A DNA stretch of 64,000 nucleotides, taken from NCBI GenBank assembly GCA_012842085.1, contig DUTM01000006.1, forward strand, positions 124,001 to 188,000, given 5' to 3'. Position numbers and translations under genes: made by a program. Positions within the stretch are counted from its first letter, which is position 1. Each line of letters starts with the position of its first letter. Shown here in pieces: positions 1-64,000 of this stretch. The DNA is from Mycobacteriales bacterium. GTDB taxonomy: Bacteria; Actinomycetota; Actinomycetes; Mycobacteriales; Mycobacteriaceae. The notes under the pieces are model-generated. The model made no database searches, was not told the DNA's origin, and saw only the letters and a list, made by a program, of their open reading frames with translations.

Positions 1-1
1 C

Positions 2-82
2 AGTGGAATGGTTGCTGAGGAACTTGCGGAGACTGTTGTCGCCCACGGCTCCAGCCTTTACGTCCTTAGCAAGGTGAAGTAA
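2..82 (+). CDS. alpha-galactosidase (GH27), 3' end only
   Basis: The window opens inside a gene. The in-frame tail ends GSSLYVLSKVK and matches the C-termini of the two downstream paralogues (SNLYVLRPVS and [11 protein letters not shown]). This is the last strand of the C-terminal beta-sandwich of a GH27 enzyme. The stop lies 3 nt before the next paralogue's GTG, so at least three copies are arrayed head to tail. The catalytic part lies outside the window. Confidence 0.75.
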   Translation, partial: SGMVAEELAETVVAHGSSLYVLSKVK

Positions 83-85
83 GAA

Positions 86-1285
86 GTGGGACTCCCGCGA
101 ATCCCTCAAGGCGCAGTAGCGGCTGCCACCGGGCTGCTCACCCTCGGGTTGCTGCTGCAACCGGTACCAGCACAGGCCCTTGAGAATGGGTTGGCACGCA
201 CCCCGCCGATGGGGTGGAATACGTGGAACGCCTTCCGTTGCGATATTGACCAGTGGAAAATCAAAGGCATGGCAGACGCCATAGTGGAGACTGGTCTGCG
301 CGACGCCGGCTATGTGTACCTGAACGTGGATGACTGCTGGCAAGCACCCCAGCGGAAGCCAAACGGGGAACTTACCTGGGATAAGGAAAGGTTCCCTGAC
401 GGCATTCTCGCACTAGCGCGCTACGTGCACTCCAAGGGTCTCAAGTTCGGTCTTTACGCAACGCCGGGAAGTCGCGGATGCGCCAATATTTGGGACGATT
501 ATCCAGGTAAAACTGGCAGTATTGGCCACGAATACCAGGATGCCCGCACCTTCGCCCGCTGGGGTGTGGACTACCTCAAATATGATTGGTGCAAAGCCGA
601 CGAAGATGGGCTCACAGGCGAATCCGCCTTCGGTTTGATGCGCGATGCCATCCAGGCCACAGGCCGCCCCATGGTCTATTCGATCCACCACGAACCCGAA
701 CTTCCGGTTCGGGACTGGTACCCGAAAGTCTCCAACCTGTGGCGCACCACGGGAGACATCAATGACCACTGGTTTTCCATTGCCCGGATTTCATTGATGA
801 CCATCCCCATTGCACATCATTCTCGCCCCGGTGCCTGGAATGATCCGGACATGTTGGAGATCGGTAATGGTGGGCTCAACTATGCGGAATCCGTATCGCA
901 CATGACGCTGTGGTCCATGCTGGCAGCACCCCTGCTACTGGGCAACGATATTCGGACCATGAAAGACCAGGACATAGCCATCGTCACCAACAGATTGGCA
1001 CTACGCGTCGACCAGGATCGCCTGGGCAAAGCAGCACACCGCGTCAAACACTTCCCCCACCTGGTTCTGGCTCGTCCCCTCACCAATGGCGAATGGGCCG
1101 TCTCATTCACCAACTATGGTTCAATCCCCGCCCGCATATCGGTGACTTTGGAGGAGCTCGGCCTCACCGGAAACTGGGTCTTCGAAGAAGCCTTCAGTGG
1201 CCGGAAAGGTGCCGTAAAAAACGAACTGGCCAGCACCGTAGTGCGACATAGTTCCAACCTCTACGTATTGCGCCCCGTGTCATAA
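86..1285 (+). CDS. secreted alpha-galactosidase, GH27 family (tandem copy 2)
   Basis: This is a 399-residue secreted glycoside hydrolase that should release terminal alpha-galactose (or alpha-N-acetylgalactosamine) from glycans outside the cell. A Sec signal peptide of about 31 residues ends in VPAQA. The TIM barrel follows with the family start TPPMGWNTWN (39-48), the nucleophile Asp167 in KYDWC, the predicted acid/base Asp224 in WRTTGD and the substrate-loop motif WNDPDML (251-257). A short C-terminal beta domain ends the protein. The GTG start aligns exactly with the ATG of the next paralogue. It lies 3 nt after the previous copy and 15 nt before the next, so the array is probably one transcript. 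Substrate choice between alpha-Gal and alpha-GalNAc cannot be read from the sequence. Confidence 0.9.
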   Translation: MGLPRIPQGAVAAATGLLTLGLLLQPVPAQALENGLARTPPMGWNTWNAFRCDIDQWKIKGMADAIVETGLRDAGYVYLNVDDCWQAPQRKPNGELTWDKERFPDGILALARYVHSKGLKFGLYATPGSRGCANIWDDYPGKTGSIGHEYQDARTFARWGVDYLKYDWCKADEDGLTGESAFGLMRDAIQATGRPMVYSIHHEPELPVRDWYPKVSNLWRTTGDINDHWFSIARISLMTIPIAHHSRPGAWNDPDMLEIGNGGLNYAESVSHMTLWSMLAAPLLLGNDIRTMKDQDIAIVTNRLALRVDQDRLGKAAHRVKHFPHLVLARPLTNGEWAVSFTNYGSIPARISVTLEELGLTGNWVFEEAFSGRKGAVKNELASTVVRHSSNLYVLRPVS

Positions 1286-1300
1286 GGAAAGGAAAGACAC

Positions 1301-2500
1301 ATGTCTCTGCCACGTATTTCGAAAGGTGGCGTACTGCTCGCCACCGGTGCACTAGCTTTGGGAATGCTGCTCAATCCAGCGCCAGCGCAAGCACACAATA
1401 ATGGCGTGGCACTCACCCCACCCATGGGGTGGTCGAGCTGGAACATTTTTGGCTGCGATATTGATCAATGGAAGATCATGGATATTGCGGACGCCATTGT
1501 GGAAGGGGGACTGCGCGACGCCGGCTACATCTACGTCAATGTGGACGACTGTTGGCAGGCCCAAGAACGGCTTCCCAACGGGGAACTCACCTGGGATAAG
1601 AAACGCTTCCCGGATGGCATTCCCGCACTGGCCAAATACATGCACGACCGCGGCCTCAAACTGGGTATCTACGGCAACCCAGGTACGCAAAGCTGTGCTG
1701 TGTGGGCCGGCAATTACACCGGCAAGATGGGGTCGCTGGGACACGAATACCAGGATGCTCGCACCTTCGCCCGCTGGGGAGTGGACTACCTCAAATATGA
1801 CGATTGCTGGTCCAAAGTAGAAGGCGTGAATGCTAAGGAAGCCTTCACAAAAATGTCGCGGGCGCTGAAAGCGACCGGCCGTCCCATCGTTTACTCCATA
1901 CACAACATGCCCCAACTGCCCATCCGAGACTGGTATCCGGAAGTGGCGAACATGTGGCGCACCACCCCCGACATTTTTGATAACTGGTACTCGGTTGCTG
2001 GCATCGCATTGGCGACTTTGCCGGTTGCCCACCACTCGCGGCCAGGAGCCTGGAACGATCCGGACATGTTGGAGATAGGCAATGAGAATCTGAACCGCGA
2101 AGAAGCCACCTCCCATATGGCTTTATGGGCAATGATGGCAGCGCCCCTCATCATGGGCAATGACATCCGAAAAATGAGCAAAACCGACTATTGGATCCTG
2201 GCCAACCCGCTCGCCATCCGCGTCGACCAGGATCGGCTAGGTAAAGCCGCCCATATTGTTAAACACGGTTCACAAATGGTGTTGGCTCGTCCCCTCACCA
2301 ACGGCGAATGGGCAGTCTCGTTCACCAACTTCAGTGCGGAACGGGCGCGTGTCACCGTCACCCTCCAAGAACTGGGGCTGCAGGGAAGCTGGCGTTTCAG
2401 GGAAGCATTCCATAGCCGCAGTGGGGTTACCGACAAGGGACTGAGCGCAACCGTCAACCCGCACGACTCGTATCTTTACGTTCTTACACCACACAAATAG
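1301..2500 (+). CDS. secreted alpha-galactosidase, GH27 family (tandem copy 3)
   Basis: This 399-residue paralogue of the preceding gene aligns without gaps at all key positions: signal peptide ending [15 protein letters not shown] at 39-48, nucleophile Asp167 in KYDDC, acid/base Asp224 in WRTTPD and WNDPDML at 251-257. A good Shine-Dalgarno (AAGGAAAGGA) precedes the ATG. Differences cluster in substrate loops, for example KYDDCW here against KYDWCK upstream, and NPGTQSC against TPGSRGC. The copies may therefore have diverged in aglycone preference. This is the last gene of the array, and prfB follows after 35 nt. Confidence 0.9.
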
Positions 2501-2535
2501 CCGTCACGGTGGTGCTACCGGTATCCTCAAATATT

Positions 2536-3660
2536 ATGAATCCTGAAATCAGCACCGACCTGGCAGACCTCGAAACCCGGCTCCAGTCTGTCGAGAAAGT
2601 CCTCCACCCCGAGGATCTCGCACAGCGCGTAGCAGAGCTGGAGGTTAAAGCTGCCGATCCGGAGCTATGGAATGACCAGGATTACGCCCAGTCCGTCACC
2701 AGCGAACTGTCCCAGGTACAAAACCAGCTGCGGCGAGTAAAAGATCTGCGGACACGCCTCGAGGACCTTCCCATCATGTATGAGTTGGCAGCGGAGGAAG
2801 AGGATGACGAGGCCCGTGCGGACGCACGTGAACTGGCTGATGCGGAGCGTACAGAACTGCGGCAAGCAATCGAAAGCGCCGAGGTAACCACGCTTCTTTC
2901 TGGGGAGTTCGATGAGCGCGAAGCGGTGGTTAATATTCGCTCGGGCGCCGGGGGAGTGGACGCTGCTGATTTCGCGGAGATGCTGATGCGCATGTATGTG
3001 CGCTGGGCCGAAAAGCGCGGCAGCAAAGTTGATATTTACGACACCTCCTACGCGGAAGAGGCAGGCATCAAGTCCGCAACTTTCGTGGTGCACGAGCCCT
3101 ACGCCTACGGCACGTTGTCGGTGGAGCAAGGAACCCACCGGCTGGTGCGGCTCAGCCCCTTCGACAATGCGCATCGCCGCCAGACCTCATTCGCGGAAGT
3201 GGAAGTACTGCCGGTGGTGGAGCAAACGGACCATATTGAGATTCCCGACAACGAGATCCGAATTGATGTTTACCGCTCTTCCGGACCCGGTGGACAATCC
3301 GTCAACACCACTGACTCGGCAGTCCGGATCACCCACATTCCCACTGGCATTGTGGTGACGTGCCAGAACGAAAAATCCCAAATTCAAAATAAAGCCGCCG
3401 CCCTCAATGTGCTGCAGGCCCGGCTACTGGAGAAGAAGCGGCAAGAGGAGAAAGAGGTTCTCCGGGAACTGGGGTCGGGCGGACACGCCAGCTGGGGCAA
3501 CCAGATGCGTTCCTATGTGTTGCACCCCTACCAGATGGTGAAAGACCTGCGCACCGACTACGAAGTCAGCAACCCGCAGGCGGTACTGGATGGCGACATT
3601 GACGGCTTTTTGGAGGCTGGAATTCGCTGGCGGGCAAACAGTGGCGACAGCCCAGCATAG
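2536..3660 (+). CDS. prfB: peptide chain release factor 2
   Basis: RF2 recognises UGA and UAA in the ribosomal A site and triggers peptide release. The 374-residue product carries the stop-codon anticodon motif SPF at 207-209 and the catalytic GGQ at 252-254, at almost the same positions as in E. coli. The ATG at 2536 is chosen because MNPEIS... matches the family N-terminus; the upstream in-frame GTG at 2509 would add nine atypical residues. No strong Shine-Dalgarno is visible. The reading frame is continuous, so the programmed +1 frameshift that autoregulates prfB in E. coli is absent. It heads the prfB-mscS-ftsE-ftsX-smpB block known from mycobacteria and corynebacteria. Confidence 0.95.
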
Positions 3661-3715
3661 TTATTAGCCTGGAGAAGTAAGCCCTTTTATCCACCCGCGC
3701 GGGAGGAAGGACCCC

Positions 3716-4612
3716 ATGTCACCCCAACCCTGGATGAATTTGGCAGGCTGGTTAGGTACGGAAGGCCTCCAGATTCTGCTCATCATCGTTGGCTCAATTC
3801 TTTTGGGTCGCCTTGCCGGAGCCATCAGTCGCCGGTTCACCAACCGTATAACGGAAGGGGAGGAAAGCCGCGACAGTTTAGTGCGCTCGGAGGCAGCAAA
3901 GCATAGATACGCGGTAGCCCAAGTGCTCACCTATGTGGTGGTGGCGTTGATCGTGGTGGTCGCCTCCGTCGGAGTAGTGGAACGCCTGGGCGTTTCCTTA
4001 ACCACATTGGTCGCCCCCGCCACAGTCTTAGGTGCTGCGCTCGGTTTCGGTGCCCAACGTATTGTGCAGGACTTTTTGGCCGGATTCTTCGTGGTGACGG
4101 AACGACACTACGGATACGGCGACGTGGTGGAGATTTGGGTATCCGGTTCCACCCAGCCGGCGGAAGGAACCGTGGAGGATGTGACGTTGCGCGTCACCCG
4201 CCTCCGCACCCCTGACGGAGAGGTCATTACGCTTCCCAACGGGCAGATCACCAAAACCACGAACCGTTCCAAAGACTGGGCGCGGGCGGTTGTTGATATC
4301 CCCATTCCTACCGAGGAACTGGGGGAGGCGAATGAAGAACTCAACCATCTGTGCCGCGAGCTCTACGAGGATGAGGAGATCCGCCCACTGCTACTGGACC
4401 AGCCCTCTGTTATTGGGGTGCAGGAACTGGGAACGGATGAAACCGTTTTGCGGCTCGTCGCCCGCACCTTGCCAGGAAAACAATTCCACGTATCGCGGGT
4501 GATTCGCGCGGAAGCCATCAGGAAAATGTCGATCTTTGGAGTTGAGTCCGGCAAAGTTACCAGCATGACCGCCGACGAAGTTGACCTCGACAGCGAATCC
4601 GAGAAGGTGTAG
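3716..4612 (+). CDS. MscS-family small-conductance mechanosensitive channel
   Basis: This 298-residue membrane channel probably opens on membrane tension during osmotic down-shock. Three membrane spans are visible: about 15-36 (ILLIIVGSILLG), 65-90 (VLTYVVVALIVVVASVGVV) and the pore-lining TM3 at about 96-125, which is rich in Gly and Ala (LGAALGFGAQRIVQDFLAG). The cytoplasmic beta domain follows (TVEDVTLRVTRLRTPDGEVI, then LPNGQI) and an alpha/beta tail. The start is preceded by GGGAGGAAGGA. It sits between prfB and ftsE, where mycobacteria also carry membrane proteins, and is followed after 4 nt by a small membrane protein. Confidence 0.88.
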   Translation: MSPQPWMNLAGWLGTEGLQILLIIVGSILLGRLAGAISRRFTNRITEGEESRDSLVRSEAAKHRYAVAQVLTYVVVALIVVVASVGVVERLGVSLTTLVAPATVLGAALGFGAQRIVQDFLAGFFVVTERHYGYGDVVEIWVSGSTQPAEGTVEDVTLRVTRLRTPDGEVITLPNGQITKTTNRSKDWARAVVDIPIPTEELGEANEELNHLCRELYEDEEIRPLLLDQPSVIGVQELGTDETVLRLVARTLPGKQFHVSRVIRAEAIRKMSIFGVESGKVTSMTADEVDLDSESEKV

Positions 4613-4616
4613 GAAG

Positions 4617-4964
4617 ATGTCCAAGAAGGTGAAAAACAAAGACAAAAAGGGCCAAAAGGGCCATGTCCGAACCTCCACCATTGTCCTCATTGTCGTTTTC
4701 GTGCTGTCCTTAGCGCTGTATGTGTATTTGCACGGCACCACGCGGGTCGACTTGTTTACCCCAGAACCGGATACCACTACGGTGCAGCCCATTCCGGTTA
4801 TTCCGTGGGAGGAATACCAGGAGCAGATGTCCCAAGAGAACGAATCGGAGCCATCGGATGCGGGAGACGCAGCCCCGAGCGAGGATGCTTCCGAAGATCA
4901 ACCCACCACTAGTGTGGAGCCGCGGGAACCCGACCCCGAAGAAACCGCGGGAGCCGTACCCTAA
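4617..4964 (+). CDS. small single-pass membrane protein with acidic Pro/Glu-rich tail
   Basis: A 115-residue protein of unknown function. It starts with a Lys-rich cytoplasmic segment (residues 1-18), has one membrane span at about 20-40 (TIVLIVVFVLSLALYVYL) and ends in an extracytoplasmic tail rich in Glu, Asp, Pro, Ser and Thr, probably disordered. ATG 4617 lies 4 nt after the mscS stop, with GAAGGTGTAGGAAG in front, and is preferred to an upstream TTG at 4581. M. tuberculosis has a comparable proline-rich membrane protein (Rv3103c) at the same place, from memory. A role with FtsEX at the septum is only suggested by position. Confidence 0.7.
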   Translation: MSKKVKNKDKKGQKGHVRTSTIVLIVVFVLSLALYVYLHGTTRVDLFTPEPDTTTVQPIPVIPWEEYQEQMSQENESEPSDAGDAAPSEDASEDQPTTSVEPREPDPEETAGAVP

Positions 4965-5068
4965 ACAGTTCCAGAACCACCATTTTTGGGACTTTGGTCT
5001 GCTTAATTGCGAAAAAATGGTGTGCCACATAGATAACATCTCTCACATCTTCTAGAGTGATTAACGTG

Positions 5069-5755
5069 ATGATCGACGTTCAAAACGTCTCCGTCGCCTA
5101 CTCCCGACAAGGGCGTCCGGCACTCGACGGAGTCAGTTTTCAAGTAGAAAAAGGGGAATTCGCGTTCCTCATTGGCCCTTCCGGTTCTGGTAAGTCCACG
5201 GTGCTTTCTGCACTGCTGGCCGACCAGCGCATCAGCGGCGGTACCATTACCGTCGCTGGCCAACGCGTAGACAAGCTGCGCGGTGGAGCTATTGCGCGCT
5301 ACCGCCGCACCGTCGGCACCGTATTCCAGGATTACCGACTCTTGGAGCGGATGACGGTGGAAGAAAACGTAGCGTTCGCCCTGCGGGTTATCGGCAAACG
5401 CGACCGCTTCATCAAAGAAGCTGTTCCCGAAGCCCTCGAGATGGTGGGACTGTCCGGAAAAGGGCGCCGTTTCCCCGCCGAACTTTCCGGTGGTGAACAG
5501 CAGCGCGTGGCGATTGCGCGCGCTTTCGTCAACCACCCATTGGTGCTGCTGGCAGACGAACCCACAGGCAACCTGGACCGCCGCATTAGCGACGAAATTG
5601 TTGCCCTGCTGCAGAAAATCAACCGCACCGGCACTACTGTTCTGATGGCCACCCACGACGACCGTATCGTCGACTCCATGCGTCAACACGTTATTGAGAT
5701 GCGGCACGGTCGGGTCGTCCGCGACGAACAGTCCGGCGTATATGGACGGATGTAG
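5069..5755 (+). CDS. ftsE: cell division ATP-binding protein FtsE
   Basis: FtsE is the ATPase of the FtsEX complex, which couples ATP hydrolysis at the septum to activation of a peptidoglycan hydrolase. Visible motifs are Walker [10 protein letters not shown], the Q-loop VFQDYRLL, signature [14 protein letters not shown], Walker [13 protein letters not shown] and the H-loop ATHD. The C-terminus [10 protein letters not shown] matches the mycobacterial protein. The ATG at 5069 gives [11 protein letters not shown], which aligns with the usual MITL start; GTG 5057 is a possible alternative adding four residues. There is an intergenic gap of about 100 nt upstream, so ftsEX may have its own promoter. 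ftsX follows after 11 nt. Confidence 0.95.
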
Positions 5756-5766
5756 AGGAGAGCCGA

Positions 5767-6714
5767 ATGTCATACAAATTCTTTTTCGGTGAAGCCCTCC
5801 GCGGTCTCCGTCGAAACCTCAGCATTACTATCGCCATGATCATCACCTCCTCCATCGCCCTCGTCATGTTGGGCGTGGGGTTGCTTATTGCCAACATGGC
5901 CGAAAACTCTAAAGAACAGTGGGTGGATCGCACCGAAATCTCCATCTTTATCGAACCGAAAGTTGCGGTGAAGGATAAGGACTGCTCCAAGAAGGGCTGC
6001 GGGGATCTGCGAGAAGCGCTACTGGAATCCGACAGCGTGAAATCGGTGCGCTACCGCAACCAGCAACAGTCCCTCGACGTGGGGCGGTTGACGGCACGCG
6101 CTGACACCGCAGAAATTTTTGAGCAAGCCGACGCTAAAGCAATGCCGGGCACCCTGCTGGTAAAACTCAAGGGAGAAAATACGGATCCGGCGCCCATCGA
6201 GGCCATTGTGGCTAAGTTCCCGAAGGTGGCTCAGCCCGCGGTCCATGGCAAAGATGGCCGCCCGAGCGTATACATTTCCGACTCGCGGCAGCTCATCAAC
6301 CGGCTCTTTAGCTTCCTTGATCTCACTCGCAATGCGGCCTACGGGCTAGCTGCCTTTTTAGGTGTGGGTGCTTTGCTGCTCATCGCCAACATGGTGCAGA
6401 TGGCAGCCTTCACCCGTCGCAAGACCACCCAGGTGATGCGTCTGGTTGGCGCAAGCCGTTTCACTGTTGCTGCTCCGTTCACCCTGGAAGTCATGATCAG
6501 TTCGCTAATTGGCGCTGTCCTCGCGATTGCTGGACTCTTTGCGGTACATGCGTGGATGCTGTCGCCGTTGCTGAAGAACGTGTGGGAGGGGCGCTCGATA
6601 GCCGAAATCACCACGACCGATGTGTGGTTGGTGTCGCCGATCCTCGTCATCGTTGCTTTGGTGGCGTCGGCCTTAGCCTCCATCGTCACATTGCCGCTCT
6701 ACGTCCGCCGTTAG
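5767..6714 (+). CDS. ftsX: cell division permease FtsX
   Basis: FtsX is the membrane partner of FtsE and transmits ATPase-driven movement to a cell-wall hydrolase. The 315-residue protein shows four membrane spans: about 20-42, 183-205 (AAYGLAAFLGVGALLLIANM), 235-262 and 288-310. A large extracytoplasmic domain lies between TM1 and TM2. This domain contains a closely spaced Cys pair (KDCSKKGC, near 79-84) that could form a disulfide. A strong Shine-Dalgarno (GAGGAG) precedes the ATG and the gap to ftsE is 11 nt, so translation is probably coupled. smpB starts 13 nt after the stop. Confidence 0.94.
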   Translation: MSYKFFFGEALRGLRRNLSITIAMIITSSIALVMLGVGLLIANMAENSKEQWVDRTEISIFIEPKVAVKDKDCSKKGCGDLREALLESDSVKSVRYRNQQQSLDVGRLTARADTAEIFEQADAKAMPGTLLVKLKGENTDPAPIEAIVAKFPKVAQPAVHGKDGRPSVYISDSRQLINRLFSFLDLTRNAAYGLAAFLGVGALLLIANMVQMAAFTRRKTTQVMRLVGASRFTVAAPFTLEVMISSLIGAVLAIAGLFAVHAWMLSPLLKNVWEGRSIAEITTTDVWLVSPILVIVALVASALASIVTLPLYVRR

Positions 6715-6727
6715 TACACTGGTCGCC

Positions 6728-7246
6728 ATGAGCGCGAAGTCAAAGAAAAAGAAGAAGGCTGCCGCGCAAGCACAAGACGGTGGCAACTTCACCGTCTGTA
6801 CCAACCGTTCCGCACGACATCACTACAACATTTTGAAAACCTTCGAGTGCGGAATTGTGCTCGTCGGCACCGAAGTGAAAAGTTTGCGAGAAGGCAAAGC
6901 CTCCATCATGGAAGCTTGGGCCACCATTGATGATGGTGAAGTGTGGCTGCGGGGGCTCCATATTCCGGAGTACTCCCACGGCAGTTGGACCAACCATAGG
7001 CCGGTTCGCAACCGGAAACTGCTTCTGCACCGTCGGCAGATCGACTACTTGCAGGGCAAGATTCGGGACGGACACCTCACTTTAATTCCCCTCAAAATGT
7101 ATTTCTCCGGTGGGAAATGCAAAGTGGAGTTGGCTCTCGCGGAAGGTAAAAAGCTGCACGACAAGCGGCAGGATTTGGCCCGTCGGCAGGCTGAGCGAGA
7201 AGTGGTGCGCGAATTTGGTAAAAAGATGAAAGGGATGCGCGGCTAA
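6728..7246 (+). CDS. smpB: SsrA-binding protein SmpB
   Basis: SmpB binds tmRNA and delivers it to stalled ribosomes for trans-translation. The 172-residue product has a Lys-rich N-terminal extension, the beta-barrel core (VCTNRSARHHYNIL, then GIVLVGTEVKSLREGKASI, then GLHIPEYSHGS) and a basic C-terminal tail (KKLHDKRQDLARRQAE) that reads the empty mRNA channel. Its RNA partner ssrA starts about 95 nt downstream on the same strand, which is the usual arrangement. The gene ends the prfB-ftsEX operon. Confidence 0.96.
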   Translation: MSAKSKKKKKAAAQAQDGGNFTVCTNRSARHHYNILKTFECGIVLVGTEVKSLREGKASIMEAWATIDDGEVWLRGLHIPEYSHGSWTNHRPVRNRKLLLHRRQIDYLQGKIRDGHLTLIPLKMYFSGGKCKVELALAEGKKLHDKRQDLARRQAEREVVREFGKKMKGMRG

Positions 7247-7300
7247 GCTCACTACCTCGGCAACTCTTGCCATTTGAGGGGTTTTGACGTATTCTGAAAG

Positions 7301-7324
7301 GCCGCCCACTTTGGTGGGTAAGGC
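7301..7324 (+). terminator. small hairpin between smpB and ssrA
   Basis: GCCGCCCAC and GTGGGTAAGGC can pair around a TTTG loop, followed by TCTCTTT. It could end the smpB message or lie in the 5' leader of the tmRNA precursor. The U-tract is weak. Confidence 0.35.
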
Positions 7325-7341
7325 TCTCTTTCCGAGGAAAT

Positions 7342-7711
7342 GGGGCTGAACGGTTTCGACTGCGTATGTTGCGTAAGGAGAAGCGTGCCGGTGCAGGCTA
7401 GAGACCACCGTAAGCGTCGTAGCAACTTATTAAGCGCCGATAATACTCAGCGCGACTTCGCTCTCGCTGCCTAATAGCGACAGCAAGTCTGTGGACCTAG
7501 AGGTGTTCCCGCTCTGGCAATCCACATTATCTAGGGGACTTACCGTTAGTAGCGGCTACGGCTATTAGCGGAACACCAAACAGTAGCTGGGTTCATCTTC
7601 CGGACTCGTGGGCGTGATCCGGAGAACCAAGTAAGGATGCAGTCCACTGCGCACGGAGAAGTCCTCACAATACTGCGTAGGACCCGGGTTCAATTCCCGG
7701 CAGCTCCACCA
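7342..7711 (+). ncRNA. ssrA: transfer-messenger RNA (tmRNA)
   Basis: One-piece tmRNA. The 5' end GGGGCTG pairs with CAGCTCC near the 3' end and contains the G3-U70 wobble that marks an alanine acceptor. The T-arm GGGTTCAATTCCC and an encoded ACCA end follow. The tag reading frame lies at 7436-7471 with stops TAA and TAG: ADNTQRDFALAA. It ends in the ClpXP degron ALAA and resembles actinobacterial tags. Its protein partner SmpB is encoded just upstream, and ClpX and ClpP1P2 near the far end of the window. Confidence 0.97.
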
Positions 7712-7716
7712 GTTTG

Positions 7717-7761
7717 GGGCTCACTGTGGTTTCGCAAGAGACACACAGTGAGCCCTTTTTT
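7717..7761 (+). terminator. rho-independent terminator of ssrA
   Basis: A perfect 12-bp stem, GGGCTCACTGTG and CACAGTGAGCCC, is followed by six T. It lies six bases after the tmRNA CCA end. Confidence 0.92.
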
Positions 7762-7861
7762 AATGTTCTTTTCCACATTTCACAACTACTTCTTAAGTAA
7801 AATTTGTGAAGGTTCGCTATCCGGAGGCGAACATTTTCGAGGAGCTACAGAAAGGACCATC

Positions 7862-8689
7862 ATGTTCAAAAAGCTTCCAATTCCAGCGAAGGGGGCTGTG
7901 ATTGGAGCGGGTGGCGGTATTGGGAGAGCCACAGCTCTGAAATTGGCCGAAAATGGGATGGATTTAGTGCTGGGCGACAGGGACGTTGCACTGGCAGAAA
8001 AAGTCCGTGACGAAATTGGGGATAAGGTCTCCGTCATCGTCACCGAAATTGATGTCACAGATCCTGAATCTGTACGTGCATTTGTTGACCTGTGCTACGA
8101 CGAACTCGGCCAAGTTGATATTGCTTTCAACTCTGCCGGAATTATGTATGTGGGAGGATACCTCGAAGAACCCGACGACGTGGTTGTTCGGCAAGTAGAA
8201 ATCAACCTGCTTGGGGTTATTCACGTCACCCGCGCTTTTACCAAGGTTATGAAAGAGCGGAACTACGGACACCTCATCACCATGGCGAGCATGGGCTCGA
8301 TCCTGCCGGACCCCGGCGAGGCCACCTATGCCGCAGCCAAGCATGGTGTCTACGGCTACCTGAGCTCGGTGCGGGAAGAACTACGCGACACCAAGGTGGA
8401 AATTAGCGGCATTATTCCTGCAGTTGTGGACACCCGGTTGGCTACCGGCACGTCTGGTGGTGGAACCCGAATTCTGCCGCCCGAGGAAGTCGCGGACGCA
8501 ATTATCGAGACCATTCAGCGGCCGGTCTTCATTAAGTCGATTCCCGCATGGGCGGTGCCACTCAACCGTGTAGTGCGCGCCTTCCCCCAGAAGGTCTACG
8601 ACCTTGCTATGAAGCTTATCGTGCCCGACCAGTCCAAAGTCGCAGACTTGGAAGCACGGAAGAAATATGAGGAGGATGAACTCCGTTAG
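7862..8689 (+). CDS. short-chain dehydrogenase/reductase (SDR)
   Basis: This 275-residue classical SDR is an NAD(P)-dependent oxidoreductase of unknown substrate. The Rossmann cofactor loop is at 14-21 (IGAGGGIG, with Ile where most members have Thr), followed by the NSAG motif near 90, the catalytic Ser at 143 or 146, and YAAAK with Tyr156 and Lys160. The C-terminal 70 residues contain a hydrophobic/basic segment that could dock on the membrane, as in several lipid-acting mycobacterial SDRs. The ATG at 7862 has AAAGGA 6 nt upstream; longer in-frame starts lie inside tmRNA and are rejected. It is monocistronic by appearance. Confidence 0.85.
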   Translation: MFKKLPIPAKGAVIGAGGGIGRATALKLAENGMDLVLGDRDVALAEKVRDEIGDKVSVIVTEIDVTDPESVRAFVDLCYDELGQVDIAFNSAGIMYVGGYLEEPDDVVVRQVEINLLGVIHVTRAFTKVMKERNYGHLITMASMGSILPDPGEATYAAAKHGVYGYLSSVREELRDTKVEISGIIPAVVDTRLATGTSGGGTRILPPEEVADAIIETIQRPVFIKSIPAWAVPLNRVVRAFPQKVYDLAMKLIVPDQSKVADLEARKKYEEDELR

Positions 8690-8721
8690 TAGCACTATCG
8701 GTTCATAAACGCATATAGAAG

Positions 8722-8754
8722 GGTGGAGCTCGCATGCCGCGGGCTCCATCCACC
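8722..8754 (+). terminator. possible terminator after the SDR gene
   Basis: GGTGGAGC and GCTCCATCCACC form an imperfect stem about 30 nt after the SDR stop. The following TTAATCAATT is only a weak U-tract. Confidence 0.35.
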
Positions 8755-8929
8755 TTAATCAATTGAGAATTTTTGATGAATGACCGCTAACGGGGGTACT
8801 CATTTTTCACTAATTGCGAGTTTGTTCTTATGCTAGATACTGACTGACCCCTACTACTTCGTCAGTCACACTTCCTATGTCGCGCATTCTTCGTTTGAAG
8901 ATGCGCCATCTTTTACAGTTCTAAGGAAC

Positions 8930-10324
8930 ATGAAACTCATGGTGAAAAGGAATCCTGCCCGTCTCCTCGTGGCAGCTGCCACCGGTGTGTGTCTTTTATT
9001 CAGTTCGCTCCCTGCAGCGCACGCCGCCGATGTAAACACGGTCCCGAACGCAGCTCCCGGCAGTTTTGACAATAATTTCAACGGTTTCTATGACATTCCG
9101 CGTTCTCTCCCTAACAAACCCGGAAAACTCATTCGTACCCAGAATTTCAAAGCTGAGGCCATCGAATTCGGTGACAATCCGGAGCAGCAGCTGCCAATTA
9201 ACGGCACGCGCATTATGTTCAGCACCCTTCTTTCCAACGGCAAGATGGGCTATTCGACCGCTGCTTTCATGAAGTCCAATGTCACCTGGCGCCACAACAG
9301 TTTGCGGCCCCTCGTTATTCACGGACCGGGCACGCTGGGACAAGGTGCGCAATGCGCCGCAACGAAAACTATTGGCGACATTTTCTCTAGTCAAGGTGAA
9401 CTTTTCGCCAACCTTAAAGGTGCAGAACCCTTCCAGCCGATCATGAACTACGAGTCGATTACGGCCGACAAACTGCTCGATGCTGGTATGGACGTGTTGA
9501 CCGTGGACTACACCGGCTCCTCCGAGGGAATCCAGTCCTACATCAACAATATTGAGGCCGGCCGCGTCATGCTGGATGCAGCCCGCGCACTTAAAGAACT
9601 GAGCCTTATTAATGGCGAGACGCCGGTGACGTTGCTGGGCTATTCCCAGGGTGGAAGTGCCGCTGCACTAGCGGCAACTCTGCACCCCACCTACGCTCCG
9701 GACGTCAACCTGCGGGCAGCTGTAGTGGGTGCTCCGCCGCTGGACCTTATTGAGGTTTCCAAACAAATCGACGGCAGTTCGATGACGGGCCTTATCGGAT
9801 ACGCCATTAATGGTTTCGCAGATCGATACCCCGCCATGGAAAAACTGCTGGATCGTATCCTCAACGCGGATGGCAAACGTATTTTGTCCGAACTGAAGGA
9901 CACCTGCGTGATTGGAGCAAATCTTCGCCACGGTTTCACCAAGACGAGCTCCTGGACCATTGATGGCCGCCCCATCTACAAGCACCTAGAATCCACTCCC
10001 GGTATTCGGAAGATTTTGGATGAGCAACTGGCCGCAGCCTATGCTGCACCAAAGGTTCCGGTACTCTTCGCCGCCAACCCGAACGATGACGTGGTGGCAT
10101 TCAACCAGGTGAAAGCAATGTCGGAGCGGTGGTGTGCAGCCGGCGCCGACCTCGAATTCCTCGAGATTCGGTTCGGGCCCCTGCTGGAGGGTGTGGGTCT
10201 GCACCATATCGTTCCCGGATTTGGACTCATTGGACCGGGCCGCGATTTCATCATCAACAACTTGACGGGGGACCGTCAGAAGGGCTGCACAACTGCAGTT
10301 AAAGAGATGAGCATTCGCAAATAA
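8930..10324 (+). CDS. secreted lipase, LIP (secretory lipase) family
   Basis: A 464-residue exported alpha/beta hydrolase that should cleave acylglycerols or related esters outside the cell. The signal peptide spans residues 1-33 (KRNPARLLVAAATGVCLLF ... AHA). The nucleophile elbow is GYSQG with Ser239. The likely acid is in NPNDDVV (around 380) and the His in GLHHIVPG (around 424). The overall layout fits the LIP family of Candida lipases and their actinobacterial relatives. The start is the ATG with CTAAGGA directly upstream; another ATG lies three codons later. A secreted lipase would suit a lipid-rich host site, which is inference. Confidence 0.85.
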   Translation: MKLMVKRNPARLLVAAATGVCLLFSSLPAAHAADVNTVPNAAPGSFDNNFNGFYDIPRSLPNKPGKLIRTQNFKAEAIEFGDNPEQQLPINGTRIMFSTLLSNGKMGYSTAAFMKSNVTWRHNSLRPLVIHGPGTLGQGAQCAATKTIGDIFSSQGELFANLKGAEPFQPIMNYESITADKLLDAGMDVLTVDYTGSSEGIQSYINNIEAGRVMLDAARALKELSLINGETPVTLLGYSQGGSAAALAATLHPTYAPDVNLRAAVVGAPPLDLIEVSKQIDGSSMTGLIGYAINGFADRYPAMEKLLDRILNADGKRILSELKDTCVIGANLRHGFTKTSSWTIDGRPIYKHLESTPGIRKILDEQLAAAYAAPKVPVLFAANPNDDVVAFNQVKAMSERWCAAGADLEFLEIRFGPLLEGVGLHHIVPGFGLIGPGRDFIINNLTGDRQKGCTTAVKEMSIRK

Positions 10325-10337
10325 AAGTCCATAACAA

Positions 10338-11723
10338 CTAATGCTCTGGCGGCGGTGTGGAGGTTGAAACCCAACTTCCCACCGCCGCTAATGCTGCGGA
10401 CACCACCAACATGATTTGAACCGCGGGTGCAGATCCCCAGAAGTAGAGGCACAGCGTGGTGGCAGCGACACCCAGGCTGGTTCCCACCGAACGACCCAAG
10501 TTCAGCATTCCTCCCACCACGGACGAAAACAGTGGAGGCGTGCTTTGCATAACAGACGCGTTATTGGCGGGAATGAGGGTACCCAACCCGGCACCGATGA
10601 CCACCAAGGTGGCAGCCGTCCACCCCGGGTAGGGAAGTGCTGGTATTGCTAGTAGCGCACCCACGGCCACGACGCCAGAACCCAGTAGCATCCGTATCCG
10701 GGCGGGCATAGCAATAAAGTTTGCGGACACTGCAAAAAGCGCAAAACCGAAAGGCAATGCAGCCAAGTAGAGTCCACCACTACCTGTAGACACGCCCCAT
10801 TCGGGGAAGCGCGGGGGATATGCCACCAGCGGGCTGAAAAGAATAAAGTAGCCGAGGGCAGCAGTCAGAAGGCCCCAACTCACACTCTTTTTCCCTAGCA
10901 GCGCCGGCGGAATGAGGGGATCTTTAGCGGCACGTTCCCGAAACACTAAGCCGGTGCCGCTCAGAACTGTGATCAACAACAGTATCGCCAGCAGCCACCA
11001 CGGAATGTCCAGGCCGGAGACGGAGGACAAGACCGCCAGAAAAGCTACCAGCGTGATCCCCAGCAGGATGGTTCCCAGTGCGTCACCTGCCGCTTTTTGC
11101 CGATGCTCGCGGGTGCGGGGAACAAAAAGCGAGGCAGTAAAAATGCCGATAATTCCGATCGGAACGTTGATCCAAAAGACAGACTCCCAACCCCACGCCT
11201 GCACCATGTAGCCACCAATAGTGGGCCCCAGTGCGAGCCCCAACGCTTGGGCAGCTGCCTGGATGCCCAAAGCCACAGTGAGTTTGTTGCGGGGCGCAGC
11301 CTTCGTCACGATCGCAACACTATTGGCCTGGTAGAACGCCGCACCCAGTGCCTGCAGGGCACGTGCCGCCACCAGAAACTCAATCGTCGGTGAAACCGCA
11401 CAAAGAACAGAGGCGATAGCAAAAAGAGCAAAACCATTCACGTAAAGTCGCTTGCGCCCATGAATATCCGACAGCCTACCCACCGGTACTAGCGCCACCG
11501 CCAGTACCACCAGATAGGAAAGAGAAACCCACTGGACGGCGCTTAGCGGTGCCGAAAACTCTGTCATCAGAGTGGGGAAAGCCAAGGTGACGATGGAGGC
11601 ATCGAGCTGCCCCATGAAAGCTCCCAGGCATACTGCTCCGACCGCTAACCAGGGAGCAGCTGACGCATTCCGAACCCACTGCGGGCGACGAACTTCAGGG
11701 AGAAGAAACGTGAATTTTGCCAC
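10338..11723 (-). CDS. MFS multidrug exporter, DHA2 (EmrB/QacA) type
   Basis: A 461-residue proton-driven exporter with about 12-14 membrane spans. Motif A appears as GRLSDIHGRKRLY near residues 83-95 and the antiporter motif C region as ALGLALGPTIGGY. The membrane-embedded Asp in LDASIVTLAFPTL of TM1 is typical of DHA2 drug exporters. It is convergent with the lipase gene, leaving only 13 nt between stops. No regulator is adjacent, and the substrate is unknown. Confidence 0.85.
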   Translation of the reverse strand: MAKFTFLLPEVRRPQWVRNASAAPWLAVGAVCLGAFMGQLDASIVTLAFPTLMTEFSAPLSAVQWVSLSYLVVLAVALVPVGRLSDIHGRKRLYVNGFALFAIASVLCAVSPTIEFLVAARALQALGAAFYQANSVAIVTKAAPRNKLTVALGIQAAAQALGLALGPTIGGYMVQAWGWESVFWINVPIGIIGIFTASLFVPRTREHRQKAAGDALGTILLGITLVAFLAVLSSVSGLDIPWWLLAILLLITVLSGTGLVFRERAAKDPLIPPALLGKKSVSWGLLTAALGYFILFSPLVAYPPRFPEWGVSTGSGGLYLAALPFGFALFAVSANFIAMPARIRMLLGSGVVAVGALLAIPALPYPGWTAATLVVIGAGLGTLIPANNASVMQSTPPLFSSVVGGMLNLGRSVGTSLGVAATTLCLYFWGSAPAVQIMLVVSAALAAVGSWVSTSTPPPEH

Positions 11724-11902
11724 GCCCTCACCTTAACTGTTTTTGCTCCCAATTCCCTAGCAGCAGGAATACCTTCCGTCCTTCAGTGGCTATTGTGGAG
11801 GACTGCAAATTACGCACAAATGGGATGCGGAAGTCGCATTAAGCAGGCACCATGGTAGGTAGCTATTTTAATTGCTCGTGTTGAATCCAAGGGAGACTTC
11901 TT

Positions 11903-13606
11903 ATGCATCCACGTGCTGGTCAGCAGGCTAAGCCGGAAGACCTTATCGATCCGCAACTCGTCACCGACAAGTACTACTCCGAACATCCCGATGCAGACAA
12001 TCCCGACCAGAAGGTCGCTTTCGGCACCTCCGGCCATCGTGGAAGCTCACTCAATACCAGTTTTAACGAAGACCACATCCTGGCTACCACCCAGGCCATC
12101 GTGGATTACCGTCGCGAACAGGGCTACACCGGGCCGCTCTATATCGGCAAAGACACCCACCTGCTATCCACTCCCGCAGAGCAAACCGCACTCGAAGTGC
12201 TGCTTGCTAACGACGTCACCACCATGGTGGACGCGGCCGACCGCTACACTCCCACGCCCGCTATCAGCCGCGCCATCCTGCGCCACAATGCGGAACTGCC
12301 TGGAGGTGTCACTGGTACCGCTGGAGACCGGGCTGACGGCATTGTGATCACCCCCTCCCACAACCCACCCAGCGACGGTGGTTTCAAATACAATCCGCCC
12401 AGTGGTGGTCCAGCTGACACGGATGCCACCAGCTGGATCGCTGATCGTGCGAATGACTACCTCCGCGCCGGGCTGAAAGGCGTAAAACGCTGCTCCCTTG
12501 ACTCTTTAGGACAACCTGGCAGCCCGTCTGCCGACCTCAAGGTCGCCTTCGACTACATCGACATGTATGTGAAAGACCTAGATAAGGTTCTTGACCTGGC
12601 AGCCATTAAAGACGCCGGAGTACGGATCGGCGCTGACCCGTTGGGTGGTGCCTCCGTGGACTATTGGGGCGCCATTGGGGAACATTACGGTTTGGATCTC
12701 GAGGTAGTGAACGACCAAGTGGATCCCACGTGGTCTTTCATGACTCTCGACCACGACGGCAAGATACGAATGGACTGCTCCTCACCGTGGGCAATGGCTT
12801 CCCTGCGCGAATTGATGGAGAAGAAGGATGCCGCCGGCAGTGCTCCCTATGACATTGCTACCGGCAACGATGCCGACGCCGACCGCCACGGCATCGTCAC
12901 CCGCGACGGGGGTTTGATGAACCCCAACCACTATCTCGCCACTGCTATTCAATACCTGTACTCGCACCGTCCCGAATGGGGACCGGACTGTGGAGTCGGC
13001 AAAACTCTCGTCTCCTCCAGCATGATCGACAATGTGGTGCAGGCGTTGGGCCGCAAACTGGTGGAAGTACCGGTGGGCTTCAAATGGTTTGTTCCGGGAC
13101 TCTTCGACGGCTCCCTCGGATTCGGTGGCGAAGAATCCGCTGGAGCTTCCTTCCTGTGCCGTGACGGATCCGTATGGAGTACCGACAAGGACGGCATCAT
13201 CCTGGGCTTGCTCGCTTCCGAGATTCTGGCCGTTACCGGCAAGACCCCCAGCGAGCACTACCGGGAGCTGGAAGAAAAATACGGTGTCTCCAACTATGCC
13301 CGGACTGATGCCCCTGCCACACGGGAAGAAAAAGCGACGCTGGGGCAGCTGTCTCCCGAACAGGTGGAGTCAACCACACTGGCGGGAGATGAGATCCAGG
13401 CTAAGCTCACCAAAGCCTCCGGAAATGGTGCTCCGATCGGCGGACTCAAGGTTGTTACCGAGAATGCCTGGTTTGCGGCACGCCCATCCGGTACAGAGGA
13501 TATTTATAAGATTTATGCTGAATCTTTCCGTGGCACAGAGCATTTGAGCGAAGTGCAGCAGGAAGCTCAGCAGATCGTTTCGGCTGCACTGGATAGTTCC
13601 AGGTAG
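11903..13606 (+). CDS. pgm: phosphoglucomutase (alpha-D-glucose-1,6-bisphosphate dependent)
   Basis: This enzyme interconverts glucose 1-phosphate and glucose 6-phosphate, linking glycolysis to glycogen, trehalose and envelope sugar synthesis. The 567-residue protein carries [10 protein letters not shown] near 40-49, the phospho-Ser152 in TPSHNPP, the metal loop [10 protein letters not shown] near 318-327, the sugar-specificity loop [10 protein letters not shown] and the phosphate-binding [13 protein letters not shown] near the C-terminus. The length and N-terminal extension match the bacterial Pgm (PgmA) subtype rather than PMM/PGM. It is followed after 10 nt by the MauE-like gene. Confidence 0.95.
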
Positions 13607-13616
13607 GCTATTGAGC

Positions 13617-14150
13617 ATGACAGTCGAAGAAGAACTGATTAATGGGAATAACTCCCCGGCAGTCCGTCCCTGGGTGACTGCTCTGTCCCTGATCGCGCGG
13701 TTGGTGCTTGCTGGTGTTTGGATTGTTTCAGGTGCCACCAAAGTAGGCGACCATCTGCAAACCGTGGTGGCGGTAAAAGCCTACGCTGTGGTGCCGGAAG
13801 TAATGGTCGAGCCAATCGCTTACATGCTGCCCACGCTGGAGATCCTGCTTGGTGTCTTTTTACTGTTGGGTATTAAGAACCGCTGGATGGCGATTGCCTC
13901 CGCCCTGGTGTTTACGCTGTTTATCATCATGATCATTCAGGCGTGGGCACGTGGATTCCAGATTGATTGTGGTTGCTTTGGCGGCGGTGGTTACGATCCC
14001 ACCGCCAACGCCATCACGTATCTCACAGAGATTGCGCGCGATCTCATTTTCATGGTCTTCGCGGTATGGCTGGCGTGCTTCCCCAAGACGCCACTGGCTC
14101 TGGATCCCAGCAGTCGTGCAGTCCTTACCGTGCGTAAAAAGGACAATTAA
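13617..14150 (+). CDS. MauE/DoxX-family membrane redox protein
   Basis: A 177-residue protein with four predicted membrane helices (about 20-40, 64-86, 89-110 and 133-155). It has a Cys-Gly-Cys motif (C118, C120; IDCGCFGGGG) at the membrane edge and a further Cys near 157. MauE proteins are known to serve in periplasmic disulfide formation of methylamine dehydrogenase. Here the next gene, 42 nt downstream, is a membrane-anchored DsbA-like oxidase, so this protein may reoxidise it in place of DsbB or VKOR. ATG 13617 is used; TTG 13611 would add two residues. Confidence 0.78.
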   Translation: MTVEEELINGNNSPAVRPWVTALSLIARLVLAGVWIVSGATKVGDHLQTVVAVKAYAVVPEVMVEPIAYMLPTLEILLGVFLLLGIKNRWMAIASALVFTLFIIMIIQAWARGFQIDCGCFGGGGYDPTANAITYLTEIARDLIFMVFAVWLACFPKTPLALDPSSRAVLTVRKKDN

Positions 14151-14192
14151 GTAAACTGGTAGCGAATACTAGAAACGAAAGGTTTCACTTCG

Positions 14193-14972
14193 GTGGAAAA
14201 GAAAACTAAGCGGAGTGCGGCTCCCTCTAAGTATGTGCCCACTACCAAAAAGAATTATGGTTGGCTTTGGGGCTTGCTAGTAGTCATCGTGGTGGCTGCG
14301 GTAGTAGGTGTCTCCATTTGGATGGGCGTCTCTAGCAACCAGAAGAGGGAAAGCGGAGCATCCGCCAACCTTGAAAACGCTGTTATGCAGTTGGATACGG
14401 ACAAGGGATTCCTTGAGTTCAAGTCGGAGAATGTTGCTAAGAACGCTCCGGTTGTGGAACTTTTTGAGGACCCGCGGTGCCCGGGTTGCTCCGAAATGTC
14501 CAAGATCCAAGGTGGCGAGTTTGTTGAAGCTATCAACAATGGCCAGACCGTTATGCGGATCTACCTGTTGGACTTCCTGAACGGTCAGGGCTTGTCCCAG
14601 TACTCCACTCGCGCTAACGCCGCCCTGCTGGAGGTTGCAAAGACTGGTGACGCTGCTGCCACCTACCGTTACCACTCGATTCTGTGGCACAACGCTCCAC
14701 CAGAGGGTCGTGAACACCACGAGTTCACCAACCAGGAACTTGCAGATTTTGCTAAAGAGGCCAAAGCAAGTGATGAAGCAGTCGAGAAGATTGCTACTGG
14801 CGGGGTGGACACCATCGGTGCTGCCAAACTAGCCCAAAAGAACCTCATTGAGCTGAATGATCGCATGGACGGCCAGGGTGCCACTCCCGCCGTCTTTGTT
14901 GACGGAAAGCAAGCCAACGCTGGCGATCCAGACTGGTTCCAGAAAGCTATTAAGGACGTCAAAGAACAGTAA
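14193..14972 (+). CDS. membrane-anchored DsbA-like thiol-disulfide oxidoreductase
   Basis: A 259-residue protein likely to catalyse disulfide formation in exported proteins. A basic N-terminus precedes one membrane anchor at about 22-46. The extracytoplasmic thioredoxin fold carries the active site CPGC (C96, C99) in FEDPRCPGC and the cis-Pro loop ATPAVFVDG near 230. An inserted helical domain lies between them. Actinobacteria rely on such anchored DsbA proteins, and in M. tuberculosis the partner is VKOR. Here the upstream neighbour is MauE-like. The GTG start has GAAAGG about 11 nt upstream. A strong terminator follows. Confidence 0.88.
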   Translation: MEKKTKRSAAPSKYVPTTKKNYGWLWGLLVVIVVAAVVGVSIWMGVSSNQKRESGASANLENAVMQLDTDKGFLEFKSENVAKNAPVVELFEDPRCPGCSEMSKIQGGEFVEAINNGQTVMRIYLLDFLNGQGLSQYSTRANAALLEVAKTGDAAATYRYHSILWHNAPPEGREHHEFTNQELADFAKEAKASDEAVEKIATGGVDTIGAAKLAQKNLIELNDRMDGQGATPAVFVDGKQANAGDPDWFQKAIKDVKEQ

Positions 14973-14999
14973 TACTGTGTTGACCCTTTAAAAGCATGT

Positions 15000-15038
15000 G
15001 GTGGGGACAGATGCCAAGCATCTGCCCCCACCTTTTTT
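15000..15038 (+). terminator. rho-independent terminator after the dsbA-like gene
   Basis: A long stem, GGTGGGGACAGATGC and GCATCTGCCCCCACC, is closed by CAA and followed by six T. Confidence 0.92.
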
Positions 15039-15111
15039 CGGCAGTTTTTACGCAGTGGATTTGTACAGACCACAACTTTGGTGTAACTTTACTTAGCAGC
15101 CGAAAGGTTAC

Positions 15112-15187
15112 GGGGCTATGGCGCAGCTGGTAGCGCACCACACTGGCAGTGTGGGGGTCACGGGTTCGAATCCCGTTAGCTCCACCA
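15112..15187 (+). tRNA. tRNA-Ala (anticodon GGC)
   Basis: The acceptor GGGGCTA pairs with TAGCTCC and contains G3-U70. The anticodon stem CCACA/TGTGG holds loop CTGGCAG, anticodon GGC. The T-loop is TTCGAAT and ACCA is encoded at the 3' end. Confidence 0.96.
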
Positions 15188-15194
15188 CTTAAGA

Positions 15195-15219
15195 AACCAC
15201 CGCAGAGCGGTGGTTTTTT
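15195..15219. terminator. terminator between tRNA-Ala and nadE
   Basis: AACCACCGC and GCGGTGGTT form the stem, followed by TTTT on the + strand. The complementary strand has a shorter T-run (AAGAAACC reversed), so it may also serve nadE, which converges on it. Confidence 0.85.
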
Positions 15220-15243
15220 GCATTTGGCGTTGTGCTAGTTGTG

Positions 15244-16077
15244 CTAGTTTCGCCACCAAGTGTCGAAAGGTGTTGCTGGTTGGGTGCGCTTATGACGTGA
15301 GCGCATGAAATGCTTTTCAATGGTCTTCTGAGCTGCGGCACTCGGCGCATCGGGAACATTTTCGAGATAGTCATCGATCTCGCTATAGCGCACCCCCAGT
15401 GCAGTCTCATCAGGCAGTGCGGGACGGTCGTCTTCCAGGTCGGCTGTCGGAACTTTCTCCCACGTCGCCGCAGGCGCTCCTAAGCTTTCCAAAATCTGCG
15501 CTCCTTGGCGTTTGGTGAGCCCGGCAAGCGGGTTGAGGTCCGCGCCCCCGTCCCCAAACTTGGTGTAGAAGCCGGTGACGGATTCGGCAGCATGGTCAGT
15601 GCCCACCACGAGATAGCGATACTGTCCTGCAACCGTATATTGGGCGATCATCCGTTCCCGTGCTTTCACATTGCCACGCACAAAGTCGTCGATAGCAGTG
15701 CCCCCTAAACTTTCCTGCGCTGCCGCAACAGAAGCATCGGTTGCTGCTTTGATGTTGATGACCAGGTTGCGATCAGCCTCAATGAAGCGAAGCGCCATTT
15801 GGACATCCGCTTCGTCTGCTTGCACACCGTAGGGGAGGCGAATGGCAATAAACTCCGCATCGTAGTGAGCGTCACGAAGTTCTTCCACTGCCAGCTGGCA
15901 GAGTCGCCCCGCCAAAGTGGAGTCTTGTCCGCCACTAATGCCCAATACATAGCCATGAGAGCCGGTGACCTGCAGATAATCTTTCAGGAAGTCGATTCGC
16001 CGCCGAATTTCCTCTTCCGGATCGATTACTGGTTGTACATGCAGTTCGGCAATAATCTGCTCACGAAGACTAGTCAT
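15244..16077 (-). CDS. nadE: NH3-dependent NAD+ synthetase
   Basis: NadE performs the last step of NAD synthesis, amidating deamido-NAD with ammonia and ATP. The 277-residue product has the N-type ATP pyrophosphatase loop SGGQDS at 48-53, the second conserved stretch [12 protein letters not shown] and the [14 protein letters not shown] loop. The C-terminus holds [15 protein letters not shown]. The length fits the short, glutaminase-free form, whereas mycobacteria have the long glutamine-dependent enzyme. With PncB also in the window, NAD can be made from nicotinic acid. Confidence 0.94.
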
Positions 16078-16149
16078 ATTTTCAGCTTAGCTGTCAACAA
16101 CTCAATTGTCTGATCTCATCTGCCGCAACTATTTGAGACAATACGAGCT

Positions 16150-17580
16150 ATGAACACAGCGAAAAGCACAACGGGGGACGCTCACCCGGCTGTTGAGAAG
16201 CGAACGTCGAGTATCAAACTCGTCGCAACGATTGCCGCTTTGGGCGGTATTCTTTTTGGCTATGACACGGGAGTGATGTCCGGAGCTCTACTCTTCATTA
16301 AGCCCGAGTTCCAGATGTCTGCCACCCAAGAGGGGCTCATCACTTCCATTCTGATGATTGGTGCGGCTGTGGGGGCGCTTACCGGTGGTCGACTCGCAGA
16401 CGCGGTGGGACGGCGCCGTGCAGTGTTTTGGGCGGGCATTCTCTTCATCGTGGCATCTTTGGCCTGTGCTGTGTCAGGTGGCCCCAATGCCACCGTGGCG
16501 ACCTTCACGCTTTCGCTGTCTCGGCTCGCGTTGGGACTGGCAGTGGGTGGCGCCTCCATTATTGTGCCGATGTATATCTCCGAGATTGCTCCCCGTGCTG
16601 TGCGCGGACGTTTAGCAACTTTGAACTCGCTCATGATTGTGGTCGGGCAGTTGATCGCTTATGGCGTTAACTCGGCGCTGGCACCTTTCGAGAATTGGCG
16701 GCTGATGTTGGGGCTTGGGGTGGTTCCAGCGATTGTGTTAGCAATTGGCACCATCTGGCTTCCCGATAGCCCCGTCTACTACTTGAAGAAGAATGACGTC
16801 TCCGCCGCACGCGCAGTTTTGCAGCATTTGCGACGCGGTGACGATCGCCTCTATATCGCCCAGGAACTTGCTGATCTGCAGTCAGCTATCGCCGAACAGC
16901 GTGGGAAGAAGTCGGAGTGGGAGGCAGCCCGCACCCCGTGGATTCGGTGGGTGTTGGGAATCGCTATCGTTGTCGCCATGATTCAGCAGGTGACGGGTGT
17001 TAATGCGATTGTCTACTATGCTCCCACCATGTTGAAGAACGTGGGCTGGACGAGCCAGAATGCGGTTTTCGGATCGATTCTCATTGGCGTCGTTTCGGTG
17101 GTGTCGTGCTGGATCGGCCTGAATATCGTGGACCGGGTGGGACGCCGCCCATTACTGTTGACTGGATTAGCTGGAACGGGGCTGACGTTGCTGGCACTGG
17201 CTTTGGTGTACTGGCTGGCTCCCACCGAGGAACTGTGGGCGTCCGGGCTCATGTTGGCGCTGATGGGGCTCTTCATGGTCTTTCAACAGTCGTCGGTGTC
17301 GGTTGCGACGTGGCTTTTGGTGTCCGAGTTGGTGCCGTCAGCTATCCGCGGTATCGGTATGGGTATTGCCGGGCTGGCGCTGTGGTTGATGAACTTCGTG
17401 GTGGCTATGGCTTTCCCGCCCTTGTTGGAGGCAGTCGGTGGAGCGTGGACGTTCTTCGTGTTCTCAATTCTGTGTGTGCTGGCGTTTGTCTTTGTTTTCC
17501 GTATGATTCCGGAGACGAAGAACAAATCATTACCCGAGATTGAGAGCCGTTTCCAAGAGATTTTTGCGTCTCGGCACTAG
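16150..17580 (+). CDS. sugar:proton symporter, MFS sugar-porter family
   Basis: A 476-residue, 12-helix importer of the GLUT/XylE family. Visible signatures are GGILFGYDTGVMSGAL in TM1, GRLADAVGRRRAVF (loop 2-3), the PESPR-like LPDSPVYYL after TM6, QQVTGVNAIVYYAPT in TM7, DRVGRRPLLL (loop 8-9) and PETKNKSLPEIE at the C-terminus. It should import a hexose, pentose or inositol; which one cannot be told. It is divergent from nadE with 72 nt between starts. Confidence 0.9.
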   Translation: MNTAKSTTGDAHPAVEKRTSSIKLVATIAALGGILFGYDTGVMSGALLFIKPEFQMSATQEGLITSILMIGAAVGALTGGRLADAVGRRRAVFWAGILFIVASLACAVSGGPNATVATFTLSLSRLALGLAVGGASIIVPMYISEIAPRAVRGRLATLNSLMIVVGQLIAYGVNSALAPFENWRLMLGLGVVPAIVLAIGTIWLPDSPVYYLKKNDVSAARAVLQHLRRGDDRLYIAQELADLQSAIAEQRGKKSEWEAARTPWIRWVLGIAIVVAMIQQVTGVNAIVYYAPTMLKNVGWTSQNAVFGSILIGVVSVVSCWIGLNIVDRVGRRPLLLTGLAGTGLTLLALALVYWLAPTEELWASGLMLALMGLFMVFQQSSVSVATWLLVSELVPSAIRGIGMGIAGLALWLMNFVVAMAFPPLLEAVGGAWTFFVFSILCVLAFVFVFRMIPETKNKSLPEIESRFQEIFASRH

Positions 17581-17707
17581 CTACTTTGGTCTTGAGCGCG
17601 AGATCCGGTAGACTACCTCGAGTGTGTCGATAGGCGCAGCGGTTATCACCTGATTTTCCGCGCGGTTCCTATTGAATGAAGTTTAGACTTAAGAAAGGAG
17701 CGTCCGC

Positions 17708-17830
17708 ATGAAGGTCCGTAATTCCCTCCGGTCGCTGAAGAACAAGCCGGGCGCTCAGGTTGTGCGTCGCCGCGGCAAGGTGTACGTCATCAACAAGAAA
17801 GACCCCCGCTTCAAGGGACGCCAGGGCTAG
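17708..17830 (+). CDS. rpmJ: 50S ribosomal protein L36, zinc-independent paralogue
   Basis: A 40-residue protein, [19 protein letters not shown] and on to [10 protein letters not shown]. It is the C-minus type of L36 (also called YkgO or RpmJ2): the Cys/His zinc ligands of ordinary L36 are absent. In other bacteria such paralogues replace the zinc-binding protein when zinc is scarce. AAAGGAG precedes the ATG and a strong terminator follows, so it is a stand-alone transcript. No clear Zur-type operator was recognised upstream. Confidence 0.93.
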
Positions 17831-17850
17831 TTCTTTAGAGATTTAAGTAG

Positions 17851-17881
17851 AAGACGCGAGCAGTTACTGCTCGCGTCTTTT
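17851..17881 (+). terminator. rho-independent terminator after rpmJ
   Basis: AAGACGCGAGCAG and CTGCTCGCGTCTT pair around TTA and are followed by TTT. Confidence 0.9.
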
Positions 17882-18251
17882 GTATTTGCAGCTCAAGGAA
17901 TTTAGTTGCCACCATTTAATTTATGTTCGCTGACGGCATTAATAATTAAAAGCCAAGTGCTGCAAGGTAAAACAAAATTTAGGGAAAACAATTTTGTGAA
18001 AAAATTGTGATTAATTCGGAAACTTTTGGCTCACGGGGGAGTGGCGCCTTGCTTTTATGCCTACATGTTGTTTTCCATTTGAAAATTTATCTCGCAAATC
18101 TCATCAAGTGAGAGAGTGACGTGGGAATTTCACTTTTGTAATTACTACATGTTGTGTTGTTGGCACTTTCTCCGCACAAGTTATAGTGTTTGTATATACG
18201 AGAAGAAAGTCACAACCATGTGACTCACCAGAAATTAGCTAGGGGATACAC
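17882..18251 (+). promoter_or_regulatory. AT-rich nrdH upstream region with repeats
   Basis: These 370 bases contain no gene. They are much richer in A and T than their surroundings. An 8-bp inverted repeat ACAATTTT/AAAATTGT lies at 17988-18008 and overlaps a second one, ACAAAATT/AATTTTGT, at 17972-17997. The 11-mer CTACATGTTGT occurs twice, at 18061-18071 and 18145-18155, exactly 84 bp apart; the second copy lies just before the likely -35 of nrdH. These are candidate operator sites. No match to the NrdR box consensus was recognised. Confidence 0.5.
18160..18187 (+). promoter_or_regulatory. candidate SigA promoter of nrdH
   Basis: TTGGCA and TATAGT are separated by 16 nt, 64 nt before the nrdH ATG. 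A second AT-rich stretch (TATATA at 18193) follows, so the exact -10 is uncertain. Confidence 0.45.
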
Positions 18252-18485
18252 ATGAGCGTCAAGGTTTACACCAAGCCCGCCTGCATGCAATGCAAGGCCA
18301 CTCAGCGGGTCTTAGACCAAGCTGACATTGAGTACGAACTTATCGATATTTCTTTAGACGACGAAGCACGCGACTATGTTCTCGCCCTGGGATACCTCCA
18401 GGCTCCCGTCGTAGTGACCGATGATGCCCACTGGAGCGGATTCCGTCCCGACCTCATCACCAAGCACGCCGTCAAGGCCGCCTAA
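18252..18485 (+). CDS. nrdH: glutaredoxin-like NrdH-redoxin
   Basis: NrdH is a 77-residue thioredoxin-reductase-dependent redoxin that reduces class Ib ribonucleotide reductase. The active site is CMQC (C11, C14), slightly different from the common CVQC. The family signature WSGFRPD appears at about 57-63 and the cis-Pro in APVVV. AGGGGA lies just before the ATG. The NrdE it should serve follows after 219 nt. No nrdI intervenes. Confidence 0.94.
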   Translation: MSVKVYTKPACMQCKATQRVLDQADIEYELIDISLDDEARDYVLALGYLQAPVVVTDDAHWSGFRPDLITKHAVKAA

Positions 18486-18704
18486 ATAAACAACCACAAC
18501 TTCATAAGTATGTCGGAAGCTCCCCGGCATCCCTCCCACACGGTGCCGTCGCACAAATAGCTCGTTAACGCTCACCCGTATTTCCATAGCAACGCGGCGG
18601 CACTTTAGTTGTGTTACACCCGGTAGCTACAACTAAGAGCACAAACTATATGCGCCGGATAACTCTAAACAGGCACATTATGAACAAGGAGAGCAGTCGT
18701 CACC

Positions 18705-20852
18705 ATGGGCGATAACAAGATTCTTACTGATGAAAAGGGTCAACCTCTTGACTACCACTCGCTGAACGCGATGCTCAATATCTATGGCGATGACGGAAAA
18801 ATCCGTTTTGACATGGATAAGGAAGCCGCCCGTCAGTTCTTCCTCCAACACGTCAACCAGAACACCGTGTTTTTCCACACGCTGCGGGAAAAGCTCGATT
18901 TTCTTATCGACAATGAATACTACGAAAAAGAAGTACTTGACCAGTACGACTTCCCGTTCGTGAAGAGCCTTTTCCAACAGGCCTACGCTCACAAGTTCCG
19001 CTTTCCGACTTTCCTGGGCGCCTACAAGTACTACACCAGCTACACGCTGAAAACCTTCGACGGTTCCCGCTACCTGGAACGCTACGAAGACCGTGTGTGC
19101 ATGAATGCCCTCACCTTGGCGGAAGGTGACAAAGAACGTGCCCGCCATCTGGTGGATGAAATTATTACCGGGCGACTGCAGCCAGCAACCCCCACGTTCC
19201 TGAACGCGGGCAAGAAGCAGCGCGGTGAACCCGTATCCTGCTTCCTGCTCCGCATCGAAGACAATATGGAGTCGATTGGCCGGGCCATTAACTCCTCCCT
19301 CCAGCTCTCCAAACGCGGTGGAGGAGTGGCGCTCCTGCTCTCCAACCTGCGAGAAGAGGGTGCCCCCATCAAACGCATCGAGAACCAGTCTTCCGGCGTC
19401 ATCCCCGTCATGAAACTGCTCGAAGATGCTTTCTCCTACGCGAACCAGCTGGGCGCACGACAGGGAGCGGGAGCCGTTTACCTGCATGCTCACCACCCAG
19501 ACATTATGAAGTTCCTGGACACTAAACGGGAGAACGCGGACGAGAAGATCCGCATTAAGACCCTCTCGCTCGGCGTGGTTATTCCGGACATCACTTTCGA
19601 GCTGGCGCGCAAGAATGAAGAAATGTATCTCTTCAGCCCTTACGATGTGGAGCGCGTCTACGGCAAGGCTTTCGCCGACGTCAATATCACCGAAAAATAC
19701 CGCGAAATGGTGGACGACCAGCGCATTAAAAAGAAGAAGGTGAATGCGCGCAAGTTCTTCCAGACGCTTGCGGAGATCCAGTTCGAATCTGGCTATCCCT
19801 ACATCGTCTACGAAGACACTGCCAACCGGGCGAACCCCATTCACGGCAAAATCACCATGTCGAACCTGTGCTCAGAGATTCTGCAGGTCGCAACCCCGTC
19901 CCATTACAACGAAGACGGCAGCTACTCGCATGTGGGCCGCGACATCAGCTGTAACTTGGGTTCGCTGAACATTGCGAAAGCTATGGATTCACCGGATTTC
20001 GAGCAGACCATCGAAACCGCGATCCGGGCACTTACTGCCGTTTCCGACCAAACCAACGTGGAATCAGTTCCCTCCATTGCGCGCGGCAACCGCGAAAGCC
20101 ACGCCATTGGCTTGGGACAAATGAACCTCCACGGTTACTTGGCTCGCGAGGAAGTACATTACGGCAGTGAAGAAGCACTCGACTTCGTCAACATCTACTT
20201 CTACAGCGTGCTCTACTACGCCCTGAAGGCTTCCCACAAGATTGCCGTGGAGCGCGGAGAGACCTTCTACAACTTCGAGAAATCGAAGTATGCGTCTGGA
20301 GAATTTTTCGACAAGTACATTAACGAGGTCTGGGAGCCCACCACCGAGAAGGGCAAAGCTCTTTTCGAAAAGTCCACTGTGGAGATCCCCACCCAAAAAG
20401 ACTGGGAGAAGTTGCGCGACGACATTATGCGCGACGGTATGTACAACCAGAACCTGCAGGCCATTCCGCCTACCGGATCCATCTCCTACATCAATGGATC
20501 AACTTCCTCGATCCACCCCATCGTGTCCAAGATCGAGATCCGCAAGGAAGGCAAGATTGGTCGCGTCTACTATCCGGCGCCCTACATGACCAACGACAAC
20601 CTGGAATACTACGAAGACGCCTACGAGCTCGGGTACAAACCCATCATTGACACGTATGCGGTCGCTACACAGCACGTTGACCAGGGTCTTTCCCTCACTC
20701 TGTTCTTCTCGGATACCGCTACTACAAGGGATGTTAACCGCGCCCAGATCTACGCCTACAGTAAGGGCATTAAATCCCTTTACTACATCCGGCTGCGTCA
20801 AATGGCGCTCGAAGGAACTGAAGTTGAAGGCTGCGTGTCCTGCATGCTCTAA
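18705..20852 (+). CDS. nrdE: class Ib ribonucleoside-diphosphate reductase, alpha subunit
   Basis: The catalytic subunit that reduces ribonucleoside diphosphates to deoxy forms. The 715-residue protein has the redox pair Cys179 (PVSCFLL) and Cys416 (RDISCNLGS), the catalytic triad Asn387, Cys389, Glu391 in NLCSE and the C-terminal shuttle CVSC at 710-713. The radical-relay tyrosines are in SLYYIRLRQ. The short N-terminus without an ATP cone is the Ib type. AAGGAG lies rather far (about 15 nt) from the ATG. nrdI and nrdF are not adjacent; serB follows instead. Confidence 0.96.
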
Positions 20853-20870
20853 AAACTGAATAAAGTTTCC

Positions 20871-20907
20871 TGAGGGGTATGTCTGACGAACTCGGACATA
20901 CCCCTCA
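20871..20907 (+). terminator. hairpin after nrdE
   Basis: A perfect 13-bp stem, TGAGGGGTATGTC and GACATACCCCTCA, with an 11-nt loop. It is followed by AACTTTCCC rather than a clean T-run, so it may act as terminator or as an mRNA 3' stabiliser. Confidence 0.75.
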
Positions 20908-21029
20908 AACTTTCCCTTATTCCACCTGGCGGATAAAAATCCCGAAAAAGCTTTTGTGTTTTTGACCATCACATATACACAAGGAACAATAGGGAGCACA
21001 TTCCCCGATTCTTTTGCCCAAAGGACAAC

Positions 21030-22235
21030 ATGAAAAACCAAGCGTCCACTGTTCTCGTGACCGTCATGGGGCGAGACAAACCTGGTGTAACTTCTGCCCT
21101 TATGGCGACCCTCTCCGAATACAACGCTGTACTCCTCGACGTGGAACAGGTCGTTATTCGTGGACGTCTCATACTGGCCGTCCTCATCGAACGCCTCACC
21201 CGCTGCGGCCAGCTTGTCACCGCCATTGAAGAAAAAATGGCGACTGTAGGGATGGATGTTGATATTGAAATCGGATCCGACCCCGTCGGCTCCACCCCAT
21301 TCAACACACACAGCATCGTCATCCTCGGCAAACCCATCACCGCAGAGGCGTTCTCCCGTATAGCTGGCGCACTTGCCGAAATGGGTGTCAACATCGACAT
21401 CATCAACGGCATTGCCGACTACCCAGTAACCGGTCTCCGACTGGAAGTAATGGGTCGAGACGCCTCCGGCCAACGAATCAGCGGTGTGCGCCGCCGCCTC
21501 GCGGAGCTATCCAACGAACTCGGGGTCGATATTGCCTTCGAACCTAATGTTCTTTCCAGGCGCGCACAGCGGCTCATCGTCTTCGACGTTGACTCCACCC
21601 TCATCCAAGGTGAAGTTATTGAAATGCTGGCTGCCCACGCCGGTAAAGAAGCCGAAGTTAAAGAAATCACGGACCGTGCCATGCACGGCGAAATCGATTT
21701 CGCAGAATCACTACGGGAACGCGTCGCCACCTTGGAAGGCATGCCCGCCAGCATCATTGACGAGGTAGCGGCGAACATCAAACTCACTCCCGGTGCCCGC
21801 ACCACCATCCGCACACTGCAACGCTTGGGATTCAAGTGCGGCATTGTGTCCGGTGGATTCACCCAGGTTGTGAAGACGCTCGCCGAAGAACTCAAATTCG
21901 ACTTTGTGCGCGCCAACGTCCTGGAAATTAAGGACGGCAAACTCACCGGAAAAGTAGTGGGTGAGATTGTGGATCGTGAAGGCAAAGCTAAAGCCTTGCG
22001 TGAGTTCGCGGAACAAGAACGAGTCGAGCTGTCCCAAACCATCGCAGTGGGTGACGGCGCCAACGACATCGACATGCTGAACACTGCCGGCATGGGTATT
22101 GCGTTCAACGCAAAACCAGCACTCCGCACCGTCGCCGACAACTCCGTCAACTTCCCATACCTTGATGAGATTCTCTTCATGCTGGGGATTACGTGCAGTG
22201 AGGTGGAAGCCCTCGCCAACCACGAGGACGTTTAA
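21030..22235 (+). CDS. serB: phosphoserine phosphatase with two N-terminal ACT domains
   Basis: SerB removes phosphate from O-phosphoserine in the last step of serine synthesis. The 401-residue protein has two ACT domains (about 6-75 and 94-165) that probably bind serine for feedback control, then a HAD phosphatase domain. HAD motif I is DVDST with Asp186 and Asp188; the later motifs are SGGFTQVV and VGDGANDIDML. The layout is that of mycobacterial SerB2. AAAGGACAAC precedes the ATG. It has its own terminator. Confidence 0.95.
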   Translation: MKNQASTVLVTVMGRDKPGVTSALMATLSEYNAVLLDVEQVVIRGRLILAVLIERLTRCGQLVTAIEEKMATVGMDVDIEIGSDPVGSTPFNTHSIVILGKPITAEAFSRIAGALAEMGVNIDIINGIADYPVTGLRLEVMGRDASGQRISGVRRRLAELSNELGVDIAFEPNVLSRRAQRLIVFDVDSTLIQGEVIEMLAAHAGKEAEVKEITDRAMHGEIDFAESLRERVATLEGMPASIIDEVAANIKLTPGARTTIRTLQRLGFKCGIVSGGFTQVVKTLAEELKFDFVRANVLEIKDGKLTGKVVGEIVDREGKAKALREFAEQERVELSQTIAVGDGANDIDMLNTAGMGIAFNAKPALRTVADNSVNFPYLDEILFMLGITCSEVEALANHEDV

Positions 22236-22252
22236 GCACATAATTCATTAAC

Positions 22253-22303
22253 AAAAAGGGGTAACCGCACTGCCAACCGCACAGGCAAGGTTGCCCCTTT
22301 TTG
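22253..22303 (+). terminator. rho-independent terminator after serB
   Basis: AAAAAGGGGTAACC pairs with GGTTGCCCCTTTTT (one mismatch). The 23-nt loop itself contains short repeats of GCACTGCC and GCACAGGC type. Confidence 0.82.
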
Positions 22304-22475
22304 TGTGCCCCAACCGGCATCAATCAAGGCATTAATCAAGCAGCACGCGGATATTAAATTAAGTAATTTTGAGCGCCTGGAAGGAAAAGCATTTTTAAAA
22401 AATGGGAACTATACTGTGGTAGTTGTGCCACCATGTAATGCTGTTGACAAGGGTGGCTGGGCCGGAAAGGACAGC

Positions 22476-23090
22476 ATGGAACGCAAGAAACTCACCACCA
22501 AAGACCTGCTCAATTTAGGTATTTTTGGAACCATTTATGCCGTCATTATGGCAATAGCAGGTCTCTCATCAGCGCCTGCACCATTCTTGCTCTTCATCTT
22601 CATGAGCATCGCAGCGTTCGTCAACGGTACTGTGTTCATGCTCTACCTGACCCGCGTCAACCGCTTCGGCATGGTGCTGCTGCTGGGTATCCTCATGGGG
22701 CTCATCATGTTGGCCATCGGAAAATCCTGGACAGTGATTCTCGCAACCATAGTGTTCGGTCTTCTAGCCGAGGCGATACTCGCCTGGGGGGACTACAAAG
22801 CACCATTGCAGTCTGTTCTGGCGTACGCAGTGTTTTCCCTCTGGTTCATCGGCCCGCTGCTCCCCATACTGTGGTTCACCGACGAGTACTACGCCAACGT
22901 GATGGGTGAAAACGGGGCGGAGTACGCCAACGCTTTCCTCAACTTCTTTAGCGTCCCGGTTGTCGCCGGATTCGGAGCTCTCATCTTCGTCATGGCGTTG
23001 GCGGGTGGGGCTCTGGGCCGTGTTCTTATCAAGAAACACTTCACCAAAGCTGGGCTGGTTCAGAATTCCCAAACCGGCTCAAAGAAGTAA
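22476..23090 (+). CDS. ECF transporter S component, Trep_Strep type
   Basis: A 204-residue, roughly six-helix membrane protein that should be the substrate-binding component of an energy-coupling-factor importer. It matches my recollection of the Trep_Strep family (MptS-like): small residues in the first helices, a GLLAEAILAWG segment and the C-terminal SVPVVAGFGALIFVMALAGGALG. The ATG at 22476 with GGAAAGGA upstream is chosen; an upstream in-frame GTG at 22305 would start inside the serB terminator area. EcfT and a fused EcfA follow, so the transporter is complete here. The substrate of this family is not known to me. Confidence 0.8.
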   Translation: MERKKLTTKDLLNLGIFGTIYAVIMAIAGLSSAPAPFLLFIFMSIAAFVNGTVFMLYLTRVNRFGMVLLLGILMGLIMLAIGKSWTVILATIVFGLLAEAILAWGDYKAPLQSVLAYAVFSLWFIGPLLPILWFTDEYYANVMGENGAEYANAFLNFFSVPVVAGFGALIFVMALAGGALGRVLIKKHFTKAGLVQNSQTGSKK

Positions 23091-23148
23091 AAGACGTATT
23101 CGTCCAGGGACATTATTATTCTGGGGAAGAATTAATTAGGATAGCCTT

Positions 23149-23919
23149 ATGTCCCAATCTGTCGCGCCTTCGCTGTACACCCCACAAGGGTTAGACGAAA
23201 TCTCCGGGAAGCAACGCGATTTCTTCTCCCTAGACCCCCGCACCACGGTCTTCTTCCTGGTTGTCGTCAATGTCATGGTGCTTTCCATCACCAATCAGCT
23301 CGTGACGGTTATTGGTTTCATATTCACGGTACTCATGCTGGTTACCGCCCGGAGTCGCAAATTCCTTATTGGGTACGTGACGTTTTTTATTATCTGCCAC
23401 CTCCTCTACCTGGTGGTGCAGCCGGCTTTCCCGAATGTGGCAGTCACCATTTTCGCCACCTTCGGCTACTTCCTCGCCAAATATTCGGTCGCCCTCGCAA
23501 CTGGTGTCTATTTCGTCATCACCACCAATGCGGGAGAGTTCGTCGCCGCCATGAAACGCATGCGGATGCCGGACTTTCTGGTGGTGCCCATCGCCGTCAT
23601 GTTCCGCTTCTTCCCGGCGGTTTATGAAGAGTTTTGGGCCGTGGTGAACGCCATGAAGCTGCGCCAAATCTACAGCAGCGGCTGGGGGGCTTTCCTGCAC
23701 CCCATCAAAACAACCGAATACATAATCGTGCCGCTGCTCACCTCCGTCATCAACATTGGGGAGGATCTTTCCGCCAGCGCCATGGTGCGCGGACTTGGTG
23801 CACCAGCCAACAAAACCACGATTGTGCCACTGGGGTTCAACGCCTTTGACGCGATCGTGGCGCTCGCTACGGTGGCCTACGCAGTTGTCGCCATCTTGGT
23901 GAAAGTGGGAGTGATCTAA
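23149..23919 (+). CDS. ECF transporter T component (EcfT)
   Basis: A 256-residue membrane scaffold that couples the ATPases to the S component. Several membrane spans lie at about 30-65, 70-90, 100-125 and 235-254. The cytoplasmic coupling helices contain MKRMRMPDF, VNAMKLRQIYSSG and the family's Ala-Arg-Gly-like motif SASAMVRGLGAP. Its stop overlaps nothing but touches the next gene: TAA is followed directly by the ATG of the ATPase gene. Position between S and A subunits supports a dedicated (group I) transporter. Confidence 0.88.
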   Translation: MSQSVAPSLYTPQGLDEISGKQRDFFSLDPRTTVFFLVVVNVMVLSITNQLVTVIGFIFTVLMLVTARSRKFLIGYVTFFIICHLLYLVVQPAFPNVAVTIFATFGYFLAKYSVALATGVYFVITTNAGEFVAAMKRMRMPDFLVVPIAVMFRFFPAVYEEFWAVVNAMKLRQIYSSGWGAFLHPIKTTEYIIVPLLTSVINIGEDLSASAMVRGLGAPANKTTIVPLGFNAFDAIVALATVAYAVVAILVKVGVI

Positions 23920-25416
23920 ATGGCTTCCGTCACTAAGATCTCCGGCGTCAGCTACCGTTATCCCACCAGCAACCCCGATTCGCCCTCACCCATCGAGGAC
24001 CTTAATCTGCAGATCCAGCCAGGAGAATCGGTACTTATTTGCGGCGGTTCCGGGTCCGGCAAAAGCTCCGTCATCCGGCTCCTCAATGGGCTGATCCCCA
24101 ACTATCACGAAGGCGAACTCACCGGTACCGTCACCCACGGCGACCATGTGATAAACGAGGAACCGCTTTACAACACCGGCAGTTTCACCGCCACTGTTTT
24201 CCAAAACCCCCGCACCCAGTTCTTTACGACAGACGTCACCAGCGAACTCGCCTTCGGGTGCGAAAACTTTGGGATGGATCCGGAAGAGATTCGTGCCCGG
24301 ATCGTCCAGGTGGCCGATGAGCTGGCGTTGTGGAACTTGCTGGGGAAGAACCTTTTCCGCATTTCGGGTGGAGAAAAACAACGCGTGGCGTGTGGCTGCT
24401 CCATTATGGCCCAACCAGATCTGTACCTTTTTGACGAGCCGACCAGCAACCTTTCCCCCAAAGCCATTGCCGGCTTCCGTGACATCTACAAAAGACTCCG
24501 TGACCAGGGCGCCACACTGGTGGTGGCGGAGCATCGGCTCTATTTTCTCCGCGATCTCGTCGACCGTGTCATCATCATGGAGCAAGGCAAGATTAAAGCA
24601 GAACTAACCGGGGAAGAATTCTGGAAGCTTTCCCCCGCGGAACGCCGCCACTTTGGTTTGCGGGATCTGCAGGCCCCCCACAAACCGGAACTGCCCACCA
24701 TTCGGGTCAACCGGAAACAAGGGGAGGACGACACCGCCGCCGACGATATTTTCCACATCATTGATTCGGGAGCGTTGCGGCGCAGCGACTTCGACGCCGG
24801 CTTGAGCATCCGCGATTTAACATTCTCCTACGGGGACAAAAAAGTCCTGGATATTCCTTACCTGGATCTTCCTGCCGGCAAAGTAACCTGCGTGGCCGGT
24901 CCCAACGGCGCCGGGAAAAGCACATTCGCGAATGTTTTGACGGGTCTAGCCAAAGCGAAAGGTAGCTTCACTTTCCGGGACCAAAAAATGGGTGCGAAGG
25001 CACGCCTCCGGAAAAGCTACATGGTGATGCAGGATGTGCACCGCCAGCTTTTCGGAACAAGTGTGACTGATGAACTCACCCTGGATTCCCGCCACAAGAA
25101 AACCAACCCGGAAGAGATCGAACAGCTACTGTACGAGTTTGATCTCACGGAGGTGGCGGACCGTCACCCGCTTTCCCTCTCCGGCGGGCAAAAACAGCGG
25201 GTAGTGATCGCCACCGCGAAAGCCTGCGGGAAAGACATTATTGTTTTTGATGAACCCTCCTCGGGGCTCGACTACTCCCACATGCAGGCTATTGCCCGGG
25301 CTATTCGGGAACTGGCGGACCAGAATAAAGTTGTTGTGGTGATTACCCACGACTACGAGTTGATGAACCTGTGTGGGGATTTGCTGCTCCACATCGACAA
25401 ACGTGTTGCTAGCTGA
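23920..25416 (+). CDS. ECF transporter ATP-binding protein, duplicated (EcfA-EcfA')
   Basis: A single 498-residue chain carries two ABC ATPase domains. The first has Walker A GGSGSGKSS (near 40), signature RISGGEKQRVACG and Walker B LYLFDEPTSNL. The second, from about 295, has GPNGAGKST, LSLSGGQKQRVVIA and IIVFDEPSSGLD, ending in the H-loop ITHD. It powers the S and T components encoded just upstream. The usual two separate EcfA proteins are fused here. The gene begins immediately after the ecfT stop. Confidence 0.93.
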   Translation: MASVTKISGVSYRYPTSNPDSPSPIEDLNLQIQPGESVLICGGSGSGKSSVIRLLNGLIPNYHEGELTGTVTHGDHVINEEPLYNTGSFTATVFQNPRTQFFTTDVTSELAFGCENFGMDPEEIRARIVQVADELALWNLLGKNLFRISGGEKQRVACGCSIMAQPDLYLFDEPTSNLSPKAIAGFRDIYKRLRDQGATLVVAEHRLYFLRDLVDRVIIMEQGKIKAELTGEEFWKLSPAERRHFGLRDLQAPHKPELPTIRVNRKQGEDDTAADDIFHIIDSGALRRSDFDAGLSIRDLTFSYGDKKVLDIPYLDLPAGKVTCVAGPNGAGKSTFANVLTGLAKAKGSFTFRDQKMGAKARLRKSYMVMQDVHRQLFGTSVTDELTLDSRHKKTNPEEIEQLLYEFDLTEVADRHPLSLSGGQKQRVVIATAKACGKDIIVFDEPSSGLDYSHMQAIARAIRELADQNKVVVVITHDYELMNLCGDLLLHIDKRVAS

Positions 25417-25508
25417 CAGCGAAGAAAAAGGCGAGCTATCAGCACTATTGCGTTGTAACCTGAAATTACTGGGGGAGCAAAAAGGAACTCCAGGAAGGAT
25501 ACAACACA

Positions 25509-26447
25509 ATGACAACCATCTACTTGGCAGGCGGATGTTTCTGGGGTGTAGAAGGCTACTTCAAACGTATCCCCGGAGTTACCAACACTGAAGTTGGGTA
25601 CGCCAACGGCGCCACCGAAGAAACAAGCTACGAGGCAGTCGGCCGCACCGGGCATGCGGAAACTCTGAAACTGGAGTTCAACGAGCACCGGCTCCGGCTG
25701 GAGGAAGTGTTGGGGCATTTCTTCCGCATCATTGACCCCACATCCCTCAACAAACAAGGAAACGACAGGGGAGTGCAGTACCGGGCAGGCATCTACTGGG
25801 ACGATCCCGCATTAGCCGGTCCGGTTGTTCGATTTGTTGACGCCCAACGCCCCAAGTACCGCAAACAGGTGGTGGTGGAGACGGAACCGCTGCGCAACTA
25901 TGTGACTGCGGAAGACTACCACCAGGACTATCTCACCAACAGGCCATTCGGCTACTGCCACATTGATCTGGGTTTGGCGGCTAAACCCTTGGACAGCCGG
26001 GAGTATCAGCTTCCCAGCGATAAAGAACTAAAGAAGCAACTGAACTCCACCCAGTATCGCGTTACTCGCCGGGCGCATACGGAGCGCCCCTACACCAGCG
26101 AATACAACGACTTTGACCAACCCGGAATTTATGTGGACATCACCACCGGGCAGCCCCTCTTCTCCAGTGACGACAAATTCGATGCTGGTTGTGGTTGGCC
26201 CAGTTTTACCCGCCCCATCATGACGGATGCGCTCACTGAGCATGAGGACCGCAGCTTCGGGATGCGCCGCACCGAAGTGGTGTCCCGGGCCGGCGAAAGC
26301 CATCTGGGGCATGTTTTCCCAGACGGCCCCCGCGATAAAGGTGGGCTGCGCTACTGCATTAATGGTGCCAGCTTGCGGTTTGTTCCGCGCGACCAGATGG
26401 AGGCAGAAGGCTACGGGGACTACCTCCCGTTTGTTTCTGGAAAGTAG
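25509..26447 (+). CDS. msrAB: bifunctional methionine sulfoxide reductase MsrA-MsrB
   Basis: A 312-residue fusion that repairs both stereoisomers of oxidised methionine. MsrA spans about 1-160, with the catalytic Cys10 in GGCFWG and the QYRAGIYW motif. MsrB spans about 175-305, with [22 protein letters not shown] and the catalytic Cys283 in RYCING. The CxxC pairs that bind structural zinc in many MsrB proteins are missing, as in some other fused forms. The Shine-Dalgarno is GGAAGGA. It lies 92 nt after the ECF operon and converges with dinG. Confidence 0.94.
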
Positions 26448-26497
26448 AGCGCGCAAGCAGAGCGCGTTTGGTCTGAAGGCCAGTTTGCTGGCTGGTT

Positions 26498-28522
26498 TTA
26501 GTCTTGGGTGAGCCGCTGGAGCGCGTCAATAACCACATTCTTGTCGGTGGTTTCCCAATATCCGGGTAGACTGCGCCGCAAAAAACCAGAATAGCGAGCC
26601 GTCACCAGCCGCGGATCCAGCACCGAAATAACGCCACGGTCAGTTTCATTCCGCAGTAGCCGCCCCGTCCCCTGGGCGAGCAGCAACGCCGCATGGGCTG
26701 CCGCGACACTCATGAACCCGTTTCCGCCGGCGTTGTCAACAGCCCGCTGGCGGGCCGACATCAAGGGATCATCGGGGCGGGGGAACGGAATCCGGTCAAT
26801 AATCACCTGCGTGAGTGCCGTTCCGGGCACGTCCACCCCCTGCCACAGCGTCAGCGTCCCCACCAGACAGGCCGCTTCATCCTCCTGGAACTGGGCGATA
26901 AGGGAACTGGTGGAGTCATCCCCCTGGCACAAAACCTCCACATCCACCTTCTCACGCAGATAAGCAGCCATTTCTTCGGCGCCACGGCGTGACGAACAGA
27001 GCACTAGGCTGCGCCCACCGGCGGCTTCAATAAGTTCCACACACCGATCCAAAGTAGATGGGGGAGTGCCGTCGCGGCCTGGGCGCGGCAGATCAGCCGC
27101 CACATACAGGATCCCCGCACGGCCGTGTTCAAGCGGCGACCCCACATCCAGGCCCATCCACGCCAGGTTGGAGTCCTCCGTCATGGTGGCCGCATCTTTC
27201 GCGGTTGCTGTTGCCGGATCGGGTTTCACTTCCTGCTCCTCCGGCAAGCCCCACTGTTGCGCCATATTGGTGAACGATCCACCGACCTCTAGGGTGGCGG
27301 AGGTCAACACCATTGTGGTTTCCCGGAAAAGCTGCTCTCGCAGAATACCCCCCACACGGATGGGTGCAGTGTGGATAGCCGGCCCCCTCTTCTCGTCGTC
27401 AGACATCCACACCACCGACGTGTCACTCTCCGACAAAATGATGTCGCACACTGCCACCACGTCATCCAGCCCACCTTTCACTTGCTTTTTGGCGGTCGCG
27501 TTGGCGGCATCGGCGGTGACATCATTTTCTTGCACCGGGCCAATCGCACTCAACAAATTGTTGGCCCCAGAGCGCAGCAAAATAAGGGTTGGTTCCAGCT
27601 CGGGTGGCAGACTATCCCACCGCCCCTCCGGGGCGCGCTGCAGCTTCTCCTTAAAGTTGTCGATAGCCTGCATAAAGTTGTCCACGTCGTCCTCGGAAGC
27701 GAAGTGGGCAGCTCGTTTGCGCAGCATATCTAAAGATTTCGGGGAGAGGGACGACGAAATAGTGTTAGTGACTCGCCCCTCCAATTCGTGTGCCTCATCC
27801 ACAAGAATTGCGGCGTGCTCCGGCAACAGCTGGAAAGGTGACGTGGCATCAATCGCCAGCATGCTGTGGTTGGTGACGACAATATCCGCCCGCGCTGCCT
27901 TCCGGCGCGCCTCCTCCGCAAAACACTCCATGGCGAAGGGGCACAGGCTGGTTCCCAAACAGGAGCCAGTATCCACAGAAACGGTTCGCCACACCAGGTC
28001 ACTCACACCAGGGATAAGATCATCGCGGTCCCCGGTGTCTGTTTCTTCCGCCCACTTGTGGACCCGTTGGGCTTGTTTCCCCGCATCCGACACAATCAGC
28101 GCTTCGGTGCCGTCATCCCCCACATCGGGATCCTCCACCGCCGCCAGCGCCTGTTTGCACAAATAGTTACCGCGCCCTTTCAGAAGCGCGAAAGTGGGTT
28201 TGCGGCCCAGCTGCTCTGTTAGAGCATCCACCACCTGCGGAATGTCGCGTTCGCATAGCTGCCGCTGCAGCGCAATAGTCGCGGTGGACACAATAATGGT
28301 GTGCCCAGTTTCCACGGCGTAGCGCAGCGCCGGAACCAAATAGGCTAAAGATTTACCAGTACCGGTACCCGCCTGCACCGCCACATGCTGACCAGTGTGT
28401 AGCGAGTTGTCCACCGCTTCCGCCATGGTGTGTTGGCCGACCCTTTTCTGGCCACCGATAGCGGCGATCGCAGTGTCGAGAAGCTCCTGCACACCAGGCA
28501 GCGAGGTAGCGTCATCCTCCAC
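26498..28522 (-). CDS. dinG: DinG-family ATP-dependent DNA helicase with Fe-S cluster
   Basis: A 674-residue XPD-like superfamily 2 helicase that probably unwinds R-loops or G4 and repair intermediates. Walker A is AGTGTGKS at 51-58, the Walker B box is ILVDEAHELE, and late motifs appear as QGTGRLLRNETDRG. Four Cys expected for the 4Fe-4S cluster are present: one in GNYLC and three in SCLGTSLCPFAMEC (C-x5-C-x5-C). The GTG start directly abuts the pncB stop, so the two are co-translated. The pncB-dinG order is the same in mycobacteria. Confidence 0.92.
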   Translation of the reverse strand: MEDDATSLPGVQELLDTAIAAIGGQKRVGQHTMAEAVDNSLHTGQHVAVQAGTGTGKSLAYLVPALRYAVETGHTIIVSTATIALQRQLCERDIPQVVDALTEQLGRKPTFALLKGRGNYLCKQALAAVEDPDVGDDGTEALIVSDAGKQAQRVHKWAEETDTGDRDDLIPGVSDLVWRTVSVDTGSCLGTSLCPFAMECFAEEARRKAARADIVVTNHSMLAIDATSPFQLLPEHAAILVDEAHELEGRVTNTISSSLSPKSLDMLRKRAAHFASEDDVDNFMQAIDNFKEKLQRAPEGRWDSLPPELEPTLILLRSGANNLLSAIGPVQENDVTADAANATAKKQVKGGLDDVVAVCDIILSESDTSVVWMSDDEKRGPAIHTAPIRVGGILREQLFRETTMVLTSATLEVGGSFTNMAQQWGLPEEQEVKPDPATATAKDAATMTEDSNLAWMGLDVGSPLEHGRAGILYVAADLPRPGRDGTPPSTLDRCVELIEAAGGRSLVLCSSRRGAEEMAAYLREKVDVEVLCQGDDSTSSLIAQFQEDEAACLVGTLTLWQGVDVPGTALTQVIIDRIPFPRPDDPLMSARQRAVDNAGGNGFMSVAAAHAALLLAQGTGRLLRNETDRGVISVLDPRLVTARYSGFLRRSLPGYWETTDKNVVIDALQRLTQD

Positions 28523-29914
28523 TTAGAATCCTTGGAACTCAGTCGGAATGGCGGGCTCACCACGGGAGAGGGAGAGCCCCTCCCAGGGCAGTTGACGGAG
28601 ATTGTTGTACAGCAGCTCACGGGCATCGTCGAGGGTGGGAAGATCGTCTTGAACAACCCCATCCACCACATAATCGATGGTGAGCTTCTCGCACTGCAAC
28701 GTGCCCGTATCTGGCTCGGGGGCACCCATCGGAGTAATAATTTCGCTCACCATGGTGCCGGTGTCGCGGGCAGTGCGGAAGCCTTGCTTCGCTCCGCCGC
28801 GGGTTTCCTTATGGCTGGACCGTTTCGCCACAGCCTGGCCCTCCACCTCCACCAGCTTGTACACCAGTTCCGCAGTGGGGGCACCGGATCCCGTCACCAG
28901 CGACGTCCCCACCCCATAGGCATCCACCGGTTCTGCGCGCAGTGCCGCGATAGAGAACTCATCAAGATCACCCGACACCACAATATGGGTGTTGTGGGCG
29001 CCCAGCGAGTCTAATTGTTGACGCACCTGGCGGGCGAGCACACCCAGGTCGCCGGAGTCGATGCGCACGCCACCCAACTCGGGACCAGCCACCTCGATCG
29101 CATTCGCGACACCCTGAGTGATGTCGTAGGTGTCCACCAACAAAGTGGTGTTGGTGTCCATTGCGGCCACCTGGTTGCGGAAAGCTTCCTTCTCGTCAGC
29201 CTGCTTGTCGGTGGTGTGCAGCAGGGTGAACGCGTGCGCGGCAGTACCCCCAATGGGCAGCCCCCAACGGTAGCCCGCAGCCATATCGGAGGTTGAGGTG
29301 AAACCACCAATGTAGGCGGCACGCGCGGCAGCCACCGCACTTTCCTCGTGGGTGCGCCGGGCGCCCATTTCGATGATGGTACGGCCGTCAGCGGCAGCCG
29401 ACATGCGGGCGGCGGCAGACCCAATGGCAGAGTCATGGTTCAGGATGGACAGTGCCAAGGTTTCCAACACGACACATTCGGCGAATGTCCCCTGAATGGT
29501 GAGGATGGGCGAGCCCGGGAAGTAGAGTTCACCTTCGCGGTAGCCACTGATGGAACCCGTGAACCGGTAGTTGCGCATCCACTCCAGGGTGTCTTCGCTG
29601 AGAAAGTCGCGGCAGTAGTCAATGTGGTTGTCTGTGAACCGAAAATCTTGCAGTTGATCCAGGAAACGACCAACCCCTACCACCACCCCGTAGCGGCGTT
29701 CATTGGGGAGCCGGCGGCTAAAAATCTCGAAGGTGCTGGCTCGGCTCGCAACCGGTTTGCCAGTCTTTTTCTCGGCCAGAATAGCGGCATCCACCATGGT
29801 GAGCTCATACATGTCGGTAAGGAGGGCAGGAGCTCCTTTGTAGGTGCTGCAGAGTGCCTGCTGGTGGGTGACGGAATTGTCGACCTGTGGGGTGCTTGCA
29901 TTGTGGGTATTCAC
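28523..29914 (-). CDS. pncB: nicotinate phosphoribosyltransferase
   Basis: This enzyme joins nicotinic acid to PRPP to enter the Preiss-Handler route to NAD. The 463-residue protein shows ALLTDMYELTMVDA near the N-terminus, a GARRTHEESAV loop, the phosphate-binding DSGDL motif (RIDSGDLGVL) and SGDLDEFSI. The GTG at 29914 (start VNTHNAST) is used because upstream sequence in the long open frame looks noncoding; a GAGCTC stretch precedes it. The NadE gene elsewhere in the window completes the pathway. It is divergent from murI. Confidence 0.93.
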   Translation of the reverse strand: MNTHNASTPQVDNSVTHQQALCSTYKGAPALLTDMYELTMVDAAILAEKKTGKPVASRASTFEIFSRRLPNERRYGVVVGVGRFLDQLQDFRFTDNHIDYCRDFLSEDTLEWMRNYRFTGSISGYREGELYFPGSPILTIQGTFAECVVLETLALSILNHDSAIGSAAARMSAAADGRTIIEMGARRTHEESAVAAARAAYIGGFTSTSDMAAGYRWGLPIGGTAAHAFTLLHTTDKQADEKEAFRNQVAAMDTNTTLLVDTYDITQGVANAIEVAGPELGGVRIDSGDLGVLARQVRQQLDSLGAHNTHIVVSGDLDEFSIAALRAEPVDAYGVGTSLVTGSGAPTAELVYKLVEVEGQAVAKRSSHKETRGGAKQGFRTARDTGTMVSEIITPMGAPEPDTGTLQCEKLTIDYVVDGVVQDDLPTLDDARELLYNNLRQLPWEGLSLSRGEPAIPTEFQGF

Positions 29915-30089
29915 GAGCTCAAGTTTACGCGACTTCCTTTCTCTTAGCTTTTCTTCCAGAAACCGTGGAAAGCAGGTTCGGCGGGGCTGTTCTACACTAT
30001 GAGGGTCAGCACATTTCCAGCATGCGCAGATCCTCGGTTTTGTTACTACCGGTTCCGGCGCAATGAGAGACGCAATAAGAGAGGTCTCT

Positions 30090-30959
30090 ATGGGCGAGTC
30101 CCTAAGCACCGCTGCCCCCATCGGAATTTTTGATTCCGGTGTGGGCGGGTTGACGGTTGCCCGGGCAATTATTGATCTGCTCCCACATGAGCAGATCCTT
30201 TATGTGGGGGACGGCGCTAACGGTCCCTATGGGCCAAAGCCTGCCGACCAAGTCCGGGAGTTCTCTATTGATATTGGCGACTATCTTGTTGACCAAGGCT
30301 GCAAGGCGATTGTGATTGCCTGCAATACAGCTACCGCTGCATCCTTCCAAATACTGCAGGAGCGCTATGAGGAACGCTACGATATTCCCGTTTTTGGGGT
30401 GATCCAACCAGCTGTTCGGCGTGCGATCGCGACCACGCGCAGCGGTCGGGTGGGTGTTATTGCCACCGAGGGCACGGTGCAGTCTGGTGCCTACGACGAT
30501 GCTTTCCGGCTTCTGAATGACGACATCGAGGTGGTGAGTGCCGCCTGCCCCCGCTTTGTGGATTTTGTGGAACGGGGTATTACTACCGGCCGACAGATAC
30601 TGGGTTTGGCGGAGAACTATTTGGCTCCGCTGCAGCAAGCTGGCGTTGATACTCTCGTGCTGGGGTGCACCCACTATCCGCTGCTGTCCGGTGTGATCCA
30701 GATGGTGATCGGCCCGGACGTCACGTTGGTGTCGTCTTCGGAGGAGACGGCGAAAGATGTGATGCGGGTGCTGAGTGAAAAGAATCTGCTGGCGCCGGAG
30801 TCGAAACTTCCGCACGAAGCCCTCACTGAGGATGCGGTGATGCGGGAGCCTGTGCGGCGATTTGAGACGACCGGAGATCCGGAGCGGTTCGCGGAGTTGG
30901 CACGCCGCTTTTTGGGCTCCATGGTGGGCAACGTCACTGCCACTACCTTGACTAATTAG
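30090..30959 (+). CDS. murI: glutamate racemase
   Basis: MurI converts L- to D-glutamate for peptidoglycan. The 289-residue product has the N-terminal [14 protein letters not shown], catalytic Cys78 in ACNTATA and the second catalytic Cys183 in [12 protein letters not shown] 30090 with GAGAGG in front is preferred over ATG 30063, which has no Shine-Dalgarno. It begins the conserved murI-cpdA-rph-rdgB cluster known from M. tuberculosis (Rv1338-Rv1341, from memory). Confidence 0.95.
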
Positions 30960-31045
30960 GTTTGCCTTCCTCCCCAGGCGATTTGGCACCTGCGTATTTG
31001 TTTGCTGGGTGAGGTTTGTGTCACATAATCGCAAGGGTTGCTAAA

Positions 31046-31065
31046 GTCTCATAGTAAATTGAGAC
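31046..31065 (+). promoter_or_regulatory. inverted repeat in the cpdA promoter region
   Basis: GTCTCA and TGAGAC flank an 8-nt AT-rich spacer containing TAGTAAAT, 25 nt before the first ATG of the phosphodiesterase-like gene. The placement suggests an operator over a -10 region; a short hairpin is an alternative. Confidence 0.35.
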
Positions 31066-31090
31066 GACGTTTCTGCCACTTTCTGGCACC

Positions 31091-31861
31091 ATGCAGTGTA
31101 TGCGATTAAAGATCTTGGGATGTTCCGGAAGCGTTATTTCTACCGAGTCACCCGCCTCCTGCTACCTCCTCCAGTCGGAGGGACACCGTCCGATAATTAT
31201 GGACATTGGTAACGGAGCCATGGGTGCTATTGAAGACGTTGTTAACCCTTCCGAATGCGATATTGTGCTGTCGCATATGCACCCGGACCACGCCGCCGAC
31301 ATGACCAGTCTGGTGGTGTGGCGTCGCTATTCCCACCTGGCCTCCGATGAGCCGGCAAAACTCTACGCCCCCAACTATTTCTCTACCCGCCTCGGCATGT
31401 GGTTTTCGGACCATGAAGGTGAGATCGCGGATCTGCAGGATACGTTCCACATTTGTGGCTGGAAGGTCGGGGAGAAGGTGGAGCTGAACGGTTTCCTGAT
31501 TGAGCCGTTCCCAGCCGACCACCCAGGGGAATGCTACTGTCTGCGCTTCACTGAAATTTCTACCGGTGCCACTTTCGCCTTTTCGGGAGACACCGGCCCC
31601 TGCGATGGGGTACTGCAAGCCGCCCAAGACGTGGACTGTTTCCTGTGTGAAGCAACGTGGACCACGCAGCCGGGCCTGCCCCCGCACATGCACCTTACTG
31701 GCCGGCAGGCAGGGGAAATTGCGCAGCAGGCGAAAGTCGGCCGGTTGCTGATCACCCATATTCCGCCGTGGACAGACAAAGACAAGGTGTACCAGGAAGT
31801 GACTAGCTGCTGTTCTGCCCCGGCTGAACTGGTAACTCCGCGATCTGAATACGAGTGGTAG
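31091..31861 (+). CDS. metallo-beta-lactamase-fold cyclic nucleotide phosphodiesterase (Rv1339-like)
   Basis: A 256-residue MBL-fold hydrolase. The metal-binding motif [11 protein letters not shown] has His62, His64, Asp66 and His67; later ligands lie in [14 protein letters not shown] and LLITHIPPW. Gene order and sequence features ([30 protein letters not shown]) match M. tuberculosis Rv1339, reported as an atypical class II cAMP phosphodiesterase. Neither ATG 31091 nor ATG 31100 has a clear Shine-Dalgarno; homology favours 31100 slightly. Its location between murI and rph is conserved. Confidence 0.85.
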
Positions 31862-31898
31862 TAGGCTCGTAGGCGTACCCGAGACGAAGGATATGTTT

Positions 31899-32696
31899 AT
31901 GACGCCCAGTTCCGCCTCTTCCGCAGCCTCCAGCAATCGTGCAGATGGACGCACCAACGACGAGTTGCGCCCCGTCACTATTAAGCGAGGTTTCACCCGC
32001 AACCCAGCTGGTTCTGTCCTCATTAGTATGGGTGACACTCGTGTCATGTGTACCGCCTCGGTGACTCCGGGGGTGCCACGTTGGCGGACTGGCTCTGGAC
32101 TGGGGTGGCTGACAGCCGAATACTCCATGCTCCCGGCCGCAACCTCGCAGCGTAACCAGCGCGAATCGGTGCGCGGAAAAGTGGGTGGACGGACCCACGA
32201 AATTTCTCGTCTCATTGGCCGCGCACTGCGTGCCTGCATTGACTTGTCTGCTCTGGGGGAGAACACCATCGCCCTGGACTGCGATGTGCTGCAAGCTGAC
32301 GGCGGTACCCGCACCGCCTCCATCACCGGTGCCTATGTGGCCCTTGTGGACGCTATTACCTACCTTGAGTCGCGCGGGTTGCTTGCGAAAGCGCAGCCGC
32401 TTACCGGCAATATTGCGGCCATTTCGGTGGGAATTGTGGACGGCGAGGTCCGCCTTGATCTTCCCTATGAGGAGGATTCCCGTGCAGAAGTCGATATGAA
32501 TGTTATTTGCACCGGTGACGGCCGGCTGGTGGAGGTGCAGGGCACGGCGGAAGGCGAACCGTTCGACCGCACCCACATGATGGACATGCTGGACACCGCG
32601 CTAGCCGGGTGCGCCCAACTAGTGGAGGCCCAGAACGAGGTGTTGGCGGAACCCTATCCGTACCCAGACAAATTGGGCGACGGTAATCTCGCCTAA
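31899..32696 (+). CDS. rph: ribonuclease PH
   Basis: RNase PH is a phosphate-dependent 3' exonuclease that trims tRNA precursors. The 265-residue protein includes [39 protein letters not shown] and the active-site region [20 protein letters not shown] 31899 is chosen because GAAGGA lies 7 nt upstream; ATG 31893 would be too close. rdgB follows after 9 nt, so the two are co-expressed. Several tRNA genes here lack an encoded CCA and would need such processing. Confidence 0.95.
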
Positions 32697-32705
32697 GGAG
32701 ACGCT

Positions 32706-33359
32706 ATGAAGCTTTTGCTCGCGAGCCGGAACGCCAAGAAACTTGATGAGCTGCAGCGCATTATGGTTGCGGCAGAGTTGCACCACATTGAGGTGGTGGG
32801 GCTGGATGCTGTTGAGGAGTATCCCGAAACACCCGAAACTGGTGCCACCTTCGCGGAGAATGCCCTTATTAAAGCCCGTGACGGTGCTGCCCATTCTGGA
32901 TGGGTAACTATTGCTGACGATTCGGGGCTGACGGTAGATGCGCTGAACGGAATGCCCGGGGTGCTCTCTGCGCGTTGGAGCGGCCAGCACGGCGACGATG
33001 AAGCCAATCTGCAATTAGTGTTGGCGCAACTTGCGGAGGTACCGGAGGAGCGGCGGGGAGCCGCCTTCGTCTCCGCTGTGGCCATCGTGATACCCGCCGA
33101 GCTCGCAGCACCGGAAACGCTGCGATCCCACGACCTGGATCCCGAGATTGTGGTGGAGGGGGAGTGGCGCGGCCACATCATTCACGAAAAATTGGGAGAA
33201 AATGGTTTCGGCTACGACCCAATCTTCCGGCCGCAGGATGCTGATGGACGCACCTCTGCGCAGCTAACTTCGGTGGAGAAGGATGCTCGTTCGCATCGTG
33301 GGCAGGCATTGCGAGCAGCTGTGCCGGTGTTAAAGGATATTGCTGAACTTGTTGGGTAA
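32706..33359 (+). CDS. rdgB: dITP/XTP pyrophosphatase (RdgB/HAM1)
   Basis: This 217-residue house-cleaning enzyme hydrolyses dITP, ITP and XTP to monophosphates, keeping deaminated purines out of DNA. Key motifs are LLASRNAKKLDEL at the N-terminus, ETGATFAENALIKA, ADDSGLTVDALNGMPG, and GFGYDPIFRP with SHRGQALRA at the C-terminus. AAGGAG precedes the ATG. It ends the murI cluster and is followed by tRNA-Leu. Confidence 0.95.
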   Translation: MKLLLASRNAKKLDELQRIMVAAELHHIEVVGLDAVEEYPETPETGATFAENALIKARDGAAHSGWVTIADDSGLTVDALNGMPGVLSARWSGQHGDDEANLQLVLAQLAEVPEERRGAAFVSAVAIVIPAELAAPETLRSHDLDPEIVVEGEWRGHIIHEKLGENGFGYDPIFRPQDADGRTSAQLTSVEKDARSHRGQALRAAVPVLKDIAELVG

Positions 33360-33421
33360 GCCTATTAGCTGGAGCATTTGGCAAACCTATAGGTGAAACC
33401 TGTAGAGTAAGGAAGGTCCCA

Positions 33422-33502
33422 GCGCGAGTGGCGGAATTGGCAGACGCGCTAGATTTAGGTTCTAGTGTCTTTGACGTGCGGGTTCAAGTCCCGCCTCGCG
33501 CA
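33422..33502 (+). tRNA. tRNA-Leu (anticodon TAG)
   Basis: GCGCGAG pairs with CTCGCGC, discriminator A. The anticodon stem CTAGA/TCTAG encloses TTTAGGT, anticodon TAG. A long variable arm (TGTCTTTGACG) confirms a class II tRNA. CCA is not encoded. Confidence 0.95.
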
Positions 33503-33508
33503 CTCTCA

Positions 33509-33535
33509 ATACCCCCTCACGCAGGGGGTATTTTT
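33509..33535 (+). terminator. terminator after tRNA-Leu
   Basis: AATACCCCCT and AGGGGGTATT pair around CACGC and are followed by a T-run. Confidence 0.88.
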
Positions 33536-33620
33536 ATTACAGTATAGGTATCAGCATTGCTGAAACGAGGATCGCGTTTTAGCATGCAACTGTTTATCAT
33601 CCGCGAGTTAAGAGATACCA

Positions 33621-33824
33621 GTGAAAAAATTTGTGGCAGGGCTGGCGACCGTTGGGATTATTTGTACCGGTATGGTGACGCTTTCTGCACCCACCGCGTC
33701 CGCTGAAGTGTATTACGCGAATTGTACGGAAGCACGTGAAGCGGGTGCAGCACCAATAATGAGGGGAGAACCAGGCTATCGTCCTGCCCTGGATCGAGAT
33801 AACGATGGCATTGCGTGTGAATAA
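33621..33824 (+). CDS. small secreted Excalibur calcium-binding domain protein
   Basis: A 67-residue exported protein. The signal peptide ends in TASA (about residue 28). The mature part is a single Excalibur domain: YYANCTEAREAGAAP, then RPALDRDNDGIACE with the EF-hand-like DxDxDG loop and two Cys that probably form a disulfide. Such domains bind calcium and often accompany secreted nucleases or wall proteins. The start is GTG. The gene is alone after the tRNA-Leu terminator. Confidence 0.82.
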   Translation: MKKFVAGLATVGIICTGMVTLSAPTASAEVYYANCTEAREAGAAPIMRGEPGYRPALDRDNDGIACE

Positions 33825-33944
33825 CACCCTCATTGTTCTTTTTGGCGTACATAGCTAACGTGCCCGAAACATAGACTTTGGGGGCTCCTATCCGTAGATT
33901 GGTGGACACAGAACCCAGATCTGGTTCTGTGGAGGGAGAGAGCT

Positions 33945-34556
33945 ATGTGGAAAAAGCTCAGTGCATCAATCCTCTCAGCGGCGTTAGTGGTTACCACTTT
34001 TGGAACCGTAGCGGCTCCTACCGCTGCTGCATCACCTCTCAAATTCACTAAGAAATGCGATATTGAGGTACGCGATGGGCTGCTCCGTCTGCGTCCCCAA
34101 AACACGGAAGTGGTGCCTGCTTGGCCCAGCGACTACCGCCGGGATCACTACAACGATGGTCGCTATGATTGTGACCGCGGGAAGAACCGTTATGACCGGG
34201 ATCGGAACCGTAACCGCCCCTCACAGCGCACCAAATATCGCAGCGGTTACGCCATCGACAACGACAACTATCGTGTTATTGATCTGCAAATTCGCGTGAA
34301 AAAAGGCCCCATTTACGTCGACCCACGCGACTTTGATCTGATCGTCATGGATCGCTTCGTTCTGAGGCCTATTTACACTGGTCGGCAAAACGAACTACAA
34401 GCAGGTCCCTACTCCAACGGAGTAACGAAACGCAGCCTTTACTTCCCGGATCTTGTTCTCACCCAGAAGGAAGAGCGTAAGGATGAGGCTCTCGTGCTGC
34501 GCTATCGCGGCTACGGAAGCACCTGCTATTGGACGGTTCCCGCCAGACGGCGCTAG
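33945..34556 (+). CDS. secreted protein of unknown function with Asp/Arg/Asn-rich linker
   Basis: A 203-residue protein. The signal peptide covers residues 1-29 (ends TAAA). A charged low-complexity segment at about 66-92 (DYRRDHYNDGRYD, CDRGKNRYDRDRNRNRP) links to a C-terminal beta-rich half (YRVIDLQIRV ... FDLIVMDRFVLRP ... RYRGYGSTCYW) that looks like an immunoglobulin-type or DUF4352-like fold; this resemblance is only by eye. Three Cys are present in the mature protein. GGAGGGAGAG lies before the ATG. Its stop shares CTAG with the convergent bcp gene. Confidence 0.75.
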   Translation: MWKKLSASILSAALVVTTFGTVAAPTAAASPLKFTKKCDIEVRDGLLRLRPQNTEVVPAWPSDYRRDHYNDGRYDCDRGKNRYDRDRNRNRPSQRTKYRSGYAIDNDNYRVIDLQIRVKKGPIYVDPRDFDLIVMDRFVLRPIYTGRQNELQAGPYSNGVTKRSLYFPDLVLTQKEERKDEALVLRYRGYGSTCYWTVPARRR

Positions 34557-35047
34557 TCGTCGAGCTCCAGCTCTTTAAGAATACGAGCCACGTGTCCAGT
34601 GGCGCGCACATTGTATTTCGCAAGGGCGATCTTGCCATCTTCATCCACTAGGAAGGTGGAGCGGATGACGCCCTGGACGATCTTGCCGTAATTCTTTTTC
34701 TCACCAAACGCGCCCCACTCCGTCATGACCTCTTTATCGGGATCGGAGAGAAGTGGGAAGTCCAGATCATACTTGTCCCGGAAACCAGCTAGTTTTTCTG
34801 GTTTGTCGGGTGAAATGGCAACAACACTAATGCCGGAATCTTTCAGAAGTGCAAGATTATCCTGGAAGTCGCAGGCTTCCTTGGTGCAACCCGGGGTGTT
34901 TGCGCGCGGATAAAAATAGACAATTACTTTTTTACCTGCATAGTCGCTGAGTGAGACGGTTTTTTCGGTATCGTCGAGGAGTTCGAAGGCGGGGGCTTTG
35001 TCGCCCACTTCGAGGCGATTCTTCTTTTTTGCAGTATCGGTACTCAT
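34553..35047 (-). CDS. bcp: thioredoxin-dependent peroxiredoxin, Bcp/PrxQ type
   Basis: A 164-residue thiol peroxidase that reduces hydrogen peroxide and organic peroxides. The peroxidatic Cys54 and resolving Cys59 are in RANTPGCTKEAC, the atypical 2-Cys PrxQ spacing. VIVYFYPR and AISPDKPEKLAGFRDKYDLDFPLLSD are family blocks. It runs against the secreted-protein gene, and the two stops overlap by 4 nt in a palindromic CTAG. Confidence 0.94.
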   Translation of the reverse strand: MSTDTAKKKNRLEVGDKAPAFELLDDTEKTVSLSDYAGKKVIVYFYPRANTPGCTKEACDFQDNLALLKDSGISVVAISPDKPEKLAGFRDKYDLDFPLLSDPDKEVMTEWGAFGEKKNYGKIVQGVIRSTFLVDEDGKIALAKYNVRATGHVARILKELELDD

Positions 35048-35159
35048 AAAAACAGACTAACCACTTTCCGCGGATTCGTCATGAGAACAGTGGTATGCAG
35101 TACTGTATAGGCATAAGAACTTTCCCGCTTTTAAACATTCAACAATGCTGGAGGAAATA

Positions 35160-35381
35160 ATGGCTCAGGATCTCGATGCCATCGAGCTCGATATTGAGAT
35201 TGCACGCGACAATCTCGCCGCTACTTTTGATGAGATCGCGGATCGGATGAATCCCGACAATTTGAAGAACCGCGCAAAGGAAGTTGTGCAGGAAGCTCTC
35301 CAGAACCAGAGTGTTCAAATTGGGTTGGCAGTCGCCGGCGCACTCGTCGCTACCCTCATTGCGGTGAAAATCTTTAAGTAA
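35160..35381 (+). CDS. small membrane protein, DUF3618 family
   Basis: A 73-residue protein with an amphipathic N-terminal helix (IELDIEIARDNLAATFDEIADRMNP) and one membrane span near the C-terminus (IGLAVAGALVATLIAVKIF). This is the DUF3618 pattern common in actinobacteria; function unknown. ATG 35160 follows GGAGG with good spacing, so it is preferred over ATG 35145. A strong terminator follows. Confidence 0.85.
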   Translation: MAQDLDAIELDIEIARDNLAATFDEIADRMNPDNLKNRAKEVVQEALQNQSVQIGLAVAGALVATLIAVKIFK

Positions 35382-35408
35382 GGATTACTGTTAAAGTTTA
35401 AAAACTAA

Positions 35409-35442
35409 AGGTACCCACCCCGAGCGGGTGGGTACCTTTTTT
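35409..35442 (+). terminator. rho-independent terminator after the DUF3618 gene
   Basis: AGGTACCCACCC and GGGTGGGTACCT pair around CGAGC and end in six T. Confidence 0.93.
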
Positions 35443-35493
35443 ATGCGGCTTTTGTGCAGTGATATCTGCAGCGGTGTCAGGGGAGTGGGGGAG

Positions 35494-35883
35494 CTATTCT
35501 CCCGGGAGAAAGTACTGCGTTTTCCGAATGTAGTTACCTAGTGCCAGCACCGCGACCACGGCACCAATAATCCACGCGGTCCACACAGCTGGTCCCCACA
35601 CGGCGTAGTTTCCCAGCCAGGGGGACAGCATCAGGATGACACCCATTGCGGCTAAGCCGTACTCTGCATACTTGGAGGAGGCCGTGACGAGTGCCGCCAG
35701 GGCGAGCAGCGCCATAATGACGCCGATAGCAATCCACCACGCTTGTGCCGCCCCAGGCGTCCAGGTGGAGGCCACCGCGAGATAAATACCCAACAGCAAA
35801 TTCACCCAGTCCTGCCACTGTCTGAAAGGGCGAAACTGTGGTTGAAGACTGTCTGGATCCATTGCTGGCTTAGCCGTCGGCAT
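35494..35883 (-). CDS. SPW-repeat membrane protein
   Basis: A 129-residue protein with four predicted membrane helices (about 25-42, 46-66, 71-89 and 94-115). It contains two SPW-type units: QWQDWVNLLLGIYLAVASTW and later LMLSPWLGNYAVWGPAVWTAW. Function of the family is unknown. The start overlaps the end of the L,D-transpeptidase gene by 14 nt, so it is translated from the same message. Confidence 0.83.
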   Translation of the reverse strand: MPTAKPAMDPDSLQPQFRPFRQWQDWVNLLLGIYLAVASTWTPGAAQAWWIAIGVIMALLALAALVTASSKYAEYGLAAMGVILMLSPWLGNYAVWGPAVWTAWIIGAVVAVLALGNYIRKTQYFLPGE

Positions 35884-37030
35884 TGCCTTCCTTCCATTCT
35901 GACCACGGAATATTCCAGTCGCCTAGACCGTCGTCACCAGGCAAAGTGGGGCCTTTAGTGTTTGTGACGGTGACCGGATCACCTGGTTTGAGGGTATCGT
36001 ATACCCACTTGCCGTTTTCCGTGGAGACGTTCAAACAGCCGTGCGAGGCGTTGGTATTTCCCTGTGCCCACACGGACCAGGGGGCGGCGTGAATGAAAAT
36101 GCCGCTATAGGACATGCGGGTGGCCCACTGAACATCAGTTTTGTATCCGTCGGCAGAATCCACCGGAACACCGAAGGTGGAGGAGTCCATGACGATGTGT
36201 TCGTGCTTATCGCCAATGTAGTAGATGCCGTTCGGTGTGGGGAAGCGGTCGGTACCCATGGCGATCGGGATGGTGCGAATGGTTTTACCATTCTTCTTGA
36301 TGATCAGTTCGTGGGTTTTGTCGTCCGCGAATCCTTCCACTCTCTCACCGATAGTGAAGGAGGATTTGGCGTTCGCTTCCGCAAAAATGCCGTTGCCCAT
36401 GTCTTGGCCGTAGCAGTCGACCTTGACATCAATTTTGGTGCCGGGTTCCCAGAAGTGTTCACCGCGCCACCGGACTTCCCTGTTGCTTACCCAGAAGAAT
36501 GCGCCTTCCACCTTCGGGGTGGTTTCAATGTGGATGCATTTTTGGGCGCGTTTCCGGTCCGCAATCGGTTCATCGAATTTAACGGCGACAGGCTGCGCCA
36601 CCCCCACTACGGATCCATCCGGGGGATACACCATGGGGGCGGTGTAGTTGTCGGGCATGATGGTGGCGAACGTTTGGGTGCGGATGACGGCCTTGCCATC
36701 CTTGGTGGCTTTAGCCGTCAGCTTGTAGCTGTTGTTAAAGGCGAGTGGTTCAATGTTGTACCACTCGTTGCCGTCAAGTTCGGCTTTAACCTCTTTGCCA
36801 GTTTCTTCATTCACCAGCGTGACATAATCGAGTTTTCCGCCCACGGCTTGGATATGGACTGTTTCCAGCACATCGACATCGGCTTTGCCGTCTTCAATAG
36901 AGGAGAAGATTTCGGGAAGTTTCTCCTCGTTGGATTCGAAAATCGTACAGGAGGTAATTCCCAAGCCAATAATGAGTACACCAAAAAGAGCTATGAAGGC
37001 ACGGCTCAAATTCTTTGCCGATATGTGCAT
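35870..37030 (-). CDS. L,D-transpeptidase lipoprotein (YkuD domain)
   Basis: This enzyme should make 3-3 cross-links in peptidoglycan, the type that dominates in mycobacteria. The 386-residue protein has a lipobox-like LGITSC with Cys28, two Ig-like domains (about 50-125 and 126-230) and a YkuD catalytic domain with His314 and SHGC at 329-332, catalytic Cys332. The domain order matches LdtMt2-like enzymes. The ATG at 37030 has GGAGG 6 nt upstream; the longer start at 37042 is less likely. The SPW gene follows in the same operon. Confidence 0.93.
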   Translation of the reverse strand: MHISAKNLSRAFIALFGVLIIGLGITSCTIFESNEEKLPEIFSSIEDGKADVDVLETVHIQAVGGKLDYVTLVNEETGKEVKAELDGNEWYNIEPLAFNNSYKLTAKATKDGKAVIRTQTFATIMPDNYTAPMVYPPDGSVVGVAQPVAVKFDEPIADRKRAQKCIHIETTPKVEGAFFWVSNREVRWRGEHFWEPGTKIDVKVDCYGQDMGNGIFAEANAKSSFTIGERVEGFADDKTHELIIKKNGKTIRTIPIAMGTDRFPTPNGIYYIGDKHEHIVMDSSTFGVPVDSADGYKTDVQWATRMSYSGIFIHAAPWSVWAQGNTNASHGCLNVSTENGKWVYDTLKPGDPVTVTNTKGPTLPGDDGLGDWNIPWSEWKEGNADG

Positions 37031-37346
37031 GAGAACCTCCATGCTGGACGCACTAGTTGCGCTCTACTTAAGTGATAGTAATAAGTTGTGAAGTATGAAG
37101 TTCGCTCCAGGTAACTTAGTGTGCGAGCGATACTGCTACACTACCCAAAATTTAAAAATACAGCCTATTTGGCGCGTTGATTACCAGGGTAGAAGTGCTC
37201 GCTAGACGTGAAAGGTTGGAGCGCAAAAAAGGCCCCTGTTTAGGGGCCTATGCACAAAAATTCATTATAGTGCGGAATTTTTGCGGAATTTAGGGGCTAT
37301 CTGCTCGGCTGAACGACTGTTGAAAACCGTTCTACCTGCGGTTATG
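37031..37346 (-). promoter_or_regulatory. gene-free region with tRNA-Lys terminator
   Basis: No gene is seen. On the - strand AGGCCCC TAAACA GGGGCCT followed by six T, at 37225-37250, is a clear terminator downstream of tRNA-Lys. The remaining part upstream of the transpeptidase gene should hold its promoter, but no convincing -35/-10 pair stands out. Confidence 0.7.
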
Positions 37347-37421
37347 TGGTACACCACCGGGGACTCGAACCCCGAACCCACTGATTAAGAGTCAGTTGCT
37401 CTACCATTGAGCTAGTGGTGC
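37347..37421 (-). tRNA. tRNA-Lys (anticodon CTT)
   Basis: The sequence on the - strand starts GCACCACTAGCTCAATGGTA. The anticodon stem ACTGA/TCAGT holds CTCTTAA, anticodon CTT. GCACCAC pairs with GTGGTGT, leaving a G-U closing pair. ACCA is encoded at the 3' end. Confidence 0.95.
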
Positions 37422-37516
37422 AGGTGCTTATTTGCAACAGACAAAACTTTATAACTTTTTAACGGCATAAACAAATCAGCTGGTCAAAAGTTTCTAGGGG
37501 ATTAACACCAGAAGAT

Positions 37517-37557
37517 AAAAGTACCGGACACCCCGATAGGGTATCCGGTACTTTTTG
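37517..37557. terminator. bidirectional terminator next to csbD
   Basis: AAAAGTACCGGACACCC and GGGTATCCGGTACTTTTT pair with one mismatch. T-runs appear on both strands. It lies just after the csbD stop on the - strand. Confidence 0.85.
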
Positions 37558-37575
37558 GAAGTCTGGGTTGTTTTA

Positions 37576-37800
37576 CTACTTCAGGCCTTCTACGAATCCT
37601 TTGGCCTTGTCGGCAACTTTGCCGGCCTTTTCAGCTGTGGCGTCCTTGACATCTTCAGCCTTGCCAGCAACAGCGGACTTGGCCTGGTCAACCTTACCTT
37701 CGGTCTTCAGCTGTTCGTCACCGAGGACGTCTCCGGCGCCTTCCTTGGCCTTGCCGGCGATGTCGTCTGCAGCGTTCTTGGCTTTATCTTCGAGGGACAT
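37576..37800 (-). CDS. CsbD-family stress protein
   Basis: A 74-residue hydrophilic protein built from Lys, Ala, Asp and Glu. It contains CsbD-like repeats: KAKNAADDIAGKAKEGAG, EGKVDQAKSAVAGKAED and DATAEKAGKVADKAKG. Such proteins accumulate on general stress; their biochemical role is unknown. AGGAGG lies close to the ATG. The high Ala/Lys helical pattern also resembles LEA-type proteins. Confidence 0.88.
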   Translation of the reverse strand: MSLEDKAKNAADDIAGKAKEGAGDVLGDEQLKTEGKVDQAKSAVAGKAEDVKDATAEKAGKVADKAKGFVEGLK

Positions 37801-37981
37801 AATGCCTCCTAGTTCTCGTAAAACATTTCATGTGACCTTATCAGTCACTGTCTATCTTATATGCTTTCCTAATATTTCGCTTTGGTGCTCACCAATATGA
37901 ATAGGCCAAAACCTCATTACTGCCACTGTTTTCGCAGTAAGGGCCATAGTTTCTCCCTTAGAGAATTTTTATTTTTGGGCA

Positions 37982-38013
37982 TAAAAAAGCCCCCGCACAG
38001 TAATGCGGGGGCT
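37982..38013 (-). terminator. terminator after tRNA-His
   Basis: On the - strand AGCCCCCGCA and TGCGGGGGCT pair around TTACTG and are followed by six T, starting a few bases after the tRNA. Confidence 0.92.
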
Positions 38014-38019
38014 TGTGGG

Positions 38020-38093
38020 GGTGAGTGACGGGACTCGAACCCGCGACACCCAGGATCACAACCTGGTGCTCTACCAACTGAACTACACTCACC
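38020..38093 (-). tRNA. tRNA-His (anticodon GTG)
   Basis: GTGAGTG pairs with CACTCAC and an encoded extra 5' G (position -1, base 38093) faces the discriminator C, the hallmark of tRNA-His. The anticodon stem CCAGG/CCTGG holds TTGTGAT, anticodon GTG. CCA is not encoded. Confidence 0.95.
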
Positions 38094-38171
38094 AGAGGCC
38101 GCTTTTGGCGGCACGAACTATAGTAGCGAAGAATTACAGTTTCTGAAAATCCTTGTCGCCGTCACTTAATT

Positions 38172-38795
38172 CTAATACTCGAACGTTTCCCGAATTTGTT
38201 CGGTTGTTGGACCAGGGGAGGGAACGAACGCGACCGTCCGATAGTATTCCAACTCGCGAATGGACTCTTTAATGTCGTCCATGGCGCGGTGTGTCATACC
38301 TTTTTCCGGCTGGTTGATATAGACCTGCGGAAACCAGCGGCGGCATAGCTCTTTAATAGTTGACACATCAATCATGCGGTAGTGCAGATAGTTGTCCAGC
38401 TCCGGCATGTCACGTGCAATAAACGTTCTATCCGTCGCAATACTGTTACCGGCCAGGGGAGCAATCCGCGGTTCGGCTACGAAACGTTTAATGTACTTCA
38501 GTACCTCTTGTTCCGCTTCCGCCACAGTCACGGTGCTCTTCCGGATTTCTTCGGTCAGTCCACTCTTGGCGTGCATCTCGGTGACAACATCATCCATCGC
38601 CGCTAATTTCTCATCAGTGGTGTGGATGACGATATCTACGCCTTCCTCATCGAGAAGGTTCAGCTGGCCGTCCGTCACCAGCACCGAAATCTCCACCAGG
38701 TCGTCCGTCTCCCGGTCCAGCCCGGTCATTTCACAGTCAATCCAGACGATCCGATCCAGTTTTTCTGGCAGGTTGAGTGGATCAATCGTGGTCAT
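38172..38795 (-). CDS. orn: oligoribonuclease
   Basis: Orn degrades 2-5 nt RNA remnants and pGpG-type dinucleotides to mononucleotides. The 207-residue DEDDh exonuclease has Asp20 and Glu22 in IDCEMTGL, the [10 protein letters not shown] block with the third acidic residue and THRAMDDI near the C-terminus with the catalytic His and last Asp. The ATG overlaps the stop of the upstream reductase gene (TAATG), so they form an operon. Confidence 0.95.
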
Positions 38796-39604
38796 TAAAT
38801 ATTTCCCTCAGAAAGTTTTTTGTAGACGAATTTGTTGCCCGGCAACGTCACAGGATGTGGCAGGTAACCAATAGCGTTCATGATCTTGCCAATAATTCCC
38901 GGCACGATCCGGCGCTTATTGTCCCGCAACCCGTCCAACGACATTTGCGCAACCTCATCCGAGTTAGCCCACATGAAGCTAGGAATCATGCGGTCCAGGA
39001 AGGTTTCCTCATCCTCGGTTTTCTCCACCGGGCGCACTGGGCCAGGTGCCAGGAGGGTGACGTTAATGCCGTAATCCACCATTTCGCCACGCAGCGCTTC
39101 AGAGAAGGTGTTGACGAAGGCTTTGCTTGCGGCGTAGGTCGAGTTGTACGGAATTGGCATATTGCCGGCAGCAGAACCTACGTTCAGGATGCCACCGGAG
39201 CGGCGCTCCACCATTTGGGGAAGAACCGCCAGAATCAGTTCGTGCACCGCATTAGCGTTTAGCTGCATCTGCAGGTGCTCTTTATCCTCCGGAAGCTCCG
39301 CCAGGTTGCCGAAGGTTGCGGTGCCCGCATCGTTGCAAAGAATGTCGATCTGCATGCCGCGAATCTCATCAGTGAGTTCTTTGCGGGCAGCCGGATCCGC
39401 AAGATCGCAGGGGCGGGAGAGCGCTTTCACGCCGTAGTCAGCTTCAATTTGGGCAGCAAGCTCGTCTAGCAGGGCTTTCCGACGCGCAACTAGCACCACG
39501 TTGTATCCACGTTTCGCCAGATTAATCGCGAGGTATTGGCCAATGCCTTGGGAGGCGCCGGTGACTACCGAATAGCTATTTGATGAAGGGTTAGGTATTG
39601 CCAT
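38795..39604 (-). CDS. cmrA: SDR, mycolate reductase CmrA-like
   Basis: A 269-residue reductase that probably reduces the 3-oxo group of newly condensed alpha-alkyl beta-keto esters, the last chemical step of mycolic acid synthesis. TGASQGIG lies at 15-22, the NAG-like NDAG at 91-94, catalytic Ser144 in VGSAAGN and Tyr157/Lys161 in [11 protein letters not shown]. Blocks such as [24 protein letters not shown] and LLAPGPVR closely resemble Rv2509, which also lies next to orn in M. tuberculosis. The assignment is by remembered similarity and gene context. Confidence 0.82.
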
Positions 39605-39683
39605 AACGAATAGTCTAGGTGACCGCCGCGCGGGACTCCACAGGGTTAGGATAGCGGTAACAGGGAATGGGAGAACTACAAAG

Positions 39684-40445
39684 ATGTTGGGTCGGATTCA
39701 AGGGCGGCTAAACCGCCGTATTGTCACGTTTTTAAGCTTCGCAGCAGTCCTCATGATGAGCTGGACCGCAGGGATATCTCCGGCAACTGCCAATGCCGCA
39801 GGCGAACAAGTCCCGGCACACACTATCCCGGCAGCCTGGCAATTACGGGTGCTGAAGGACTTCGGCCTCACTTCCTATCGGGACGCCATTCCACACGCGA
39901 AAGCCCTTCCCGTCAAGGGCCGCGCCCCGAAGACCGGTTACAAACGCTCACTCTATGGAACCGCGTGGACTGATAATGCCGATGTTCTCTACGGGCACAA
40001 CGGCTGCCGCACTCGGGAAGATATCCTGCAACGCGACCTGGTAGCGGTAAGGATGCGAGAGGGAAGCAACTGCATCGTCGAAAGTGGCCTACTGCTAGAC
40101 CCCTACACCGCCGAGATTGTGTACTTTGTGCGGGGCCCGCAAACCAGTGCAGAAGTCCAGATTGACCACGTGGTGGCATTGTCTGACTCCTGGCAAAAAG
40201 GCGCCCAGCAATGGGAATTCCAGAAGCGAGTCAACTTTGCCAACGATCCCCGCAACCTCATCGCCGTCAGCGGCTACATTAACCAACAAAAAGGCGCCAG
40301 TGACACCGCCACGTGGCTACCCCCAAACAAGGCTTATCGCTGCGAATACGTCACCCGGCAAGTGGAAGTGAAACGCGTTTATGGATTGTGGGTAACACAG
40401 GCCGAACAAGACGCAATGGTGCGGGAACTCTCCAAGTGCTGCTAA
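39684..40445 (+). CDS. secreted HNH nuclease-like protein, DUF1524 family
   Basis: A 253-residue exported protein. The signal peptide ends near residue 38 (TANA). The C-terminal half has the HNH/DUF1524 core: VQIDHVVALSDSWQKGAQQW, then FANDPRNLIAVSGYINQQKGASDTATWLPPN with the His-Asn ligands. Several Cys (NGC, NC, YRC, KCC) suggest disulfides. It may degrade external DNA for nutrition or competition. It is divergent from cmrA, and GGGAG lies before the ATG. Confidence 0.85.
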   Translation: MLGRIQGRLNRRIVTFLSFAAVLMMSWTAGISPATANAAGEQVPAHTIPAAWQLRVLKDFGLTSYRDAIPHAKALPVKGRAPKTGYKRSLYGTAWTDNADVLYGHNGCRTREDILQRDLVAVRMREGSNCIVESGLLLDPYTAEIVYFVRGPQTSAEVQIDHVVALSDSWQKGAQQWEFQKRVNFANDPRNLIAVSGYINQQKGASDTATWLPPNKAYRCEYVTRQVEVKRVYGLWVTQAEQDAMVRELSKCC

Positions 40446-40508
40446 CCGATGTGTGCTGCTAACTGTTTTGCAGCACCGTCAAACGTCCACAATAACTGCA
40501 CAAATATT

Positions 40509-40535
40509 GAACCGCCCCAAACAGGTGGGGCGGTT
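40509..40535. terminator. bidirectional terminator between convergent genes
   Basis: GAACCGCCCC and GGGGCGGTTC pair around AAACAGGT. It serves both the nuclease gene and the convergent repeat-protein gene; T-runs are short. Confidence 0.75.
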
Positions 40536-40565
40536 CTGTGCGTTGAAGTTATTTAATGATGAACA

Positions 40566-41069
40566 TTAGCGCTTCCAGTTGGGGCCAGGCCTGTTTGCGC
40601 CAGGCTTGTTCTTACCAGGTTTCTGGGGACCTTGCTGGCCACGCTGACCGCGCTTGTCCTTCTTACCCTGGTTCTTTCCGCGCTTACCTTGTTGATTGGC
40701 TTGGTTGCGGCCCTGTCCCGGCTTGTTCTTGCCGTAGGTGCCATTTTGCGGTCCGCCAGTGCCATCGCGACGGGGGCCATCATTGGGGCACTGCCAATCG
40801 CCATTCGGGTTGTTCGGGTTTTGACGGGGTCCGCCAGTACCGTCGCGGCGGGGTCCGTCATTGGGGCAATCCCAATTTCCGTTACCTGGGCGGTCGCCCG
40901 GGCGAGGCGGAGTGGGTTTGTCCGGTCGCTGCAGGGCAGTCTCTTGGACGTCGCCTCCTACGGCGTTAATAGTAGGTTCCAGTGTGGCGGCGGATGCGAC
41001 GGAGGCTCCACCAATGCCCACTGCTGTCGCTGCGAGTGCGGCAATTGCCGCGTTCTTGATCTTCATCAT
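40566..41069 (-). CDS. secreted basic low-complexity protein with CPNDGPRRDGTGGP repeats
   Basis: A 167-residue protein with no recognised family. A signal peptide (IKNAAIAALAATAVGIGG, cleavage near ASA-AT) leads to a Pro/Asp segment. Two near-identical units follow, NWDCPNDGPRRDGTGGP and DWQCPNDGPRRDGTGGP, each with one Cys. The last 60 residues are a very basic Gly/Lys/Gln/Asn tail (GKNKPGQGRNQ, KRGKNQGKKDKRGQRGQQG). It could bind nucleic acid, polyanions or the wall. GGAGG lies about 13 nt before the ATG. Confidence 0.75.
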   Translation of the reverse strand: MMKIKNAAIAALAATAVGIGGASVASAATLEPTINAVGGDVQETALQRPDKPTPPRPGDRPGNGNWDCPNDGPRRDGTGGPRQNPNNPNGDWQCPNDGPRRDGTGGPQNGTYGKNKPGQGRNQANQQGKRGKNQGKKDKRGQRGQQGPQKPGKNKPGANRPGPNWKR

Positions 41070-41358
41070 GATTCTATAGTCGCCTCCGATGCTGGAAACT
41101 TGCTGTGTACTACTGTCAACCTAGCTATGAGTTTTTTATTCCGAACGGTTGCAGTCACATGGCAAGGGGTAGTGATTTCAGCTCGTTGTTTGCGGCATCG
41201 TTGCTGTTCAGAGGCTTTACTGTGATGGGGTGACGGATCGTCGCTCCTAAGTAGCTGTCAAAGGTTTTAAGCTCATTCACAGCTTCAGTGTGTGTGGTGG
41301 CGTTTAGGGTCGCGCAGTCAGGCTAAATTGCTGGCAAAAAGTGTTTCTAACAACAACA
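41070..41358. other. gene-free interval
   Basis: No gene, RNA or strong repeat is seen. Short open frames here are not backed by ribosome-binding sites or coding-like composition. Confidence 0.6.
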
Positions 41359-41400
41359 AAACCCCAGCTAGAAATCATAAAAACTATCTAACTGGGGGTT
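41359..41400 (-). terminator. terminator after tRNA-Arg
   Basis: On the - strand AACCCCCAGTTAGA and TTCTAGCTGGGGTT form a stem, followed by TTG. It begins 10 nt after the tRNA 3' end. Confidence 0.75.
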
Positions 41401-41409
41401 CTTATAAAG

Positions 41410-41482
41410 CGCCCCCAGAAGGATTCGAACCCTCGACCAATCGGGTAGAAGCCGACTGCTCTGTCCACTGAGCTATGGAGGC
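41410..41482 (-). tRNA. tRNA-Arg (anticodon TCT)
   Basis: GCCTCCA pairs with TGGGGGC. The anticodon stem GTCGG/CCGAT holds CTTCTAC, anticodon TCT. The T-loop is TTCGAAT. CCA is not encoded. Confidence 0.95.
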
Positions 41483-41685
41483 CTATCCACATTCTAGACA
41501 TGTTGTGCATAACTACATGAAACTCAAGGACTCCGAGCAATTGAGTGTGGAGGTGTGGAACATCATGGTCGTGGGTGCTGACGGCACGCGGAGCCGCTCC
41601 CAACATCTCTTCTCGCAACACGTAAGTGCTCAGCTGTCGTCGGCCCCACGCCCCTCCTAACCATCCCACTCATTGAAGGAAAGTT

Positions 41686-42060
41686 ATGTCCAACAACACC
41701 GTTATCCTTGGAAATCTTGCGAATGATCCCCAGCTGCGGGACACTGGAAACCGTCCAGTTTGCAACTTCCGAATCGCTTCCAATCGACGCTACTTCGACT
41801 CTTCTGCCCAAGAATGGAAAGAAAACGACACTCTCTTCCTGGAGGTCTCCTGCTGGGGGAACCTGGCAGAGAATGTCGCCAGCACTTTGGGTAAAGGGGA
41901 TGCCGTTATCGTGAATGGCCACCTCCGCACCGAAGAGTTCGTTCCGCAAGGCTCAGAACGCACAGTATCTGTCATTAAGTTGACGGCCACCACCGTGGGT
42001 AAAGATCTGCGCTACGGAACTGCGACTGATGGCACGCCGGAGGCGACACTCAAGCAATAG
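41686..42060 (+). CDS. ssb: short single-stranded DNA-binding protein
   Basis: A 124-residue OB-fold protein: MSNNTVILGNLANDPQLR, VCNFRIASNRRYFD, LFLEVSCWGNLAENV and GDAVIVNGHLRT. It stops at ATLKQ without the acidic DDDIPF-type tip that recruits repair and replication partners. It is therefore likely a second SSB (SsbB type) rather than the replicative one. It lies 53 nt upstream of ettA on the same strand. Confidence 0.9.
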   Translation: MSNNTVILGNLANDPQLRDTGNRPVCNFRIASNRRYFDSSAQEWKENDTLFLEVSCWGNLAENVASTLGKGDAVIVNGHLRTEEFVPQGSERTVSVIKLTATTVGKDLRYGTATDGTPEATLKQ

Positions 42061-42113
42061 CGGGTAGACTGGGCACGATAATTGCCGCAATTAGACTTCA
42101 AAGAGGTACACAC

Positions 42114-43787
42114 GTGTCTGAGTTCGTCTACACCATGCGCAACGTGCGCAAGGCTTTCGACGATAAAGTCATTTTGGACAACGTCACAATGGCTTTCTAC
42201 CACGGCGCCAAGATTGGTGTTGTGGGTCCCAACGGTGCTGGTAAGTCCAGCATTTTAAAAATTATGGCGGGACTCGAAGAGCCTTCCAACGGAGACGCCT
42301 TCGCCGATCCTGATGCCACAGTGGGCATCCTCATGCAGGAGCCCGAACTTGATGAAAATAAGACGGTTCGCGAAAACGTAGAAGACGGCTTGGGTGACGT
42401 GATGGTCAACCTGAAGCGGTACAACGAGATCGCCGAACTTATGGCCACCGAGTACTCCGATGAGCTCATGGAGGAAATGGGCGAACTGCAGGAGAAGCTC
42501 GACGTCGCGGACGCCTGGGAAATTGACTCCAAACTTGAGCAAGCCATGGACGCACTGCGCTGCCCGCCGGGAGACTCCTCCGTGAAGCATCTTTCCGGTG
42601 GCGAGAAGCGTCGAGTAGCCCTGTGCAGACTGCTGCTCCAAGCTCCCGACCTGCTTCTTCTCGACGAGCCTACAAACCACCTGGATGCCGAGTCGGTAGC
42701 CTGGTTGGAGAAATTCCTGCACGACTACAAGGGCGCAGTGCTGTGTATTACACATGACCGCTACTTCCTGGACAATATTGCGGAATGGATTTGTGAGGTT
42801 GATCGTGGTCACCTCTACCCCTATGAAGGCAACTACTCCACCTACCTGGAGAAGAAGGCAGAACGCCTGGAGATCGCGGGCCGGAAGGACGCCAAACTTC
42901 AGAAACGACTGAAGGACGAACTGGCCTGGGTTCGCTCCGGTACCAAAGCCCGTCAAGCCAAGTCGAAGGCCCGTCTGCAGCGCTATGAAGAGATGGCTGC
43001 CGAGGCGGAGAAGTACCGCAAACTGGACTTCGAAGAAATCCAGATCCCGACCCCACCGCGTCTCGGCAATGTGGTTGTGGAAGTGGATAACCTCACCAAA
43101 GGTTTCGACGGCCGCACCCTCATTAAAGACCTCTCGTTCACTCTGCCACGCAACGGCATTGTCGGCGTCATTGGCCCGAACGGCGTGGGTAAAACCACCC
43201 TCTTCAAAACCATTGTTGGGTTAGAGGAACCAGATTCTGGCACCGTTAAAGTTGGCGAAACTGTCCAGCTTTCCTACGTCGACCAGAACCGCGAACAGAT
43301 TGATCCCAATAAGACTGTGTGGGAAGTGGTGTCTGACGGCCTTGACTACATTGAGGTCGGTCAAAACGAAATGCCGTCCCGCGCCTACGTGTCTGCTTTC
43401 GGGCTCAAAGGCTCCGACCAGCAGAAGAAGGCCGGAGTCCTGTCCGGTGGTGAACGCAACCGCCTCAACTTGGCTCTCACCTTGAAGAAGGGCGGAAACC
43501 TGATTCTGCTGGACGAGCCCACCAACGACCTTGACGTAGAGACGCTCTCCTCGCTGGAGAACGCACTCACCAAGTTCCCTGGCTGTGCTGTGGTTATCTC
43601 CCACGACCGCTGGTTCTTGGACCGCACCTGTACCCACATTCTGGCCTGGGAAGGCAACGTGGAGGAAGGCAAGTGGTTCTGGTATGAGGGCAACTTCGAA
43701 GGCTACGAAGCCAACAAGATTAAGCGTCTGGGCGAAGAGGCGGCACGACCGCACCGCGTTGTTCACCGCAAATTGACGCGTGACTAG
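42114..43787 (+). CDS. ettA: energy-dependent translational throttle EttA (ABC-F)
   Basis: EttA is a soluble ABC-F ATPase that binds the ribosomal E site and gates translation according to ATP level. The 557-residue chain has two ATPase domains: GPNGAGKSS, LSGGEKRRVALC and LLLLDEPTNHLD; then GPNGVGKTT, LSGGERNRLNLA and LILLDEPTNDLD. The basic linker between them is rich in Lys and Arg (SGTKARQAKSKARLQRYEEM), and the arm inserted in domain 1 fits EttA. The start is GTG. A thioesterase gene follows after 51 nt, as in mycobacteria. Confidence 0.95.
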   Translation: MSEFVYTMRNVRKAFDDKVILDNVTMAFYHGAKIGVVGPNGAGKSSILKIMAGLEEPSNGDAFADPDATVGILMQEPELDENKTVRENVEDGLGDVMVNLKRYNEIAELMATEYSDELMEEMGELQEKLDVADAWEIDSKLEQAMDALRCPPGDSSVKHLSGGEKRRVALCRLLLQAPDLLLLDEPTNHLDAESVAWLEKFLHDYKGAVLCITHDRYFLDNIAEWICEVDRGHLYPYEGNYSTYLEKKAERLEIAGRKDAKLQKRLKDELAWVRSGTKARQAKSKARLQRYEEMAAEAEKYRKLDFEEIQIPTPPRLGNVVVEVDNLTKGFDGRTLIKDLSFTLPRNGIVGVIGPNGVGKTTLFKTIVGLEEPDSGTVKVGETVQLSYVDQNREQIDPNKTVWEVVSDGLDYIEVGQNEMPSRAYVSAFGLKGSDQQKKAGVLSGGERNRLNLALTLKKGGNLILLDEPTNDLDVETLSSLENALTKFPGCAVVISHDRWFLDRTCTHILAWEGNVEEGKWFWYEGNFEGYEANKIKRLGEEAARPHRVVHRKLTRD

Positions 43788-43838
43788 ACTGTAAATGTAG
43801 CTAAACCCCATACGGACTTCTGGAGAGGGAGAACCTTT

Positions 43839-44255
43839 ATGACGAAGCAAAACCCCAACTACTCCTGCGAGGTCTCGATTCGGTGGAGTGATTTCGACAC
43901 TTCTGGCGAGATTACCGACACCACTTTCATCGAACTCGCTCGCGAAGCCCGTATGGGGTTTATTAGAGACACCTGGCTGCGGCGCGGATTCACCGTACCC
44001 CCCATGGCGGTACGGCACCTTGAAGTCGACTATCTGAAACCACTTGCCCTGGGAATGGATAAAGCAGTGGTCAATTTGAGTGTGGAGGCTGTCGGCAAAA
44101 CCTCCTACACTCTGCGACACGAGATCACTGACACCCGGGGAGATGTTTTGGCAGTGGTCGATTGTGTGATGGTCGCTTTTGATATTGACTCCCGCCGACT
44201 AGTGCAGCTTGAGCCTTCCGTACAGTTGATGCTCACCGAGCTCAAAGGGGAATAG
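43839..44255 (+). CDS. acyl-CoA thioesterase, 4HBT hotdog fold
   Basis: A 138-residue hotdog-fold protein: IRWSDFDTSGEITDTTFIELAREAR carries the catalytic Asp region of YbgC/4HBT enzymes. Substrate is unknown but probably an acyl-CoA. GGAGAGGGAGAA precedes the ATG. The TAG stop overlaps the GTG of the methyltransferase gene, so translation is coupled. Confidence 0.87.
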   Translation: MTKQNPNYSCEVSIRWSDFDTSGEITDTTFIELAREARMGFIRDTWLRRGFTVPPMAVRHLEVDYLKPLALGMDKAVVNLSVEAVGKTSYTLRHEITDTRGDVLAVVDCVMVAFDIDSRRLVQLEPSVQLMLTELKGE

Positions 44256-45511
44256 TGACTAAAACTAACCCCATCCTTGATTGGCTACACCGAGACGACA
44301 AGATCATAGCCACCCCCGAAGGCTATGACGTGGTCTCTGCCGCCGACCTTGCCCCCGGCAAACCCCTCACAGTGGAAGAAAACGGAAAGCCGTACCGCTA
44401 CGATCCGGACCACAACACCAATCTTGTTATCCGCGGAGACGCCTACGATGCGTTAGAGGGACTGGCACAGCTGGATCCCGCAATGCCTGCTCCGCAGCTC
44501 ATCTACATTGATCCCCCATACAACACGGGCACCATCTTTAAAGACTACGATGATGGTCTCAACCACGCGGAGTGGATGGGGATGATGCAAACACGTCTGC
44601 AAGCTCTACAAGAGCAACTCGCCGACACTGGCAGCATTTGGGTTCACCTGGATGATTCCGAAATGGCATATGCCCGCGTCCTGCTAGACGAAATTTTTGG
44701 GCGCGACAGTTTTATTGCCCAGATCGTGGTCGAAATCAACCCCAAAGGCCGCCAACTGGACCGTTATTTCGCAGCCTGCCACGACTATCTCCTCGTCTAC
44801 GCCAAAAACAAAGACAAACTCAAGCTCGAACCAGGCACCACGAAGGCCGTCAACCCAGCGGACTTTCCCTTGGAAGACAAACAAGGCCGCTACCGTCTGC
44901 TGCCGCTGCGCAACACCAACAAAAAATTCAACCCCCGCACCGCCCGCACCATGGCATACCCGCTATACGCGAATGAGGGAACCGGGGAAGTGCGCACCAG
45001 CCCCTTCGACGGCGCGCAAGAGGTCATGCCTGTTTTCGGGGACCTTACCCCCGCAGTATGGCGCTGGTCTTCCGCAACCGCTTATGTGCGTCGCAACGAA
45101 CTCATTGCCCGCACCGTGCGGGGACGCAAAGGCCCACGCCTGGACGTCTACCAGATAGACCGAATGCATCCGGGGCGCCGCAAAAAGCTCAAAACCATTT
45201 GGCCATCTAAAGAAATCGGATCCTCCGACTCTGCCAAACTGGCGCTCCGCAAACAGTTCGGGGAGGACGTCCAGTTCGCCACCCCCAAACCCGAGCCACT
45301 CATTGAACGCATCATCGACTCCGCCACCGAACCTGGCGACTATGTGATGGATGTGTTCGCCGGCTCCGGCACCACCGGGGTAGTCGCAAGCCGGATGGGC
45401 CGCTACTTTGTGATGGCCGAGCGGGAAGCCGACACCGTAAAACAGCACATCCGAATGCGCCTGGATCGAGCCGGCATCGACTACCAAGAACTAGTCGTCG
45501 AGCCGCGCTAG
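44255..45511 (+). CDS. site-specific DNA methyltransferase, beta class (N6-adenine or N4-cytosine)
   Basis: A 418-residue SAM-dependent DNA methyltransferase. Catalytic motif IV is DPPY at 86-89 and the SAM-binding motif I FAGSG at 368-372. The order (IV, target-recognition region, I) defines the beta class to which type III Mod and many solitary enzymes belong. The middle part (about 170-330) is the likely target recognition domain. No restriction subunit is adjacent, so it is an orphan. The GTG start overlaps the thioesterase stop, and the 3' end overlaps the convergent pepN by 21 nt. Confidence 0.88.
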   Translation: MTKTNPILDWLHRDDKIIATPEGYDVVSAADLAPGKPLTVEENGKPYRYDPDHNTNLVIRGDAYDALEGLAQLDPAMPAPQLIYIDPPYNTGTIFKDYDDGLNHAEWMGMMQTRLQALQEQLADTGSIWVHLDDSEMAYARVLLDEIFGRDSFIAQIVVEINPKGRQLDRYFAACHDYLLVYAKNKDKLKLEPGTTKAVNPADFPLEDKQGRYRLLPLRNTNKKFNPRTARTMAYPLYANEGTGEVRTSPFDGAQEVMPVFGDLTPAVWRWSSATAYVRRNELIARTVRGRKGPRLDVYQIDRMHPGRRKKLKTIWPSKEIGSSDSAKLALRKQFGEDVQFATPKPEPLIERIIDSATEPGDYVMDVFAGSGTTGVVASRMGRYFVMAEREADTVKQHIRMRLDRAGIDYQELVVEPR

Positions 45512-48151
45512 CTCGCTATCCAATTCGCGAGCCTTCGCTGCCCGTCGACTATCGAATAGCCCCTCCTTCACATAGCGCTGGGCGCCTGCCGGCAGGTCGG
45601 GATTCTCCGCCAACATCTGCTCCATCACAGAGTCCACCTCGTCCACAGCACCCCACATGGGGAATGCTCGCTGCGTAAAGGTGGTAGCGATCTCGCCAGT
45701 CCGCCGCGTCCACAATCCCGGCATTTCTGCACCATAGCGGGCGACGTAAGGCTGCAGCAGCTCATCCTGCCCAGCCCACGTGAAACCATCCAGGAGAGCC
45801 ACCAGTGTCCAGTTGCTGGGAGCGTCCTCGCCGGAGCTCAACAGCAGCTCCCACACGCGCTCCTTGTTCTCCGCGGAAGGAAGCGCCGCACTAGCGGTAT
45901 GCGCACGACGCACCCCCATGCTGGTGGAGTCCTCCTCCAACGCAGCATCGATATCCTCCTGCGTCACTGCACCATGCGCAGCCAACGCAGCCATCATCGT
46001 CCACCGCAGATCAGTGTCCAGCTCCAGACCCTCCACACCAATGGCAGACAGTCCTTCATCCAAGCCGCACTCCAACAACTCCACAATCTCTTGCGGAAGC
46101 GCACACGCACACAGCGCATTCATCGCAATCAGCTGCTGGTCACGCCCATGCTGTGGTTCCCGAGCAATAGCAAGCAGCATGTGGGCGTAGCGATCCCAAC
46201 CCTCTGCCTCAGCCCAGGCAGGATCCACAAAACGCCGCAACAACTGCACACCACGCGCCATCAAATGCTCCGCCACCGGCAAAGCCGACTCGGCGGGAAG
46301 CGCCCGAATCAAAGTTTCCACCAGCTGGCTGGCAGGCAGTTTCGCATGCATGGTCCGCTCTTCCAGAACACCCCACGCCAGGGTGCGAGCCAACGAATCC
46401 GGCATCTTCTCAATATGGTGCAGAACCGTCTCGGTACTCCGGTCATCCAACTGCAGCTGGCAGTACGTTAGATCCTTATCGTTCGGCAGCACCAGATCAG
46501 CAGCCGGCTTGCCCACCAATTCTGGTATCTCGGCACGCTCACCATCCAGCTCAACTTCCGCATAGTCGGTGCGCACCAGCTCATCATCCTGGAACCGGTA
46601 GAGGCCCACGCCCAAGCGGTGCGGCCGCAGTTCACCAGCGCCGGGTTTCGCACCCGTCTGATATACCGAAACACTGTGGTAGGTGCCGTCATCGCCGACT
46701 TCCACGTCCACCCCAATGTCATTGCGGCCAGTGGTGGTTAGCCACTTCTCAGCCCAGGCAGCAAAATCCTTATCGGTGTAGGCGGACACAGCTTTCAGCA
46801 GGTCATCAAATGTGGCATTGCTGTAGGAGTGCTCCACCAAGTAATCGTGGAGCCCTTTCAGGAATTGCTCCAGGCCGGCATAGGCCACCAACTGTTTCAA
46901 CACGGAGCAGCCCTTCGCATAGGTAATGCCATCGAAGTTGGCTTCCATCTCCTGCAGATCATCCATCTTCGCCGCAATGGGGTGCGTGCTGGGAAGATCA
47001 TCTTGCCGGTAGGCCCAGTTTTTCTGGGTGGAGGTGAAGGTCGTCCAGGCCTCCTGATAGTTGGTGGAGCCCAGTTGTGCCATTACCGATGCCCAGCTGG
47101 CGAAAGACTCATTCAGCCACAGGTCATCCCACCACTTCATGGTCACCAGGTTGCCGAACCACATGTGCGCCATTTCGTGCAGCACAGTGTCGGCGCGGCG
47201 CTCATATTTACCAGCGGTGGCCTGCGACCGGAAAACATAGTCCTCGCGGTACACCACACAGCCCACGTTCTCCATGGCTCCAAAGTTAAAGTCCGGCACA
47301 AACACCTGGTCGTAGGAGCCGTTGAACCCGTAGGGGACACCGAAAGTGTTGTGGTAGTAGTCAAAGCCGCCCTTGGTGAGCTCGAAAATGCGTTCCGGGT
47401 CGAAATACTCGGCCAGGGTTTCGCGGCAGTACAAGTTCAGCGGGATAGTGATCTCGGTGCCGTCATCCCCAGTCCAGGAGTAACTATCCGACCACTTGGA
47501 GTAGGGGCCAGCGCAGATAGCGAAAAGGTAAGGGGGGAGTGGTTTGGTGGTTTCAAAAGTGTGGGTGACGGGGTTTTCCACACTTCCCACATAGATCGCC
47601 TCGGCGGGGGTTGTGGGGGTGGTCTCCACAATATTGCTGTTGCCGATAAGCTCCCAGCGTTCCGGAGCACTCACCGTCAGCGCAATCGGGGCCTTCAAAT
47701 CTGGTTGGTCAAAGCACGCGAAGATGCGTTTGGCGTCGGCCGGTTCGGCTTGGCTGTATAGATATACGGTGCCATCGGCCGCATCCACGGCACGGTGGAG
47801 GCCTTCACCAGTGGTGGAATACGTGCACCAGGCTTCCACCACAATTTCGTTGGACTCCTCCAGGTTGGGAAGCTCCAGACCATCATGGCCGGTTTCCCCA
47901 CCGTCGGAGCGGTGGTTATTGTAGGCGGCGACGTCGAGGGTGCAGCCATTGAGGGTCGCCTGCAGAATCTCGGCACCCCGCAGATCGAGGAAAGTGGTTG
48001 CGCCGGGCTCGTGGCAGGCCACATCAATAACGGTGCGGGACAGGAACCGTTCCCCGTTCGGGGGGAGGATGAGGTGGACTGTGTACGAGTTGACGTCCAG
48101 GAGTTCTGCCCGCCGGGCAGCGGTCTCGCGGGTCAAATTAACTGATTTCAC
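45491..48151 (-). CDS. pepN: aminopeptidase N (M1 family)
   Basis: An 886-residue zinc aminopeptidase that removes N-terminal residues in the cytoplasm, downstream of Clp and other proteases. The exopeptidase motif GAMEN is at 291-295, the zinc site HEMAH at 325-329 and Glu348 in NESF completes it. A C-terminal ERAP-like helical domain follows. Length and motifs fit actinobacterial PepN. It reads towards the methyltransferase gene and is divergent from the transketolase operon. Confidence 0.96.
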   Translation of the reverse strand: MKSVNLTRETAARRAELLDVNSYTVHLILPPNGERFLSRTVIDVACHEPGATTFLDLRGAEILQATLNGCTLDVAAYNNHRSDGGETGHDGLELPNLEESNEIVVEAWCTYSTTGEGLHRAVDAADGTVYLYSQAEPADAKRIFACFDQPDLKAPIALTVSAPERWELIGNSNIVETTPTTPAEAIYVGSVENPVTHTFETTKPLPPYLFAICAGPYSKWSDSYSWTGDDGTEITIPLNLYCRETLAEYFDPERIFELTKGGFDYYHNTFGVPYGFNGSYDQVFVPDFNFGAMENVGCVVYREDYVFRSQATAGKYERRADTVLHEMAHMWFGNLVTMKWWDDLWLNESFASWASVMAQLGSTNYQEAWTTFTSTQKNWAYRQDDLPSTHPIAAKMDDLQEMEANFDGITYAKGCSVLKQLVAYAGLEQFLKGLHDYLVEHSYSNATFDDLLKAVSAYTDKDFAAWAEKWLTTTGRNDIGVDVEVGDDGTYHSVSVYQTGAKPGAGELRPHRLGVGLYRFQDDELVRTDYAEVELDGERAEIPELVGKPAADLVLPNDKDLTYCQLQLDDRSTETVLHHIEKMPDSLARTLAWGVLEERTMHAKLPASQLVETLIRALPAESALPVAEHLMARGVQLLRRFVDPAWAEAEGWDRYAHMLLAIAREPQHGRDQQLIAMNALCACALPQEIVELLECGLDEGLSAIGVEGLELDTDLRWTMMAALAAHGAVTQEDIDAALEEDSTSMGVRRAHTASAALPSAENKERVWELLLSSGEDAPSNWTLVALLDGFTWAGQDELLQPYVARYGAEMPGLWTRRTGEIATTFTQRAFPMWGAVDEVDSVMEQMLAENPDLPAGAQRYVKEGLFDSRRAAKARELDSELARLDD

Positions 48152-48549
48152 GCTTATCTTCCTTGGGGATTATTAGTTTTGAGGCCGTCAATTCTTAGCA
48201 GAATTTAGAAACCTTCTAGTGAATAGTTAGGTTTTTTAGGCTCGTCTTAATGTGCTGTTTAGCTCCCATCTTCTGTGAGCTAGGCAACGGAAACCATCGG
48301 CAACAATAATACCTTAAACCTAGCCTGTGAACTGCGAAGATAAAGTTTTTCGCACCCAGCGAACCTCTCGCTTGCCATCTACCCCAAAAAGCATCAGTCC
48401 GTTAGTAGCATCGAAGATAGCTCCATTAGTTAAGTGCGCGGTGGTGCCAGCATTCTCCAAATATGAGGGGAATTCCCTTTGGGGAAGGAACCCAGGAGCG
48501 CCTGCTGGAACATGTCGCGTTTTATCAACTCCTCGGAAGGAGATGTCAC
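48152..48549. promoter_or_regulatory. intergenic region between pepN and the transketolase operon
   Basis: About 400 bases without a gene, containing two divergent promoters by position. The stretch nearest pepN is AT-rich. The part near 48470-48530 contains short palindromic runs (GGGGAATTCCC, then CCTTTGGGGAAGG) and may be an mRNA leader. TPP-type riboswitch core sequences were looked for and not found. Confidence 0.45.
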
Positions 48550-49413
48550 ATGGCGTTGGATCAAGCCGAATGGAAGCGGCTCGAAGACAAAGCCCATGAA
48601 CTCAGGAAACTAACTCTTGAGACTGTCATCTGGGCGGGCTCTGGCCACATTGGTGGTTCGCTTTCGGCAATGGACGTCTTAACGGCTCTTTATTACCACG
48701 AAATGAACTTTAAGGGTGACCAGCTCGATGACCCGGATCGCGACCGGTTCGTCCTGTCAAAGGGTCACATTGGTGTCGGTTTTGCACCGGTGCTAGCAGA
48801 CCTTGGTTGCTTCCCGAAAGATTGGCTAAAGGAATATAACCACACCCTATCCCCACTCGGTATGCACCCCAGTGCAGAGATGGTCCCGGGTGTTGAAGTA
48901 TCAACTGGTTCACTCGGCCACGGCCTTTCGGTCGCAGTAGGTATGGCAATGGGCGCCAAGCTTGGAAAGAAGGACTGGCGCACCTACACCCTCCTCGGCG
49001 ACGGTGAGTGCTGTGAGGGTTCCGTTTGGGAAGGCGCAATGGCTGCCTCCAACTTCAAACTGGACAACCTAGTAGCCATTGTTGACCGCAACGCCCTCAT
49101 GATGGACGGCCCGACGGAAGACGTAATGGCCATGGAGCCCTTCGCTGAGAAGTGGAAGGCCTTTGGCTGGGAGGTCTTCGACATCGACGGAAACAACATT
49201 TCTGAGATTGTCGATGCCCTGGATAAGGCAAAGGAAACCAAGGGTAAGCCCTCCGTTATTATCGCCAACACCACCAAGGGTGCGGGCATCGACTTTATCT
49301 CTGGAGATTACAAGTGGCACTACGGTGCATTCGCTGATGATCTCGCCGATAAAGCCCGCGAAAGCCTTGACCGCTACCACGATGAGCGGCTAGCTCGAGT
49401 GAAGGGAGCCTAA
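48550..49413 (+). CDS. transketolase-like enzyme, N-terminal (TPP-binding) subunit
   Basis: A 287-residue protein equivalent to the first third of a transketolase. It contains GHIGGSLSAMDVL, LSKGHIGVGFAPVLADLG, GSLGHGLSVAVGMA and the TPP/Mg motif GDGECCEGSVWEGAMAASNF with LVAIVDRN. It needs the C-terminal subunit encoded next to it to form an active site. ATG 48550 with AAGGAG upstream is chosen over a longer frame. The real substrate is unknown: split enzymes are used both as ordinary transketolases and for special sugars such as apulose 4-phosphate. Confidence 0.9.
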   Translation: MALDQAEWKRLEDKAHELRKLTLETVIWAGSGHIGGSLSAMDVLTALYYHEMNFKGDQLDDPDRDRFVLSKGHIGVGFAPVLADLGCFPKDWLKEYNHTLSPLGMHPSAEMVPGVEVSTGSLGHGLSVAVGMAMGAKLGKKDWRTYTLLGDGECCEGSVWEGAMAASNFKLDNLVAIVDRNALMMDGPTEDVMAMEPFAEKWKAFGWEVFDIDGNNISEIVDALDKAKETKGKPSVIIANTTKGAGIDFISGDYKWHYGAFADDLADKARESLDRYHDERLARVKGA

Positions 49414-49418
49414 GAGTA

Positions 49419-50426
49419 ATGGCTGGTATGACTTATACGGCGGAAGCACAGGTCGACCTGTCAACTGCCGAAATTTACGGCCGCACGCTTACTGAGCTTG
49501 CTGCCGAACACGACGACGTTGTGGGTCTGTCCGCAGACCTTGCGAAATCGACCAAGATTGGTCTGCTGGGTGAAAAATACCCCGAGCGTTTCTTCAACGT
49601 CGGTATTGCAGAACAAAACATGATGGGTATCGCCGCTGGCCTCGCAGCCGCTGGCTACACCCCGTTCGTCTCCACTTTCGCAGCATTCGCTTCGATGCGC
49701 GCCTGTGAGCAGGTCCGCACCGACCTTTGCTACGGAAACGCGAACGTCAAGATTATCGCTACCCACACGGGCACCTCCTTCGGCCAAGCCGGTACCACTC
49801 ACCACTGCACCGAGGACATCGCAATTATGCGGTCCTTCGCACGCATGGTTGTGCTGAACCCGGCTGACGGTATGTCCACCGCACAGGCCGTTGAGGCCGC
49901 CTACGAGCATGAGGGACCGGTATATATTCGTATTAACCGTGGCTTTGACCAGCCGGTTTACGATAAGCCGATTGAGGACTTCGCCATTGGTAAGTCCAAC
50001 ACCCTCCGTGACGGCACCGACCTCACCATCATCGCCTGTGGTGCTGGTGTCTGGCGCGCTGTCCAGGCTGCCGACATTCTGAAGGCCGAGGATCAGCTGT
50101 CGATCCGAGTTATCGACATGTACTCCTTGAAGCCGATCGACGAAGAAGCCATTCTCAATGCTGTGGCAGAAACTCGCCGTGTTCTCACGGTTGAGGACCA
50201 CAACATTATTGGTGGTCTCGGAACTGCAGTCGGCGACGTTGCTGCCAAGGGCGGCAAGGGCTTCGCATTCAGGAAACTGGGTATTCCCGACACCTACTCC
50301 ATCATTGGACAGCCGGAGGATATTATTTCCCACTACGGCTTCGACGAGAACGGCATCGTTGATACCGTCCGCGACATGATGAAGATCGAGGTCGAGGAAG
50401 ACGACGACTGGGATGATGAGGTCTAA
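49419..50426 (+). CDS. transketolase-like enzyme, C-terminal subunit
   Basis: A 335-residue pyrimidine-binding plus C-terminal domain of a split transketolase. Visible are NVGIAEQNMMGIAAGLA with the conserved Glu that activates TPP, the STFAAFASMRACEQVR helix, THTGTSFGQAGTTHHCTEDIA and the C-terminal VIDMYSLKPIDEEAI block. An unusual acidic tail ends EVEEDDDWDDEV. It starts 5 nt after the N-terminal subunit, and the SCP2-like gene starts 2 nt after its stop. Confidence 0.9.
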   Translation: MAGMTYTAEAQVDLSTAEIYGRTLTELAAEHDDVVGLSADLAKSTKIGLLGEKYPERFFNVGIAEQNMMGIAAGLAAAGYTPFVSTFAAFASMRACEQVRTDLCYGNANVKIIATHTGTSFGQAGTTHHCTEDIAIMRSFARMVVLNPADGMSTAQAVEAAYEHEGPVYIRINRGFDQPVYDKPIEDFAIGKSNTLRDGTDLTIIACGAGVWRAVQAADILKAEDQLSIRVIDMYSLKPIDEEAILNAVAETRRVLTVEDHNIIGGLGTAVGDVAAKGGKGFAFRKLGIPDTYSIIGQPEDIISHYGFDENGIVDTVRDMMKIEVEEDDDWDDEV

Positions 50427-50428
50427 GG

Positions 50429-51241
50429 ATGAGCGACGCTGACGATATTCGTTATTCAACAGTTGTCTTCTTGAAGGCAGTACTACCGACTTTGAAGACG
50501 CTTGTTCAGGCAAAGCCGGGCCTTCAGAAGCTGTGGGGTAGCACGAACGCCATCGTCCAAATCAGTGCCTGTGCACCCGATGGAGAATTCGACCACAACG
50601 GCAAACTCAAGGATGCTATGCACTTTGAGATTGTCGACGGCAACCTACAGCCGCGGTTGAAAGGCCATCAGGATCCCGACTTCGAGATTGAATTCAAGAA
50701 CCGCGAGGACCTGGTCACCTTCTTCAAGGGCGGACTCGCTCTGCCAGTATTCCGGGGCTTCTTCAAGCACCCGACCCTACTGGTGAAGATGATTGTCACG
50801 CTACTCACACTGTCCGGCCTCATGAGCGCCGAAGAGCCTCCAAAGGATCCGGACGATGCAGCCCTTCTCACGAAGATGATGTTCTACCTCCTGTCGACTG
50901 GTATTTCCCAGCTCAACAAGGTTGGACACCCCGTCTTCAAGGACTGGGCTAAGAAACAGCCCGACCGTGTGTTCCAGCTCTCTGTGCAGGGAGAACCGGA
51001 CATTTCAGCGTACGTACGTGCCAAGGGCGGAAGGACCAAGGCTAGCCGCGGTCTCTACACCCGTTCACGTCCGTTCTTCGAACTGTCTTTCGACACCATA
51101 CCGTCAGCCCTAGGAACCCTCCTAGAGATCGACGACATGGTTGAGGCAACTGGGTCCGGCAAGATTATCATGGCCGGCGCACCCGAAATTGGCGCCATCT
51201 TTGGCGACCTACTCCTCACGATCGGAGGATACGCAAAGTGA
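50429..51241 (+). CDS. SCP2 sterol-carrier-like protein
   Basis: A 270-residue cytoplasmic protein with an SCP2-type lipid-binding fold. HFEIVDGNLQPRLKGHQDPDFEIEF and NREDLVTFFKGG are the family's strand-turn-helix features. A hydrophobic helix pair (LLVKMIVTLLTLSGLM, near 116-131) could line a lipid tunnel. The C-terminal half (about 175-270) appears to hold a second related segment beginning FQLSVQGEPDISAYV. It sits in the operon, overlapping the VOC gene by 4 nt (GTGA). It might carry a hydrophobic substrate for the transketolase pair; this is inference. Confidence 0.72.
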   Translation: MSDADDIRYSTVVFLKAVLPTLKTLVQAKPGLQKLWGSTNAIVQISACAPDGEFDHNGKLKDAMHFEIVDGNLQPRLKGHQDPDFEIEFKNREDLVTFFKGGLALPVFRGFFKHPTLLVKMIVTLLTLSGLMSAEEPPKDPDDAALLTKMMFYLLSTGISQLNKVGHPVFKDWAKKQPDRVFQLSVQGEPDISAYVRAKGGRTKASRGLYTRSRPFFELSFDTIPSALGTLLEIDDMVEATGSGKIIMAGAPEIGAIFGDLLLTIGGYAK

Positions 51242-51774
51242 GAATCCCATTTGTTAGCCCCAAGATTCACGGGCTTCTACATGCGGGCGTCACAGTCACC
51301 GACTTTGAGGCCGCAGTCAAGTGGTATCACGAAAACTTCAACTGCTTGCTTGTCAGCGAGCAGTGGATTAAGGGCGAAGACGCTGAGGCTCTGGCCGACC
51401 TTTACGGCACCCACGGCCTCACCATCCGTCTCGGGTTCATGCGGACCCCAGATGGTGGCGTACTGGAAATCTTCGAATTCCAGCCCAAGGGAGAGAAGAT
51501 TCCGCTGGAGTGGAACCGTCCTGGATGGACCCACGCCTGCATCTCCGTACGCAACGTCCCCAAGATTCGTGAAAAACTTGAGTCCCGTGGTGTTGAGTTC
51601 GTCACCGACACTCAGCACACCGCCGGTGCCGACTGGGCCTTCCTCAAGGACCCGGATGGCAACCTGCTCGAAATCATGGACCTTGGTGTAGCACAGCGAC
51701 TTCCGCTGAAGTGGCTGGGCTGGACCCAAGGCCTCATCATGAAGATGGGCAAATGCAAGTCCTACTACGAATAA
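51238..51774 (+). CDS. VOC-fold metalloenzyme (glyoxalase/dioxygenase superfamily)
   Basis: A 178-residue vicinal-oxygen-chelate protein. Two beta-alpha-beta-beta-beta units start with HAGVTVTDFEAAVKWYHENF and HACISVRNVPKIREKL. Likely metal ligands are His15, Glu in VLEIFEF, His in WTHACISV and Glu in LLEIMDL. Reaction type (lyase, epimerase or dioxygenase) cannot be read. The GTG start overlaps the SCP2 stop. A strong terminator closes the four-gene operon. Confidence 0.85.
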   Translation: MRIPFVSPKIHGLLHAGVTVTDFEAAVKWYHENFNCLLVSEQWIKGEDAEALADLYGTHGLTIRLGFMRTPDGGVLEIFEFQPKGEKIPLEWNRPGWTHACISVRNVPKIREKLESRGVEFVTDTQHTAGADWAFLKDPDGNLLEIMDLGVAQRLPLKWLGWTQGLIMKMGKCKSYYE

Positions 51775-51796
51775 ATCGTACGTAGACTAACTAAAA

Positions 51797-51836
51797 ACTA
51801 AACTGGCCCCCGCCATTCCGGTGGGGGCCAGTTTTT
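51797..51836 (+). terminator. terminator of the transketolase operon
   Basis: AAACTGGCCCCCGCC and GGTGGGGGCCAGTTT form a strong stem closed by ATTCC, with a following T-run. Confidence 0.93.
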
Positions 51837-51932
51837 GTTCTCTAACAGGTGCAAACCATTTCCAAACCTTTCTGATGCCGATAGGGTGAAGTTCACTAGG
51901 TAAGTTTTTGCTACCCGCAAAGGATGGAAAGC

Positions 51933-52550
51933 ATGTCCGATACTCGCGTTGATTTTTGGTTTGACCCCTCCTGCCCCTGGTGCTGGCTAACCTCGCGCTG
52001 GATCTTAGAAGCGCGTAAAGTCCGCGACTTCGAACTCGAATTCCACCTGATGAGCCTCGGAGTTCTGAATGAAGGCCGCGACCTCGACCCCGATTATGCC
52101 GAACACATTGCCACCACCTGGGGCCCTGTCCGCGTCCTCATCGCAGTAGCTGAAGAACACGGCTACGATAAGCTCCCCGACCTTTACACCAAGATTGGTT
52201 ACAAGTTCCACAACGATGGTCGGGCCGATGCCGGCGACAAGAAGAACGCTGTGGCGGAAGCACTCGCCGAAAGTGATCTGCCGGCAGAACTCATGGAGCA
52301 CTGGGATTCCACCCCATATGAGGACGCTCTCCGCAAGTCCCACCATGCCGGCATGGATAAGCTCGGCAAGGATGTGGGCGCCCCCTGCATCCACATCAAC
52401 GGTAAAGGCTTCTTCGGCCCCGTCATCTCCCGCAAACCGGAAGGGGAAGACGCTGGCAACCTTTTCGATGGTGTTGTGGCCGCTTCCAAGTATCCGTACT
52501 TCTACGAGCTGAAGCGCACCCGCACCGAGGGGCCCCAACTCGATTTTTAG
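51933..52550 (+). CDS. DsbA-like mycothiol-dependent reductase (Rv2466c-like)
   Basis: A 205-residue thioredoxin-fold protein with the active site CPWC (C14, C17) in FWFDPSCPWCW and a helical insert. The blocks LTSRWILEARKVRD, NGRDLDPD-like ENRD region, RKSHHAGMDKLGKDVGAP and PYFYELKRTRTE closely match Rv2466c of M. tuberculosis, described as a mycothiol-dependent nitroreductase/mycoredoxin-like enzyme. No signal peptide, so it is cytoplasmic. ATG 51933 has AGGATGGAAAG upstream; ATG 51924 is the alternative. rpiB follows, as in mycobacteria. Confidence 0.88.
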   Translation: MSDTRVDFWFDPSCPWCWLTSRWILEARKVRDFELEFHLMSLGVLNEGRDLDPDYAEHIATTWGPVRVLIAVAEEHGYDKLPDLYTKIGYKFHNDGRADAGDKKNAVAEALAESDLPAELMEHWDSTPYEDALRKSHHAGMDKLGKDVGAPCIHINGKGFFGPVISRKPEGEDAGNLFDGVVAASKYPYFYELKRTRTEGPQLDF

Positions 52551-52596
52551 AACCAAAAATGCTGACCACTCACCCCATCGTGGATAAGCTAAAGGT

Positions 52597-53079
52597 ATGC
52601 GTATTTATCTAGGTTCTGACCATGCAGGTTTCGAGTTAAAGAATGCTATCGCCGCCCACCTCAAGGACAATGGCCACGAGGTTATTGACTGCGGAGCACA
52701 CGAATATGATGCCCAAGACGACTACCCAGCCTTCTGTGTTGCCTGTGCTGAAAATGTACGGGATGACGAAGGCTCGCTCGGCATCGTGTTAGGTGGCTCC
52801 GGCAACGGTGAGCAGATGGCTGCCAACAAAGTTAAGGGCATCCGCTGTGCCCTCGTCTGGAATGAAGACATCGCCAAGCTCGCCCGCGAGCACAATAATG
52901 CGCGCGTGATGAGCCTCGGTGGACGTTTCCATGAAGAAGAGGAAGCGTTCAAAATGGTGGACGCGTTTATCGCCCAGCCCTGGAGTGAGGAGGAGCGGCA
53001 CCAGCGTCGCATCGATATTCTCTCCAATTATGAGGAAACGGGCGATATGCCGGAGATTCCAGAACCCAAACAGGTTTAG
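52597..53079 (+). CDS. rpiB: ribose-5-phosphate isomerase B
   Basis: RpiB interconverts ribose 5-phosphate and ribulose 5-phosphate in the pentose phosphate pathway. The 160-residue protein shows YLGSDHAGFELK, DCGAHEYDAQDDYP and GGSGNGEQMAANKVKG. The catalytic base is Glu72 in place of the Cys of E. coli RpiB, as in mycobacterial enzymes. It lies close to the split transketolase genes, which also act on pentose phosphates if they are true transketolases. Confidence 0.95.
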   Translation: MRIYLGSDHAGFELKNAIAAHLKDNGHEVIDCGAHEYDAQDDYPAFCVACAENVRDDEGSLGIVLGGSGNGEQMAANKVKGIRCALVWNEDIAKLAREHNNARVMSLGGRFHEEEEAFKMVDAFIAQPWSEEERHQRRIDILSNYEETGDMPEIPEPKQV

Positions 53080-53457
53080 TAACAGGTTCACCAAATAGTC
53101 CAACAGGCGGTGGAGATTCCGAAGGGTCTCCACCGTCATTATTAGCGCCTTTTATTTCCGCCTGGTGGAACGATCAAGAAGATTATCTCATGTTGGACGG
53201 AAACCAATAGCAAACTTTAAGTTAATCAAATACATAAAAAAGCACGCATAGACTCTCGCCTCATTCAATATAACGATCCTATAACGCCTGCTCTACAAGG
53301 AATTCCGTGGTTATTTGAAATCAATTTAACGCGCAGTTTATTAATTGATTAAGAAACCCGTGTAAAAACAAAAATCCGTGCAGAAAAACCGTTTCTTTTC
53401 GCACGTAAAATCGGTTAGTCTAAAAACACCAGCACTGTGCGTATAAAGAGGTTATTT
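53080..53457 (+). promoter_or_regulatory. AT-rich gene-free region with rpiB terminator
   Basis: No gene is seen. CGGTGGAGA and TCTCCACCG pair at 53108-53135, about 30 nt after rpiB, a terminator with a poor T-run. The rest, about 53150-53420, is notably AT-rich and probably holds the promoter of the following secreted protein (for example TAGTCT near 53415), without a clear -35. Confidence 0.5.
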
Positions 53458-54408
53458 ATGATCAACCGCTTACTGAACAAACTACGTAAAGTAGGGTTCA
53501 CGGCAACCGCTTTGGTGGTGTCCGCCGCTATGACGGCGACACTGGCTACTCCGGTTTCAGCGGAGCCAGTTGACTCCACAGAGTCATCGACGGCAGTTGA
53601 AGAAACTACCACTTCTTCAAAGAAGGGCCTTTTCGGTGGCCTCGGTAAGAAGGATGACGAGCCTAAAGGCCCTGCGACCGTTACGTCGATCAATAAACTT
53701 AAAGACTTTTTCAATCCTCCCGCAGAGTCGGTAACGACTCCCGAGCCGGAGGACCCGAACGCCCTCGAAGAGGGTCGTGACTTTATTCGCGACGAAGACG
53801 GCAATATTGTTCGCACCGGTAAACACACCAGCCAGTCGGCTGCCGAGGCACAGGGTCTTTACTGTGAAACCTCCGACGACCTGACCTTCGCTGGTGTCGC
53901 ACACCTGGTGCAGGACGAGATCCGCAAACTCATCAAGGATCCTGCCTCCCAGGAAGCCTTCGATATGCAGGTCGCTTCCTTCGAGAAGGCCATGAGCTAC
54001 ATTCAGGTTCCCACTCTGCTGGTCTCCAACCCCTCTACCCAGCTAACCGGACCTGTCCGCGAGATGGACGACCACGGCGTTAACTACGTGGTGGCTGCTC
54101 TTCTGAAAGCTCGTGACGGTGGATGGCGTAGCACAGTAGCCGTCCAGGACCTCACCATTAACGAAGCCATCGAGACTGTTCTCTGGTGGTTCTACTGGGT
54201 GAACATCTACGGCGAATGGTACAACGACACCTTTCCCGCAGTTGTGGAATTCAATGTCTTGGGTATCTTCAAGTGGGGCTTGACGGATCCGTACGAGAAG
54301 GCACTGCAGTACGGTCCTTCCATCGTTCTCACCTTGGGCGACTTTATCCAGAAGCAGCTGCAAAAGAACTGCTTGACGACTAAGAACTCGCGATCCAACC
54401 CTTGGTAA
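53458..54408 (+). CDS. large secreted protein of unknown function, 5' part before a frameshift
   Basis: The frame encodes 316 residues and then stops. The signal peptide spans about 1-36 (ends PVSA). A Thr/Glu/Lys-rich linker and a FFNPPAESVTTPEPEDPN stretch follow, then a helical region with FDMQVASFEKAMSYI and an aromatic segment VLWWFYWVNIYGEWY. AGAGG precedes ATG 53458. After ...LTTKNSR the frame runs into NPW and stop, while the +1 frame continues RDPTLGNYQYHDLPEW into a long open frame. One missing base near 54391 explains this. No known family is recognised. Confidence 0.7.
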   Translation: MINRLLNKLRKVGFTATALVVSAAMTATLATPVSAEPVDSTESSTAVEETTTSSKKGLFGGLGKKDDEPKGPATVTSINKLKDFFNPPAESVTTPEPEDPNALEEGRDFIRDEDGNIVRTGKHTSQSAAEAQGLYCETSDDLTFAGVAHLVQDEIRKLIKDPASQEAFDMQVASFEKAMSYIQVPTLLVSNPSTQLTGPVREMDDHGVNYVVAALLKARDGGWRSTVAVQDLTINEAIETVLWWFYWVNIYGEWYNDTFPAVVEFNVLGIFKWGLTDPYEKALQYGPSIVLTLGDFIQKQLQKNCLTTKNSRSNPW

Positions 54409-54436
54409 CTACCAGTACCACGACCTTCCGGAGTGG

Positions 54437-55906
54437 TTGCCTGCCGACTTGAAGGCTGGCATCCGCAAACTGGAGGAGCCGCTGGATAACGTGGAAGTTG
54501 CGGATGAGGATTGTCCGCCGATTGCGGATATGGAATATCGCCGTATCGGTAAACGCACCGTGCTGCTCATGCGTGAAAACATTAAACCCCAGTACCGCAA
54601 ACTCTATGACAAGAGTGCTAGCTGGGTGTTGCAACGTTTGGAGACGGTGAAGATCAACAAGGCTCTTATTCCGCTTAAGGGAGAAGAGATTGGTGGTCTA
54701 GTTGGCCTCATTGATAACCCAACAATTAACTACATATATACCCTTGGGACCAGTCCGTTTGATGGACGTGTATTCACTTGGGTTCCGGTGGGAGATATCA
54801 CCGTTGATAACACTCTCGATATTGCCATCGTCGCTAATACCATTGCTCGCATTATTGCTAGCGTTATGTGGGCAATTGTCAAAGCTATCGGCGAGGCAAT
54901 TTTCAATGGTGTTAATAATGGTATTGATTATGGGATCAGACGCGGTATCGCCGCGGCTATGGGCGGAGATGTAGCATCTGCTACGGGTTCAGCCTGTCGT
55001 GAAATAACTGAAGCTGCAGCTGTAGGAGCGGGTATCACCGGAGGTCCGGCTGGCGTTGCAATGGCTATGGCACCATTGATAGCTTGTGGAATTTTAACTT
55101 TCTACGGCGATGCTATTGGCGACACCGTTGGCCCAGCTGAGGATAAGGAGACTGGTCTGCCGATTGATCCTGCAGTAGTTATTCCGGAAGCTCCTAATCC
55201 AACTGATTATGTCGTGCGGCCGGCATTCAAATTCCGAATTTGGCCGTTGCCTTCCTGGGAGTTCGGTCTCATCATCCCGTGGTTTGGAGCTATCCCATTA
55301 CCTAGTGGCGGAACTCTGAACGACGTCCTGCCATTACGTAAGGGTTACTATCTGAAGCTCCTCTTCCTCTTCGGTCTTGAATACGACATCTTCATTAACC
55401 CAATTCCGACGATGTTCTTCGTGGGTGACTACCTGCTACCTATTGGGCAGAAGGTAACCCAGTCTGTCTGCTTGGCAGAGGACAAGGGACACCGTGAATC
55501 CGATTGGAAACGGAAGTCTGGACAGATCGAAGAAGATGCCGCCCTGGCTGAAAAGAAGGGCATGTATGAGGCCCCAGAGGCACCCAACTGGGTACTCTTC
55601 GACAAGTGGGTGCTGCCCTTCAGCCAGCCGTTCTGGAGCCCGGACTACGAGAACCTGAACGAGGACGTTCCTGAGCGGGAACCCATGATCCAGCGTCATG
55701 ATCCCAGCCGCGTCCCCGACCAGCTCGACCCGGACGACCCGCACTACAAGGAAACCGTCGAAAAGACCCCCAGTTACCAAATGACGTACAACCGTGGGGA
55801 AAGCGACGCCGAGAAGAAAGCACGCAGAGAAGCAGAAGCTGAAGAAACAGCGACAGAGCCGGCCGAAACGACTGTAGAGCCAGCTGACAACTTGGAAGAA
55901 GAATAA
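54437..55906 (+). pseudogene. large secreted protein of unknown function, 3' part after a frameshift
   Basis: This frame is open from 54377 to the TAA at 55906, about 509 codons; the TTG at 54437 is only the first possible start. It has no signal peptide or Shine-Dalgarno of its own, so it is read as the continuation of the preceding gene. Visible parts are a hydrophobic glycine-rich region (IARIIASVMWAIVKAIGEAI, then GVNNGIDYGIRRGIAAAMGG and AGITGGPAGVAMAMAPLIACG), a Pro/Trp-rich beta region and a highly charged tail. The repaired protein would have about 825 residues. It might be phase-variable, truly broken, or a sequencing error. Confidence 0.65.
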
Positions 55907-55918
55907 ATAACCCAAAAA

Positions 55919-55950
55919 CTGTGGCCCCCGCCCAAAAGCGGGGGCCACAG
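55919..55950. terminator. terminator between convergent genes
   Basis: CTGTGGCCCCCGC and GCGGGGGCCACAG form a perfect stem around CCAAAA. It can serve the secreted-protein gene and the convergent pepP. Confidence 0.85.
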
Positions 55951-55978
55951 CCGATTTAGAAACAAAAACCCAAACAGC

Positions 55979-57487
55979 CTAGCGCGCCTGCACCTGCTGA
56001 ATCCACGCCTCAACAGCATCCGCAGAACGGGGAATATCGGCACTCAACCGCACCACGCCAGACTCCGTCACCAGCACATCATCCTCCACCCGCACCCCAA
56101 TACCGCGCAGCTCCGCCGGCACCAGCTCATCATCAGACCGGAAATACAAACCCGGCTCAATCGTGAACACCATGCCGGGCTCCAACGGCATATCCAAATA
56201 CACATCCCGCGGAGCCAACGCGCAATCATGTGTATCCAAACCCAAATGGTGGCCAGTACCGTGCGGCATCCACCGCCGCATCTGCTGCCCCTCCCGGGAC
56301 ACCGCCTCCTCCACAGAACAAGGCAACACACCCCACTCCGCCAACTGCTCCGCCAAAAAACGCACCGCAGCATCATGCACCTCGCGGTACAAACACCCGG
56401 GCACTGCAGCCGCTGCAAAAGCAGCCTCATTAGCGCCCACCACAGCGTCATACACGCGCCGCTGTACTGCAGAAAACCGACCTGACACCGGGAACGTGCG
56501 AGTAATGTCGCCCCCATAAAGCGACTCGCGCTGCGCCCCAGCATCAATCAAAAGAAGGTCATCCGCTGCCACCGGAGCCGAATTCTCCCCATAGTGCATG
56601 GTTGTGGCGTTCGCCCCCGCTGCAGCAATCGTGTCAAAAGCATTCCCATTGCCGTGCAGACGCGCAAAAGAATCAAACGCCACCTCCGCTAGCCGCTCGC
56701 CCCGCGGATGGTTAGGAAGCTGGGGGAGCACCCTAACAACCTCCTCCATGCAGGAGTGGGTCAGATCCACCGCCTTCCGAATTTCGGACACCTCCCACTC
56801 GTCCTTCCACATGCGAGCAGTATTCAGCAACACCTCAAAAGTGCGATCCTCCTCGCGATCCTCTTCCGATGCGGCAGTCCCAAGCAGCGCCTCAATATCG
56901 GCATCCACTCCTCGCAGAACTCGAACCGGTTTCTCCACAACTGCCTGCAACTCGTCTGCCAGGGCAGACAAAGGATGCACAGTAAGCCCCGTAAGTGTTG
57001 CGATCTGTTCCGTGGAGGGCCGTGCCCCCACCCAAAACTCCCCATAGCGGCTATCAGCATAAAACTCTTCAGAGTCACGTCCCGCAGCTGGCTCAAAATA
57101 GAGCACCGCCTGGTGGGAGCCATCGGGTTGCGGGTAGAACACAATCGCCGAATCCGGGTCGAAAGTGCCACCCATCCCCGTCAACCACACAAAAGCAGAA
57201 TGGGGACGGAAGGGATAAGCCTCGTCTGCAGTAGAGGTTTTATAGGTGCCGGCTGGAACCACCAGCACGGTGCCTGGATAGTGGCGGGTGATAGCGGCGT
57301 GGCGTGCCGGAAGATACTCTGCCACCGGCAGGGGAGAAGTGTCCTGTTGCGAGCCAACCTTGCTCCAGCCTTCTGCCATGAACTGCTGGAACTTCTCCGA
57401 TTGGGGAGAACGCGAACGGTTGCTGGCACGTTCCGACAGCGGTTGGGAAGAGCGCAGTTGCGCGAGGGACAGTTCAGTACGGTGCAT
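55979..57487 (-). CDS. pepP: Xaa-Pro aminopeptidase (M24B)
   Basis: A 502-residue dinuclear metallopeptidase that removes N-terminal residues before proline. The creatinase-type N-terminal domain is followed by the pita-bread catalytic domain. Metal ligands are visible in LLIDAGAQRESLYGGDITRTFP, GTGHHLGLDTHD, FTIEPGLYF and GVRVEDDVLVTESG. The ATG at 57487 has GGAGG 5-6 nt upstream and is preferred over the in-frame ATG at 57505. With PepN it completes breakdown of Clp-derived peptides. Confidence 0.94.
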   Translation of the reverse strand: MHRTELSLAQLRSSQPLSERASNRSRSPQSEKFQQFMAEGWSKVGSQQDTSPLPVAEYLPARHAAITRHYPGTVLVVPAGTYKTSTADEAYPFRPHSAFVWLTGMGGTFDPDSAIVFYPQPDGSHQAVLYFEPAAGRDSEEFYADSRYGEFWVGARPSTEQIATLTGLTVHPLSALADELQAVVEKPVRVLRGVDADIEALLGTAASEEDREEDRTFEVLLNTARMWKDEWEVSEIRKAVDLTHSCMEEVVRVLPQLPNHPRGERLAEVAFDSFARLHGNGNAFDTIAAAGANATTMHYGENSAPVAADDLLLIDAGAQRESLYGGDITRTFPVSGRFSAVQRRVYDAVVGANEAAFAAAAVPGCLYREVHDAAVRFLAEQLAEWGVLPCSVEEAVSREGQQMRRWMPHGTGHHLGLDTHDCALAPRDVYLDMPLEPGMVFTIEPGLYFRSDDELVPAELRGIGVRVEDDVLVTESGVVRLSADIPRSADAVEAWIQQVQAR

Positions 57488-57619
57488 TAGTCCTCCTGCA
57501 AACATCTACCACTGTTCTACCACGGGGCAGGTAACGAATGCGCCCAAAAACTTAAGTAATTAGTGCACCCTAAGTTATACTTGCGTTGTTGTTTTTCTGT
57601 ACCTGAAGGGACCCACCCA

Positions 57620-58114
57620 GTGACCACACTCCGCCGCCGCTTCGGCGCCTCTCTGGCAGCAATCACCACAGTTGTCGCTCTCAGTACCGGTTTTGCAGGC
57701 TCCGCCCATGCCGTCAAAATCCCCGCACCCAATAAGGACGCACAAGTCTCCAGCGCCACCGTGTTGATGGATGGGGAAAGCAACCCCTGCAAGATCACCG
57801 GAACCATTAAGGCAGCAGAAGGCGACGGCACCTCTTTGGTTTTGGTGGAACCTGGCTGCGGATCCCCGGTGCGGCCACTTATGGGGGCTTATAAATATGT
57901 GAAAAACGGGGGAGAGTCCTACGAACAGGTTGCTGCGCGGGAGGCCGGGAAAGAAATCCCGCACTACACAAAAGAAGAAGTGCTTATTTCCTACGGGTTA
58001 AAACAGCCCGTCTATATTGATGGCGCCCGGGACACCGGCATTGTGGGGTATCTGGTTCTGCAAATCCCTGACGTTGCTTCCGTGGTGGAGCTGCATGCGC
58101 AGTACACGCGGTAG
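57620..58114 (+). CDS. small secreted protein of unknown function
   Basis: A 164-residue exported protein. The GTG start at 57620 (TTLRRRFGASLAA...) follows AAGGG and gives a typical signal peptide ending AHA near 31. The mature part has one Cys pair (NPCKITG and EPGCGS), an SYEQVAAREAGKE helix and a hydrophobic C-terminal strand. No known family is recognised. It is divergent from pepP, with about 130 nt between starts. Confidence 0.72.
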   Translation: MTTLRRRFGASLAAITTVVALSTGFAGSAHAVKIPAPNKDAQVSSATVLMDGESNPCKITGTIKAAEGDGTSLVLVEPGCGSPVRPLMGAYKYVKNGGESYEQVAAREAGKEIPHYTKEEVLISYGLKQPVYIDGARDTGIVGYLVLQIPDVASVVELHAQYTR

Positions 58115-58153
58115 CTGCGGCGCTGAATATATGTAGAGAGATAAAAGCATAAA

Positions 58154-58184
58154 AAGAGGCGTTACCTGGGGTAACGCCTTTGCT
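58154..58184. terminator. bidirectional terminator next to tRNA-Gly
   Basis: AGGCGTTAC and GTAACGCCT pair around CTGGG with TTGCTTTT on the + strand and TCTTTTTATG on the - strand, where it follows tRNA-Gly. Confidence 0.85.
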
Positions 58185-58197
58185 TTTCAGTTAAAAG

Positions 58198-58272
58198 TGG
58201 AGGGGATGACGGGAATCGAACCCGCGTCTCCAGCTTGGAAGGCTGGGGTAATAGCCACTATACGACATCCCC
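58198..58272 (-). tRNA. tRNA-Gly (anticodon TCC)
   Basis: GGGGATG pairs with CATCCCC. The anticodon stem CCAGC/GCTGG holds CTTCCAA, anticodon TCC. Discriminator T and an encoded CCA follow. Confidence 0.95.
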
Positions 58273-58404
58273 ATGAACATCATTTGGTTGGCTCCAGATT
58301 ACTACGCAACAAGCTCAGTTACAAAAATTGGGCAAGAACACGTAAGATAGTGCGGTAGATTCCACACGGAGAGTTCGCTAAGCTCTAACACCGTGGAAAC
58401 ACCC

Positions 58405-58478
58405 CGGGATGTGGCGCAGTTTGGTAGCGCGCGTGCTTTGGGAGCACGATGTCGCAGGTTCAAATCCTGTCATCCCGA
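58405..58478 (+). tRNA. tRNA-Pro (anticodon TGG)
   Basis: CGGGATG pairs with CATCCCG, discriminator A. The anticodon stem CGTGC/GCACG holds TTTGGGA, anticodon TGG. The 3' end reads CTA, so CCA is added post-transcriptionally. It lies 47 nt upstream of tig. Confidence 0.95.
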
Positions 58479-58524
58479 CTAGTAAGAAGACTGTTACGAA
58501 CCCAGTGTACAAGGAGATACACAC

Positions 58525-59883
58525 GTGAAAAGCTCCGTAGAACAGCTCACTTCCACCCGCGTGAAGCTGACTGTCGAAGTTCCCTTCGATGAGCTCAAGG
58601 ACGAATTCGACAAGGCTTACGACACCATTGCTAACCAGGTGAATATTCCTGGATTCCGCAAGGGTCACGCCCCGGCTAAGGTTCTGGAGAGCCACGTCGG
58701 ACGTGGAGCCATCCTCGAAACCGTCTTCAACGACATGCTGCCCTCCCGTTACGAAGAGGCCTGCAACGAGAACAACGTCCATCCCCTCGGATCCCCGGAT
58801 GTTGACCTCACCGAAATCAACGATCCCGAGTCCTTCGTCTTCACCGCCGAAGTGGACTGCCGCCCCGAAATCAAACTGCCGAAGATTGAAGGCATGGAGG
58901 TTGAAGTTGAACCTCGCAAGTCCATCGACGAAGCAGCCGAACAGGGTATGGCAGACCTGCAGGAACGTTTCGCCGTACTGAAAGGCGTGGACCGCCCGGT
59001 GGAAGAAGACGACTTCGTCTCCATCGACCTGGACGCCACCATTGATGGCGAGCCCGTTCCGGAAGCCTCCACCAAGGGACTGTCCCACAAGGTTGGAAGC
59101 GGCGAACTCATTGACGGCCTGGAAGAGGCCCTCGTGGGAATGAAGGAAGGCGAAACCCGCGAATTCAAATCCAAGCTCATGGCAGGCGAGAGTGCCGGTG
59201 AAGAAGCCGACGTTTCCGTCACCGTCACCAAGATTCAGGAACAGGAACTTCCCGAACTGGACGACGACTTCGCTCAGATGGCTTCCGAATTCGACACTAT
59301 CGAAGAACTCAAAGACGACCTGCAGCGCCGCGCAGAGGCAGCCACCCAGTCGGAGCAGGCTTCCGCAATCCGTGACGCCGTCCTCAAGCACCTCACCGAC
59401 ACCATCGAATTCGATGTTCCGGAAGGAATTGTGGAGGAGCAGACCCAGGCTCGCATCAACCAGGTTCTCAGCCAGTTCGGCAACGACGAAAACATGCTGA
59501 AGACCATTCTGGAATCCCAGAACTCCTCCCTCGAGCAGTTCTACGAAGAAGCCAAGGAAGGCGCCGTTGAAGGTGTTCGCTCCCAGCTTCTCCTCGATGT
59601 CATCGCTGAAGAGCGTGAGATCGAGATCAGCCAGAACGACCTCACCGAGGCTGTTGTGGCTCAGGCTCAGCAGTACAACATGGAGCCCGACCAGTTCGTG
59701 AAGCTCGTCCAGCAGCAGGGACAACTCAGCAACCTGTTCACTGACGTGCGCCGCAACAAGGCTCTCTTCTCCGTCATCCGCGACTTCACCGCCAAGGACA
59801 CCAACGGAAAGGTCATTGACGACCTCGGTGCCTTCTTCGAAGATCTCCCGGATGCCCCGGCTGCCGAAGAAGCTACCGAATAA
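58525..59883 (+). CDS. tig: trigger factor
   Basis: The ribosome-associated chaperone with prolyl isomerase activity. The 452-residue protein has the ribosome-binding tail domain with GFRKGHAPAK (near 45-54), a central FKBP domain (about 160-245; DFVSIDLDATIDGEPV ... GSGELIDGLEEALVGMKEGETREF) and a long helical C-terminal domain with an acidic end. The GTG start has AAGGAG upstream. It precedes clpP1P2 and clpX in the arrangement conserved in mycobacteria. Confidence 0.96.
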   Translation: MKSSVEQLTSTRVKLTVEVPFDELKDEFDKAYDTIANQVNIPGFRKGHAPAKVLESHVGRGAILETVFNDMLPSRYEEACNENNVHPLGSPDVDLTEINDPESFVFTAEVDCRPEIKLPKIEGMEVEVEPRKSIDEAAEQGMADLQERFAVLKGVDRPVEEDDFVSIDLDATIDGEPVPEASTKGLSHKVGSGELIDGLEEALVGMKEGETREFKSKLMAGESAGEEADVSVTVTKIQEQELPELDDDFAQMASEFDTIEELKDDLQRRAEAATQSEQASAIRDAVLKHLTDTIEFDVPEGIVEEQTQARINQVLSQFGNDENMLKTILESQNSSLEQFYEEAKEGAVEGVRSQLLLDVIAEEREIEISQNDLTEAVVAQAQQYNMEPDQFVKLVQQQGQLSNLFTDVRRNKALFSVIRDFTAKDTNGKVIDDLGAFFEDLPDAPAAEEATE

Positions 59884-59902
59884 TTTCATCTTGCCAAAAG
59901 CG

Positions 59903-59940
59903 AACACGGGCACTTCGGACAAGCCGGAGTTGCCCGTTTT
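59903..59940 (+). terminator. terminator after tig
   Basis: AACACGGGCA and TTGCCCGTTTT pair, with an inner CTTCGG/CCGGAG helix, and end in TTTT. It separates tig from clpP1. Confidence 0.8.
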
Positions 59941-59990
59941 CGTTACTCTAGTAATGGCGAGAAAAAATACCCCAAAGAAAGCAGGTATCA

Positions 59991-60563
59991 ATGGCAGACA
60001 AAGGACTGAATCTCCAAGACTCTGTCTACGAGAAGCTCCTTAAAGAACGCATTATCTTCCTCGGTTCCGAGGTTAATGATGAGGTTGCCAACCGGCTCTG
60101 TGCCCAAATGCTGCTTCTCGCTGCAGAAGATCCCAACGCTGACATCAGCATGTACATCAATAGCCCTGGCGGCTCTGTCACCGCCGGCATGGCCATCTAC
60201 GACACCATGCAGTTCATTTCCTGTGACGTCGCCACCTACGCGATGGGCATGGCAGCGTCCATGGGACAATTCCTCCTCACTGCAGGAACCCCCGGCAAAC
60301 GTTACGCACTGCCGCACACCCGTATCCTGATGCACCAGCCGTCCGCTGGCGTGGGTGGAACCGCAACCGACATCACCATCCAGGCAGAAGCCTTCAACAA
60401 GTCGAAGCGTGAACTGGCGGAGCTGATTGCGAAGCACTCCGGCCAACCGGTTGAGCAGATTGAGAAAGACTCCGACCGCGACAAGTGGTTCACTGCTGAA
60501 GAAGCCTGCGAATATGGACTATTCGACCACGTGATTGAACACGTGCCGGGAACCGAGAAATAA
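59991..60563 (+). CDS. clpP1: ATP-dependent Clp protease proteolytic subunit 1
   Basis: ClpP1 is a serine peptidase ring subunit that in actinobacteria works only together with ClpP2. The 190-residue protein has the oxyanion region NSPGGSVTAGMAIYD, the catalytic Ser90 in GMAASMGQ, His115 in LMHQPSAG and the Asp region SDRDKWF. ATG 59991 is preceded by AAAGCAGG. clpP2 follows after 18 nt, so the two rings' subunits are made together. ClpX is encoded just downstream. Confidence 0.96.
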   Translation: MADKGLNLQDSVYEKLLKERIIFLGSEVNDEVANRLCAQMLLLAAEDPNADISMYINSPGGSVTAGMAIYDTMQFISCDVATYAMGMAASMGQFLLTAGTPGKRYALPHTRILMHQPSAGVGGTATDITIQAEAFNKSKRELAELIAKHSGQPVEQIEKDSDRDKWFTAEEACEYGLFDHVIEHVPGTEK

Positions 60564-60581
60564 GAGAGGACACCACCACAA

Positions 60582-61226
60582 ATGCAAGGATTCCAACACC
60601 CAGGATTCCACCTGCCTGAGGCTCGCTACATCGTGCCCTCCTTTATTGAGCACTCCACCTACGGCACGAAAGAGTCCAACCCCTACAACAAGCTTTTCGA
60701 AGAACGCATCGTCTTCCTGGGATCCCAGGTTGATGACACTTCCGCCAACGACATCATGGCGCAGCTGCTGGTGCTAGAAGGCATGGATCCCGACCGGGAA
60801 ATCACCATGTACATCAACAGCCCGGGTGGTTCCTTCACCTCCCTGATGGCCATCTACGACACCATGCAGTACGTCCGCCCTGACATTCAGACAGTGTGTC
60901 TGGGCCAAGCAGCTTCCGCTGCCGCAGTGCTGCTCGCCGCCGGTACTCCCGGCAAACGTGCCGCATTGCCGAATGCGCGAATTCTTATTCACCAGCCCGC
61001 CACGGAAGGCATCCGCGGACAGGTCTCCGACCTGGAAATCCAGGCCCGTGAAATTGAGCGCATGCGTCGCCAGATGGAAGACACCCTCGCGGAACACACC
61101 AACCGCACCGCGGAACAAGTCCGGGAAGACACCGAGCGCGACAAGATTCTGACTGCTGAAGAGGCAAAAGAGTACGGAATTATCGACACAGTCTTCGATT
61201 ACCGGAAAGCCTCCGCCAAGAAGTAG
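60582..61226 (+). CDS. clpP2: ATP-dependent Clp protease proteolytic subunit 2
   Basis: The 214-residue second subunit of the mixed ClpP1P2 tetradecamer, the face that docks the ClpX or ClpC ATPase in mycobacteria. Catalytic Ser112 is in GQAASAAA and His137 in LIHQP; ERDKILTAEEA holds the Asp. The first 18 residues (MQGFQHPGFHLPEARYIV) probably form the propeptide processed on assembly. GAGAGGA lies before the ATG. Confidence 0.96.
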   Translation: MQGFQHPGFHLPEARYIVPSFIEHSTYGTKESNPYNKLFEERIVFLGSQVDDTSANDIMAQLLVLEGMDPDREITMYINSPGGSFTSLMAIYDTMQYVRPDIQTVCLGQAASAAAVLLAAGTPGKRAALPNARILIHQPATEGIRGQVSDLEIQAREIERMRRQMEDTLAEHTNRTAEQVREDTERDKILTAEEAKEYGIIDTVFDYRKASAKK

Positions 61227-61282
61227 CACATAGCTACTACGGTGGAGATGGGACGCACGCATAGCGAAGGAGCTCACCCGAA

Positions 61283-62557
<1,275 letters not shown>

Positions 62558-62724
62558 CTTGTGTTTTCTCTCACAGTTGTCTGAGCTCTCAGCGATTTCC
62601 TTGTACCCCAAAGAAATTTGCACACCGCAATTAGCGCTTCTATCTGCGTGTTTCTAATATCTTCAGGTTTTTGTGCGAAAAATTTCCCTTCCCCCTGTAA
62701 CTTCGTTCACCTACTCAAATAGAA

Positions 62725-62780
62725 AAGTTTCGCAGTTGGTGAGACACTAGAGAAAGTGATACTTCACTACTGCGAAACTT
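62725..62780 (+). promoter_or_regulatory. 12-bp inverted repeat upstream of mdh
   Basis: AAGTTTCGCAGT (62725-62736) and ACTGCGAAACTT (62769-62780) are perfect inverted repeats 32 nt apart. Inside, GTGA (62739-62742) can pair with TCAC (62764-62767) to extend the stem, while AGTGA at 62755-62759 can pair with TCACT at 62764-62768 as an alternative hairpin. It lies 46 nt before the mdh ATG. It may be two operator half-sites bridged by a loop or a structured 5' leader. Confidence 0.55.
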
Positions 62781-62793
62781 CACTGTTTTCTAG

Positions 62794-63813
<1,020 letters not shown>

Positions 63814-63849
63814 TTAGCTGCAGTTCAACTGCACTGTTAAAAGCTAAAA

Positions 63850-63884
63850 GAAATGCACCCTAGAACAATCTAGGGTGCATTTCT
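63850..63884 (+). terminator. terminator after mdh
   Basis: GAAATGCACCCTAGA and TCTAGGGTGCATTTC form a perfect stem around ACAA, followed by TTATTC. Confidence 0.9.
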
Positions 63885-64000
63885 TATTCTGCGCTCACAC
63901 CCAGTTAGATACAACCGAGCCAAACGGCTAAACTTGGCTAGGTAACCAGTGCAGGAAACCCCCGCAAAACGTATGAAAGACACTAGTATCACGATGGCTA

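What the first reader, a model, noticed from the sequence alone, without database searches (positions are those of the whole stretch)
48550..51774. Four-gene operon: split transketolase + SCP2-like carrier + VOC enzyme
Two transketolase-like subunits, an SCP2-type lipid-binding protein and a VOC metalloenzyme are packed with gaps of 5 nt, 2 nt and a 4-nt overlap, and closed by one terminator. A carbohydrate carboligase joined to a hydrophobic-ligand carrier and a metalloenzyme is not a pathway I know. It lies between pepN and the DsbA-like/rpiB pair, a place where I recall no such genes in mycobacteria, so it looks inserted. It might make or break an acyloin or a sugar-lipid, or act on a dedicated pentose phosphate. 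The acidic tail on the C subunit and the Cys pair in GDGECCEG are unusual.
Basis: partly seen in the sequence, partly recalled or inferred. Interest (0 to 1): 0.68.

Follow-up and report, generated by a model that had tools for sequence, protein, structure and literature searches.

The report
Transketolase-based sphingoid-base pathway
Four genes in this actinobacterial genome belong to an apparently undescribed six-gene module, shared by many anaerobic bacteria, that probably takes apart (or builds) the long-chain amino-alcohol backbone of ceramide-type lipids, using an aminotransferase and a sugar-type enzyme re-tuned for fats.

Summary
The operon is real: TktN, TktC, a tandem-SCP2 lipid carrier and a VOC metalloenzyme, 48550-51774, closed by a strong terminator. 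It is not the housekeeping transketolase: a complete congeneric genome has the pair plus a full-length tkt. The usual order elsewhere is SCP2a - class III aminotransferase - TktN - TktC - SCP2b - VOC (- TetR). Here SCP2a and the aminotransferase sit together about 116 kb away. The aminotransferase's nearest solved relative is FumI, which deaminates a sphinganine analogue (hydrolysed fumonisin). TktC keeps the catalytic and C1-OH residues but loses the acceptor Asp (E. coli D469) in all members and the phosphate Arg in most; it has an acidic Trp tail wherever it adjoins SCP2b. In Actinomycetaceae the cluster co-occurs with ceramidase-family proteins (9 of 10 versus 2 of 141). Best reading: sphingoid base -> 2-keto-1,3-diol -> fatty aldehyde plus a C2 unit passed to a sugar phosphate. 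Substrate and direction are inferred; the ceramidase catalytic Ser is altered in most partners, and VOC-less clusters lack PF04734. No such pathway appeared in the literature searched.

The parts
48550..49413 (+). TktN: thiamine-diphosphate-binding subunit of a lipid-type split transketolase
   Evidence: PF00456 5e-44; relatives align from residue 1; His ligands, GDG and Asn of the ThDP site kept
49419..50426 (+). TktC: pyrimidine and C-terminal subunit
   Evidence: PF02779, PF02780; catalytic Glu kept, human D424 -> Ala, R318 -> Ala
49782..49808 (+). TktC motif GQAGTTHHC (residues 122-130), in place of the sugar-transketolase motif GEDGASHQ
   Evidence: alignment with human transketolase and ordinary split transketolases
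50382..50423 (+). acidic Trp-containing tail of TktC (KIEVEEDDDWDDEV)
   Evidence: present in every complete TktC adjoining SCP2b, absent from ordinary split transketolases; W331 and D333 invariant in 21 members; low confidence in the model
50429..51241 (+). SCP2b: tandem SCP2-fold protein, probable lipid carrier
   Evidence: model and fold comparison; conserved family alignment A1
51238..51774 (+). VOC metalloenzyme with a glyoxalase I-type His-Glu-His-Glu set; proposed ketol epimerase
   Evidence: PF00903; ligands conserved in 10 relatives, one (L014) truncated or frame-broken
51800..51834 (+). intrinsic terminator closing the operon
   Evidence: 15-bp hairpin with T-run

Best explanation
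The four genes are the second half of a conserved six-gene module for the long-chain 2-amino-1,3-diol (sphingoid) backbone. Proposed steps in the catabolic direction: (1) an exported ceramidase-family amidase frees a sphingoid base [inferred]; (2) SCP2a and SCP2b carry the lipid in the cytosol [fold of SCP2b shown, ligand inferred]; (3) the FumI-like aminotransferase, encoded at a second locus of this genome, moves the 2-amino group to a keto acid such as pyruvate, giving a 1,3-dihydroxy-alkan-2-one [relationship to FumI shown, substrate inferred]; (4) the VOC metalloenzyme sets the configuration at C3 through an enediolate, because transketolases use 3S ketols whereas those from natural sphinganine would be 3R [inferred]; (5) TktN/TktC cleaves C2-C3 by normal transketolase chemistry, releasing a fatty aldehyde and moving the two-carbon ketol to a sugar phosphate [family and catalytic residues shown, lipid substrate inferred]. 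The acidic tail of TktC is proposed to dock on the basic stretch of SCP2b and channel the lipid [inferred]. The reactions are reversible, so some lineages may run them as a synthesis.
For: Conserved order SCP2a-AT-TktN-TktC-SCP2b-VOC in several phyla. SCP2a+AT present at a second locus in the window genome and its congener. AT found elsewhere in 19 of 23 genomes with a TktNC-SCP2b locus lacking it, versus 2 of 23 ordinary split-transketolase genomes, one of which has the whole cluster. AT closest to FumI (304 bits, next 150), which deaminates a sphinganine analogue, and sharing its PGGxYGH start. Acceptor Asp lost in all members, phosphate Arg in most, C1-OH His and catalytic Glu kept; E. coli transketolase evolved towards non-polar aldehydes carries a change at the same Asp, D469T. 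Tandem SCP2 fold. VOC His-Glu-His-Glu set. Ceramidase-family proteins in 9 of 10 cluster-bearing versus 2 of 141 other Actinomycetaceae.
Against: No activity was measured. PF04734 is absent from 20 of 20 VOC-less cluster genomes and common in Mycobacteriales without the cluster (20 of 59). Its catalytic Ser is Thr in the window genome, Val in Mobiluncus and Arcanobacterium, Ala in one spirochaete. AT is only about 38% identical to FumI, and fumonisin lacks the C1-OH. R474 and other phosphate ligands are kept. VOC is missing from most clusters. The co-occurrence tests ignore phylogeny.
Confidence: 0.5

Rival explanations
1. Same chemistry in the synthetic direction: TktN/TktC adds a two-carbon ketol to a fatty aldehyde, the VOC enzyme epimerises the ketol, and the aminotransferase makes a sphinganine-like amino-diol without serine palmitoyltransferase, handed on by the SCP2 proteins as a membrane-lipid precursor.
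For: Reactions are reversible; VOC-less lineages have no PF04734 ceramidase (0 of 20); a cytosolic carrier pair suits either direction; one FumI-like AT lies beside a YhhN (lysoplasmalogenase-family) gene.
Against: Ceramidase-family co-occurrence in Actinomycetaceae; FumI works as a deaminase; an ALDH gene follows SCP2b in L057 and a PF03417 Ntn-hydrolase follows TktC in L050, both easier to fit to breakdown; no ceramide-forming gene seen in the clusters.
Confidence: 0.2
2. A steroid side-chain enzyme like DesAB (steroid-17,20-desmolase): the split transketolase removes a two-carbon ketol from a steroid, with the SCP2 proteins as sterol carriers.
For: DesAB shows that a split transketolase can act on a lipid ketol (PMC12876203); the SCP2 fold includes sterol binders.
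Against: The desC/desD/desE partners of the des operon are not part of the module; a FumI-like aminotransferase has no role in steroid side-chain cleavage; many hosts are free-living.
Confidence: 0.06
3. A dedicated sugar or sugar-phosphate transketolase (apulose-4-phosphate, sulfofructose SqwGH or similar) with an accessory carrier.
For: Family membership; R474, S345 and H416 equivalents kept.
Against: Asp and usually Arg of the sugar-phosphate site lost in the whole clade; SCP2 tandem and FumI-like AT as constant partners; no sugar kinase, isomerase or sulfoglycolytic genes as constant neighbours.
Confidence: 0.06
4. It is simply the housekeeping transketolase, in two pieces.
For: No other PF00456 match in the window's own assembly.
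Against: That assembly is only 85% complete; the complete congener G001 carries the pair and a full-length tkt (E 3.5e-139); the active-site residues differ.
Confidence: 0.02

Closest known systems
Split transketolase of Carboxydothermus hydrogenoformans (6yaj/6yak)
   Same: Two-gene architecture, ThDP site, catalytic Glu, closest solved structure by sequence
   Different: It keeps the IATRE and GEDGASHQ residues of sugar transketolases and shows no acidic tail in the alignment; the window pair has A and GQAGTTHH
FumI aminopentol aminotransferase, Sphingopyxis sp. MTA144 (6hbs)
   Same: Closest solved relative of the module's aminotransferase; shares the PGG-x-YGH start and the catalytic Lys region
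   Different: About 38% identity; FumI substrate lacks the C1-OH; no transketolase partner described for FumI in what I read
DesAB steroid-17,20-desmolase, Clostridium scindens
   Same: Split transketolase that acts on a lipid ketol (PMC12876203)
   Different: des operon partners absent; aminotransferase and SCP2 partners present; sequences could not be compared here
Sphingosine-1-phosphate lyase route (own knowledge)
   Same: Cleaves the same C2-C3 bond of a sphingoid base to a fatty aldehyde
   Different: PLP lyase on a phosphorylated base giving phosphoethanolamine; here ThDP chemistry on a deaminated, unphosphorylated ketol is proposed
SCP2 sterol/lipid carrier proteins
   Same: Same fold in both halves of SCP2b
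   Different: Tandem, below Pfam detection, with a conserved basic stretch and TktC as constant neighbour

Membership tests
Transketolase (TK-like ThDP enzymes) | ThDP/metal motif GDG...N, C1-OH His residues, catalytic Glu | tested here: met
   human H37, H77, H110, D155, N185, H258, E366, H416 equivalents all kept
Transketolase, sugar-phosphate type | acceptor Asp (human D424, E. coli D469) and phosphate Arg (human R318) | tested here: not met
   both are Ala in the window TktC; Asp absent in the whole SCP2b-linked clade
SCP2 | SCP2 fold | tested here: met
   Z 11.7 and 9.5 for the two halves
SCP2 | Pfam PF02036 gathering score | tested here: not met
   SCP2b no hit; SCP2a 20.9 bits against 21.3
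FumI-type aminopentol aminotransferase (partner gene) | closest characterised relative, class III fold, catalytic Lys, PGGxYGH start | tested here: met
   304 bits to 6hbs, next 150; motifs
FumI-type aminopentol aminotransferase (partner gene) | deamination of a sphingoid base or analogue | not testable with these tools
   needs an assay
Glutamate-1-semialdehyde aminomutase (HemL) | NCBIfam hemL cut-off and PGGVNSPVR substrate motif | tested here: not met
   195 bits against 527; PGGIYGHLG instead
VOC metalloenzymes (glyoxalase I / epimerase type) | His-Glu-His-Glu metal ligands | tested here: met
   conserved in the window protein and relatives
DesAB steroid-17,20-desmolase | operon partners desC/desD or desE | tested here: not met
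   none in the window operon and not a constant neighbour elsewhere
DesAB steroid-17,20-desmolase | sequence clade with C. scindens DesA/DesB | not tested
Sulfo-transketolase SqwGH / apulose-4-phosphate transketolase | sequence clade and pathway neighbours | tested here: inconclusive
   no sulfoglycolytic or apiose genes as constant neighbours; reference sequences not compared
Neutral ceramidase (associated PF04734 proteins) | PF04734 gathering score over the full model | tested here: met
   three full copies in the window genome; 409 bits to the solved neutral ceramidase 2zws
Neutral ceramidase (associated PF04734 proteins) | catalytic Ser of the NxG(D/N)xSPN motif | tested here: not met
   Thr in the window genome, Val in Mobiluncus and Arcanobacterium, Ala in G506; Ser only in Vallitalea

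The most novel reading that the evidence does not exclude
A kinase- and S1P-lyase-independent pathway in which sphingoid bases are deaminated and then cleaved (or built) by a lipid-accepting transketolase that passes the two-carbon unit straight into the pentose-phosphate pool, with channelling through a tandem SCP2 carrier docked on the transketolase's acidic tail; present in several bacterial phyla, including animal-associated bacteria.
Probability: 0.4. Interest if true: 0.88.

Novelty: new variant of a known kind. Interest (0 to 1): 0.72.

Why it matters
If right, it shows how anaerobic gut, genital-tract and skin-type bacteria could use (or make) sphingoid lipids without the known lyase. 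It offers a natural lipid-accepting transketolase altered at the same position as in directed evolution, links sphingolipid to sugar-phosphate metabolism, and bears on how microbes remodel host ceramides. The module can be recognised from sequence alone (TktC motif and tail, FumI-like aminotransferase, SCP2a/b), so it can be scored in genomes and metagenomes.

Tried and rejected
Housekeeping tkt: rejected on G001. Plasmid origin: no SCP2b match in 72,556 plasmids. Base composition as evidence of insertion: GC 0.52-0.56 across the cluster, like its flanks, so uninformative; the transfer claim rests on distribution and the tree. Genes next to the separated aminotransferase pairs were mixed (IMPDH, FGGY kinase, class V aminotransferase, M19 dipeptidase) and gave no constant extra step. 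PF04734 in Mycobacteriales as support: rejected, because 20 of 59 relatives without the cluster have it. Literature searches for a transketolase/sphinganine or sphingoid-degradation pathway found nothing matching; the library holds open-licence PMC papers only. L072, a split transketolase beside a Zn-dehydrogenase, was considered as a possible DesAB but its neighbours (aldehyde dehydrogenase, sugar-type ABC transporter) look like sugar metabolism. SqwGH and apulose transketolase were considered and not compared by sequence.

Full report
What is there. The four ORFs, their spacing and the terminator are as described. TktN and TktC are transketolase subunits and the fourth gene is a VOC enzyme. 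The third has no Pfam or NCBIfam match, but a confident model (pLDDT 95.8) is a tandem of two SCP2-fold domains. Its congener G001 has a single 1.86 Mb contig; from genome size and relatives the genus is probably Lawsonella, a human-associated actinobacterium (inference, own knowledge).

It is not the housekeeping enzyme. The window's assembly (85% complete) shows no other PF00456, but the complete congener has the pair in the same place beside the DsbA-like gene (L005) and, elsewhere, a full-length transketolase.

It is conserved, and larger than four genes. A scan of genome contigs with TktC returned loci from Spirochaetota, Bacillota, Actinomycetota, Thermodesulfobacteriota and others. In most of the best fifty, TktN-TktC is followed by SCP2b, and in eight of them also by VOC. 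Upstream there is often a class III aminotransferase and a second SCP2-like protein, SCP2a, and sometimes a TetR gene downstream. In the window's genome the SCP2a-aminotransferase pair is at G000:C77:54455-56494, about 116 kb from the window's cluster on the same contig, between phosphomannomutase- and mannose-6-phosphate-isomerase-like genes, and likewise in G001. Of 23 genomes whose TktNC-SCP2b locus lacks an adjacent aminotransferase, 19 have it elsewhere at 38% identity or more. Of 23 genomes with other split transketolases, 2 do, and one of those (G089) turned out to carry the complete cluster (Fisher p below 1e-6). The pairing is therefore not incidental.

What the aminotransferase says. 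Its best solved match is FumI (6hbs, 304 bits; next, GSA aminomutase, 150 bits). FumI transfers the 2-amino group of hydrolysed fumonisin B1, a sphinganine analogue, to pyruvate (PMC2933618). Most of the module's enzymes share the P-x-G-x-YGH start with FumI and not the PGGVNSPVR of GSA aminomutase, and they miss the HemL cut-off widely.

What the transketolase says. Against human transketolase, the C1-OH His residues, H258, H416 and the catalytic Glu are kept. The acceptor Asp (human D424, E. coli D469) is Ala in every SCP2b-linked member, and the phosphate-binding R318 is Ala in most (it is Arg in termite treponemes and some others). HGK becomes HYG in nearly all, and GEDGASHQ becomes GxAG(T/S)THH. 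Ordinary split transketolases from the same scan keep the sugar motif. In E. coli a change of the same Asp (D469T) is part of variants evolved from phosphorylated towards non-polar aliphatic and aromatic aldehydes (PMC5073344). A 1,3-dihydroxy-2-ketone, the product of deaminating a sphingoid base, has exactly the ketose end-group a transketolase needs (established chemistry). Every complete TktC next to SCP2b ends in an acidic Trp tail such as DFEADENWEDEV; ordinary split transketolases do not. W331 and D333 are invariant in 21 members and the tail is low-confidence in the model. SCP2b has a conserved basic stretch. Docking between the two is a proposal.

What the company says. PF04734 (neutral ceramidase family) was found in 8 of 10 VOC-bearing cluster genomes, 0 of 20 VOC-less ones and 0 of 12 control genomes. 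In 151 Actinomycetaceae, 9 of 10 cluster genomes have it and 2 of 141 others. The ten SCP2b sequences there are 53-96% identical and all lie in TktN-TktC-SCP2b-VOC order, so several lineages are involved, though the test ignores phylogeny. Two limits: PF04734 is common in Mycobacteriales without the cluster, and its catalytic Ser is replaced in the window's genome, Mobiluncus, Arcanobacterium and one spirochaete. Two of the window genome's three copies begin with twin-arginine export signals (read by eye).

Origin. SCP2b is absent from 395 other sampled Actinomycetota genomes and from all 59 sampled relatives outside the genus. The window TktC groups with Mobiluncus and Arcanobacterium (100/97), members of another order. 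Horizontal acquisition is the simplest reading. Composition does not stand out.

Verdict. Shown: a conserved, phylum-hopping module that joins a lipid-type split transketolase to a FumI-like aminotransferase and two SCP2-type proteins. Inferred, at about one in two: it breaks down sphingoid bases. About one in five: it makes them. Less likely: steroids or sugars. I did not find it described in the open-licence literature searched.

Noticed in passing
window 44255-45511 (+): A solitary N6/N4 DNA methyltransferase (PF01555) between an ABC-F (EttA-like) gene at 42114-43787 and pepN; no restriction partner seen among ORFs of 250 aa or more at 38000-45400.
   Followed up: no
L182:6719-8836, L182:13821-15914, L184:6215-8365(-): Three neutral-ceramidase-family (PF04734) genes in the window's 2.2 Mb genome, two with twin-arginine-type signal sequences, with Thr where the P. 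aeruginosa enzyme has its catalytic Ser.
   Followed up: partly
L159:308-3263: A more distant FumI-like aminotransferase followed directly by an acetolactate-synthase-type ThDP enzyme: another aminotransferase/carboligase pair.
   Followed up: no
L156:6160-8412: A FumI-like aminotransferase convergent with a YhhN-family gene (family that includes lysoplasmalogenases, which release fatty aldehydes).
   Followed up: no
L050:7121-8890 and L057:7812-9191: A PF03417 Ntn-hydrolase follows TktC in L050 and an aldehyde dehydrogenase follows SCP2b in L057; both could serve lipid-amide breakdown.
   Followed up: partly
L008:9188-12553(-) and L014:9347-12961(-): A spirochaete and Vallitalea share, downstream of the cluster, racemase-like and MutL/GlmL-like genes that resemble ornithine fermentation (by eye), suggesting transfer of a larger block.
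   Followed up: no
L051, L058, L059: A Christensenella-type branch inside the lipid-type TktC clade has no adjacent SCP2b, no acidic tail and no FumI-like aminotransferase in the genome; its substrate is open.
   Followed up: partly
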